Part shown: positions 1-40,841 of the stretch, one piece after another
Layout of the letters: the number at the start of each line of letters is the position of its first letter
Numbering within the stretch: the stretch's first letter is position 1
From: an uncultured Oscillospiraceae bacterium
GTDB lineage: Bacteria > Bacillota > Clostridia > Oscillospirales > Oscillospiraceae
Reading direction: 5' to 3'
Assembly (NCBI GenBank): GCA_950097245.1
Contig: CATNCS010000015.1
Coordinates: 1-40,841 of the forward strand
Length of the DNA stretch: 40,841 bases
Position numbers and translations under genes: made by a program
The notes under the pieces: generated by a model
Told to the model about the DNA's origin: nothing
What the model saw: the letters and a program-made list of their open reading frames with translations, nothing else
The model's database searches: none

Positions 1-19
1 ACACAGGAGGAACGCCGTC

Positions 20-862
20 ATGTTCGGATTATTCAAGAAAAAGGGAGAGCGGCCGGAGGAGGAGCAGCGGGTGCAGAATACCGAAAGCCGCCAGTTTAAG
101 GAATTTGCCTCCCGGTTTCTGCCGGAGGAGCTGACCATCCTGGCTGTCACCGGGGCCAACGGCTTCGGCGGGGGCAAAACGGGAAAGGAGGAGCTGTGGA
201 CGGCCTCCATCGGCCTGACCGCCTGGATGGAACAGGACGGCGATGAGGTTCATCAGGGAGAGTTTTCCCTTACCACCCTGGCGGACGACAATCTGATGAA
301 ATTTCTCCGATCCCGCACACCTCGGGATTCCATCATCTGGTGCAAGGTCCGGCCGTCTCTGGATGAAAAGCGATTTCTCCTGACAAATCTGCCGGAACCC
401 GGCTTCAGCGCTGAGCTGGGCGCTATACTGAGGGAACAAAAAAAGCCCGTCACCTTCCGGGAGGAGGGGCTGGGCACCTTCACGCTGAACCGGACGGTGG
501 ACTGGTTTGAGACGGAGCTGGACTGGCTGGGGACGGAGATATCCCTCACCATTGACAAGGAGGAGGACCGGGAGGCGGCCCTCCAAAACGCCAAAACCCT
601 GCTGGCCGGGGCGGAGGACTGGGACCGGCGGGTGCGGGAGTACGCCGCCGATGACCTGCTGGCCTCCGCCAATGACTGGGCGGAGGATGAGGAGATCACC
701 CGGGAGCAGTTCATGGAGCGGATGGAGCTGGAGTCCATCGAGGTCCGGGCGGACGGCTCCTTCGAGTTCTGGTTCGCTGACGGCGACATGTTTTACGGCC
801 ACTCCATCCACGTGTCCGGGGACATGGAGCACGGCCCGGACGAGGCCAATATGGAGGGGTAA
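20..862 (+). CDS. DUF2262 domain protein
   Basis: A 280-residue protein with no signal peptide or membrane segment, so probably cytoplasmic. The C-terminal part, about residues 153-275, resembles the uncharacterised DUF2262 family: a TLNRTVDWFE start, a central WDRRVREYAADDLL helix, and an acidic FWFADGDMFYGHSIHV end. Residues 1-150 are a separate, unrecognised N-terminal region that opens with a basic FKKKGER stretch. The start is fixed by AGGAGG at 6-11. The stop is only 3 bases before the next ATG, so it is probably translationally coupled to the NADAR gene. It may belong to an operon that begins before the window. The function is unknown, and pairing with NADAR is the only functional hint. 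The family call is from memory of the motif. Confidence 0.75.
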   Translation: MFGLFKKKGERPEEEQRVQNTESRQFKEFASRFLPEELTILAVTGANGFGGGKTGKEELWTASIGLTAWMEQDGDEVHQGEFSLTTLADDNLMKFLRSRTPRDSIIWCKVRPSLDEKRFLLTNLPEPGFSAELGAILREQKKPVTFREEGLGTFTLNRTVDWFETELDWLGTEISLTIDKEEDREAALQNAKTLLAGAEDWDRRVREYAADDLLASANDWAEDEEITREQFMERMELESIEVRADGSFEFWFADGDMFYGHSIHVSGDMEHGPDEANMEG

Positions 863-865
863 GCT

Positions 866-1738
866 ATGCGTGACAAGTGGATGGCTCCGGAATGGCTGGC
901 CTGCCCGGGGATTCCCCAGTACTCCATCGGCTGGCGGATGGGCTATGGCGAGGACTACGTCTGCAAGCTGGGGGCCTGGCTGGACAAGCTCAGCGATAAG
1001 GAGCGGGCGGAGTATGACCGTCTCTTCCCCCACCCGGTTTTCTGGGACGACCTCTCCGTGATGGAGGACGACGAGGACATGGACCCCGCTCTTTTGTACG
1101 ACGGGGAGGACTACTTCCTGCGCCACTGGCGGCCGGGCGGTGCGCCCGCCTACAGCCGGGAGCGGCTGACGGAGGAGCTGGCCGCCGGGAAGCGGGTGAA
1201 GTGGGTCCACTTCTGGGGCCACGCCCCGGAGAAGGACGGCCACATCACCGAAACCTGCCTCAGCCAGTGGTGGATGGCGGATTTCTGGGTGGAGGCTCAG
1301 CGCTACTGCTGCATGGAGCAGTTCATGATGGCGGAGAAGGCCCGGCTCTTCGGGGACAAGGAGACGCTGGAGAAGATCATGGCGGCCACCGTCCAGGGGA
1401 AGATCAAGGCCCTGGGCCGGGAGGTCAGAAACTTCGACCAGGCCGAGTGGGACAAGTGCAGGCACACCATCGTTTTAACGGGGAATTTTCAAAAATTCCT
1501 GCAAAATCCCGAATTGAAGGACTTTTTGCTCCGCACCGGGGATAAAATCCTGGTGGAGGCCAGCCCCCGGGACCGCATCTGGGGCATCGGCATGGGCAAG
1601 GCCAACGAGAACGCCCAAAACCCCGCCGCCTGGCGGGGGCGGAATATGCTGGGCTTCGCGCTGATGGAGGTCCGGGACGAGCTGCGCCGGGTGTGCGCCA
1701 ATGAGGACAGGATTGACTGGAGCATCAGCAAGGCTTGA
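866..1738 (+). CDS. NADAR family protein, putative ADP-ribose N-glycosidase
   Basis: A 290-residue cytoplasmic protein. The NADAR (YbiA/RibX-like) domain covers about residues 111-275. Its signatures are WVHFWGH (113-119), YCCMEQFMMAEKARLFGD (147-164, with the conserved Glu151), LVEASPRDRIWGIG (229-242) and WRGRNMLGFALMEVR (256-270). Known NADAR proteins hydrolyse N-glycosidic bonds, either of riboflavin intermediates or of ADP-ribose on guanine in DNA. About 105 N-terminal residues, including PEWLACPGIPQYSIGWRMGYGEDY, precede the domain and look like a separate folded region. It starts 3 bases after the DUF2262 stop, and its 3' end overlaps the convergent small gene by 14 bases. No DarT-like ADP-ribosyltransferase is visible in the window. 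The family is clear; the substrate is not. Confidence 0.85.
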   Translation: MRDKWMAPEWLACPGIPQYSIGWRMGYGEDYVCKLGAWLDKLSDKERAEYDRLFPHPVFWDDLSVMEDDEDMDPALLYDGEDYFLRHWRPGGAPAYSRERLTEELAAGKRVKWVHFWGHAPEKDGHITETCLSQWWMADFWVEAQRYCCMEQFMMAEKARLFGDKETLEKIMAATVQGKIKALGREVRNFDQAEWDKCRHTIVLTGNFQKFLQNPELKDFLLRTGDKILVEASPRDRIWGIGMGKANENAQNPAAWRGRNMLGFALMEVRDELRRVCANEDRIDWSISKA

Positions 1739-1976
1739 GCGCCTCCAGCATCAGCCGGGCGCAGGCGCGGAAGCCCAGGGAAAATTCCGCTTCACCGCAG
1801 AATCCGTCAATCTGATGCCGCAGGGCGGACATTCGGTCCAGAAAATCCAGCCCGTACTGCGCTTTGATTATATCGCTCATTTTGAGGTATTCTTCCTTCG
1901 CTTTTTCCCGCTCCAGGTCGTCCGGAACTTGCGGTCTGTCCAAATTGATGTATAATGTCTCGATGATACTTTCCAT
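1725..1976 (-). CDS. DUF6809-like small protein
   Basis: An 83-residue, mostly helical, soluble protein. The C-terminal EAEFSLGFRACARLMLEAL segment resembles the FSxGFxxGxxLMxEx pattern of the small DUF6809-type proteins common in Clostridia and their mobile elements. The start follows GAGGAGG with 7 bases of spacing on the minus strand. It is divergent from the XRE regulator at 2067 and shares a 90-bp intergenic region with two operator palindromes. Its promoter, TTGACA with an 18-bp spacer and TATACT (2054 down to 2025), has one operator filling the spacer, so repression by the neighbouring XRE protein is likely. Its last bases overlap the end of the NADAR gene. The function is unknown. Confidence 0.65.
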   Translation of the reverse strand: MESIIETLYINLDRPQVPDDLEREKAKEEYLKMSDIIKAQYGLDFLDRMSALRHQIDGFCGEAEFSLGFRACARLMLEALKPC

Positions 1977-1996
1977 TTTTAATAACCTCCTCGTAA

Positions 1997-2054
1997 GTCT
2001 AATTTAATTAGACCTTATGGATTTAGTATAGTCTATTTTAATTAGACTTGTCAA
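1997..2054. promoter_or_regulatory. Two-operator divergent control region
   Basis: Operator 1 is GTCTAATTTAATTAGAC (1997-2013). Operator 2 is GTCTATTTTAATTAGAC (2031-2047), which differs at one base. Their centres are 34 bp apart. On the minus strand TTGACA (2054-2049) and TATACT (2030-2025) form a near-consensus promoter for the DUF6809-like gene. Its 18-bp spacer (2031-2048) is occupied by operator 2, and operator 1 lies just past the expected transcription start. Binding of the adjacent XRE protein is inferred. Confidence 0.75.
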
Positions 2055-2066
2055 GAGGTATTTGCT

Positions 2067-2315
2067 ATGTTTTCAAAAAAACTGTTCGGCCAGCGAATTT
2101 TAGAATTGCGAAAAAATTCCGGAGAGACGCAGACATTTCTTGGTGAGCTGATAGGGGTAAAAAAAGGACAAATCAGCGGAATCGAAAAAGGAAATGCCAC
2201 AACAACTGCCGAGCGCATCGCGTTGATTTGCGAACATTACCATGTCTCCGCCGACTATCTGCTGGGTCTCACCGACGACCCGGAGCCGAAGTATACAGCG
2301 GAGACGGAAGGTTAA
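2067..2315 (+). CDS. Small XRE-family HTH regulator
   Basis: An 82-residue protein that is essentially one Cro/C1-type helix-turn-helix domain, about residues 8-65. It includes LGELIGVKKGQISGIEKGNA and the usual HVSADYLLGLTD end. No effector domain follows, as in phage or toxin-antitoxin type repressors. An AAGAGG sequence lies 7-12 bases before the ATG. It is divergent from the DUF6809-like gene across two near-identical palindromes, so it probably represses that gene and perhaps itself. Base composition (about 45-50% GC) is lower than in the flanking housekeeping genes, which fits recent acquisition. Confidence 0.85.
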   Translation: MFSKKLFGQRILELRKNSGETQTFLGELIGVKKGQISGIEKGNATTTAERIALICEHYHVSADYLLGLTDDPEPKYTAETEG

Positions 2316-2321
2316 GGAAAG

Positions 2322-2502
2322 AGCCTCCTTTTGAAAGGAGGTGCCCCAGTGCGCACACTGGGGCGGAGGATTGTATTTCGCCGCAGGCGAAATGTGCGAA
2401 GCAAGCAAAATTTAACAAGACTTTGTTTACTTCGTATATTTTGCTTCGCAAAATGCAATCCCCACCGCCCTGCGGGCGGAGCCCCTTTCAAAAGGGGCCT
2501 TT
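2322..2502. repeat. Mosaic MITE-like repeat, copy 1
   Basis: About 180 bp of nested hairpins between the XRE gene and maf. Outer palindromes are CCTCCTTTTGAAAGGAGG on the left and CCCCTTTCAAAAGGGG on the right. Inner ones are CCCCAGTGcgCACTGGGG and ATTTCGCCGCAGGCGAAAT. The inner core is present in inverted orientation in the copy at 33993-34172. No coding potential. Confidence 0.75.
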
Positions 2503-2526
2503 AGGTGTTCAAACGAGGTGTTGCCT

Positions 2527-3126
2527 GTGAAAATCATACTTGCCTCTCAATCTCCCCGGCGGCGGGAGCTGCTGGAGCGGATGGGGATCACGGACTTTGA
2601 GGTCATCCCCGCCCGGGGTGAGGAGATAGCCATCCGGGCCTTCGGTCCCGACCAGCTGGTGGAGGAGCTGTCCCGGCGCAAGTGCGCCGAGGTGGCGGCC
2701 GGCCGCCCGGAGGACCTGGTCATTGCCGCCGACACCATGGTGGCCGTCAACAACCGGGTGCTGGGCAAGCCCCGCACCGAGGATGACGCGGCCCGGATGC
2801 TGGCCACTCTGTCCGGCCGGCTGCACTTTGTATACACCGGCGTGACGGTCGCCCGGGGGGAGCGAATGCTGACCCAGCATGAGATGACCTCCGTCCGCTT
2901 CCGCACCCTGACCCAGGCGGACATCATCCGTTACATCGCCACCGGCGAGCCCATGGACAAGGCGGGAGCCTACGGCATACAGGGTTACGGGTCGGTGCTG
3001 GTGGAGGGCATCTCAGGGGATTACTACAATGTGATGGGCCTGCCGGTGTGCCGGTTGGCCAGGATGCTGGTCCGGTTCGGGGTGGACCCCCTGGCCCTGG
3101 CCGCGGAGAAGGAGCGGACAACGTGA
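2527..3126 (+). CDS. maf: Maf-like nucleoside triphosphate pyrophosphatase
   Basis: A roughly 199-residue Maf/HAM1-type protein. The N-terminal ASQSPRRRELL motif is diagnostic, followed by IAADTMVAVN and a late KAGAYGIQGYG segment. Family members hydrolyse non-canonical or canonical nucleotide triphosphates to monophosphates and are linked to septum formation. The GTG at 2527 is preferred because GAGGTG ends 6 bases before it; upstream in-frame GTG/TTG codons overlap that site. The stop TGA overlaps the mreC GTG start as GTGA, so the two are coupled. Maf next to mreC is a common arrangement in Firmicutes, but mreB and radC are absent here. Confidence 0.93.
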   Translation: MKIILASQSPRRRELLERMGITDFEVIPARGEEIAIRAFGPDQLVEELSRRKCAEVAAGRPEDLVIAADTMVAVNNRVLGKPRTEDDAARMLATLSGRLHFVYTGVTVARGERMLTQHEMTSVRFRTLTQADIIRYIATGEPMDKAGAYGIQGYGSVLVEGISGDYYNVMGLPVCRLARMLVRFGVDPLALAAEKERTT

Positions 3127-3965
3127 AGGATTTCCTCCGGCAAAACGGAATACTGCTGCTTGTCATCGCGTTTCTCCTGTCCGTCCTCATCGGGGCGCTC
3201 TCCCTTGTGATGGGCGGCCAGGCCGACCCCCTGTCCAACATTGTCAACACCGTCACCGCCCCGGTGCGCGGCGGCATCGCCGCCGCCGCCGACTGGGTGG
3301 AGGGGGTGTACGGCTACGTGTTCCACTACGGGGAGATGGACCGGGAGCTGAAGGACCTGCGGGCCCAGGTGCGGGAGCTGGAGGAGAAGGAGCGCCAGTG
3401 GGAGGAGGCCATCCGGGAGAACGAGCAGCTGCGCCAGCTGCTGGACCTTCAGGCCCGGCGGCGGGACCTCACCTTCGAGACCGCCAAGGTCACCGCCCGG
3501 TCCACCTCCAACTGGGAGTCCACCCTCACCCTGAGCAAGGGCTCCGGCGACGGCATCGAGGCCGGGGACTGCGTCATCACCGAGACCGGCGTGCTGGTGG
3601 GGGTGGTGGCCGAGACGGGGCTGAACTGGTCCACCGTGTCCACCGTCATCAACACCGACACCGAGATGGGGGGCATCGTCAACCGCACCTTCTCCGCCGG
3701 GGTGCTGGAGGGGGACTTTGCCCTGATGAACCAGGGGAAGCTGAAGCTGAACTATCTGCCCGAGGGGGCCCAGCTGGTGAGCGGGGACGAGGTGCTCACC
3801 TCCGGCCGGGGGGACATGTTCCCCTCCGGGCTGCCGGTGGGCCAGGTGGAGGGCGTCTTTACCGACCCCTCCGGCCAGACCCGCTACGCGGTGATTGTCC
3901 CCGCCGTCAAGCTGGATTCCCTCATCGAGGTGTTCGTTATCAAGGATTTTGAAATTGTGGAATGA
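3123..3965 (+). CDS. mreC: Rod shape-determining protein MreC
   Basis: A 280-residue MreC from the GTG start at 3123. It has one membrane helix (about residues 9-30), then a coiled coil rich in Glu/Arg (72-110), then the beta-sheet MreC domain. In that domain KVTARSTSNWESTLTLSKGS and ETGVLVGVV are recognisable. MreC sits outside the membrane and links the MreB cytoskeleton to MreD and PBP2 in side-wall synthesis. It overlaps the maf stop by 4 bases. Unusually for the cluster, mreB is not adjacent and must lie elsewhere. A 194-bp gap filled with repeats separates it from mreD. Confidence 0.95.
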   Translation: MKDFLRQNGILLLVIAFLLSVLIGALSLVMGGQADPLSNIVNTVTAPVRGGIAAAADWVEGVYGYVFHYGEMDRELKDLRAQVRELEEKERQWEEAIRENEQLRQLLDLQARRRDLTFETAKVTARSTSNWESTLTLSKGSGDGIEAGDCVITETGVLVGVVAETGLNWSTVSTVINTDTEMGGIVNRTFSAGVLEGDFALMNQGKLKLNYLPEGAQLVSGDEVLTSGRGDMFPSGLPVGQVEGVFTDPSGQTRYAVIVPAVKLDSLIEVFVIKDFEIVE

Positions 3966-3967
3966 TC

Positions 3968-4137
3968 TGTAGGGGGCGGCCTCTGCGCCGCCCCGTATAA
4001 AGACAGCTTATCCCAGCGGGGCGGCACAGAGGCCGCCCCCTACACACCGAACAAGTAGGGGCCGGCGCCCTCGCCGGCCCGTCTTTCCGGAATGCCGCGC
4101 ATTTATAGGCGGGCCGCCGTGGGCGGCGGCCCCTACA
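3968..4137. repeat. Two tandem double-hairpin repeats
   Basis: Unit 1 (3968-4044) begins TGTAGGGGGCGGCCTCTG and ends with its exact inverse, giving an 18-bp perfect terminal inverted repeat. Unit 2 (4055-4137) begins GTAGGGGCCGGCG and ends GGCGGCGGCCCCTAC. Each half is also a self-contained hairpin. They fill the mreC-mreD gap, where transcription must read through. Confidence 0.85.
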
Positions 4138-4159
4138 CCAGAATAAGGAGCATTTCACC

Positions 4160-4675
4160 ATGACCCGCCGAGATTTCATCCACAAGTGGTTTGTCTACGC
4201 CCTGGGGCTGCTGCCCGTCTGGGTGCTGGACGCCTATATCCTCCCCCGCTATCCCCTGTTCGGGGCGGTGGTGCCCATGCTGCTGCCCCTGGCGGCGGCG
4301 GCGGTGGCCGTGCTGGAGGGGGCCTACGCCGGCACCGGCTTTGGCATGGCGGTGGGCCTGCTGTGGGAGCTGGCCTACCCCGGGGGCTTCGGCGGCCAGG
4401 TGTTTTTCCTGGCCCTGGCGGGGATGGCCATGGGGGCGGTGTCCCAATACGCCCTGAGCCAGTCCTTCCCCGGCTGCCTGATCTGTTCCGCCGGGGTGCT
4501 GGGCCTGCTGGACTGCCTGCGGGTGGCGCGGATGCTGTTTATCAACGCCGCCGGCCTGTCCGACCTGCTCCAGGTGGCGGTGCCCGAATTTTTGTGGTCC
4601 CTGGCCTGGACGCCCCTGGTATGGCTGCTCTTCCGGGCCATCTACAACCGGGTGGGCGGGACGAAGCTGGCGTGA
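4160..4675 (+). CDS. mreD: Rod shape-determining protein MreD
   Basis: A 171-residue, very hydrophobic protein with about five membrane helices, the size and profile of MreD. Position between mreC and the class B PBP gene supports the call, because MreD sequences are weakly conserved. It is an inner-membrane component of the elongasome that contacts MreC and PBP2/RodA. The ATG at 4160 has an AAGGAG site 9 bases upstream. The sequence starts MTRRDFIHKW and ends in a short basic tail. The following 130 bp hold hairpins before the PBP2 gene. Confidence 0.88.
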   Translation: MTRRDFIHKWFVYALGLLPVWVLDAYILPRYPLFGAVVPMLLPLAAAAVAVLEGAYAGTGFGMAVGLLWELAYPGGFGGQVFFLALAGMAMGAVSQYALSQSFPGCLICSAGVLGLLDCLRVARMLFINAAGLSDLLQVAVPEFLWSLAWTPLVWLLFRAIYNRVGGTKLA

Positions 4676-4684
4676 GTGAAAAAA

Positions 4685-4734
4685 GCGGGCGCAGCCCGCC
4701 CCGAACGCGAGCCCAGCGAAGCGGGTCGCGTTCG
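4685..4734. repeat. Pair of small inverted repeats before the PBP2 gene
   Basis: GCGGGC/GCCCGC (4685-4699), then CGAACGCGA (4702-4710) with its inverse TCGCGTTCG (4726-4734). There is no T-tract, so this is not a classical terminator. It may be a further small repeat type or an mRNA structure between mreD and the PBP2 gene. Confidence 0.5.
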
Positions 4735-4805
4735 GAGAGGAGCAAGGAAACGGAATGGAAAATGCCCGAAAGGGCGTTTGGAATGGAGTGAACTTTGCGA
4801 CGACG

Positions 4806-7094
4806 ATGAACACCAAGCAATTTCACCGCCGGGTATGGGCCATGGTGCTGCTGCTGGCCCTGATGATTACCGGCATGGGCGCCGCCCTGTACGACCTGCA
4901 GATCAACAACGGCGAGAGCTACTGGGAGAAGACCCAGAAGAAGGTGGCCGAAACCCAGACGGTTCCCGCCGTCCGGGGGAACCTCTATGACCGCAACGGC
5001 CAGGTTCTGGTGTCCAACAAAATCATCTACCAGGTCACCCTGGACACCAGGCTGATGGGGAAGACCCAGGAGGAACGCAATGAAGTTCTCATGGCCCTCA
5101 TCCAGGCGGCCCGGGCGGAGAGCGTGGAGTGGGTGGACAATCTGCCCATCTCCAAGACGGCCCCCTTCACCTTCACCACCGACATGCCCTACTACTCCCT
5201 GGGCCGGGACGAGGACGGCAATGTAACCCGTACCCTCACCCGGCTGGGCAAGCTGGCGGTGAATATGAAGTGGATTGACGACCCGACCAAGGACCCCGAG
5301 CCGGAACAGGAGCCGGAAACACCCAGGGAGCCCGGCCTGAAGGAGAAGATCAAGGCCTTCTTCGGCATGGGCGGGCAGGAGGAGGCCCCCAAGGAGGACA
5401 AGGGCCCCCAGCCGCTGCCCGGGGCGGAGCAGCTGCTGGGCAAGATGTGCGACAGCTTTTCCGTCAAGGGCGAGGGGGCGGTGGATAAGAAGGAGGCCAA
5501 AAAGACCGGCCAGGCCGTCCCCGACCTGAACATCGGCGACCTGTCCAAAACCGACGCCCGGGCCCTGGCCGGGGTGCTCTACGAGCTGTACCTCCGCTCC
5601 CGGGAGGTCTATATCGCCACGGAATATATCTTCGCCACCGACGTGGACATCGACTTTATTTCCCGGGTGAAGGAGCTGAATCTGCCCGGGGTGGAGATTG
5701 AGGCCACCACCGTGCGGCAGTACCACACCCGGTACGCCGCCCACCTGCTGGGCCGGACGGGCCAGATGGACAGGGACGAGTGGCAGTACTACAAGACCGT
5801 GGATGAAGACGGCGACGGCGTGCCAGACTATCAGATGAACAACGTGGTGGGCAAGGAGGGGGCCGAGCTGGCCTTCGAGAGCCTCCTCCGGGGCAAATCG
5901 GGTACCCGGACGGTGGAGCGGAACACCAGGGGAAAGATCGTGGGGGCGGAGTGGAGCACCGAGCCCGCGCCGGGAGAAAATGTCATCCTCACCCTGGACA
6001 TTGGCCTCCAGGCCTATGTGGAGAACCTGCTGGCTGACGCCGTCCCCAAGCTGGAGAGCGAGGAGACCGAGGGGGCCGCCTGCGTGGTGCTGGATGTGAA
6101 GACCGCCGAGGTGCTGGTGGCCGCCAACTACCCCACCTTCGACCTGGCCAACTATGCCGACGAGCTGAAGGAGAAGGAGGACGACCCCCTCCACCCCTTC
6201 CTGAACCGGGCGTTGAGCGGCCTGTACCCCCCGGGCTCCACCTTCAAGATGATTACCGCCATTGCCGGCCTGGAGGAGGGGATCATCACCCCCAAGACCA
6301 AGATCAAGGACGAGGGCCGGTACACCTACTGGAGCGAGACCAACGCCCCCCAGTGCTGGATTTACCGGCAGTACAGGGGCAACCACGGCATGGTGGACGT
6401 AGCGAAGGCCATTGAGGTCTCCTGCAACTACTTTATGTTCGACGTGGGCCGGCAGGTGGGCATCGACAAGCTGGACGAGTACGCCAATCGCTTTGGCCTG
6501 GGGGAGAGCACAGGGATCGAGCTGGGGGAGGAGACCGGCGTGGTGGCCGGCCGGGCGTTCACCGAGAGCCAGGGCGGAACCTGGTATGAGGGCAGCATCA
6601 CCTCGGTGGCCATCGGCCAGGAGAGCACCCAGGTCACCCCCCTCCAGCTGGCCAACTATATCGCCACCCTGGTCAACGGCGGCACCCGCCACGCGGCCCA
6701 CTTCCTGAAGGAGACCAAATCCAGCGACTTTTCCCGGGTGACCAGCCAGTATGAGCCCCAGGTGCTGGATGAGCTGGACATCAAGGACGAGAACCTGGAG
6801 GCGGTGAAGGCGGGCATGCTGAAGATGGCCCAGAGTAACCGGGCCTTCCAGGCTCTGCCCTTCCAGGCGGGGGCCAAGACGGGCTCCGCCCAGGTCAGCG
6901 CCCAGACGGAGTCCAACGCCGTGTTTGTCTGCTTCGCCCCCTACGACGACCCGGAGATTGTGGTGGCCATGGCGGTGGAGCACGGCGGCAGCGGCGGCGA
7001 GCTGGCCTCCATGGCCGCCGACGTGCTGAGCTACTACTTCTCCTCCAAGGAGACCTGGGAGGAGATACCCACGGAGAATACCCTGATTCGGTAA
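4806..7094 (+). CDS. mrdA: Penicillin-binding protein 2 (class B transpeptidase)
   Basis: A 762-residue peptidoglycan transpeptidase. It has a short cytoplasmic tail, one membrane anchor (about residues 9-30), a PBP dimerisation domain, then the transpeptidase domain. The three active-site motifs are intact: STFK with nucleophile Ser478, SCN at 539-541 and KTGS at 691-694. A Pro/Glu/Lys-rich insert around residues 160-215 (EPEPEQEPE followed by a short basic helix) sits inside the dimerisation region and is atypical. The ATG at 4806 gives a normal MNTKQFHRR tail. In-frame ATG 4755 and GTG 4788 are alternatives, and the ribosome site is not decisive. The gene follows mreCD, as expected for the elongasome PBP. 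Confidence 0.93.
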   Translation: MNTKQFHRRVWAMVLLLALMITGMGAALYDLQINNGESYWEKTQKKVAETQTVPAVRGNLYDRNGQVLVSNKIIYQVTLDTRLMGKTQEERNEVLMALIQAARAESVEWVDNLPISKTAPFTFTTDMPYYSLGRDEDGNVTRTLTRLGKLAVNMKWIDDPTKDPEPEQEPETPREPGLKEKIKAFFGMGGQEEAPKEDKGPQPLPGAEQLLGKMCDSFSVKGEGAVDKKEAKKTGQAVPDLNIGDLSKTDARALAGVLYELYLRSREVYIATEYIFATDVDIDFISRVKELNLPGVEIEATTVRQYHTRYAAHLLGRTGQMDRDEWQYYKTVDEDGDGVPDYQMNNVVGKEGAELAFESLLRGKSGTRTVERNTRGKIVGAEWSTEPAPGENVILTLDIGLQAYVENLLADAVPKLESEETEGAACVVLDVKTAEVLVAANYPTFDLANYADELKEKEDDPLHPFLNRALSGLYPPGSTFKMITAIAGLEEGIITPKTKIKDEGRYTYWSETNAPQCWIYRQYRGNHGMVDVAKAIEVSCNYFMFDVGRQVGIDKLDEYANRFGLGESTGIELGEETGVVAGRAFTESQGGTWYEGSITSVAIGQESTQVTPLQLANYIATLVNGGTRHAAHFLKETKSSDFSRVTSQYEPQVLDELDIKDENLEAVKAGMLKMAQSNRAFQALPFQAGAKTGSAQVSAQTESNAVFVCFAPYDDPEIVVAMAVEHGGSGGELASMAADVLSYYFSSKETWEEIPTENTLIR

Positions 7095-7102
7095 ACCAGC
7101 CC

Positions 7103-7175
7103 TGTAGGGGCGGATATCATCCGCCCGAAAATACCGCTCAGCAGCTAAGGCGGGCGGATCATATCCGCCCCTACA
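7103..7175. repeat. Double-hairpin TGTAGGGG repeat
   Basis: A 73-bp unit. The left half TGTAGGGGCGGATATCATCC and the right half are inverse copies differing at one base, and each half is itself a hairpin with a GGATATCATCC tip. It lies between the PBP2 gene and the mrp-like gene. Confidence 0.88.
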
Positions 7176-7216
7176 GAAAAACCAAAAAGCAAAATCAGCA
7201 AGGAGATGTATCAATT

Positions 7217-8026
7217 ATGTCAGAATGCACCCACGACTGTTCCAGCTGCTCCGCCGACTGCTCCTCCCGTGACCTGCGGGTCCCCGCCAACGCCATGTCC
7301 AGCGTCAAGCAGGTCATCGCGGTGGTCAGCGGCAAGGGCGGGGTCGGCAAGAGCACCGTCACCGCCTCTCTGGCGGCGGCCATGGCCCAAAAGGGCAAAA
7401 AGGTGGCCGTCCTGGACGCGGACATCACCGGCCCCTCCATCCCCACCGCCTTCGGCATCCACCAGCGGGCCACCGGCTCCGACGCGGGCATCGACCCCGC
7501 CGTCACCAAGGGAGGCATTAAGCTCATGTCCCTGAACCTCCTCTCCGCCAACGAGACCGACCCGGTGATCTGGCGGGGCCCGGTGATCGCCGGGGTGGTC
7601 ACCCAGTTCTGGCAGGAGGTGGTCTGGGGCGACATTGACTACATGTTCGTGGATATGCCCCCCGGCACCGGCGACGTGCCCCTCACCGTCTTCCAGTCCC
7701 TCCCGGTGGACGGGGTGATCGTGGTCACCTCCCCCCAGGACCTGGTGTCCATGATTGTGGCCAAGGCCGTCAACATGGCCAAGATGATGGACATCCCCGT
7801 CCTGGGCCTGGTGGAGAACTACAGCTGGTTCCAGTGCCCCGACTGCGGCAAGAAGCATGCCATCTTCGGCGAGAGCCACATTGAGAAGGTGGCCGCGGAG
7901 CTGGAGGTCCCCGTGCTGGCGCGCCTGCCCATGGACCCCGCCTGGGCCGCCGCCTTCGACGCCGGAAAAATTGAGGACTTCCCCACCGGCTATATGGCGG
8001 AGCTGGCCGGCCGGCTGGACAGCTAG
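7217..8026 (+). CDS. mrp: Mrp/NBP35-family iron-sulfur carrier ATPase
   Basis: A 269-residue P-loop protein of the ParA/MinD superfamily, Mrp (ApbC) branch. The deviant Walker A is GKGGVGKST (39-47). DADITGPSIP (68-77), DMPPGTGD (146-153) and the CPDC pair (207-210) are Mrp signatures. Family members bind and transfer [4Fe-4S] clusters. The N-terminus carries a second Cys cluster, C4-x3-C8-x2-C11-x3-C15, which recalls the N-terminal cluster site of Nbp35 proteins. The start follows AAGGAGATG. The place after the PBP2 gene is where some genomes carry minD, but the CPDC motif and the missing MinD membrane helix argue for Mrp. Confidence 0.92.
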   Translation: MSECTHDCSSCSADCSSRDLRVPANAMSSVKQVIAVVSGKGGVGKSTVTASLAAAMAQKGKKVAVLDADITGPSIPTAFGIHQRATGSDAGIDPAVTKGGIKLMSLNLLSANETDPVIWRGPVIAGVVTQFWQEVVWGDIDYMFVDMPPGTGDVPLTVFQSLPVDGVIVVTSPQDLVSMIVAKAVNMAKMMDIPVLGLVENYSWFQCPDCGKKHAIFGESHIEKVAAELEVPVLARLPMDPAWAAAFDAGKIEDFPTGYMAELAGRLDS

Positions 8027-8085
8027 GGATATTCGGGAGGTGCTTCACCATCGTAAAGAGTATTGCCGGGGCTCTGGCCGCCATT

Positions 8086-8760
8086 ATGGTCTCCCTGTTT
8101 CTGAACGCGTACCGGGCCCTGCCCCCCGTCCCTCCCGCCTATGACTACACCCGGCCCGTCCCCGCCGGCGAGCAGCAGGGGGACGGCTGGTTTGACGACA
8201 GCGCCTTCATCGGCCACTCCCTGATCGAGGGATTTGAGGGGTTTTCCAAGGTGGACGCCAACATCCACTACTTCTGCGACACAGGTCTGTCCGCCAAGGG
8301 CGCCGCCAGCTACAGCGGGTTTGCCCTGCCCGACGGCGGCGCCGGCACCCTGGAGGAGGGCCTGAGCCAGAGGGAGTTCAGCAAGATTTATATTATGCTG
8401 GGGGTCAACGAGGTTGGAGGCTCCAGGGAGAGATTCAAGGAAAATATGATATCTCTCATCAGGCTGATTCGGGACAACCAGCCCGAGGGCATCCCCATCT
8501 ACATTCTGGAGCTCACCCCCACCACAAGGGAGCGGGCGGATGGCTCCCCCTTCACCAGGGAGAATGTGGAGAAGATGAACGGGGCTCTGGCGGAGGTGTG
8601 TGAGGAGGAGAAGTGCTACCTGGTGGACCTCTGGTCCTGCTTTGCCGGCCAGGACGGCTACCTCCCCGCTGAGATTTCCGGCGACGGAGTCCACCTCAAG
8701 GCCCCCCAGTACCGGGTGATGGCCGACTATATCCTGGCCCGCACGGTGGATGAGATATGA
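8086..8760 (+). CDS. SGNH/GDSL-like hydrolase, exported
   Basis: An SGNH-hydrolase fold protein (224 residues from ATG 8086). The motifs are GHS around catalytic Ser45 (block I), GVNE with Asn108 (block III) and DGVH with Asp200/His203 (block V). Such enzymes hydrolyse esters, for example acyl groups on cell-wall glycans or lipids. From ATG 8086 the N-terminus is hydrophobic but lacks basic residues. Reading 12 codons further upstream to an ATC at 8050, 7 bases after GGGAGGTG, adds VKSIAGALAAI and gives a complete signal peptide. The true start may therefore be an ATC codon or a mutated ATG. The substrate is unknown; an envelope role is inferred from its neighbours. Confidence 0.8.
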   Translation: MVSLFLNAYRALPPVPPAYDYTRPVPAGEQQGDGWFDDSAFIGHSLIEGFEGFSKVDANIHYFCDTGLSAKGAASYSGFALPDGGAGTLEEGLSQREFSKIYIMLGVNEVGGSRERFKENMISLIRLIRDNQPEGIPIYILELTPTTRERADGSPFTRENVEKMNGALAEVCEEEKCYLVDLWSCFAGQDGYLPAEISGDGVHLKAPQYRVMADYILARTVDEI

Positions 8761-8776
8761 CGAAAATCAATTGCCA

Positions 8777-8812
8777 GGAACGGTGTAAATTCAGCCGTTC
8801 CGGGTATTTTTT
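8777..8812 (+). terminator. Rho-independent terminator
   Basis: The stem is GGAACGG (8777-8783) with CCGTTCC (8795-8801), followed by GGGTATTTTTT. It ends the envelope gene block after the SGNH hydrolase. Confidence 0.75.
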
Positions 8813-8843
8813 GGCACAATTATCAGACTAAACCACCGGTTGA

Positions 8844-8872
8844 TTGCGGAAAAAAGGGGAATCGGGTATACT
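8844..8872 (+). promoter_or_regulatory. Promoter of membrane-tethered XRE gene
   Basis: TTGCGG (8844-8849), a 17-bp spacer, then TATACT (8867-8872). The paralogous gene at 25972 has the same arrangement (TTGCAA, 17 bp, TATGAT) with a similar CGGG just before the -10. Confidence 0.65.
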
Positions 8873-8893
8873 GTGGGCAAAGGGGGCGGAGAA

Positions 8894-9811
8894 ATGGACG
8901 CGATGAAAACAGGAGGGCTCATTGCCCGGCGGCGGAAGGAGAAGGAGCTGACCCAGCGGGACCTGGCGGAGAGGCTGCATGTGTCGGTCCAGGCTGTCAG
9001 CAAGTGGGAGCGGGGGCTGAGCTGCCCCGACATCGGCCTGCTGGAGCCGCTGGCCGAGGCCCTGGACCTCACTGTCACCGAGCTGCTGGCCGGCCAGCGG
9101 GGGGAGGAGCCCGGAGAGGAGGCGGTGCGGGACTCCCTGCGCCTCGGGCTGGCCCAGCTGGGGCCGAAAGTCCGGCGGTGGAGGTGGCTGTTTCTCCTGG
9201 CCGCCGTACTCCTGCTGGCCGTCCTGGCGGGCTTTGGCTATGTCTGGGTCCGGGACAACACCCGGCTGATTCCCCGGCGGGAGACGGTGGTCCGCCCCGT
9301 GGACGTGACCAACCGGGAGACCACCCTGGTCCACGCCGCCGGGAAGGGGATGGCCTGCCTCTTTCAGGCGGAGCTGGCCGACGATGTGGAGCAATGCTCC
9401 TTCCGGTGGGAGCTGTGGACCCGGCAGGGCCTGGAGAACAGCTGGGACGCGGGGGAACAGCTGCGGCAGGACAGGGAGCGGCGCAAGCTGGTGGGCGTCA
9501 CCTTCTCCTCCGCCTGGCGAAGCGCTGAGTTCCAGTACGGGATCTCCCTGGAGTCGCCCAGGGGCACCTATGTACACGGCCTGGAGGGCACGCTGGAGGT
9601 CCCCTATATGGGCGACGGCTACGGGATATCCTCCCTGGAAGAGAAGGCGGCGGTGGACCGGGAGGAGGGCGTCGTCCTGCTGGCCCTCACCCTGAACAAG
9701 GACGGCGAGCTCCGGACCAGGGACATAGCCAGGAACGAGTCGGGCCGGGTGGACCACCTGCCCGAGGATGAGCGGACGGCCCACCTGCTGCTGCGGATGT
9801 ACTGCGAATAA
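8894..9811 (+). CDS. Membrane-tethered XRE-family regulator, paralogue 1
   Basis: A 305-residue one-component regulator. Residues 1-70 are a Cro/C1-type HTH, including SVQAVSKWERGLSCPD and LTVTELLAGQR. A basic linker, one membrane helix (about 97-118) and a roughly 185-residue extracytoplasmic domain with no recognised family follow. The ATG at 8894 is chosen because the paralogue at 25972 starts with the same MDAMKTG. The two agree closely through the HTH, linker and membrane helix, but diverge outside. The design suggests a DNA-binding domain controlled by an external signal. A strong terminator follows, so it is probably monocistronic. The ligand and targets are unknown. Confidence 0.85.
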   Translation: MDAMKTGGLIARRRKEKELTQRDLAERLHVSVQAVSKWERGLSCPDIGLLEPLAEALDLTVTELLAGQRGEEPGEEAVRDSLRLGLAQLGPKVRRWRWLFLLAAVLLLAVLAGFGYVWVRDNTRLIPRRETVVRPVDVTNRETTLVHAAGKGMACLFQAELADDVEQCSFRWELWTRQGLENSWDAGEQLRQDRERRKLVGVTFSSAWRSAEFQYGISLESPRGTYVHGLEGTLEVPYMGDGYGISSLEEKAAVDREEGVVLLALTLNKDGELRTRDIARNESGRVDHLPEDERTAHLLLRMYCE

Positions 9812-9816
9812 TAGAC

Positions 9817-9845
9817 AATTCCCCGGCGCCCGCCGGGGAATTTTT
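9817..9845 (+). terminator. Strong Rho-independent terminator
   Basis: A 12-bp stem, AATTCCCCGGCG (9817-9828) with CGCCGGGGAATT, followed by a T-run to 9845. It separates the XRE gene from the feo promoter. Confidence 0.9.
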
Positions 9846-9868
9846 CTATGACCGGCGGGAGAAACCCC

Positions 9869-9897
9869 TTGAAAATTCGGGTGCTATGCGCTACAAT
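9869..9897 (+). promoter_or_regulatory. feoAB promoter
   Basis: TTGAAA (9869-9874), a 17-bp spacer, then TACAAT (9892-9897). It lies about 50 bp before the feoAB ATG. No clear Fur or DtxR box was recognised by eye. Confidence 0.75.
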
Positions 9898-9947
9898 ATC
9901 GGGAGAAGTAAGCCGCACCTAACTTTCTGAGGAGAAGGGACTGCCAT

Positions 9948-12347
9948 ATGGAGGAGCGCAAAAAGACACTGGAGGACCTGGCCCCCGGCCAGAGCGGGAC
10001 CATCCTGTCCATTGCCAACAAATCGGGGACGGTGAAGCGCCGTCTGGTGGACATGGGCCTCACCCCGGGCACCGAGGTGAAGGTGACCAAGATCGCCCCC
10101 CTGGGGGACCCCATCGAGGTCACCCTCCGGGGGTATGAGCTGTCCCTGCGGAAGGCGGACGCGGCCCAGATCGTCATGGGCCAGCCCCGGCCCCGGAGTA
10201 CCGGCGCGGCCCGGGCGGCCATGACCCGCCGGGACCCGGAGACCGCCCGCCGCCAGCTGAAGGCCCACGAGCACGAGCTGGCCGAGCACGGCGGCCGGTA
10301 CGACCCCAGTGAGCACGACAGGCGCACCATGCGCATCGCCCTGGCCGGCAACCCCAACTGCGGCAAGACCACCCTCTTCAACGCCCTCACCGGCTCCAAC
10401 CAGTACGTGGGCAACTGGCCCGGCGTCACCGTGGAGAAGAAGGAGGGCACCGCCCACATCGGCGACCGGGCGGTTACCGTGGTGGACCTGCCGGGCATCT
10501 ACTCCCTGTCCCCCTACTCCATGGAGGAGATTGTGGCCCGGGACTTCATCATCGGCGAGGGACCCGACTGCGTCATCGACATTGTGGACGCCACCAACCT
10601 GGAGCGGAACCTGTACCTCACCGTCCAGCTGCTGGAGCTGGAGCGGCCCACGGTGGTGGCCCTGAACTTTATGGACGAGGTGGTCAAGCGGGGGGACAGG
10701 ATCGACGTGGACCGGCTGTCAAAGGAGCTGGGGGTGCCGGTGATCCCCATCACCGCCCGCACCGGCGAGGGCATCGAGGAGCTGATGCATACCGCCCACC
10801 GGCAGATGCACCTGGGGGTGACCATCGAGCCCGACGACCTCTACGACGACTACACCCACGACATCCACCACCGCATGGGGGAGCTGCTCCACGACTACGC
10901 CTACGGGGCCGACCTCCCCGCCCACTGGGCCGCCATCAAGCTGCTGGAGGGGGATTCCATCGTGGAGCGGGCCCTGAAGCTTCCGGAAGCGGTAAAGACC
11001 AGGCTGGACGCCCTGGTGGCGGAGTATGAGAACTCCAGCGACCTGGGGGACCGGGAGACCCTCATCGCCGACAGCCGCTACCAGTATATCCAGAAGGTGG
11101 TGTCCGCCGCGGTGGAGAAGGGGGGCGTCCCCGGGGAGCTCACCCTCAGCGAGAGAATCGACAGGGTGGTCACCCATCGGATCTGGGCCATCCCACTGTT
11201 TCTGTGCACCATGCTCATCATGTTCGTGATTACCTTCGGCCCCTTCGGCTCCTGGCTGTCCGACGGGGTGGGGGCGGGGATGGACGCCCTGTCCCGGTGG
11301 CTGGCCCCGACGCTGGAAAGGGCGGGCGTGTCCCACGTCCTCATCTCCCTGGTGTGCGACGGCATCATCGCCGGAGTGGGGGGCGTGCTCACCTTCCTGC
11401 CTCAGATCGCCCTGCTGTTTTTGTTCCTGTCCCTGCTGGAGGACTCGGGCTATATGTCCCGGGCGGCCTTCATCATGGACCGGGCTCTGCGGCGGTTCGG
11501 GCTGTCCGGCAAGGCCTTCATCCCCATGCTTATGGGCTTCGGCTGCTCGGTGCCCGCCATCATGGGGGCCCGGACCATGGAGAACGAGAAGGACCGGCGC
11601 ATGACCATCCTCCTGATCCCCTTCATGTCCTGCTCCGCCAAGCTGCCCGTCTACGGCCTCATCTCCGCCGCCTTCTTCGGCCCCTGGGCGGGGCTGGTGG
11701 TCTTCGGGCTGTACATCATCGGGATGGCGGTGGGCATCGCCTCGGGCCTGTTTTTCAAGAAGACCCTCTTTGCCGGCGAGCCCGCCCCCTTTGTGCTGGA
11801 GCTGCCCCCCTACCGCCTGCCCTCCCTGGGCAACATGCTCACCCACGTGTGGCAGAAGGTGAAGGGCTTCCTGGTGAAGGCCGGTACTTTGATTCTTTTG
11901 ATGTCCATGGTTCTCTGGCTGCTGCAATCCTTTGACTTCACCCTCCGCATGGTGGACGACCCCACCCGCAGTATGCTGGGCGCCCTGGGCGATGCCATCG
12001 CCCCTGTGTTCGCCCCCTGCGGCTTCGGCTTCTGGCAGGCGGCGGTGGCCCTGCTCACCGGACTCATCGCCAAGGAGATGGTGGTGTCCTCACTGTCCAT
12101 GTTCTACGGCTTCTCCCTCACCGCCGCCAGCGGCGAGGTGGCCGCCGCCATGGCGGGCTTCACCCCCCTGTCCGCCTTCTCCATGCTGGTGTTCATCCTG
12201 CTCTACGTCCCCTGCGTGGCGGCGGTGTCTACTCTGTTCAAGGAGATGCAGAGCCGCAAATGGGCCTGGTTCTCCATCGCCTGGCAGATCGGCTGCGCCT
12301 ATGTGATGGCTTTGCTGGTGTATCAGATTGGGAGCTTGCTCTTATGA
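9948..12347 (+). CDS. feoB: FeoA-FeoB fusion, ferrous iron transporter
   Basis: A 799-residue fusion protein. Residues 1-79 are a FeoA SH3-like domain (LEDLAPGQSGTI, RRLVDMGLTPG). A 48-residue charged linker leads to the FeoB G-domain from residue 128: G1 GNPNCGKTT (134-142), switch-I region NWPGVTVEKKEG, G3 DLPG. After a helical bundle, about eight or more membrane helices follow from about residue 410 with the two Gate motifs. It imports Fe2+ under GTP control. A fused FeoA is known in some Clostridia but is less common than separate genes. It overlaps the SdpI-like gene by 4 bases, which suggests coupling. A near-consensus promoter lies upstream. Confidence 0.97.
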   Translation: MEERKKTLEDLAPGQSGTILSIANKSGTVKRRLVDMGLTPGTEVKVTKIAPLGDPIEVTLRGYELSLRKADAAQIVMGQPRPRSTGAARAAMTRRDPETARRQLKAHEHELAEHGGRYDPSEHDRRTMRIALAGNPNCGKTTLFNALTGSNQYVGNWPGVTVEKKEGTAHIGDRAVTVVDLPGIYSLSPYSMEEIVARDFIIGEGPDCVIDIVDATNLERNLYLTVQLLELERPTVVALNFMDEVVKRGDRIDVDRLSKELGVPVIPITARTGEGIEELMHTAHRQMHLGVTIEPDDLYDDYTHDIHHRMGELLHDYAYGADLPAHWAAIKLLEGDSIVERALKLPEAVKTRLDALVAEYENSSDLGDRETLIADSRYQYIQKVVSAAVEKGGVPGELTLSERIDRVVTHRIWAIPLFLCTMLIMFVITFGPFGSWLSDGVGAGMDALSRWLAPTLERAGVSHVLISLVCDGIIAGVGGVLTFLPQIALLFLFLSLLEDSGYMSRAAFIMDRALRRFGLSGKAFIPMLMGFGCSVPAIMGARTMENEKDRRMTILLIPFMSCSAKLPVYGLISAAFFGPWAGLVVFGLYIIGMAVGIASGLFFKKTLFAGEPAPFVLELPPYRLPSLGNMLTHVWQKVKGFLVKAGTLILLMSMVLWLLQSFDFTLRMVDDPTRSMLGALGDAIAPVFAPCGFGFWQAAVALLTGLIAKEMVVSSLSMFYGFSLTAASGEVAAAMAGFTPLSAFSMLVFILLYVPCVAAVSTLFKEMQSRKWAWFSIAWQIGCAYVMALLVYQIGSLLL

Positions 12348-12733
12348 TGGTAAATATTGTGTTTTGGATTTTCGTGCTGGCCATGGACCTGCTGCTCCCC
12401 GGCGTGATGATTGGCTTCGGCCGGGAGTTTATGAAAAATCCGCCCAAGGAAATCAACCCAGGTTACGGCTACCGCACGGCCATGTCCTCAAAAAACCAGG
12501 ATACCTGGGACTTTGCCCAGAGGAAAATGGGCGAGGTCTGGTATAAATGGGGCAAAATTCTGCTGATTCCCTCCGCCCTGCCCCTGCTTCTCGTGCTGGG
12601 GCGGGACGTGGGCACCGTGGGCAAGGTGGGCATGATCGCCTGCGGGGCGCAGCTTGTGGTCATGCTGGGCTCTATCCTGGTCGTGGAGCGGGCATTGAGA
12701 AAAACCTTCGATAAGAACGGAAACAGACTGTAG
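12344..12733 (+). CDS. SdpI family membrane protein
   Basis: A 129-residue protein with two N-terminal hydrophobic segments split by the SdpI-type segment PGYGYRTAMSSKNQDTWDFAQ, then two more membrane helices. This matches the SdpI/YhfL-like domain, best known from the Bacillus immunity protein against the SdpC toxin. Many family members have unknown roles. It starts within the feoB stop (ATGA; a second ATG follows at once), so it is translationally coupled to feoB. A role in iron transport or FeoB assembly is possible but unproven. Its TAG stop is supplied by the first bases of a TGTAGGGG repeat. Confidence 0.8.
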   Translation: MMVNIVFWIFVLAMDLLLPGVMIGFGREFMKNPPKEINPGYGYRTAMSSKNQDTWDFAQRKMGEVWYKWGKILLIPSALPLLLVLGRDVGTVGKVGMIACGAQLVVMLGSILVVERALRKTFDKNGNRL

Positions 12734-12801
12734 GGGCGCGCAGTGCGCGCCCGTATGGACCGGTCCAGAACTACGGCGGGCGGACAATGTCCGCCCCTAC
12801 A
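12729..12801. repeat. Double-hairpin TGTAGGGG repeat
   Basis: A 73-bp unit. The left hairpin TGTAGGGGCGCGCAGTGCGC has a different tip from the right one (CGGACAATGTCCG), but both preserve perfect stems. It overlaps the stop codon of the SdpI-like gene. Confidence 0.88.
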
Positions 12802-12828
12802 AAGCAACTCATGGAGACGTGATATAAA

Positions 12829-13650
12829 ATGATAAAACTCATTTCTCTGGACCTGGACGGCACCCTGCTGGACCCGAAAGGCCAAATCACCGCCGCCTCC
12901 AAAGCGGCTATCGCCAAGGCCAAGGCGGCGGGGCTGCGGGTGGTCATCAACACGGGCCGTCCGGTCCAGGAGGCGGTATATTTCGCCCGGGAGGCGGGGT
13001 GTGACCTGCTGGTGTCCGGGGCCGGCGGCGGGCTGGTGGTGGACGGCGGGACCGGGCAGGTCCTGCGTCAATGGGACGTGCCCGAGCCCTCCGCCCGCCG
13101 GGCGCTGGAGCTGTGCCTGAGCTGGGATGTTGACCTGATTATCTACGCCGGAAGCGAGATTCTGGTGACCGCCGCCTACAAGAAGGAGATGGAGGAGTGG
13201 TATCCCTTCCCCGCCTTTCATGAGGCGGTCACCGTGACGGAGGATTTTTGGGGCTGTATGGAGGCGCACGGCCTGCCCCTGGTGAAAATTCACGGGGAGA
13301 TCGGCCCGGTCCGCCCCCCGGTGGAGCAGCTGGCCGCCCTGCCCCACGTGACCATCACCACCTCCACCGACCACGACTTTGAGCTCACCGCCCGGGGCGG
13401 GGACAAGGGGGCGGCCCTGGCGGTCATCGCGGAGCGGTACGGCATCCCCCTGGACCAGTGCGCCGCCGTGGGGGACAGCGAAAACGATCTGTCTGTCCTC
13501 CGGGTGGTGGGCATGCCCATCGTTATGGGCAGCGCCCCCGAAAACGTAAAGGCCGCCGCCGCCCGGATTGTCCCCTCCAACGGGGAGGAGGGCGCGGCCC
13601 GGGCCATTCTGAGCTGTCTGGAGCCGTTGCCCGAAAGCCTTCCCCTTTAG
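12829..13650 (+). CDS. Cof-type HAD hydrolase
   Basis: A 273-residue HAD phosphatase of the Cof (IIB cap) type. Motif I is DLDGTLL, with nucleophile Asp8 and Asp10. Motif IV is GDSENDLSVLRVVGMPIVMG near residue 220, followed by APENVK. These enzymes dephosphorylate sugar phosphates, flavin or pyridoxal phosphates, and specificity cannot be read from sequence. GGAGACGTGATATAAA precedes the ATG. The last five codons (ESLPL) and the stop TAG lie in a mosaic repeat hairpin, so the native C-terminus was probably replaced. It converges with glgP across a shared terminator. Confidence 0.92.
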   Translation: MIKLISLDLDGTLLDPKGQITAASKAAIAKAKAAGLRVVINTGRPVQEAVYFAREAGCDLLVSGAGGGLVVDGGTGQVLRQWDVPEPSARRALELCLSWDVDLIIYAGSEILVTAAYKKEMEEWYPFPAFHEAVTVTEDFWGCMEAHGLPLVKIHGEIGPVRPPVEQLAALPHVTITTSTDHDFELTARGGDKGAALAVIAERYGIPLDQCAAVGDSENDLSVLRVVGMPIVMGSAPENVKAAAARIVPSNGEEGAARAILSCLEPLPESLPL

Positions 13651-13688
13651 GGGAAGGTGGCAGCGGCGCAGCCGCTGACGGATGAGGC
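13634..13688. repeat. Mosaic repeat fragment overlapping a gene end
   Basis: The hairpin AAGCCTTCCCCTTTAGGGGA (from 13635), then GCAGCGGCgcaGCCGCTG and CGGATGAGGC. This is the same left end as the element at 33993. It contributes the end and stop of the HAD gene. Confidence 0.8.
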
Positions 13689-13691
13689 AAC

Positions 13692-13725
13692 AAAGCGCGT
13701 CCCGGTGATTCAGGACGCGCTTTTT
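13692..13725. terminator. Bidirectional terminator, HAD gene/glgP
   Basis: AAAGCGCGTCC (13692-13702), a 10-base loop, GGACGCGC (13713-13720), then TTTTT. A-rich bases on the left give the minus strand a short T-run too, so it serves both converging genes. Confidence 0.8.
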
Positions 13726-13735
13726 ATACGGATTG

Positions 13736-16015
13736 TTATTTCAGCCTCCAAATATCCTCGTTGTACTGTTCGATGGTCCGGTCGGAGGAGAAGTAGCCCG
13801 ACTTGGCGATGTTGACCAGCATCTTTTTCGCCCAGGCCCGGCGGTCGCCGTAGTCCTTGATGCAGCGGTCCTTGGCGGCGATATAGTCCTCCACGTCCAG
13901 CAGGGCCATGAACCAGTCCTTGTTTTTCATGTCCCGCCACAGGGCGGACAGGCTGGCCGGGTCGCCGATGGCCAGCAGCTCGGGGGAGACCAAAAAGTCC
14001 ACCAGCTTCTCCACCGCCGGGCGGTGGTAGAAGTCCAGGGGGCGGTAGCCCCGGCCGTCGGGCTCGCTGCCCTTGTACAGGCCGATGACCGTGTCGCTGT
14101 GCTGGCCGAAGGTGTAGATGTTGTCCTCCCCCACCAGCTGGGCGATCTCCACGTTGGCCCCGTCCAGGGTGCCCAGGGTAATGGCCCCGTTGGCCATGAA
14201 TTTCATGTTGCCGGTGCCGCTGGCCTCCTTGGAGGCCAGGGAGATCTGTTCGGAGATGTCGCAGGCGGGGATGAGCCGCTCGGCCCAGGTGACATTGTAG
14301 TTCTCCACCATAGCCACCCGCAGCCAGGGCCGGACCTGGGGGTCCTGGTCGATGAGCTTTTGCAGGCAGAGGATGAGGTGGATGATCCGCTTGGCCATGA
14401 TATAGGCGGGGGCGGCCTTGGCCCCGAAGAGGACGGTCACCGGCCGCTCAGGCAGCCTGCCGGCCTTGATCTCCAGGTACTTGTGGATGATATACAAAGC
14501 GTTCATCTGCTGCCGCTTGTACTCGTGGAGCCGCTTGACCTGGATGTCGAAGACCGACTGGGGGTCGATCTCAATGCCCTGGGTGGCCCAGAGCACCCGG
14601 CACAGCTGATTCTTGTTGTGCTGCTTCACCTCCAGCAGCCGGTCCAGGACGGCCTCGTCCTCCTGGAAGGGCAGCAGCTTCTCCAGCTCTTTGGCGTCCT
14701 GCCGCCAGCCAGGGCCGATGCAGCTGTCGATGAGGGCGGCCAGCTCCGGGTCGCAGGCCTCCAGCCACCGGCGGAGGGTGACCCCGTTGGTCTTGTTGTT
14801 GAACTTCTCCGGGTACAGGTCGTAGAAGGGCTTTAACTCGGAGTTCTTCAAAATCTCGGTGTGCAGCGCGGCCACGCCGTTGACGGAGAAGCCGCAGTGG
14901 ATGTCCATGTGGGCCATGTGGACCCGGTTCTGATCGTCGATGATGGCCACTTTGGGGTCGGGGTGGGCCTCCTTCATCCGCCTGTCCAGCTCCTGGATGA
15001 CGGGCACCAGCTGGGGGGCCACCCTCTCGATGAAGGCCAGGGGCCATTTCTCCAGGGCCTCGGCCAGGATGGTGTGGTTGGTGTAGGCGCAGGTGCGGCG
15101 GACCTGGTCGAAGGCCTCGTCGAAGGACAGCCCCTTTGCCGTCAGCAGACGGATGAGCTCCGGGATGACCATGGAGGGGTGGGTGTCGTTGATCTGGACC
15201 ACCACGTGGTCGGCCAGGGTGTTCAGGGGATAGCCCCGGCTCTCCAGCCCGGACAGGATGAGCTGGGCCCCGGCGGACACCATGAAGTACTGCTGATAGA
15301 CCCTCAGCAGCCGGCCGGCGTCGTCGCTGTCGTCGGGGTAGAGGAAGGAGGTGAGCCGGTGGGCGATGTCCCCCTTGTCAAAGTCGATGCCCACCCAGGG
15401 GGCGGCGGCAGGCTCGGCCACGTCGAAGAGGTGGAGCCGGTTGGCGCACTGGTTGTTGGCCCCGGGGATGGCGATGTCGTAGAGTACCGCCTTCAGGTCA
15501 AAGCCGCCGAAGGGGACGTCGAAGGACATCCCGGTGGGGATGAGCCAGCTGTCGGGCTCAATCCAGGGGTCGGGGACCTCGGTCTGACGGCCCTGGTCGA
15601 ACTTCTGCCGGAACAGGCCGTAGTGGTAGTTCAGCCCCACGCCGTCGCCGGGCAGGCCCAGGGCGGCGATGGAGTCCAGGAAGCAGGCGGCCAGGCGGCC
15701 CAGGCCGCCGTTGCCCAGGGAGGGCTCGGGCTCCATGGACTCGATGACCCCCAGGTCCCGGCCCAGGTCGGCCAGCAGGTCCTTCACCTCGCCGTAGAGG
15801 CCCAGGGCCAGCAGGTTGTTGGACAGCAGCTTGCCCATGAGGAACTCGGCGGAGAAGTAGTAGAGCTTCCGGTCCCCCTTGGGGGCGGGGCGGTTCTGGG
15901 CCATGGTCCGGGTGAGGATGAGCAGGGCCTCGTAGAGCTGGTGGTCGTCGCACTGGTCGGGGGAGCAGCCAAAGCGGGCCTGGGTGGTCTGGAAGAGCTG
16001 TTCTTTTAACTGCAT
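13736..16015 (-). CDS. glgP: Glycogen/starch phosphorylase
   Basis: A 759-residue GT35 phosphorylase that releases glucose-1-phosphate from alpha-1,4-glucans using pyridoxal phosphate. The N-terminal [17 protein letters not shown] and [18 protein letters not shown] blocks, the QINDTHPSM loop and the cofactor motif EASGTGNMK (PLP Lys605) are all present. The start is the second ATG (16015), placed 8 bases after AAGGAG; the in-frame ATG at 16024 directly abuts that site. It lies downstream of malQ in the same direction, with 235 bp of repeats between. Together with MalQ it forms the standard maltodextrin or glycogen breakdown pair. Confidence 0.97.
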
Positions 16016-16057
16016 GAGATACATCTCCTTGTTGTGAGATTTTTTGGAAATCCCGTG

Positions 16058-16254
16058 TGTAGGGGCGGACATTGTCCGCCCGCTGAAATGATATGGAGGC
16101 CTGTAGGGCGTGACCACCGGGCACGCCGTCTTATTTGCTGGGTCGTCGCGCCCTACAAATGGATCATCGCCTCCGGAGCCGTCTGTAGGGGCGGATATTA
16201 TCCGCCCACTAAAAATCACGTCCGGTCCTGCGGGCGGATGATATCCGCCCCTAC
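16058..16254. repeat. Cluster of three TGTAGGGG-type repeats
   Basis: A half unit (16058-16082, tip GGACATTGTCC), a variant TGTAGGGCG...CGCCCTACA unit (16102-16157), and a full unit (16184-16254, tips GGATATTATCC and GGATGATATCC). They fill the malQ-glgP gap. The last unit's end provides the malQ stop codon. Confidence 0.85.
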
Positions 16255-17759
16255 TTGTTGCGTCTGTCTTTTTTTGCCTTGGGCAGCCGCTGATACACCC
16301 GGGTCTCCCGGTACAGGCGCCTGGCCAGCTTCTCGTCGAAGGTGCCCGGCAGGGTTCTCCACTTCCAATTGTTCCCAAGGGTGGAGGGGATATTCATCCG
16401 GGCCTCGCTGCCCAGGCCCAGCAGATCCTGAAACTGCATCACCGCCAGGTCGGCGGGGGAGGCCCAGGCGGCGCGCATCATGCCCCAGTGGTAGCCCTCC
16501 CGTTTGCTGAGGCGCAGGTAGGCCTTGGCGAAGGACACGTCCTTTTTGGGGGCGGAGGCCATCCAGCCCTGGATGGTGTCGTTGTCGTGGGTGCCGGCGT
16601 AGACCACGCAGTGGGTGGGGTAGCGGTGGGGCAGGTAGTCGCTCTCCGCGTCCCGGCTGTCGAAGGCGAATTCAAGAATCTTCATGCCGGGGTAGCCCGA
16701 GTCGCGGAGCAGCTTTTTTACCGAGGGGGTCATAAAGCCCAGGTCCTCGGCGATGATGTCCTTTTTGCCCAGGGCCCTGTTCACCGCCTTGAAGAAGGCG
16801 ATGCCCGGGCCGGGCTTCCACCTGCCGTTGCGGGCGGTCTTGTCCCCGTAGGGGATGGCGTAGTACTCGTCAAAGCCCCGGAAGTGGTCGATGCGCAGGG
16901 TGTCGTACAGCTGGAACTGGAAGGCGATGCGCCGCAGCCACCAGGCGTAGCCGTCCTCCTTCATCCGCTCCCAGTTGAACAGGGGGTTGCCCCACAGCTG
17001 GCCGTCGGCGGTAAAGCCGTCGGGGGGGCAGCCGGCCACCTCGGTGGGCAGGCCGTTCTCATCCAGCTGGAACTGGTCCGGGTTGGCCCACACGTCGGCG
17101 CTGTCCCCGGAGACATAGATGGGCAGGTCCCCGATGATGGTGATGCCCAGCCGGTTGACGTACTTTTTCCAGGCGGTCCACTGCTGGAAAAACAGAAACT
17201 GCACCGCCCGCCAGAAGTCCACCTCCCCGGCCAGCTCCTGCCGCGCCCGCTCCAGGGCGGCGGGCCTGCGCAGGCGGATGTCCGACTGCCAGGTAAACCA
17301 GGAGGCCCCGCCGTGTCTGTCCTTCAGGGCCATGAACAGGGCGTAGTCCTCCAGCCAGTCCGCCTGTTCGGCGCAGAAGGCGGCAAACTCGGGCCGGTCC
17401 TGGGCCAGAAGGCGGTCGCAGGCCCTGTGGAGCACCGGGTAGCGGGTCTCATACATCAGCCCGTAGTCCACATACCCGGGATTCTCCCCCCAGTTGAGGG
17501 ACTGAAACTCCGACGGCTCCAGCAGGCCCTCCTCCGCCAGGGTGTCCAGGTCGATGAAGTAGGGGTTGCCAGCGAAGGAGGAGAAGGACTGATAGGGGGA
17601 GTCGCCGTAGCTGGTGGGGCCCGCCGGGAGCAGCTGCCAGCAGCTCTGGCCGCCGGCGGCCAGAAAGTCCGCAAATTTCCGGGCCTCCTCTCCCAGCGTC
17701 CCGATGCCGTAGGGGGAGGGCAGGGAGAGGATGGGCATTAAAATTCCTGCTTTTCTCAT
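16251..17759 (-). CDS. malQ: 4-alpha-glucanotransferase (amylomaltase)
   Basis: A 502-residue GH77 enzyme that transfers alpha-1,4-glucan chains between maltodextrins and releases glucose. The catalytic triad is visible: Asp291 in [13 protein letters not shown], Glu338 in IIAEDLG and Asp392 in GTHDNDT. The N-terminus [20 protein letters not shown] is typical of bacterial MalQ. It follows the LacI-type regulator and precedes glgP, all on the minus strand. Its stop TAG is formed by the terminal bases of a TGTAGGGG repeat, right after a basic KKDRRNK tail. This suggests that repeat insertion trimmed or set the C-terminus. Confidence 0.97.
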
Positions 17760-17786
17760 GGAATCACCTGTTTCTGTCGAGTTGTC

Positions 17787-17816
17787 GCAGGGGGCGGCAC
17801 AGAGGCCGCCCCCTGC
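17787..17816. repeat. Single-hairpin variant of the repeat
   Basis: GCAGGGGGCGGC (17787-17798) and its inverse GCCGCCCCCTGC (17805-17816), in the short regulator-malQ gap. It matches the hairpin of the 3968 unit, except CTGC replaces CTAC at the outer edge. No T-tract follows. Confidence 0.75.
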
Positions 17817-17836
17817 ATCGCAATTTAGGGTGGTTT

Positions 17837-18844
17837 TTATCCGATCTGTGCCACGCTCTCCCCCTCGATGATCTGGAAGGGGACCAGCTCGTGGACAGGG
17901 GGGCTGTTGCGGGTGATGCCCCGGAGGAGGGCGTCCACCCCCCGCTCAGCCAGCTGCTGGGTGTCCTGGCGGACCGTGGTCAGCCGGGGCAGGGAGTACT
18001 GTCCGGAGATGAGGCCGTCGTAGCCCACCACCGAGATATCCTCCGGCACCCGCCTGCCCATGTCGCTGAGGGCCCGGATGGCCCCCAGGGCCATCACGTC
18101 GCTGACGGCGAAGATGGCGGTGAGGTCGGGGCACCGCTCCAGCGGCACTCTGGTGGCGGCGTAGGCCTCGGGCATGGAGTAGCGGCAGGGCTCACACTGG
18201 CGGTCCACGTCGAAGGGGATGCCCAAACGGACGCAGGCCTCCCGGCAGCCCGTCAGGCGGCGGTGGCTGATCTGACTGCAGGACCAGTTGCCCCCCAGCA
18301 GCCCGATGTGCCTGTGACCCCGGCCGGCCAGCAGCTCCACCACCTGCCGGGCCGCCTCCCGGTCGTCGGTGGTAAAGGAGGACAGATTGTCAAACTTCAG
18401 CGCCTGGGCGGTGTTGGTCAGCAGCACGCAGGGGACGGTGATGGGGGCGAAGCCGGCCTCAAACAGCTCCAAATCCCCGCCCAGAAAGATAATCCCCATG
18501 GGCTTGCGCTCCCGGCAGAGCTGAAGGGCGTAGGCCACCTCGTTGGCGTCCTCGTCCAGGTAGTAGAGGTTGGCGTCCCGCTCCGCATCCCGAAGGAGGG
18601 CCTGGAGCTTCTCCACCAGGTCGGCAAAGAGGAGGTTCATCGTGCCCTTGACGATAATGGCGATGCTGGTGCTGGCCTGCTGCTTTAAATGCTTGGCATT
18701 GTTGTTAGGCTGAAAGCCCTGCTCCTCCACCACGGCCAGCACCTTCCGCCGGGTCTCGGCGCTGACGTCCGGGTGGTCATTGAGCACACGGGACACGGTG
18801 GCCACGCCGTACCCGGACAGCCGGGCAATATCCTTGATGGTCAT
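17837..18844 (-). CDS. LacI-family transcriptional regulator
   Basis: A 335-residue LacI/GalR repressor. The HTH is MTIKDIARLSGYGVATVSRVLNDH (1-24), followed by the hinge region. Periplasmic-binding-like sugar domains follow, with FTTDDREAARQVVELL, HIGLLGG, FAVSDVMALGAIRAL and ISVVGYDG blocks. It lies between the permeases and malQ, so regulation of maltodextrin uptake by its sugar ligand is likely. It has its own promoter (TTGCCA, 17 bp, TACAAT). The probable target is the triple operator upstream of the binding-protein gene. MalR is the closest named analogue, but the ligand is inferred. Confidence 0.92.
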   Translation of the reverse strand: MTIKDIARLSGYGVATVSRVLNDHPDVSAETRRKVLAVVEEQGFQPNNNAKHLKQQASTSIAIIVKGTMNLLFADLVEKLQALLRDAERDANLYYLDEDANEVAYALQLCRERKPMGIIFLGGDLELFEAGFAPITVPCVLLTNTAQALKFDNLSSFTTDDREAARQVVELLAGRGHRHIGLLGGNWSCSQISHRRLTGCREACVRLGIPFDVDRQCEPCRYSMPEAYAATRVPLERCPDLTAIFAVSDVMALGAIRALSDMGRRVPEDISVVGYDGLISGQYSLPRLTTVRQDTQQLAERGVDALLRGITRNSPPVHELVPFQIIEGESVAQIG

Positions 18845-18874
18845 AGGTGTCCCTTCTTTCTGTTTGGAGTAACG

Positions 18875-18903
18875 ATTGTAGCATATTTCGGGCAAGATGG
18901 CAA
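18875..18903 (-). promoter_or_regulatory. Promoter of the LacI-family gene
   Basis: On the minus strand, TTGCCA (18903-18898), a 17-bp spacer, then TACAAT (18880-18875), about 30 bp before the ATG. The regulator can therefore be made independently of the transporter genes. Confidence 0.75.
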
Positions 18904-18906
18904 GAC

Positions 18907-18945
18907 TTAACCTTTCACCGCGCCGGCGGCCACACCAGATGACAT
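18907..18945 (-). pseudogene. Orphan 3' tail of a sugar permease gene
   Basis: On the minus strand this encodes MSSGVAAGAVKG and a TAA stop. The GVAAGAVKG end is identical to that of the permease whose stop is at 18988, with about three base changes in 28. The preceding SS is typical of other MalG-type permease tails. No upstream body exists. It is probably the remnant of a deleted or recombined permease gene. Confidence 0.6.
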
Positions 18946-18955
18946 GTGCCTCCGG

Positions 18956-18976
18956 CCCCCGCCCTGCGGGCGGGGG
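18956..18976. other. GC-rich hairpin after the permease gene
   Basis: A perfect 9-bp stem, CCCCCGCCC with GGGCGGGGG, and a 3-base loop. No T-tract follows on the minus strand. It may act as a 3' stabiliser or a weak terminator. Confidence 0.5.
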
Positions 18977-18987
18977 AATCAAAACAT

Positions 18988-19866
18988 TTAACCCTTTACC
19001 GCGCCGGCGGCGACACCCTTGATGATGTGCTTCTGGCAGGTGAGGTAGAACACGATCACCGGAATGATGGACAGCAGGATCAGGGCCATGGTGGCCCCCA
19101 GGTCCACGGTGCCGTAGCTGCCCTTCAGGTACTGGATGTGGATGGGGCGGTACAGGTTCTTGTCCAGCACCAGGTAGGGCAGGAGGAAGTCGTTCCACAC
19201 CCACATGATCTCCAGGATGCCCACAGACACCATGGTGGGCTTGAGCATGGGCACCACCACGGAGAAGTAGGTGCGCAGGGGCCCGCAGCCGTCGATGGCG
19301 GCGGCCTCCTCAATCTCCAGGGGGATGGACTTGACAAAGCCCACGAACATGAAGATAGCCAGCCCCGCGCCAAAGCCCAGGTAGATGACGGGAATCGTCC
19401 AGGGGGTGTTCAGGTGAGGGCCCCAGAAGCCGAGCAGGCGCACGCTGTTGGCCGTCTTGGACAGGGTGAACATGACCATCTGGAAGGGGACCACCATGGA
19501 GAACACGCACAGGAAGTACAGGGCCTTGCAGAACAGGGAGTTCACCCGGGCGATGTACCAGGCGGCCATGGAGGTGCACAGCAGGATGAGGGCGGTGGAC
19601 AGGAGGGTAATCACCACGCTGTAGAGCACCGACTTGGCGAAGGGGTAGTTGCCGAAGGTCATGCCCTTGATGAAGTTCTCAAACCCGGCCCACATATTGC
19701 CGGTGGGCAGGGCGAAGGTATCGGTTTTGACAAAGGTGTTCAGCTTGAAGGAGTTGATCACAACCGCCACCACGGGCAGCACATAGATCACGCAGATGAC
19801 GGCCAGCACGGCGGACAGGGTGGCCTTGCGGCGGGCCTCGGCGGAGAGGGTTTTCTGAGTGTTCAT
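18988..19866 (-). CDS. Carbohydrate ABC transporter permease (MalG-like)
   Basis: A 292-residue CUT1-type inner-membrane permease with six predicted helices. The EAA loop reads EEAAAIDGCGPLRTYFSVVVP, followed by the conserved WNDFLLP. The C-terminus VAAGAVKG is typical of MalG/MsmG proteins. It forms a heterodimer with the upstream permease for sugar or maltodextrin import. Its ATG shares one base with the upstream permease stop (TAATG). No ATP-binding subunit is encoded here, so a shared MsmK/MsmX-type ATPase elsewhere is expected. Confidence 0.95.
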   Translation of the reverse strand: MNTQKTLSAEARRKATLSAVLAVICVIYVLPVVAVVINSFKLNTFVKTDTFALPTGNMWAGFENFIKGMTFGNYPFAKSVLYSVVITLLSTALILLCTSMAAWYIARVNSLFCKALYFLCVFSMVVPFQMVMFTLSKTANSVRLLGFWGPHLNTPWTIPVIYLGFGAGLAIFMFVGFVKSIPLEIEEAAAIDGCGPLRTYFSVVVPMLKPTMVSVGILEIMWVWNDFLLPYLVLDKNLYRPIHIQYLKGSYGTVDLGATMALILLSIIPVIVFYLTCQKHIIKGVAAGAVKG

Positions 19867-20771
19867 TACTGCTGTACCTCCTTTTTACGGGTGTAGCCCA
19901 GCTGGAGCAGGCCCAGTCCGGCCACCAGGACGAAGAATACCACAGCCTTGGCCTGGGCGACGCCCTGGGAGGACCCGCCGGAGGCGTTGAAGGTGTTGAA
20001 GATGTTCAGGGCCAGCATCTCGGTGGTCTTGATGGTGGCGCCGCCGGGCTGGATGATGAAGGGCTGGCCGCCGGTGAGGGCCAGGTTCTGGTCGAAGAGC
20101 TTGAAGCCGTTGGTGAGGGACAGGAACATGCAGATGGTGATGGAGGGCATCACGTTGGGGATGGTCACCTTGAACAGGGTCTGCCAGCGGGTGGCCCCGT
20201 CGATGCGGGCGGCCTCCAGCATCTCGCCGGGGACGTTCTGCAGCCCGGCGATGTAGATGATCATCATGTAGCCGATCTGCTGCCAGCACATGAGGATAAT
20301 CAGCCCCCAGAAGCCGTATTTGCTCTCCAGCAGGATGGAGGTGGACCACCAGCTGAGTATGCCGTCGAAGATCATGGACCAGATGTAGCCCAGCACGATG
20401 CCGCCGATGAGGTTAGGCATAAAGAATACAGTGCGGTACAGGTTGCTGCCCCGGATGCCCTGGGTGAGGGCGTAGGCTACGGCGAAGGCCAGCACGTTGA
20501 TGAGCACCAGGGAGACCACGGCGAACAGGGCGGTGTACCAGAAGGCGTGGCGGAAGCCCACGTCGCTGAAGGCCTTGGCGTAGTTGTCCAGGCCGATGAA
20601 TTTGGCGTTGGAGATGGTCTTGAACCGGCACAGAGACAGCCAGATGCCCTGGAGGAAGGGCCAGACAAAGCCGATGATGAAGGCGGCCGTCACCGGCCCC
20701 AGGAAGAACAGCCCCCACCGCCGGGTGGCCCGCCGGATGGAGTTGCTGTTGGAAATCTTCTTCGTTTTCAA
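19866..20771 (-). CDS. Carbohydrate ABC transporter permease (MalF-like)
   Basis: A 301-residue CUT1 permease with six predicted helices. The EAA motif is EAARIDGATRWQTLFKVTIP, and FMPNLIGGIVLGYIW is typical of the family. The start is the TTG at 20771, 8 bases after AGGGGAG; reading further upstream would run into a TGTAGGGG repeat. It partners the MalG-like permease. A terminator and a repeat separate it from the binding-protein gene upstream, so permease expression probably depends on partial read-through. Confidence 0.94.
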   Translation of the reverse strand: MKTKKISNSNSIRRATRRWGLFFLGPVTAAFIIGFVWPFLQGIWLSLCRFKTISNAKFIGLDNYAKAFSDVGFRHAFWYTALFAVVSLVLINVLAFAVAYALTQGIRGSNLYRTVFFMPNLIGGIVLGYIWSMIFDGILSWWSTSILLESKYGFWGLIILMCWQQIGYMMIIYIAGLQNVPGEMLEAARIDGATRWQTLFKVTIPNVMPSITICMFLSLTNGFKLFDQNLALTGGQPFIIQPGGATIKTTEMLALNIFNTFNASGGSSQGVAQAKAVVFFVLVAGLGLLQLGYTRKKEVQQ

Positions 20772-20794
20772 AATATCAGCTCCCCTTGAATTTT

Positions 20795-20866
20795 TGTAGG
20801 GGCGCATATTATGCGCCCGCCTTTTGCGCACTGGAGGATTGCGGGCGGATGATATCCGCCCCTACA
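20795..20866. repeat. Double-hairpin TGTAGGGG repeat
   Basis: A 72-bp unit. The left tip is GCATATTATGC and the right tip GGATGATATCC, with terminal TGTAGGGGCG and CGCCCCTACA. It lies between the binding-protein terminator and the permease ribosome site. Confidence 0.88.
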
Positions 20867-20871
20867 AGCGG

Positions 20872-20902
20872 AAAACCGGGGCGGGCGTACTGCCCGCCCC
20901 GG
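20872..20902 (-). terminator. Intra-operon terminator after binding protein
   Basis: An 11-bp stem, CCGGGGCGGGC (20876-20886) with GCCCGCCCCGG (20892-20902). Four Ts follow on the minus strand. It probably lets the binding protein be made in excess over the permeases, as is common in ABC importer operons. Confidence 0.8.
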
Positions 20903-20941
20903 CTCAATGTCAAAGCGTAAGGTTGAAAGCTGCGGGGAAAA

Positions 20942-22279
20942 TCAGCCGTTGACGGCGTTGTACTGGGCGGCCCAGCCGTCCACAAAGGCGGTGCGGAACT
21001 GTGCCCAGTTGGCGTCGGACTGGTCGGCGTTGTACTGGTTCAGCGCGGCCACCAGGCCCCGGCGGTACTCGTCCACGTTGGGCTGGTAGTTGGTGGCCCA
21101 GTTCATCACGTAGCAGCCGTCGGCGGTGTAGGCGGCGGCGTCGGCCAGGAAGCCGTTGGCGGACTCGGGGGCGTTCTTATAGGGGAGGACGCCCAGCTGC
21201 TCCACCATCTTGCCGGCGGCGTCGGGGTCAGACACCAGCCACACCATAAAGTCGATGGTGGCCTTCTGGTCGGCCTCGGACACGTTGGCGTTGACGGCCC
21301 AGCAGTTCTCGGTGCCGCAGTTCAGGCCGGCCTTCTCCTCGCCGGACACGCCGCAGTAGTAGGGGATCATGGTGGCGTTGGGCACGGAGGGGACATAGTT
21401 GGCGTACTCCCAGGAGCCCTGCACGGTGAAGGCGGCCTTGCCGTCCTTGAACTCCTGGCCGGCATCGTGGCCGCCGGTGGCCAGATCGGTGGGGGCGGTC
21501 AGGCTGTTGTTGATGCACAGGTCATAGAGGTTCTTGAAGTTGTCCAGATACTTGCCGGAGATGGTGGCGGGGCACTTGGTCCAGGTATTGCCCTCCTGCT
21601 CGTAGTAGTACTCCAGGTTGGCCATGTGGCCGGTGAAGCGCCAGGAGGAGGAGTCGTCCATGTCGCAGGAGGTGAAGGCGTCAAAGCCCAGGGTGGCGGC
21701 GTTGGCGTGGATGTCCTCCACCACGGCCTTCAGGGAGGCGAAGTCCTTGATCTCGTCCATGGAGTGGCCGGCCTTGGTCACCAGGTCGGGGTTGGCAATG
21801 ACGCCGTAGCACTCGTAGCAGTAGCCGATGGACACCAGCTTGCCCGCGTCGTCATAGAGGTTGTAGGCGTCGGTGTTCAGCTCGTTGGCGATGGCGGTGC
21901 CGGTCAGGTCCATGGCGTACTCGCCCCAGTCGGCCACACCGGCGGAGTTGCCGATGACAAAGAGCGTGGGGGGCGCGGACTTATCCATCTCGGCGGTGAG
22001 GGTCTGCTGGTAGGTGCCGGAGGCGGCGGTGATGACCTGGACGGGGACGCCGGTCTTCTCGGTGTAGGTGGCGGCCAGGGCCTGGGCGGTCTCGTCCAGC
22101 TCGGGCTTGAAGTTCAGCCAGTAGACGCGGCCGGCCTCGCCGCTGGCGCCGCTGCCGGAGGGAGCGGAAGGATTGCTGCCGCTGGGGGCCTTCTCTCCGC
22201 CGCCGCCGCAGCCGGCCAGCAGGGACAGGGACATGGCCGCGCTGAGGGCCAGAGCCAGGATCTTTTTGGTTTTGCTCAT
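20942..22279 (-). CDS. Sugar ABC transporter substrate-binding lipoprotein
   Basis: A 445-residue family 1 extracellular solute-binding protein. The lipoprotein signal ends in LLAGC with lipid-anchored Cys24, then a Gly/Ser/Pro linker to residue 50. The mature part has the MalE/UgpB pattern (APPTLFVIGNSAGVADW, FKDGKAAFTVQGSWEYANY). It captures sugars, most likely maltodextrins given the malQ/glgP/LacI context, and delivers them to the two permeases. It is the first gene of the minus-strand operon, behind a promoter with three LacI-type operator boxes. AGGAGGA lies 8 bases before the ATG. The exact ligand is inferred. Confidence 0.95.
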   Translation of the reverse strand: MSKTKKILALALSAAMSLSLLAGCGGGGEKAPSGSNPSAPSGSGASGEAGRVYWLNFKPELDETAQALAATYTEKTGVPVQVITAASGTYQQTLTAEMDKSAPPTLFVIGNSAGVADWGEYAMDLTGTAIANELNTDAYNLYDDAGKLVSIGYCYECYGVIANPDLVTKAGHSMDEIKDFASLKAVVEDIHANAATLGFDAFTSCDMDDSSSWRFTGHMANLEYYYEQEGNTWTKCPATISGKYLDNFKNLYDLCINNSLTAPTDLATGGHDAGQEFKDGKAAFTVQGSWEYANYVPSVPNATMIPYYCGVSGEEKAGLNCGTENCWAVNANVSEADQKATIDFMVWLVSDPDAAGKMVEQLGVLPYKNAPESANGFLADAAAYTADGCYVMNWATNYQPNVDEYRRGLVAALNQYNADQSDANWAQFRTAFVDGWAAQYNAVNG

Positions 22280-22327
22280 TTCAATATCCTCCTAAATAAA
22301 TTTTTGCTCTCAAGTGGCTCGCCTTTT

Positions 22328-22363
22328 GGAAACGTTACTGGTGACGTTACCGGTAACGTTTCC
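22328..22363 (-). promoter_or_regulatory. Three contiguous LacI-type operator boxes
   Basis: Three 12-bp boxes lie end to end: GGAAACGTTACT, GGTGACGTTACC and GGTAACGTTTCC. Each is a variant of the palindrome GGTAACGTTACC with the central CG typical of LacI-family operators. They lie just downstream of the binding-protein promoter, where bound repressor would block initiation or early elongation. Confidence 0.85.
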
Positions 22364-22377
22364 ATAAGCTTGATACT

Positions 22378-22406
22378 ATACTACCAAGGTGTGCCCGCAG
22401 ATGCAA
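22378..22406 (-). promoter_or_regulatory. Promoter of the sugar ABC operon
   Basis: On the minus strand, TTGCAT (22406-22401), a 17-bp spacer, then TAGTAT (22383-22378). An overlapping second TAGTAT gives an alternative -10. The operator array begins 15 bp downstream of the -10. Confidence 0.75.
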
Positions 22407-22530
22407 GAGAAATTTGACAGCGGAGGACAACTTTGGAGGGTTGCAAAAAAACAGAGGGGCATTTTTGGAGAAAATGCCCAACGGACTCCCGGACCAATCT
22501 GTTTTTTTCCCGGTAAGGGGCAGATTACCA

Positions 22531-22559
22531 TTGTCTTTTTCCGGAAGAAGTATTATACT
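22531..22559 (+). promoter_or_regulatory. Promoter of cytidylate-kinase-like gene
   Basis: TTGTCT (22531-22536), a 17-bp spacer, then TATACT (22554-22559), about 75 bp before the ATG. The stretch between the operon promoter at 22406 and this site is AT-richer, and I see no gene in it. Confidence 0.7.
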
Positions 22560-22633
22560 ATATACAGGGAAAGTGTTTCCGGGCGGGCCAAGCTGATGTG
22601 CCGCCCGCCCCATCTCACAGGGAGGTGTGATTC

Positions 22634-23272
22634 ATGAGCAACTACGTAATCTCCATCAGCCGGGAGTTTGGCAGCGGGGGCCGCCTGATTGGCAAGCGGC
22701 TGGCCGCCCAGCTGGGCATCCCCTGCTATGACAGGACGATTATTCAGAAGACCTCGGAGAAGAGCGGGCTTTCCCCCGACTTCATCGCCCGGGCGGAGGA
22801 GCGGGCCCGCAGCCGGTTCCACCTGTCGGTGGCGCCGGTGGGCATCGGCACCCCCGCTCTGGCCCACCAGGGGGTGCCGGTGAGCCATCAGGCCTTCTTC
22901 GCCCAGGCGGAGGTCATCCGGGAGCTGGCCGGCGAGGGGCCCTGCGTCATTGTGGGCCGGTGCTCCGACTACGTGCTGGGGGAGCGGCCCGAGTGCCTGA
23001 AGGTCTTTATCCACGCGGACATGGCCAGCCGGGTGGAGCGGTGCGTGGAGGAGTACCGCATCCCCTCCGACGACATGGAGCGGCGGATTATTCAGATGGA
23101 TAAGGGCCGGGCCAACTACTATAATTACTACACCGGGCACATCTGGGGCGACATGCGCCGGTATGACCTGACCCTGAACTCCGGGATTATCGGTGTGGAA
23201 GGAGCGGTGAGCCTGATTGTGGCCCTGGTCAAGGCCCGGGCCGCCCAGGACGGCAGTGACAGCGATGAGTAG
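22634..23272 (+). CDS. Cytidylate kinase-like family protein
   Basis: A 212-residue P-loop protein of the cytidylate-kinase-like (AAA_26) group. It starts MSNYVISISREFGSGGRLIGKRLA, an atypical nucleotide loop with GSGG in place of the canonical GKS/T. YDRTIIQKTSEKSG and a late RRIIQMDKGRANYYNYYTGHIWGD segment match the family, which is widespread in Clostridia with no proven substrate. It is not the housekeeping Cmk. The start has AGGGAGGTG with good spacing. Its stop overlaps the next start by 8 bases, so the two genes are coupled. Confidence 0.9.
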   Translation: MSNYVISISREFGSGGRLIGKRLAAQLGIPCYDRTIIQKTSEKSGLSPDFIARAEERARSRFHLSVAPVGIGTPALAHQGVPVSHQAFFAQAEVIRELAGEGPCVIVGRCSDYVLGERPECLKVFIHADMASRVERCVEEYRIPSDDMERRIIQMDKGRANYYNYYTGHIWGDMRRYDLTLNSGIIGVEGAVSLIVALVKARAAQDGSDSDE

Positions 23273-23972
23273 ACTGAAAATACAGGTATCCGGCGATACG
23301 GGACATATGGATAACTACTGCGCCGCCCTCCGGAGCATTGGGGCGGAGCCCCTGGCGGGGTACTGTCCCGCCCCGAACCCCAACTGCGGCGGCCTGCTGC
23401 TGTGCGGCGGCGGCGACATTGAGCCGGTCCGCTACGGCCAGCCCGACCGGGGCTCTCAGCCCCCGGACCTGGCGCGGGATAAGGCGGAGCTGGAGCTTTT
23501 TCAGGTGTTCCACCGGGCGGGCAAGCCCATTCTGGGCATCTGCCGGGGGATGCAGCTGATTAACGTGGCCCTGGGGGGCACCCTGATTCAGGACCTGCCC
23601 CAGGAGCAAAAGGCGTTCCACTGCGGCGGAAAGGCCGATATGGTCCACCCCCTCCGGGCGCTGGAGGGCTCCGTCCTCCACAGGCTCTACGGGCCTGTCT
23701 TCTCTGTCAACAGCTCCCACCACCAGGCGGTGGACGCCCTGGGCAAGGGCCTGCGGGCCGTTGCCTGGGCGGAGAGCGGCTTTGCGGAGGCCATCGACTG
23801 CCCGGGCCTGCCCCTGCTGGGGGTCCAGTTTCACCCGGAGCGGATGGCCTTTGGCCGCCACCGGCTGGATACGGTGGACGGCGCCGCTTTGTTCAGCTGG
23901 TTTCTGGGGGTGTGCCAGGGGGACGTCTCCGCTTTTTCGGAGATGCCGGGACTTTTTTCAGATAAAGCGTAA
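23265..23972 (+). CDS. Class I glutamine amidotransferase-like, C26 family
   Basis: A 235-residue gamma-glutamyl-gamma-aminobutyrate hydrolase (PuuD-like, peptidase C26) family protein. The nucleophile Cys93 is in GICRGMQ, and His190/Glu192 are in FHPER, completing the triad. LLCGGGDIEPVRYG is the family's N-terminal block. Such enzymes cleave gamma-glutamyl bonds, and here no polyamine genes are near, so the substrate is open. It overlaps the cytidylate-kinase-like gene by 8 bases. The N-terminal part is shorter than in PuuD. Confidence 0.92.
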   Translation: MSRLKIQVSGDTGHMDNYCAALRSIGAEPLAGYCPAPNPNCGGLLLCGGGDIEPVRYGQPDRGSQPPDLARDKAELELFQVFHRAGKPILGICRGMQLINVALGGTLIQDLPQEQKAFHCGGKADMVHPLRALEGSVLHRLYGPVFSVNSSHHQAVDALGKGLRAVAWAESGFAEAIDCPGLPLLGVQFHPERMAFGRHRLDTVDGAALFSWFLGVCQGDVSAFSEMPGLFSDKA

Positions 23973-24002
23973 CAGGTTTTACATAAAGAAAGGATCTTAG
24001 GG

Positions 24003-25019
24003 ATGCATAGATTGAAAACGCGGCGCTGGGTTCAGCTGCTGCTGGTAGTGGGGCTCTGCTTTGGAACGCTGGCGACGACGGGAGCCGTGGGCCGGGAGGA
24101 GCCGGTCCGTCCGCCGGAGGCCCCCGCCGTCCAGGCCCCGGCGGAGCAGGGCGGGGATCAGGCCGCGGCGAAGGAGGCGGAGCTCCGGCGGCAGCGGGCG
24201 GCCAGCCTGCTGGGCCGCTACGGGCTGACCCGGGAGCAGAGGGACACCATGTCCGCCCGGGCGGCTGCGGACGCCGCCCTGTTCCAGAGGCTGGAGCGGG
24301 GGGAGCTGAGCCGGACTGAGCTGACCTGGCTGGGGCTGCCCAACGCCCGGGCCGACCGGCTGGACCGCTACGACGCCTGGATGGAGGCCCACCCGGAGGA
24401 CACCAGGGAGAACGCCGTCTTTCAGGTGAACCTGAATCAGGACCAGGCCTTCTACAGCCTGATCTGGGAGACCGCCGACCCGGACAGCCTGGATGTGCTG
24501 GTGAACAAGCACTACACCCTGCCCGCCTCCTATGTCCCGGAGCTGGAGGCCCTGGGCAAGGGCTACGGCTCCGGCTCCCTGCGGCCCGAGGCGGCCCGGG
24601 CCTTCCGGGCCATGGTGGACGGGGCGAAAGCGGAGGGCGTCACCCTGCGCAGCGTGTCGGCCTACCGGTCCTACAAGACCCAGAAGAACACCTACAACCG
24701 GTACTTAAAGCAGTACAAGCAGTCCACGGTGGACACCTTCTCCGCCCGGCCCGGCCACTCGGAGCACCAGACCGGCCTTGCCCTGGACATCAACGTGGCC
24801 AGCAGCCGCGCCCACTTTGAGAACACCGCCGCCTTCGCCTGGCTGAAGGCCCACTGCGCCGAGTACGGCTTCATCCTCCGGTACGACCAGGGGAAGGAGG
24901 CCATCACCGGCTACCGCTTCGAGCCCTGGCACTACCGCTATGTGGGGGTGGAGACCGCCAAGGTCATCATGGAGCAGGGAATCAGCTATGAGGAGTACCT
25001 GGCCCTCCAGCCCGGATAA
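24003..25019 (+). CDS. VanY-family D-Ala-D-Ala carboxypeptidase
   Basis: A 338-residue exported or anchored protein. The N-terminal basic-hydrophobic segment (7-28) is a signal peptide or anchor, followed by a low-complexity linker. The M15 peptidase domain covers about residues 170-330. Zinc ligands are His255 and Asp262 in SEHQTGLALD and His310 in EPWH, with Glu307 as catalytic base. It trims the terminal D-Ala from peptidoglycan stem peptides. Residues 60-165 form a helical, charged region not usual in minimal VanY proteins. A hairpin shared with the convergent XRE gene follows. Confidence 0.93.
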   Translation: MHRLKTRRWVQLLLVVGLCFGTLATTGAVGREEPVRPPEAPAVQAPAEQGGDQAAAKEAELRRQRAASLLGRYGLTREQRDTMSARAAADAALFQRLERGELSRTELTWLGLPNARADRLDRYDAWMEAHPEDTRENAVFQVNLNQDQAFYSLIWETADPDSLDVLVNKHYTLPASYVPELEALGKGYGSGSLRPEAARAFRAMVDGAKAEGVTLRSVSAYRSYKTQKNTYNRYLKQYKQSTVDTFSARPGHSEHQTGLALDINVASSRAHFENTAAFAWLKAHCAEYGFILRYDQGKEAITGYRFEPWHYRYVGVETAKVIMEQGISYEEYLALQPG

Positions 25020-25033
25020 ATCAGAACATGGAA

Positions 25034-25059
25034 CGGCCCCCGGCGAAAGCCGGGGGCCG
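25034..25059. terminator. Hairpin between convergent genes
   Basis: An 11-bp stem, CGGCCCCCGGC with GCCGGGGGCCG, and a GAAA tetraloop. The T-run is poor on either strand, but the position between convergent genes supports a terminator. Confidence 0.65.
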
Positions 25060-25066
25060 CGTGTGT

Positions 25067-25972
25067 CTATTGCCAGCACAGCCGCACTACCAGGGCGGCC
25101 GCGCCCTCCCGCAGGTTGTCATATACGGTACGGATCCCCATGGTTTGATCCTCAATGAGATAAATTTCCAGCAGAGCAGCCCCATGCTCCCGGTCCACAA
25201 CGGTGGGCGTCTCGGCAAAATTCCAGGCCATGCCGTTTCCCAGATAGGAGGCCTCCTTCGCCTCTTGCAGCTCGGTAGATATTCCGGACACCACCGAATT
25301 TCCCAGTCTGATCCGGTAGGGCAGGCTGCCGTCCTTCCGCAGCGTCATCCGGAAGGCCAGGAGCTGGCTGCGGGAAAAATCGTGTTCGGAATGAAAGGCG
25401 GACATATTGAGCAGCTCCCAGCTTTTGGACAGTCCCTCATGGGTCCACAGCTCCGCTCGGATTACCGCCCCGTCCATATCGTCCGCCAGGGTGAGGTCGT
25501 ACATATGCAGGAAATCGTCTCCGTCCTGATTGCTCAGCAGATCCACCAGGGCGTTCTGCCGCTCCTCCAGGTCGATGGGGGTGAGAATGGTCTCCGGCTG
25601 AGGGGACAGTTCCCGGACCCGGGCATACCCCAGCCACGCCAGCAGACCCAGCAGCAGGACGGCCGCCAGGAGGAACAGCCACTTCCACCGTCTGATTTTC
25701 GGCCCCAGCTGGGCCAGGCTGAAGCGCAGGGTGTCCCGGACGGCCTCCTCTCCGGGCTCCTCCCCCCGCTGGCCGGCCAGCAGCTCGGTGACGGTGAGGC
25801 CCAGCGCCTCCGCCAGGGGCTCCATCAGGGGCAGGTCGGGGAAGTTTTTTCCCAGCTCCCACTTGCTCACCGCCTGGACCGACACGTAGACCTGTTCCGC
25901 CAGCTCCCGCTGGGTGAGGCCCTTCTCCTTCCGGGCCTGGGCAATCAGCGCCCCGGTCTTCATTGCATCCAT
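25067..25972 (-). CDS. Membrane-tethered XRE-family regulator, paralogue 2
   Basis: A 301-residue regulator with an N-terminal HTH (LTQRELAEQVYVSVQAVSKW), a conserved linker LLAGQRGEEPGEEAVRD, one membrane helix (about 97-118) and an external domain of about 180 residues. It is a clear paralogue of the protein at 8894: the first 118 residues are highly similar, down to the start MDAMKTG, while the external parts have little in common. AAGGAGG lies 7 bases before the ATG. It is probably monocistronic. Different external signals feeding related DNA-binding domains is the likely theme, with targets unknown. Confidence 0.85.
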   Translation of the reverse strand: MDAMKTGALIAQARKEKGLTQRELAEQVYVSVQAVSKWELGKNFPDLPLMEPLAEALGLTVTELLAGQRGEEPGEEAVRDTLRFSLAQLGPKIRRWKWLFLLAAVLLLGLLAWLGYARVRELSPQPETILTPIDLEERQNALVDLLSNQDGDDFLHMYDLTLADDMDGAVIRAELWTHEGLSKSWELLNMSAFHSEHDFSRSQLLAFRMTLRKDGSLPYRIRLGNSVVSGISTELQEAKEASYLGNGMAWNFAETPTVVDREHGAALLEIYLIEDQTMGIRTVYDNLREGAAALVVRLCWQ

Positions 25973-25992
25973 GCCATCGCCTCCTTGCCCTT

Positions 25993-26021
25993 ATCATACC
26001 CGAGCCGGAGGGATTTTGCAA
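25993..26021 (-). promoter_or_regulatory. Promoter of XRE paralogue 2
   Basis: On the minus strand, TTGCAA (26021-26016), a 17-bp spacer, then TATGAT (25998-25993). It mirrors the promoter of paralogue 1 in boxes, spacer length and the CGGG before the -10. Confidence 0.7.
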
Positions 26022-26062
26022 TCACCCCCAGGTTGAACGGACGAAATTCTGAAGGGAACGGC

Positions 26063-26092
26063 AAAAGCGGCTCCGTTTCAGCACGGAGCCGC
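26063..26092 (-). terminator. Terminator of the dCMP-deaminase-like gene
   Basis: A 10-bp stem, GCGGCTCCGT (26067-26076) with ACGGAGCCGC (26083-26092), and four Ts following on the minus strand. Confidence 0.8.
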
Positions 26093-26113
26093 CGGTATAA
26101 GGGGCAAAAGCTG

Positions 26114-26596
26114 CTAGACCTGCTGAGGCAGGGAGTCGTCCTCCCGGATCCAGTCCTCCACGTGGACAACGGAGTATTCCGACTCCCCGGTGCGGATGAC
26201 CACCCGCTGGATGCCGGCGTTGATGATAACCCGGCGGCACATGGAGCAGGAGGTGGCGTCGTGGAGGAGGGAGCCGTCTCTGGCCTCCCGGCCGGCCAGA
26301 TAGAGGGTGGCGCCCAGGGCGTCCCGCCGGGCGGCGGAGATGATGGCGTTCATCTCCGCGTGGACCGAGCGGCACAGCTCATACCGCTGGCCGGAGGGGA
26401 TGTTCATGGCCTCCCGGGCGCAGTAGCCCAGGTCCATGCAGTTCTTCCGCCCCCGGGGCGCGCCGTTGTAGCCGGTGGAGACAATCTCGTCGTTTTTGAC
26501 GATAATGGCCCCGTAGCACCGGCGCAGGCAGGTGGAGCGCTCCAGTACGGTTTCGGCGATGTCCAGATAGTAGTTTTCCTTGTCGATGCGCTTCAT
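26114..26596 (-). CDS. dCMP deaminase-family protein
   Basis: A 160-residue zinc-dependent cytidine/deoxycytidylate deaminase fold. Zinc ligands are His79 with catalytic Glu81 in HAEMNAI, and Cys117/Cys120 in CSMC. The size and the GYNGAPRG and CREAMNIPSGQRYELC blocks match dCMP deaminases, which make dUMP for thymidylate synthesis. A ComEB-type assignment is the alternative. The ATG at 26596 follows GGGAGG with 9 bases of spacing. It is a single gene with its own terminator. Confidence 0.9.
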   Translation of the reverse strand: MKRIDKENYYLDIAETVLERSTCLRRCYGAIIVKNDEIVSTGYNGAPRGRKNCMDLGYCAREAMNIPSGQRYELCRSVHAEMNAIISAARRDALGATLYLAGREARDGSLLHDATSCSMCRRVIINAGIQRVVIRTGESEYSVVHVEDWIREDDSLPQQV

Positions 26597-26742
26597 GGGC
26601 GTCAGCCTCCCTGTGGTGAAGTTGTATCGACAGTATAGCCTATTTTCCGCCTCTCCGCAAGTCTTTCCCATAAAATGACCGGCAAGGCCGGCAAAACAGA
26701 GAAAATACTGTTTGAATTTACATATTGTTTACGAATAACGCC

Positions 26743-26771
26743 TTGACGGCACTTTTGAGAGGGTTTATCAT
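26743..26771 (+). promoter_or_regulatory. Promoter of zinc-ribbon gene
   Basis: TTGACG (26743-26748), a 17-bp spacer, then TATCAT (26766-26771), about 60 bp before the ATG. Confidence 0.75.
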
Positions 26772-26833
26772 AATAAGGTATATCTGGCAGGCGGCTACCG
26801 CCTGCCGTCCCTGTTCAGCCAAGGAGGCGCTCT

Positions 26834-27229
26834 ATGATCCGTAACGCGATCCAGCGATTTATGTATGGCCGCTACGGGAACGACCAGCTCAACCTGTTCC
26901 TGATCGGCGTTTATCTGCTGCTCTATCTGGTCTATATGTTCACCAGGTGGGAGGCGGTCTATTGGGTAAGCTTTGTTCTGCTGCTTGGGGCCCTGTTCCG
27001 CCTGCTGTCCCGGAATATTGAGCGGCGGCGGACGGAGAACGCAAAATTTATGCGGGCCGCCGGCCCGGTTATCAGCTGGCTCCGCCTGCGCCGCAATATG
27101 CACCGGGACAAGGAGCATGTCTACTTCAAGTGCCCCAGCTGCGGCCAGCGGCTGCGGGTCCCCCGGGGCCGGGGCAAGATCACTGTCACCTGCCGCTCCT
27201 GCGGCGCAAGCTTCGAGGAGAAGAGCTGA
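26834..27229 (+). CDS. Small membrane protein with C-terminal zinc ribbon
   Basis: A 131-residue protein with two membrane helices (about residues 20-37 and 41-58), a basic segment, then a cytoplasmic zinc ribbon: Cys100/Cys103 in CPSC and Cys120/Cys123 in CRSC. The RLRVPRGRGKITVTC core is typical of zinc-ribbon proteins found beside chaperone or secretion genes. AAGGAGG lies 7 bases before the ATG. It is flanked by its own promoter and terminator, so it is probably a single-gene unit. The function is unknown. Confidence 0.8.
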   Translation: MIRNAIQRFMYGRYGNDQLNLFLIGVYLLLYLVYMFTRWEAVYWVSFVLLLGALFRLLSRNIERRRTENAKFMRAAGPVISWLRLRRNMHRDKEHVYFKCPSCGQRLRVPRGRGKITVTCRSCGASFEEKS

Positions 27230-27242
27230 ATCGTTCCAGGAT

Positions 27243-27274
27243 GGCCCGTCAGAGATTGACGGGCCGTTGTGTTT
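27243..27274 (+). terminator. Rho-independent terminator
   Basis: GGCCCGTC (27243-27250) with GACGGGCC (27258-27265), followed by GTTGTGTTTT. Confidence 0.75.
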
Positions 27275-27345
27275 TGCCGGAAGCTATGATATACTGGGTA
27301 AAATGGCGGGCCGAGGTCGTCCCGCCCTGCCGGTGCAAATCGGCC

Positions 27346-27415
27346 TGTAGGGGCGGATATCATCCGCCCGAACAATATCCGCAGGTATTACGGGCGGGTA
27401 ATACCCGCCCCTACA
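27346..27415. repeat. Double-hairpin TGTAGGGG repeat
   Basis: A 70-bp unit. The left tip is GGATATCATCC and the right tip a shorter GGTAATACC, with terminal TGTAGGGGCGG and CGCCCCTACA. A degenerate half (GTAGGGGCACACAATGT, from 27441) follows. Confidence 0.88.
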
Positions 27416-27491
27416 TGTGCACCTCGCCTTTATCTCGCCGTAGGGGCACACAATGTACCCAAAGAAACTCATATAATTAGGAGGTAACCTC

Positions 27492-28880
27492 ATGAACGCC
27501 AGATACGACGTTGTTATTCTGGGCTGCGGGGAGGCGGGCATCTTTGCCGCCTACGAGCTGGCCCACCTCCATCCCGAGCTGAAGGTGCTGGCCCTGGACC
27601 AGGGGGCGGACATCTACCACCGCAGCTGCCCCATTGTGGCGGGCAAGGTGAAGGAGTGCATCCACTGCCCCGTGTGCCACACCATGTGCGGCTTCGGCGG
27701 GGCCGGGGCCTTCTCCGACGGGAAGTTCAACTTCACCACCCAGTTCGGCGGCTGGCTCACCGACTTTATGGAGCCCGCCCATGTGATGGAGCTCATCGAC
27801 TACGTGGACTCCATCAATGTCCACCACGGGGCCACCACGGAGGTCTACTCCACCGAGAGCGAGGCGGCCCGGAAGCTGGCCCGCCAGGCCCTGGCCTATG
27901 ACCTCCACCTCCTCCAGGCCCGGTGCAAGCACCTGGGCACCGAGAACAACCTGCGCATCCTCACCAACATCTACGAGGGGTTGGAGGACAAGCTGGAGTT
28001 TGCTTTCAACACCGAGGTGGCCTCCATTGAGCGGGCGGAGGACGGCTACCGCCTGCTTCTGGCCAGGGGCGGCGAGGTGCAGTGTAAGTACCTCATCGCC
28101 GCGCCGGGGCGGTCCGGGGCGGAGTGGTTTGCCAACCAGTGCAAGGCCCTGGGGCTGGAGCTGCTGAACAACCAGGTGGACGTGGGCGTGCGGGTGGAGC
28201 TGCCCGCCGTCATCTTTGAGCACATCACCGACGTGGTCTATGAGTCTAAGCTGGTCTACCGCACCAAGCGCTACGGCGACAGCGTGCGCACCTTCTGCAT
28301 GAACCCCTACGGCCACGTGGTAGCGGAGAACGTGGAGGGCATCAACACCGTCAACGGCCACTCCTACGCCGACCCCGCCCTGAGAAGCGAGAATACCAAC
28401 TTTGCCCTGCTGGTCTCCAACCGGTTCACCAAGCCCTTCAACGAGCCCTACCGCTACGGCAAGCACGTGGCCTCCCTGTCCAACATGCTGGCGGGGGGAG
28501 TGCTGGTCCAGCGCTTCGGCGACCTTGTCGGCGGCCGGCGCACCAACGAGCACCGCATGGGCAAGTCCACCGTCCGGCCCACCCTTACCGCCGCTGTCCC
28601 CGGGGACCTGTCACTCACCCTGCCCAAGCGGCAGCTGGACGACCTGATTGAGATGATCTACCAGCTGGACAAGATTGCCCCCGGCACCGCCAACTACGAC
28701 ACCCTGCTCTACGGCGCGGAGGTGAAGTTCTACTCCGCCCGCCTTCAGCTCACCCCCGAGCTGGAGACCGCCCTGCCCAATTTCTTTGCCGCCGGCGACG
28801 GCGCCGGGGTCACCCGGGGCCTGGCCCAGGCCGGGGCCTCCGGCGTCCAGGCGGCCCGGGCGATTTGTGAGAGGCTGTAA
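27492..28880 (+). CDS. FAD-dependent dehydrogenase (COG2509-like)
   Basis: A 462-residue flavoprotein. The N-terminal dinucleotide-binding motif is VVILGCGEAG (GxGxxG at 11-16). The C-terminal FAAGDGAGVTRGLAQAGASG closes the FAD site. A Cys-rich segment, C46, C56, C59, C62 and C66 (CIHCPVCHTMCGFGG), follows the first beta-alpha unit and may hold a metal or redox disulfide. This architecture matches uncharacterised COG2509 dehydrogenases common in anaerobes. GGAGGTAAC lies just before the ATG. It stands alone between two repeats. The substrate is unknown. Confidence 0.88.
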   Translation: MNARYDVVILGCGEAGIFAAYELAHLHPELKVLALDQGADIYHRSCPIVAGKVKECIHCPVCHTMCGFGGAGAFSDGKFNFTTQFGGWLTDFMEPAHVMELIDYVDSINVHHGATTEVYSTESEAARKLARQALAYDLHLLQARCKHLGTENNLRILTNIYEGLEDKLEFAFNTEVASIERAEDGYRLLLARGGEVQCKYLIAAPGRSGAEWFANQCKALGLELLNNQVDVGVRVELPAVIFEHITDVVYESKLVYRTKRYGDSVRTFCMNPYGHVVAENVEGINTVNGHSYADPALRSENTNFALLVSNRFTKPFNEPYRYGKHVASLSNMLAGGVLVQRFGDLVGGRRTNEHRMGKSTVRPTLTAAVPGDLSLTLPKRQLDDLIEMIYQLDKIAPGTANYDTLLYGAEVKFYSARLQLTPELETALPNFFAAGDGAGVTRGLAQAGASGVQAARAICERL

Positions 28881-28883
28881 AAT

Positions 28884-29017
28884 GGCTCCCTCCCTGAGGG
28901 AGCTGTCGCCGCCGTAGGCGGTGACTGAGGGAGTATTCCATGAACGAACTCCCTCCGTCACGGCTTCGCCGTGCCACCTCCCTCTAAGAGGGAGGCTTTC
29001 CGCCTGCGGGCGGGACG
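28884..29017. repeat. Mosaic MITE-like repeat, copy 3
   Basis: The left end is GGCTCCCTCCCTGAGGGAGC with TCGCCGCCgtaGGCGGTGA. The right end is GTCACGGCTTCGCCGTG with CCTCCCTCTAAGAGGGAGG. The right half shares GTCACGGCTTCGCCGTGCCA with the 33993 element. It fills the gap downstream of the FAD enzyme. Confidence 0.8.
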
Positions 29018-29043
29018 AGGAATATTTCAATGGGAGAGGCAAA

Positions 29044-29496
29044 ATGATCATGCGGCTTTTCGGACTGTACGCCATATACCAGAACCAGGAATTCGAGCTG
29101 GTGGAGCACTCCGAGTCCCGGTGGAAGATCCCCGGCGACACTGAATACTGGCTGCTCACCGACAATCCTGGCGCTGCCGCTCTAGGTTTTGGGGAAGTCC
29201 GCCCGGGACGCTATAAAAAGAGAGTCCCGCCGGAAGATCTGTCTTTTGCCTTCCGGAAGGACACACACGCTACATACAAGGGATTTGAATTTAAAGCCGA
29301 TCCGATGAAAGACGGACAGGTAGAATTGTTTGTCCCCAATACACCTGAGATGCGGGAGCTGTTCAGGGGACGGGAAATTGAGAACTATGACCGGAGCTTG
29401 AACATCGTAAAAATTCCCCTTGACGAGATTGAAACATTTACGCAGGTGTGGAAGCCTTTGAAATCCTGGCTGGATTATATCAGCTCCAAAAAATAA
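29044..29496 (+). CDS. Hypothetical protein
   Basis: A 150-residue soluble protein, unrecognised. It has a beta-rich N-terminal half (LFGLYAIYQNQEFELVEHSESRWKIPGD) and a C-terminal helix ending WKPLKSWLDYISSKK. There is no signal peptide, membrane segment or catalytic motif. GGGAGAGG lies 5-10 bases before the ATG at 29044; the ATG at 29050 is an alternative. GC is distinctly lower than in its neighbours, and it sits between two repeat elements, which points to acquisition. An immunity-protein-like or small SMI1-type fold is a guess only. Confidence 0.65.
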   Translation: MIMRLFGLYAIYQNQEFELVEHSESRWKIPGDTEYWLLTDNPGAAALGFGEVRPGRYKKRVPPEDLSFAFRKDTHATYKGFEFKADPMKDGQVELFVPNTPEMRELFRGREIENYDRSLNIVKIPLDEIETFTQVWKPLKSWLDYISSKK

Positions 29497-29498
29497 CT

Positions 29499-29525
29499 TG
29501 GGGCTGCCAAAGGCCGCCCCCTACA
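29499..29525. repeat. Degenerate repeat remnant
   Basis: GGGGCTGCCAAAGGCCGCCC followed by CCTACA, equal to the right end of the 3968-type unit without its left half. It lies immediately before the MBL-fold gene's ribosome site. Confidence 0.6.
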
Positions 29526-29541
29526 CTCGAAAGGAGTCTTT

Positions 29542-30303
29542 ATGCGCCCCTGGTTTACCACCGAACAGCTTGCCCCCGACACCTGGGTTATCAGTGAATA
29601 CCGCCACTGGGAGGAGACTCACTGTTACCTCCTGACCGGTGCAGACCGCGCCTTGCTTATTGACACCGGGCTTGGCATCTGCAATATCCACGAGGAGGTC
29701 CGTCGGCTGACCGACAAGCCGGTCACTGCCATTGCCACCCATATCCATTGGGACCATATCGGCGGACACAAATACTTCCCTGATTTCTATGCCCATGAGG
29801 CAGAGCTGCCCTGGCTCCAGGGGGAGTTTCCCCTGTCCATCGAGACCGTCCGGGAGATGGTGCTGGACCGGTGCGACCCGCCGGAGGACTTCGATGTCAG
29901 CGCCTACGAGATGTTCCAGGGGACGCCCACCCGGATTTTGAAAGGCGGAGAGGCGCTGGACCTGGGCGGGCGGACGGTCACCATCCTCCACACGCCGGGC
30001 CACTCCCCGGGGCACCTGTGCTTCTGGGAGGAGGTCCGGGGCGATCTGTACACCGGCGACCTGGTTTACCTGGACACCCTGTTTGCCTACTACCCCTCCA
30101 CTGATCCGGAGGCATACCTGTCCTCTCTGGAGACTGTGGCCGCCCTCCCCGCCCGGCGGGTCCTGCCCGCCCACCACTCTCTGGAGGTCCCAGCCGATAC
30201 CCCGGTCAGAATGCAGAACGCCCTCCGTCAGCTGAAGCGGGAGGGAAAACTCCGCCACGGGGCGGGGACCTTCCAATACGATGGCTGGGGCATTTGGCTA
30301 TGA
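29542..30303 (+). CDS. MBL-fold metallo-hydrolase
   Basis: A 253-residue metallo-beta-lactamase-fold protein. The metal site is THIHWDHIGGH (His67, His69, Asp71, His72), with further ligands in HTPGHSPGHLCFW, YTGDLVY and LPAHHS. It belongs to the glyoxalase II-like hydrolase branch; the thioester or other substrate cannot be assigned. GAAAGGAG lies 6 bases before the ATG. It is a single gene following the low-GC hypothetical gene. Confidence 0.92.
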   Translation: MRPWFTTEQLAPDTWVISEYRHWEETHCYLLTGADRALLIDTGLGICNIHEEVRRLTDKPVTAIATHIHWDHIGGHKYFPDFYAHEAELPWLQGEFPLSIETVREMVLDRCDPPEDFDVSAYEMFQGTPTRILKGGEALDLGGRTVTILHTPGHSPGHLCFWEEVRGDLYTGDLVYLDTLFAYYPSTDPEAYLSSLETVAALPARRVLPAHHSLEVPADTPVRMQNALRQLKREGKLRHGAGTFQYDGWGIWL

Positions 30304-30404
30304 CCTTTGCGGCGGCTCTCATGCAAAACGCCAGGCCTACCGTCCATAATATTCCGTATATTCGCCTGAACCAAAAATTATTTTGTCACCCTCTATGCAG
30401 TTTT

Positions 30405-30488
30405 TTATCCACTTTTCCCACCAAACTTTCCACAGCCCTTTCCCCTGGGGCAGAGGCTTTTTCCACATTGTCCACAGGTTTTTCCACA
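30405..30488 (+). promoter_or_regulatory. Cluster of DnaA-box-like 9-mers
   Basis: The 330-bp gap before mnmE is AT-rich and has no gene. It holds TTATCCACT (30405), CTTTCCACA (30426), TTTTCCACA (30459), TTGTCCACA (30468) and TTTTCCACA (30480), all on the plus strand. Four are one base off the DnaA consensus TTATCCACA. Two abut directly, and the third follows after 3 bp. No dnaA, dnaN or rpmH is nearby. A secondary DnaA-binding site, or an origin remnant tied to mnmE, is the best reading. Confidence 0.6.
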
Positions 30489-30633
30489 CCGGTTATGTCA
30501 ACCCCTTGGGGAGAATATGCACCTCTCCGGTTTCCATAACATCTGTCAAGGCTGAATTTTACACAAATATTTTTCCTCCGCTTTTTGCAGGGAGATGTGT
30601 ATATTCTGTCGAATCCTGAAAGGAGCGCCGCCC

Positions 30634-32013
30634 ATGTCCCTCTCCACCGACACCATCGCCGCCATCTCCACCCCGGCCGGGCCGGGGGCCATCGGGATCT
30701 TGAGGCTGTCCGGGCCGGGGGCGGCCTCCATTGCGGAGAAGTGCTTCAAGCCCTTGGGGCGCAAGGGTTTGCGGGAACACAAGCCCCGTGAGCTGGTCTA
30801 CGGTGACCTGCTGGACAGCGGTGGACAGCCCATCGACCGGGTGCTGTGTACCTACAGCATGGGCCCCTCCAGCTACACCGGGGAGGACACGGCGGAGCTT
30901 CAGTGCCACGGCTCCCCCATGGTGCTGGCCCTGGGGCTGGAGGCCCTCTTCGCCGCCGGGGCCCGGCAGGCCGGGGCCGGGGAGTTCACCCGGCGGGCCT
31001 TCCTCAACGGCCGGCTGGACCTGGCCCAGGCGGAGGCGGTGGGGGACCTGCTCTCCGCCCGGAGCCGGGAGGGGGCCCGCCACGCGGCGGGCCAGCTGGC
31101 GGGGGCGCTGTCCAGAAAGATCGGGGACATCTACTCCGCCCTGGTGGACGTGATGGCCCACTTCCACGCCGTGCTGGACTACCCCGACGAGGACATCGAC
31201 CCCTTCCGCCTGGAGGAGCTGGACAATGCCCTCTCCAACCAGGAGGGGGAGCTGAACGCTCTGCTGGCCTCCTGCGGCCGGGGGAAGCTGCTGCGGGAGG
31301 GGGTGCCCTGCGCCATTGTGGGCCGGCCTAACGCGGGAAAATCCTCCCTGCTCAACGCCATGCTGGGCTGGGACCGGGCCATTGTCACCGACATCCCCGG
31401 CACCACCCGGGATACAGTGGAGGAGCGCTGCGAGCTGGGGGGCGTCCCCCTGCGGCTCATTGACACCGCCGGCCTGCGGGACACCGACGACCCGGTGGAG
31501 AAGCTGGGGGTGGAGCGCTCCCGGAAGGCCATGGAGGAGGCGGGGCTGATTTTGGTGCTCATCGACGCCTCCCGGCCCGCCGGGGACGAGGACTTCGCCC
31601 TGCTCCATGAGGCCGTGGCCCTGGCCCCCACCATCCTGGTATGGACCAAGGGGGACCTGCCTGCCGTGCCCTGTCCAGTGAAACGCTATGAGGAGATCGG
31701 GTGCCCCGCCGTGACGGTGAGCGCCAAGGTTAGAGACCTGGACGAGCTGTGCAATGAGATATCTTGCGCCTTCCCCCAGGACCTCTGGGGCGGGTACGGC
31801 GAAATCCTTACCAACGCCCGGCAGGAGGAGGCGGCCAGCCGGGCCAGGGAAGCGGTCCGCCGGGCCCGGGGGGCCCTGCGGGCCGGCGTCACCCCCGACG
31901 CCCTCCTCACCGACGTGGAGGAGGCGCTGGCCGCCCTGGGAGAGCTCACCGGTCAGGCCGTTCGGGAGGACGTCACCGACCGGATTTTTTCCAAATTCTG
32001 CGTGGGGAAATAA
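30634..32013 (+). CDS. mnmE: tRNA modification GTPase MnmE
   Basis: A 459-residue MnmE (TrmE). It has an N-terminal tetrahydrofolate-binding domain (DTIAAISTPAGPGAIGILRLSG, SYTGEDTAE), a helical domain and an inserted G domain: G1 GRPNAGKSS (230-238), G2/G3 TTRDT and DTAGLRDT. The C-terminal FCVGK carries the conserved Cys456. With MnmG it installs 5-carboxymethylaminomethyl groups on wobble uridine of tRNAs. The start at 30634 follows AAAGGAG; an upstream in-frame ATG at 30595 lacks a site. Its usual neighbours mnmG and jag are absent here. A DnaA-box cluster lies upstream. Confidence 0.97.
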   Translation: MSLSTDTIAAISTPAGPGAIGILRLSGPGAASIAEKCFKPLGRKGLREHKPRELVYGDLLDSGGQPIDRVLCTYSMGPSSYTGEDTAELQCHGSPMVLALGLEALFAAGARQAGAGEFTRRAFLNGRLDLAQAEAVGDLLSARSREGARHAAGQLAGALSRKIGDIYSALVDVMAHFHAVLDYPDEDIDPFRLEELDNALSNQEGELNALLASCGRGKLLREGVPCAIVGRPNAGKSSLLNAMLGWDRAIVTDIPGTTRDTVEERCELGGVPLRLIDTAGLRDTDDPVEKLGVERSRKAMEEAGLILVLIDASRPAGDEDFALLHEAVALAPTILVWTKGDLPAVPCPVKRYEEIGCPAVTVSAKVRDLDELCNEISCAFPQDLWGGYGEILTNARQEEAASRAREAVRRARGALRAGVTPDALLTDVEEALAALGELTGQAVREDVTDRIFSKFCVGK

Positions 32014-32015
32014 GA

Positions 32016-32042
32016 AAACCCTCCGGTATAACCGGAGGGTTT
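32016..32042. terminator. Bidirectional terminator, mnmE/pta
   Basis: A 12-bp stem, AAACCCTCCGGT (32016-32027) with ACCGGAGGGTTT (32031-32042), flanked by A-rich and T-rich ends. It serves both convergent genes. Confidence 0.85.
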
Positions 32043-32055
32043 ATTACAGAAGGTT

Positions 32056-33036
32056 TTAGGCCAGGGCGGCGGTGATGATGGCCATGGAGTAGACCTCCTG
32101 GGCGTTGCAGCCCCGGGACAGATCGTTGATGGGGGCGTTCAGGCCCAGCAGAATGGGGCCGTAGGCCTCGAAGGAACCCAGACGCTGGGCGATCTTATAG
32201 CCGATGTTGCCGGCGTTGATGTCGGGGAAGATAAAGGTGTTGGCGTAGCCGGCCACCTGGGAGTTGGGGCACTTGGTCTCAGCCACACGGGGGGAGACGG
32301 CGGCGTCGAACTGGAGCTCGCCCTCGATGGGCACCTCGGGCATAGCGGCCTTGGCCTTGGCGGCGGCGTTGCGCATCTTGTCCACGTCCTCGCCCTTGCC
32401 GGAGCCGAAGGTGGAGTAGCTGAGGAAGGCCACCTTGGGGTCCACGCCGAAGATTTTGGCGCACTCCACGGTCTCAGAGCAGATCTCCACCAGCTCGTCC
32501 TCGCTGGGATTGATATTGATGGCGCAGTCGGCCATAGCCAGCACCATGTTGCCGCCGGTGGCGGAGGGGCGAACCAGAATGAAGCAGGAGGAGACGATCT
32601 TGTTGCCCGGCTTGGTCTTCACCAGCTGGAGGGCGGGGCGGACGGTATCGGCGGTGGAGTAGGTGGCACCGCCCAGCAGGGAGTCGGCCACGCCCATGGC
32701 CACCAGCATGGTGCCAAAGTAGTTGCCCTTCTTCAGCATGACCCGGCACTCGTCGGCGGTCATCTTGCCCTTGCGCAGCTCCACCATTTTCTCTACCATG
32801 GCGTCCATGTCCGGGTAGGTCTCGGGGTCGTAAATCTCAGCGCCCCGGATGTTGAAGCCGGCCTCCTCGGCGGCGGCCTGGATTTCCTCCTCCTTTCCGA
32901 TGAGGATGGGGGTCAGGAAGGTGCCGGACAGCAGACGTGCGGACGCCTCCAGGATGCGGGGGTCGGTGCCCTCGGTGAAGACGATCCGCTTGGGGCTCTT
33001 CTTCAGGATGTTGATAAGGGTTCCAAATCCAAACAT
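32056..33036 (-). CDS. pta: Phosphate acetyltransferase
   Basis: A 326-residue Pta that converts acetyl-CoA to acetyl phosphate in acetate fermentation. KRIVFTEGTDPRILEA, the GGATYSTADTVRPALQLVKTKPG block and the C-terminal INDLSRGCNAQEVYSMA match short single-domain clostridial Pta enzymes. A phosphate butyryltransferase would differ in these blocks. GGAGG precedes the ATG. The promoter is TTGCAT, 17 bp, TACCAT on the minus strand. ackA is not adjacent. It is monocistronic and divergent from an XRE gene. Confidence 0.96.
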   Translation of the reverse strand: MFGFGTLINILKKSPKRIVFTEGTDPRILEASARLLSGTFLTPILIGKEEEIQAAAEEAGFNIRGAEIYDPETYPDMDAMVEKMVELRKGKMTADECRVMLKKGNYFGTMLVAMGVADSLLGGATYSTADTVRPALQLVKTKPGNKIVSSCFILVRPSATGGNMVLAMADCAININPSEDELVEICSETVECAKIFGVDPKVAFLSYSTFGSGKGEDVDKMRNAAAKAKAAMPEVPIEGELQFDAAVSPRVAETKCPNSQVAGYANTFIFPDINAGNIGYKIAQRLGSFEAYGPILLGLNAPINDLSRGCNAQEVYSMAIITAALA

Positions 33037-33091
33037 TTTACATCATGCCTCCAAATCAAAATTGGTGTATCTCACCAGAATCACAGTTATC

Positions 33092-33120
33092 ATGGTAGCA
33101 TTTCCCGGAGAAAAATGCAA
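33092..33120 (-). promoter_or_regulatory. pta promoter
   Basis: On the minus strand, TTGCAT (33120-33115), a 17-bp spacer, then TACCAT (33097-33092). Confidence 0.7.
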
Positions 33121-33185
33121 GAGCCGTATGATAGTTTTCTGCCGGGCGGCCGGGAAAAATTCCAAGGGAATTTTGAAATTTCCTC

Positions 33186-33214
33186 TTTACGGACGGTAAT
33201 GGGTCAGTTATACT
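33186..33214 (+). promoter_or_regulatory. Promoter of the XRE gene
   Basis: TTTACG (33186-33191), a 17-bp spacer, then TATACT (33209-33214). Confidence 0.65.
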
Positions 33215-33260
33215 ATACCAAGTGTATTTTATCCCATTCAAGTTGAGGTGGAGAGAGATT

Positions 33261-33977
33261 ATGAAGATAGACAATCCGGAGTTTCCCCGCACCCTTTCCC
33301 TGCTGCGGCAGGAGAAGGGGGTGAGTCAGCGCACCGCCGCCGACGTCCTGGGCATCTCCCAGGCCCTGCTCAGCCACTATGAGAACGGCGTCCGGGAGCC
33401 GGGGCTGGCCTTTGTGGTGCGGGCCTGCGACTACTACGGCGTGTCCGCCGACTTCCTGCTGGGCCGCACCCTCACCCGGGACGGTGCCACCATTTCCCCC
33501 GACGAGCTCTACGACATCAGCGACGAGAAGAACAACTCCCTGCGGGGAGGCGTGCTGGCCCTGCTGAGCAAAAAGCTGCTGGTCAACTCCATCGGCGTGC
33601 TCTTCGGCCTGCTGGGCAAAACGGGCAGCCGGGAGGCCATCCAGGCCGCCGCCGGCTACCTGTCCACGGCGGTGTACACCGTCTACCGCCGGCTCTACGA
33701 CGCCAACCCGGACAACAACCCGGACTTCTTCTCCGTCCCGCCCCGGCACTTCCAGGCCGGCCTGGCGGAGGCCGATATGAAGTGCTGCGAGGCCGAGCTG
33801 GCCGACGCCCTGGCCGCCCACGTGAAGGACAAGGGGCCTATGCCCGAGATGACCAACGACGCCCTGGCCCGGGACTACCCGGTGCTCTACCAGTCCATCC
33901 TCCAGGTGGTCCACTCCACCGGCGAGCGGGTCACCGCCATCAGCGGGGGACGGAAGGCCAAACAGGAGAAGAAATAG
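33261..33977 (+). CDS. XRE-family regulator with helical C-terminal domain
   Basis: A 238-residue cytoplasmic protein. The Cro/C1-type HTH is at about residues 8-63 (VSQRTAADVLGISQALLSHYENGVREP, then YYGVSADFLLGRT). A 170-residue, mostly helical C-terminal region without recognised family follows; it contains a hydrophobic segment LLVNSIGVLFGLLG and ends in a basic KKAKQEKK-type tail. It starts at ATG 33261, behind GAGGTGGAGAGAG. It is divergent from pta across about 220 bp. Regulation of pta is possible but unproven. Confidence 0.82.
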   Translation: MKIDNPEFPRTLSLLRQEKGVSQRTAADVLGISQALLSHYENGVREPGLAFVVRACDYYGVSADFLLGRTLTRDGATISPDELYDISDEKNNSLRGGVLALLSKKLLVNSIGVLFGLLGKTGSREAIQAAAGYLSTAVYTVYRRLYDANPDNNPDFFSVPPRHFQAGLAEADMKCCEAELADALAAHVKDKGPMPEMTNDALARDYPVLYQSILQVVHSTGERVTAISGGRKAKQEKK

Positions 33978-33992
33978 ACTGTAGGGGAGCAC

Positions 33993-34172
33993 AAAAGCCT
34001 TCCCCTTTAGGGGAAGGTGCCCCCGAAGGGGGGCGGATGAGGCGTTCGGCGAAGCCGAACATACGAAGTACACAAGGTTTGCACCCCTTTTTTGCTTCGC
34101 ATATTTCGCCTGCGGCGAAATGCCTCATCAGTCACGGCTTCGCCGTGCCAGCTTCCCCTAAAGGGGAAGCCC
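33993..34172. repeat. Mosaic MITE-like repeat, copy 4
   Basis: About 180 bp. The left end AAAGCCTTCCCCTTTAGGGG and the right end CTTCCCCTAAAGGGGAAGCC are inverted. The inner hairpins are TTCGGCgaaGCCGAA, ATTTCGCCTGCGGCGAAAT and CACGGCTTCGCCGTG. The central ATACGAAGTAxACAA block and the following hairpin are shared, inverted, with the copy at 2322. The gap 33978-34297 holds only repeats. Confidence 0.85.
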
Positions 34173-34202
34173 TGCCCTGCGGGGGACGGGATTTTGGCGC
34201 GC

Positions 34203-34273
34203 TGTAGGGGCGCACATTGTGCGCCCGTTCCCCAATACGTATAGCCAGCGGGCGGACAATGTCCGCCCCTACA
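34203..34273. repeat. Double-hairpin TGTAGGGG repeat
   Basis: A 71-bp unit. The left tip is GCACATTGTGC and the right tip GGACAATGTCC. It ends 24 bp before the lepA ATG, so it lies in the probable lepA leader. Confidence 0.88.
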
Positions 34274-34297
34274 TTCCAAACCAGAGAGGTTTTGCAT

Positions 34298-36106
34298 ATG
34301 ACCGACCAATCTAAAATTCGTAATTTTTCCATCATCGCCCACATCGACCACGGCAAGTCCACCCTGTCGGACCGGCTGATTGAGCTGTGCGGGGCGGTGG
34401 AGCAGCGGCAGATGGAGAGCCAGCTGCTGGACAACATGGACCTGGAGAAGGAGCGGGGGATCACCATCAAGGCCCGGGCGGTGCGGCTGGACTACCAGGC
34501 GGAGGACGGGGAAATTTACCACCTGAACCTCATCGACACACCGGGGCACGTGGACTTCAACTACGAGGTCAGCCGCTCCCTGGCGGCCTGCGAGGGGGCG
34601 GTGCTCATTGTAGACGCCTCCCAGGGCATCGAGGCCCAGACCCTGGCCAACACCTACCTGGCTATGGAGCACGACCTGGAAATTCTCCCGGTGGTGAACA
34701 AGATCGACCTGCCCGCCGCCGACCCGGCGCGGGTGAAGGAGGAGATTGAGAACGTCCTGGCCCTTCCCGCCATGGACGCCCCGGAGATTTCCGCCAAGCA
34801 GGGGATCAACATCCCCGCCGTGCTGGAGGACATTGTCACGAACATCCCCGCCCCGGAGGGGGACCCCGCCGCCCCCCTGAAGGCCCTGATTTTCGACAGC
34901 CAGTACGATCCCTACGTGGGAGTAATCGTCTACTTCCGGATTATGGAAGGCTCTCTGAAAAAGGGGATGAACGTGAAAATGATGGCCTCCGGGGCCAGCT
35001 ATCAGGTGCTGGACTGCGGCTATCTGAAGCCCCTGGGGATGGAGCCGGCGGAGGAGCTGTCCGCCGGGGAGGTGGGGTGGTTCACCGCCTCCATCAAGAA
35101 CGTGAAGGACACCAGCGTGGGCGACACCATCACCGGGGCGGACAACCCGGCCAGTGACGCCCTGCCCGGCTACCGCCCCGCCCAGGCCATGGTCTACTGC
35201 GGCATCTACACCGAGGACGGGAGCAAGTACCCCGACCTGCGGGACGCCCTGGAAAAGCTCCAGCTCAACGACGCCTCCCTGTCCTTCGAGCCCGAGTCCT
35301 CGGTGGCCCTGGGCTTCGGCTTCCGTTGCGGCTTTTTGGGGATGCTCCACATGGAGATTATCCAGGAGCGGCTGGAGCGGGAGTTCGACCTGGACCTGGT
35401 GACCACATTACCCTCGGTAATATACGAGGTCACCAAAACGGACGGGACTGTGGTCCGGGTGGACAACCCCCACAACTACCCCGACCCCGGCTCCATCTCC
35501 ACCGCCAAGGAGCCCTATGCCAAGGTGTCCATCATCTCCCCGCCGGACTACGTGGGCAACATCATGCCCATGTGCCAGGACCGCCGGGGCATCTTCAAGG
35601 ATATGCAGTATCTGGACACCAATCTGGTGGAGCTGCACTACTCCATGCCCATCGGCGAGATCATTTACGACTTCTTCGACGCCCTCAAGGCCCGGACCAA
35701 GGGGTACGCCTCCCTGGACTACGAGCTGGAGGGCTACGAGCCCAGCGACCTGGTGAAGGTGGACCTGCTCCTCAACGGCGACCAGGTGGACGCCCTCAGC
35801 TTCATCGTCCACCGGGACAAGGCCTACGGCCGGGCCCGGCGCATCTGCGAGAAGCTGAAGGAGAACATCCCCCGCCAGCTCTTCGAGGTGCCCGTCCAGG
35901 CGGCCATCGGGGGCAAGATCATCGCCCGTGAGACTGTCAAAGCCATGCGGAAGGACGTGCTGGCCAAGTGCTACGGCGGCGACATCACCCGGAAGAAGAA
36001 GCTCCTGGAAAAGCAGAAGGAGGGCAAGAAGAAGATGCGCACCCTGGGCACCGTCCAGCTGCCCACCGAGGCATTTATGGCGGTTTTGAAGCTGGATGAG
36101 GAATGA
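34298..36106 (+). CDS. lepA: Elongation factor 4 (LepA)
   Basis: A 602-residue ribosome-associated GTPase. G1 is AHIDHGKST (14-22), G2/G3 RGITIKA and DTPGHVDF, G4 NKIDLP. The EF-G-like domains and the LepA-specific C-terminal region ([45 protein letters not shown]) are complete. It helps translation initiation and stalled-ribosome rescue. The start is ATG 34298, where GAGAGG precedes by 9 bases. A terminator follows at once. hemW, its frequent partner, is not adjacent. Confidence 0.97.
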
Positions 36107-36109
36107 GGA

Positions 36110-36137
36110 AAGGGTCCCGCGGTTACGCGGGACCCTT
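36110..36137. terminator. Terminator shared by lepA and AP2 gene
   Basis: A 12-bp stem, AAGGGTCCCGCG (36110-36121) with CGCGGGACCCTT (36126-36137), and a GTTA loop. The loop contains the reverse complement of the TAA stop of the convergent AP2-domain gene. Confidence 0.85.
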
Positions 36138-36602
36138 CCCTTTTCCGGAGCCGTTCCGGCCAAATTCGGCCAAAAATTGATCGTGCAGATTCTCTTCCGC
36201 CCGTTTTCTGGCCTCTACGGCATCCTCAAAGCGGGCAAAGCTGCCCAGATATTGCCGTCTTCCTTTAAAGCAGATAGACGCCCGCCACATCCCTTTGGAT
36301 GCCCGCCAGTCCACTCCGGGCACGCCGCTGGTGTTGTTCCGCCGCACTGTCTTGGCCTCCAGCATCTCCACGCAGGTGCCGTCTATGTAGGTCAGGCAGG
36401 AGAGCCCCCGCTCCACGCACTGCCCGCAGCTGGCTGTTTTCCCGCTGCGCAGGCGGCCGGTTGTGACCACCGTCTCCCGTCCGCAGTCGCACCGGCACCG
36501 CCAGGCTGTCCGTTTTCCCATATTGGGCGCGGGCTCAATGACGGTCAGACGGCCGAATCTCTGTCCGGTCAGATTCAATTTCTTTCTGGAATATGCCTCC
36601 AC
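36123..36602 (-). CDS. AP2-domain DNA-binding protein, mobile-element type
   Basis: A 159-residue protein. The N-terminal LTGQRFGRLTVIE motif and the Cys cluster (C36, C38, C40, C59, C62) form the zinc-binding module common in phage proteins. The AP2/ERF-like domain is at about residues 91-140 (SGVPGVDWRASKGMWRASICFKGRRQYLGSF). Such proteins occur in prophages and often partner homing nucleases; no nuclease motif is seen here. The start is GTG 36602 with GGGAGG 9 bases upstream. Its stop lies in the terminator loop. The region upstream is bounded by 20-bp inverted repeats next to a serine recombinase, so phase-variable expression is possible. Confidence 0.8.
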   Translation of the reverse strand: MEAYSRKKLNLTGQRFGRLTVIEPAPNMGKRTAWRCRCDCGRETVVTTGRLRSGKTASCGQCVERGLSCLTYIDGTCVEMLEAKTVRRNNTSGVPGVDWRASKGMWRASICFKGRRQYLGSFARFEDAVEARKRAEENLHDQFLAEFGRNGSGKGKGPA

Positions 36603-36627
36603 CAGGTGCGCCTCCCGCTGTGCGTTG

Positions 36628-36647
36628 TATTTGCAGGATGGTGTACC
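36628..36647 (+). repeat. Left inverted repeat of candidate invertible segment
   Basis: TATTTGCAGGATGGTGTACC. Its inverse occurs at 36753-36772 with one mismatch (19 of 20). The central GT at 36643-36644 is reversed (AC) at the right site. It lies about 25 bp upstream of the AP2 gene start. Confidence 0.75.
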
Positions 36648-36739
36648 TTTATGTAAGGCATTTTTTTCAAATAATTTTTCGTATAAATATTGAAAATCAA
36701 GTATTTTTCTGATAGGCTGTATATGGATTGAAGTGGGGT

Positions 36740-36773
36740 ATATTTGCAGGAAGGTACACCTTCCTGCAAATAT
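36740..36773. repeat. 34-bp palindrome, right repeat of candidate segment
   Basis: Two perfect 16-bp arms, ATATTTGCAGGAAGGT and its inverse, around an AC dinucleotide (36756-36757). The right half is the inverse partner of 36628-36647. Arms around a 2-bp core match the geometry of serine-recombinase crossover sites. It lies 7 bp beyond the recombinase stop. No T-tract follows. Confidence 0.75.
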
Positions 36774-36779
36774 GCCCCT

Positions 36780-37394
<615 letters not shown>

Positions 37395-37456
37395 TCAGCC
37401 TCCTGTTTTTATTTCTCTATAGGCTGTTTTGTGGGGATTGTTGTACGTTTCAGGGC

Positions 37457-37490
37457 AACAAAGGGACCGGCCCCCGGAGGACCGGTCCCT
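37457..37490 (-). terminator. Terminator of the hemerythrin fusion gene
   Basis: A 9-bp stem, AGGGACCGG (37462-37470) with CCGGTCCCT (37482-37490), and TTTGTT following on the minus strand. Confidence 0.7.
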
Positions 37491-37519
37491 CTCCAATGCT
37501 GATTGCTTCGCGGGCCGTG

Positions 37520-38902
37520 TCAGATCAGCCCCGCGGCCCGCTGTTTTTCAAAGAAGGCGTCGATTTTGGATTTGATCTCCGCGTGCTTTAAATATTTCAG
37601 CAGATAACCCGCCGGCTTGAGAGCCAGCAGCTCCCGCACGATGGCCGGGTCGTCTGTTCCGGTGAGGAAAATCACCGGGATTTTGGCGAAGGATTTTTCA
37701 AACCGGAGCATCTCCAGGGTCTGCTTGCCGTCCACCACGGGCATCTCGTAGTCCAGCAGGATCAGGTCGGGCCGGTTCAGGGTGATGGCCCGGATAGCGG
37801 CCACTCCGGACTCGGCCATGGAGATGTCGTAGTCCTCGCTCAGCAGGCCCTCCATGCTCTTTCGGATGGTGGAGGAGTCGTCCACCACGAGGATTTTCGG
37901 CTTGTGGTGGATTTTGTCCTGAATTTCCTGCTCCTTCCGCTCCATCAGATACTTCTCCACCTCGGCCCGGGCGTTTTCCTGGCCGATGGGGGTGGCGATG
38001 CCCTTCTGGGTCAGGTGGGGGGCGATGGCGCAGTAGGCGAAGTAGCCCGAGCCGCCTGTGTTGAACAGCAGGCTGATCTGGAGCTTTTCTCTTTTGAGGA
38101 TCCGGCGGAACTGGTCGTAGGACAGGAGGTTTTCCTCCTTCAGGGAGTAGCTTTCGGCGGCGGGCAGGTGATCCAGCACCCGGCCCACAAACTGCTGGGC
38201 CGTATACCGGGAGGCGTGGACCAGCATGGAGTCCAGCTTGCTGGTCTGCACGCCCAGGATTTTTCCCACTGTGTTGACCAGCAGCTTCTCCTCAAAGACC
38301 AGGATGATCTCCTGCTTCAAATCGTCCTTCGGCGTTCCGTAGACCAGGCGGTAGTAGACCCCTTTGCCGAATTTCTCTCCGCCGTAGGCGTCGCTGACCA
38401 GCTGGGACTCCAGGTGGAACATGTCGAACACCAGCTGGACGATCACCTTCTTCATGGCCTCCTGCTCCTCGCCGGGCAGGAGGTTTTCCCACTTTCTCTC
38501 ATGCCTGCCGGTAATGGCCTGATCCTCCGTCAGGGTGTGGCCGATCAGCCACCCGCTGCAGACGCCCAGAAAGTGCTCCACCGCATCGGGGGCGTAGTTT
38601 GCCTGCTCCAGCTCCTGCTCCAGGGCCGGGAGGGTGTGTTCCCGGAAGCCCCGGTGGATGCGCCGGTGCTCCTCCAGCCCCTCGTATCCGATGGAGGCCA
38701 TATAGGCCTCCTCATCGGCAAAATGCTTCATCGCGTGGCTTCTGAAGTATTTAATCCCCTCCTGACAGGTCCACTGGCTGTCCTTTTCCTCCTCTCTGAA
38801 GGTGAAGAGCTTGTTGATGATTTTAAAAAGACGCTGGTGCTCCTTGTCGATCGCGTCCACTCCGATGCTGTACTCATCCCGCCATTCAAATTGTGTCTCC
38901 AT
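37520..38902 (-). CDS. Hemerythrin-CheX-like-response regulator fusion
   Basis: A 460-residue soluble protein. Residues 5-135 are a bacteriohemerythrin with all seven iron ligands visible: His22, His60, Glu64, His79, His83, His122 and Asp127. Residues 145-330 form a middle region (FEEKLLVNTVGKILGVQ...SMLVHASRYTAQQFVGRVLDHL) that may be CheX-like. Residues 335-455 are a REC domain: Asp341/Asp342, phospho-acceptor Asp384 in LLDYEMPV, Thr415 and Lys429. There is no kinase or DNA-binding output. The start is ATG 38902 behind GAAAGGAG. The promoter is TTGCGC, 17 bp, TATAAT. It probably links oxygen or redox sensing by the di-iron site to phospho-signalling. The order of domains is unusual. Confidence 0.85.
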   Translation of the reverse strand: METQFEWRDEYSIGVDAIDKEHQRLFKIINKLFTFREEEKDSQWTCQEGIKYFRSHAMKHFADEEAYMASIGYEGLEEHRRIHRGFREHTLPALEQELEQANYAPDAVEHFLGVCSGWLIGHTLTEDQAITGRHERKWENLLPGEEQEAMKKVIVQLVFDMFHLESQLVSDAYGGEKFGKGVYYRLVYGTPKDDLKQEIILVFEEKLLVNTVGKILGVQTSKLDSMLVHASRYTAQQFVGRVLDHLPAAESYSLKEENLLSYDQFRRILKREKLQISLLFNTGGSGYFAYCAIAPHLTQKGIATPIGQENARAEVEKYLMERKEQEIQDKIHHKPKILVVDDSSTIRKSMEGLLSEDYDISMAESGVAAIRAITLNRPDLILLDYEMPVVDGKQTLEMLRFEKSFAKIPVIFLTGTDDPAIVRELLALKPAGYLLKYLKHAEIKSKIDAFFEKQRAAGLI

Positions 38903-38948
38903 AGTCCTGCTCCTTTCTTTCCGATGCGGTGACATCAATTTATCCTTT

Positions 38949-38977
38949 ATTATACAGCACAACGAAAAGAAGCGCAA
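38949..38977 (-). promoter_or_regulatory. Promoter of the hemerythrin fusion gene
   Basis: On the minus strand, TTGCGC (38977-38972), a 17-bp spacer, then a perfect TATAAT (38954-38949). It lies within 50 bp of the divergent spoIID promoter. Confidence 0.8.
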
Positions 38978-38988
38978 GTGGATTTGCG

Positions 38989-39017
38989 GCATATTATAAC
39001 CGCCTGTCCCATAGAAT
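38989..39017 (+). promoter_or_regulatory. Sigma-E-type promoter of spoIID
   Basis: GCATATT (38989-38995), a 14-bp spacer, then CATAGAAT (39010-39017). The Bacillus sigma-E consensus is KMATATT, 14-15 bp, CATACAnT, which is matched except for one -10 base. The downstream spoIID gene is a known sigma-E target. Confidence 0.75.
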
Positions 39018-39042
39018 AGAGGCAAAGGGGGCGGCGAAGTTG

Positions 39043-40098
39043 GTGCGAGAGGACAAGAGAGCGGGAGGGGGAATCCGGCAGACGGTGAGTGCGGCCCTGC
39101 TTTTCACGCTGGTCCTGTTTTTTCTCCCGGCGCTGGCAGTCCGGGGGGAGCCCGTCTACCGGGGCGGGGAGCCGGGCGGCCTGTCCGGCGGAGAGGGGGA
39201 GGGCGTCCTGTCTGCGGACCGCCTGCCCCCCGCCGTGCCCGCCGGAACCCGGGACAAGGGGAGAGCGGTGCGCCTTTTGACCAGGGAGGGCACCGTTGTG
39301 GAGCTGACCATGGAGGAGTACCTGTGGGGGGTGGTGGCGGCGGAGATGCCCGCCTCCTTCGAGGAGGAGGCGCTGGCCGCCCAGGCCTGTGCCGCCCGGA
39401 CCTACACCGTCATCCGCCAGAACGGCAGCTCCGGCAAGCACCCGGAGGCGGATATCTGCGGCGACAGCACCTGCTGTCAGGCCTACATCCAGCGCTCCGC
39501 GGCGGAGGCCCGGTGGGGGCTGAACGCCGGGGAGTACGGGGAGAAGATCGACCGGGCGGTGGCGGAGACAGACGGGCTGGGCGTCCTGTATGAGGGGAAG
39601 CCCATCCAGGCCCTGTTTTTCTCCTCCGCCGCCGGCAGGACGGTGGACGCGGCGGAGGTGTGGGGCAACTCGGTGGCCTATCTGAAGAGCGTGGACAGCC
39701 CCGAGGGGGAGGAGGTGCCCAACTACCGCACCCAGGTGGCGCTGGGGGCGGAGGAGGTCAAGTCCCTCACCCTGGCCGCCTACCCCGGGGCCGACCTGTC
39801 CGGCGACCCGTCAACCTGGTTTGGAGAAGCCAGCCGGAACGAGGGGGGCGGAGTGATCTCCGTCCCCCTGGGGGGCGTCACCCTCACCGGGGGACAGGTG
39901 CGGTCCCTGTTCTCCCTGCGGTCGGCCTGCTTCACCGTGGCCTGGGACGGGGCAAGCTTCACCTTTGACGTCACCGGCTACGGCCACGGGGTGGGGATGA
40001 GCCAGTACGGGGCCAACGCCATGGCAAAAAACGGCAGCTCCTTTGAGGACATCCTCACCTGGTACTACACCGGCGCTGAGGTGGGGGAGCTCTGGTAA
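39043..40098 (+). CDS. spoIID: Stage II sporulation protein D
   Basis: A roughly 351-residue membrane-anchored lytic enzyme. The basic N-terminus with an anchor (about residues 12-32) leads to a linker, then the SpoIID domain with MEEYLWGVVAAEMPASFEEEALAAQACAARTYT and the C-terminal GYGHGVGMSQYGANAMA. SpoIID cuts peptidoglycan glycan strands during engulfment, with SpoIIP and SpoIIM. The start is GTG 39043 (TTG 39040 is possible). A sigma-E-type promoter lies 25 bp upstream. spoIIID and other usual neighbours are absent. Confidence 0.95.
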   Translation: MREDKRAGGGIRQTVSAALLFTLVLFFLPALAVRGEPVYRGGEPGGLSGGEGEGVLSADRLPPAVPAGTRDKGRAVRLLTREGTVVELTMEEYLWGVVAAEMPASFEEEALAAQACAARTYTVIRQNGSSGKHPEADICGDSTCCQAYIQRSAAEARWGLNAGEYGEKIDRAVAETDGLGVLYEGKPIQALFFSSAAGRTVDAAEVWGNSVAYLKSVDSPEGEEVPNYRTQVALGAEEVKSLTLAAYPGADLSGDPSTWFGEASRNEGGGVISVPLGGVTLTGGQVRSLFSLRSACFTVAWDGASFTFDVTGYGHGVGMSQYGANAMAKNGSSFEDILTWYYTGAEVGELW

Positions 40099-40112
40099 AG
40101 AGAAAATTGGCG

Positions 40113-40162
40113 TGTAGGGGCGCATATTATGCACCCGCAGGCGGATGGTATCCACCCCTACA
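40113..40162. repeat. Degenerate double-hairpin repeat
   Basis: A 50-bp unit. The left part TGTAGGGGCGCATATTATGC is intact. The right part GGATGGTATCCACCCCTACA has two changes, and the spacer between halves is shortened. Confidence 0.8.
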
Positions 40163-40177
40163 GGGCGGTGGTTTTTT

Positions 40178-40206
40178 GACAGGGCGGGGAAAATCCCCGC
40201 TCTGTC
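40178..40206. terminator. Hairpin, possible spoIID terminator
   Basis: A 13-bp stem, GACAGGGCGGGGA with TCCCCGCTCTGTC (one G-T pair), and a 3-base loop. It has Cs rather than a T-run after it. Confidence 0.55.
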
Positions 40207-40260
40207 CCCTTGTTTGGAAAATTTTTTCAAAAAACCCTCCATTTCAAATGTGAATAAATC

Positions 40261-40289
40261 TTGACAGAAAAGCCCTTTGCATTTACAAT
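40261..40289 (+). promoter_or_regulatory. rny promoter
   Basis: A perfect TTGACA (40261-40266), a 17-bp spacer, then TACAAT (40284-40289). The strongest promoter in the window by eye. Confidence 0.85.
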
Positions 40290-40296
40290 GTTGGGT

Positions 40297-40475
40297 GGAC
40301 AAGTATTGAAAAACCTGTGGGGATGTTTTTCAGTTGCCGCGGGGGAGGAGGGCTGTCCGCCTGTCCAGCCCCTTGCGGCCTTTTACTGCAAGCCCGCGCC
40401 GGAGGAAGCTCCGGCGGCGGGCGCCGCGGCGGTCCGCCGCGGCCACGAAAAAATTTGGAGGTGTTACAAGACCCA
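40297..40475 (+). ncRNA. Structured 5' leader of rny
   Basis: About 180 bases of leader. It has GAAAAAC/GTTTTTC (40308-40331), then a very GC-rich stretch with CGCCGGAG/CTCCGGCG and CCGCGGCGG/CCGCCGCGG hairpins, and finally GGAGGTG before the ATG. It could control RNase Y synthesis by self-cleavage, but no known riboswitch was recognised. Confidence 0.5.
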
Positions 40476-40841
40476 ATGGACCCAATTTTAGCAGTTGTGC
40501 TGATTGCGGCCGCTCTGATCGCGGGCGCTCTGGGCGGGGCGGTCTTTGGCTGGAACCGGCGCAAGGCCACGGCGGAGCGGGAGATCAAGTCCGCCGAGGA
40601 CGAGGCCACCCGCATTGTCAACGAGGCCTACAAGAGCGCCGAGAGCAAGAAGCGGGAGGCCCTGGTAGAGGCCAAGGAGGAGATCCTCAAGGCCAAGAAC
40701 GAGCACGAGAAGGAGGTCAAGGACCGCCGCTCTGAGCTCCAGCGCCAGGAGAACCGCCTTCAGCAGAAGGAAGAAAACCTGGACCGCAAGATGGAAAACA
40801 TCGAGAAGAAGGAAGAGCAGCTGTCCGCCAAGATTGCCAGG
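40476..40841 (+). CDS. rny: Ribonuclease Y (partial, runs off the end)
   Basis: The first 122 residues of RNase Y, cut by the window edge. It has an N-terminal membrane helix (about residues 5-24), the FGWNRRKATAEREIKSAEDEATRIVNEAYKSAE coiled coil, and the conserved KRxALVEAKEEILKAKNE region. The KH and HD domains lie outside the window. RNase Y is the membrane-bound endonuclease that starts bulk mRNA decay in Firmicutes. GGAGGTG lies 13 bases before the ATG. A strong promoter and a long structured leader precede it. Confidence 0.93.
   Translation, partial: MDPILAVVLIAAALIAGALGGAVFGWNRRKATAEREIKSAEDEATRIVNEAYKSAESKKREALVEAKEEILKAKNEHEKEVKDRRSELQRQENRLQQKEENLDRKMENIEKKEEQLSAKIAR

Follow-up and report, generated by a model that had tools for sequence, protein, structure and literature searches.

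A candidate invertible promoter between a serine recombinase gene and an AP2-like gene in an uncultured Oscillospiraceae bacterium, and its relatives in Clostridia

Between the genes for a small serine recombinase and an AP2-like protein in an uncultured Oscillospiraceae bacterium lies a short AT-rich stretch of DNA bounded by inverted repeats, which raises the question of whether it is a DNA switch and, if so, what it switches. The window considered here is the whole stretch of DNA that was analysed, 40,841 nucleotides of contig CATNCS010000015.1 (assembly GCA_950097245.1). An earlier note, made from the letters of this DNA, had proposed that the segment carries a promoter whose flipping turns the AP2 gene on and off. 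The locus is very likely a self-contained phase-variation cassette, an invertible promoter for the AP2-like gene, with the window copy in the OFF state. The relevant features are the following.

36107-37519, unstranded: module of the AP2-like gene and the cassette, about 1.4 kb, missing from between its flanking genes in three relatives
36123-36602, minus strand: gene for an AP2-like protein of 159 aa with a GTG start, proposed to be the gene switched
36611-36616, minus strand: ribosome-binding motif GGGAGG of the AP2-like gene (a sequence motif)
36628-36656, unstranded: distal crossover site, centre GT (36643-36644)
36643-36757, unstranded: putative invertible segment, core to core, 113 bp from centre to centre or about 11 helical turns (locus L114 in the family collection)
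36690-36718, plus strand: promoter-like TTGAAA-17-TAGGCT with a TG extension, pointing at the recombinase, that is, OFF for the AP2-like gene
36735-36778, unstranded: recombinase-proximal crossover site, a 44-bp palindrome with 21-bp arms around the centre AC (36756-36757)
36780-37391, minus strand: gene for a small serine recombinase of 203 aa, a proposed cis-acting invertase (Pfam Resolvase, E 4.4e-28)

The sequence TATTTGCAGGATGGTGTACC at 36628-36647 recurs in inverse orientation at 36753-36772 with 19 of 20 positions identical, as the earlier note had reported, and none of 100 shuffles of the window reproduced such a match. The repeat extends to 25 of 29 positions when the distal site is compared with the reverse complement of the proximal one. 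The central dinucleotides, GT at 36643 and AC at 36756, were correctly read as lying in opposite orientation; the two sites are inverted and share the same central dinucleotide, as is characteristic of an invertase. The proximal site is indeed palindromic throughout, its arms being 95% complementary, and the distal site has a degraded inner arm. The DNA between the repeats (36648-36752), described before as AT-rich, contains 26.7% GC against 63.0% for the window, a value equally low in 19 of 40,736 windows of the same length, and it lies upstream of the AP2-like gene as claimed, that gene being situated beyond the left repeat. In the bacterium's own genome the 18-base repeat core has no copy with 0-1 mismatches beyond the two sites. 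Eight further matches with 2-3 mismatches equal the number returned by a reversed-pattern control, and were rejected as candidate sites for action in trans.

The recombinase has an intact open reading frame and matches the Resolvase family (PF00239) with 98.6 bits against a curated cut-off of 23.3. Its best relative of solved structure is Sin (E 1.2e-29), gamma-delta resolvase also being among the best, and the Sin alignment shows that S12, R10 and the arginines of SIDRLGRN are all kept; we take these to be the nucleophilic serine and the active-site arginines of small serine recombinases. Since the gene is on the minus strand, it is its stop codon that sits 7 bp from the repeat, and not its start as had been stated; 25 nt separate the centre of the proximal site from the beginning of that codon. 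Relatives of the recombinase in the best 5000 plasmid records are all less than 60% identical to it, as are those in 207 of 209 phage records, the remaining two, unannotated and faecal, reaching 64-66%.

Whether the arrangement of sites is peculiar to the window was explored with loci gathered by their recombinase: the best 80 of 567 candidates from genomes, 80 of 140 from viral contigs, loci from the same genus, and 100 listed places fetched after a search of the whole family that gave a match at E 1e-30 or better in 145 of 400 sampled genomes. The 339 loci yielded 332 hits. Requiring the match to reach query residue 140 and the stop to lie inside the locus retained 327, among which 298 were unique at 97% identity, and the removal of 22 that were too short and one filtered for N left 275. 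A two-site scan detected the pair, a proximal site with a distal one in inverted orientation, at 129 of these 275 unique recombinase loci, compared with 0/825 dinucleotide shuffles and 4/270 upstream regions. Part of these loci had served to train the site matrix, and it is therefore the shuffles and upstream regions, rather than the raw count, that carry weight. A detected pair was absent from the other 146 loci, including some with a recombinase more than 80% identical. The expectation of the earlier note that the repeats be kept where the recombinase is kept agrees with the data: the pair is present in 73/96 loci at a recombinase identity of at least 75%, 30/52 at 70-75%, 12/28 at 65-70%, 13/52 at 60-65%, 1/22 at 55-60% and 0/25 at 40-55%. 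The GTAC core is close to a palindrome, which makes a direct-pair matrix control, with 128 direct and 132 inverted pairs among the 275 loci, uninformative. Polarity, scored site by site instead, was inverted at 124 of the 129 loci, direct at 1 and undecided at 4.

Across the 129 loci the proximal site stays near the recombinase stop, mostly at about 25 nt. This regularity bears on the reading in which the repeats are the ends of a small transposon inserted before the AP2-like gene. The absence of the module from between the same genes in three relatives would fit an insertion, but the module includes the recombinase and the AP2-like gene, both of which lie outside the repeats, and with the proximal site tied to the recombinase stop and no other copy of the core in the genome (0-1 mismatches) we rejected this reading as exceedingly improbable. 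At two loci, L045 and L019, the proximal half-site and core run, by eye, straight into seemingly unrelated coding sequence, and look as if a larger rearrangement had used the proximal site.

The distances between the two sites are not continuous. For the phase test five of the 129 distances (above 200 bp) were left out, and of the remaining 124, measured from centre to centre, 47 fall at 113-116 bp, 10 at 124-128, 53 at 133-139 and 9 at 145-149, the last five being 94, 106, 160, 167 and 169; none occupies the gaps at 107-112, 117-123, 129-132 and 140-144. A period of 10.85 bp fits best (R 0.81, against a maximum of 0.36 over 500 sets jittered by up to 8 bp), and at a period of 10.5 bp R is 0.79 with a mean phase of about zero, which corresponds to whole turns. 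Reducing the set to a single entry for each cluster and distance at 80% identity (n=54) gives a maximum R of 0.74 against a null maximum of 0.42, and 17 representatives below 70% identity give 0.75; with 70% single-linkage clusters (n=31) the phasing is weak, R being 0.67 against a null of 0.61. From the helical phasing we infer that the two sites must lie on the same face of a short DNA loop. The recombinase would pair them across this small loop, of about 11 helical turns in the window, and then invert the segment. If so, the phasing is a mark left in genomes by a serine recombinase that forms its synapse over a short loop, and it is informative about how enzymes of this kind work when the loop falls below the stiffness length of DNA.

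Inversion leaves a trace that can be recognized among relatives, and the earlier note had suggested a search for flipped alleles in related genomes. Segments could be aligned over at least 40 nt in 35 locus pairs, on the same strand in 24 and on opposite strands in 11; counting L015 once (with L018), the latter reduce to seven reversed pairs, in all of which the downstream genes match in the same direction, so that at the family level such alleles exist with collinear flanks. Four are clear: L046/L056 (segment 51% identical as is and 85% inverted, flanks 86% and 93%), L015/L018 (52% and 86%), L248/L262 (47% and 81%, flanks 67%) and L274/L275 (50% and 83%). Three are weaker: L247/L253 (50% and 71%, with site distances of 134 and 125), L016/L097 (52% and 70%) and L109/L272 (56% and 70%). 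A comparison pair, L287/L290, is 94% identical as is and not reversed. These reversals also bear on a reading in which a Sin-like resolvase acts on a res site, the palindrome being its binding site, and no inversion takes place. The best solved relatives, Sin and gamma-delta resolvases, speak for a resolvase; the inverted rather than direct sites at 124 of 129 loci, the reversed segments, and the lack of the site pair in all 25 recombinases at 40-55% identity speak against it, and we rejected it as very unlikely.

Promoter motifs are more frequent in the segments of the family than in shuffles. A sigma70-like promoter score of at least 7.2 is reached by 71/129 segments and 7/645 shuffles, and a sigma28-like motif occurs in 13/129 segments and 5/645 shuffles. 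Promoter direction is OFF (at the recombinase) in 74 of the 129 loci and ON (at the downstream gene) in 17, with no direction assigned in 38. Among the 91 oriented loci the proximal hairpin is stronger in the OFF orientation in 62, and a difference of at least 5 kcal/mol favours OFF in 43 and ON in 5; inversion tends to create or abolish a hairpin beside the stop codon of the recombinase. For the palindrome of the right-hand site the earlier note had suggested a possible second, resolvase-like role: it is the usual recombinase-proximal site, its longer hairpin tending toward the OFF state, and the suggested extra role is not supported. Sigma28-like TTAA-N16-GCCGAT motifs were seen in several segments linked to TnpB or CsrA, L018 being of the sigma28 type; loci with TnpB-like or CsrA genes downstream include L015, L018, L092, L095, L109 and L272.

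In the window, the proximal palindrome folds as a hairpin of -32.7 kcal/mol (z -7.80), against -9.7 kcal/mol after inversion of the segment in silico. No T-run follows the hairpin, and a strict scan called no terminator at the segment; the hairpin is a possible terminator. A bidirectional terminator or hairpin that stays fixed between two genes and does not recombine would explain the strong fold, but not the second inverted copy 113 bp away, the helical phasing of the two copies, the segment reversals in relatives, the promoter motifs in the segments or the missing T-run, and we give this reading hardly any credence. For the invertible cassette that we prefer, the order of parts would be a gene for a Sin/Hin-class recombinase, the proximal site immediately after it, an AT-rich segment with a single promoter, and the inverted distal site. 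In the ON state the promoter would fire into the AP2-like gene; in the OFF state, presumably that of the assembly, it would be aimed back at the recombinase, and the completed palindrome would form a strong hairpin after the recombinase stop, with a possible effect on transcription.

By extension from its relatives, the recombinase of the window probably flips the 113-bp segment and thereby switches the neighbouring AP2-like gene on and off. The promoter flip put forward in the earlier note is supported for the family, by the seven reversed pairs and the excess of promoter motifs over shuffles, and less so for the window itself, where no flipped allele of the exact locus was found and a strict sigma70 consensus scan of 36500-37520 called no promoter. 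L003 and L004, which occupy the same place beside lepA, are also OFF, and the segment of L003 is 85% identical to that of the window as is, not reversed. These observations touch on the possibility that the cassette is real and its window copy locked by an inactive recombinase, inactive sites or an inactive promoter, with the AP2-like gene silent, which differs from the preferred reading only in present activity. The OFF state of all three loci at the lepA position, the weak -10 element TAGGCT and the degraded inner arm of the distal site are in its favour; the intact recombinase frame, the intact AP2-like gene with its ribosome-binding motif, and the retention of both promoter hexamers and the site cores in L003, where the spacer has diverged, make a locked copy unlikely.

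Several known switches resemble the cassette in part. Mpi, the serine invertase of the invertible capsule promoters of Bacteroides fragilis, likewise inverts short promoters; it acts on many distant ones, and the window recombinase scores 47.5 against a cut-off of 272 with the Mpi family profile (NF009949). RecV-type switches of Clostridioides difficile are, in the accounts available, also invertible control regions in a clostridium, but RecV is a tyrosine recombinase. Sin, the closest solved sequence, resolves direct res sites, whereas the sites of the window are inverted. The Hin/hix flagellar switch of Salmonella combines a serine recombinase, inverted sites and a promoter in the segment, with the hin gene inside a large segment; the recombinase gene of the window lies outside its 113-bp segment. 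In the part of the source available, Hin uses a Fis-bound enhancer (PMC3798978). The closest parallel is with inversions of about 120 bp that an independent group reports downstream of hin genes at csrA-tldR loci of Flavonifractor plautii and Oscillibacter (PMC13418256, Nature Microbiology, 2026). According to the portion of that paper at hand, the recombinase is directly upstream, the inversion comes right after its gene and the promoter lies inside, as in the window, where the 113-bp segment also follows the recombinase gene at once; these loci further agree with the members of our family that have CsrA or TnpB downstream and sigma28-like motifs. They differ from the window in that its promoter is sigma70-like and the segment is followed by the AP2-like gene and then by a convergent gene read as lepA, not by csrA or tldR. 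The same portion names one target class and neither a wider family nor phasing, and on this basis the csrA-tldR loci appear to be one branch of the family. In the available text of a read-based survey of a defined gut community, Clostridia-like strains have a median of only 3 invertons per genome, an inverton group with 32 of its 33 members from Clostridia is linked to a tyrosine-type recombinase, and the word "serine" was not found in the main text (PMC11892184). In the openly accessible published papers that were searched, we found no description of the wider serine-recombinase family or its phasing.

The genes next to the segments are diverse. Downstream ORFs, taken by a simple picking rule and cut to 400 codons, were obtained for 127 of the 129 loci, and among the Pfam families listed for them (25 of 76) are TnpB-like (16), Eco57I-type methylase (7), BspA-like leucine-rich (6), CsrA (6), AMP-binding (3), SLH (3), C5 methylase (2) and sugar transferase (2); many other ORFs begin, by eye, like secreted proteins or lipoproteins. 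In L054/L055, near-identical cassettes stand before unrelated genes; successive 20-nt bins across the distal core are 95%, 50% and 10% identical. Junction pairs other than this one are less clear-cut; in L040/L044 identity declines inside the segment and recovers at the distal site. The window module itself is flanked by genes read by name as lepA and a hemerythrin-like/receiver gene. Among 28 other lepA loci of the same genus (L362-L389), lepA lies directly beside the hemerythrin-like/receiver gene, with the module absent, in L364, L370 and L388, and the stretch examined in the other 25 lacks both the hemerythrin-like gene and AP2. Tentatively, Clostridia may possess a large family of portable one-gene switches, each made of a recombinase, a phased micro-loop inverton and an orientation-dependent hairpin, with the distal core as the joining edge to new genes. 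If this were true, the recombinase would be both a switch and a means of bringing unrelated genes under phase control. A recombinase stop followed by a site, then by about 10 to 14 helical turns of DNA, the inverted site and a gene would in any case make an easily recognizable signature of phase-variable genes in gut Clostridia, from which one could predict, on sequence alone, that restriction systems, surface proteins, AP2 regulators and RNA-guided proteins vary in phase.

The AP2-like protein of the window scores 18.3 (E 0.0028) with Pfam AP2 (PF00847), below the cut-off of 33.3. Its structure model (mean pLDDT 69, pTM 0.39) has a beta-rich N-terminal part and a C-terminal part of three strands and a long helix; the five top fold matches are AP2 domains, with probabilities of 0.60-1.00 and E-values of 0.07-0.24, none at 0.001. 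The protein may be a phase-variable DNA-binding regulator. No stop interrupts the AP2 frame across the segment (218 codons); a longer fused protein was considered and not adopted because the first start in the ORF list is the GTG at 36602.

The AP2-like gene is present in 11 of 64 genomes of the genus (E 1e-20) and is found with both orientations of the segment: the window, L003 and L004 are OFF and, by eye, L340, which has a recombinase, and L345 are ON and L346 is OFF. L345 and L346 belong to one genome; their identity is 52% as they stand and 80% after one is inverted. Such repeated invertible control of AP2 genes suggests that a varying AP2-like protein is advantageous in itself. Other AP2 loci depart from the window pattern. 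The matrix shows no site in L348, and in L341 nothing that exceeds the level used. The AP2 gene of L341 is preceded by part of a recombinase-like frame (CIDRLGRNY, by eye), apparently a decayed cassette. L342, L345, L346 and L347 carry the same type of site upstream of AP2, with no recombinase match in the fetched stretch, and their invertons are perhaps switched in trans. A different inverted repeat lies, by eye, about 300 nt upstream of AP2 in L343 and L349 (GGACAAAAGGTCC-like in L343, centres 265 bp apart), perhaps the invertible promoter of another recombinase. Finally, the AP2 cassette of L099 and L254 has another repeat (AAGGCACG/CGTGCCTT) and a promoter that by eye faces AP2, which would suggest a changed site specificity.
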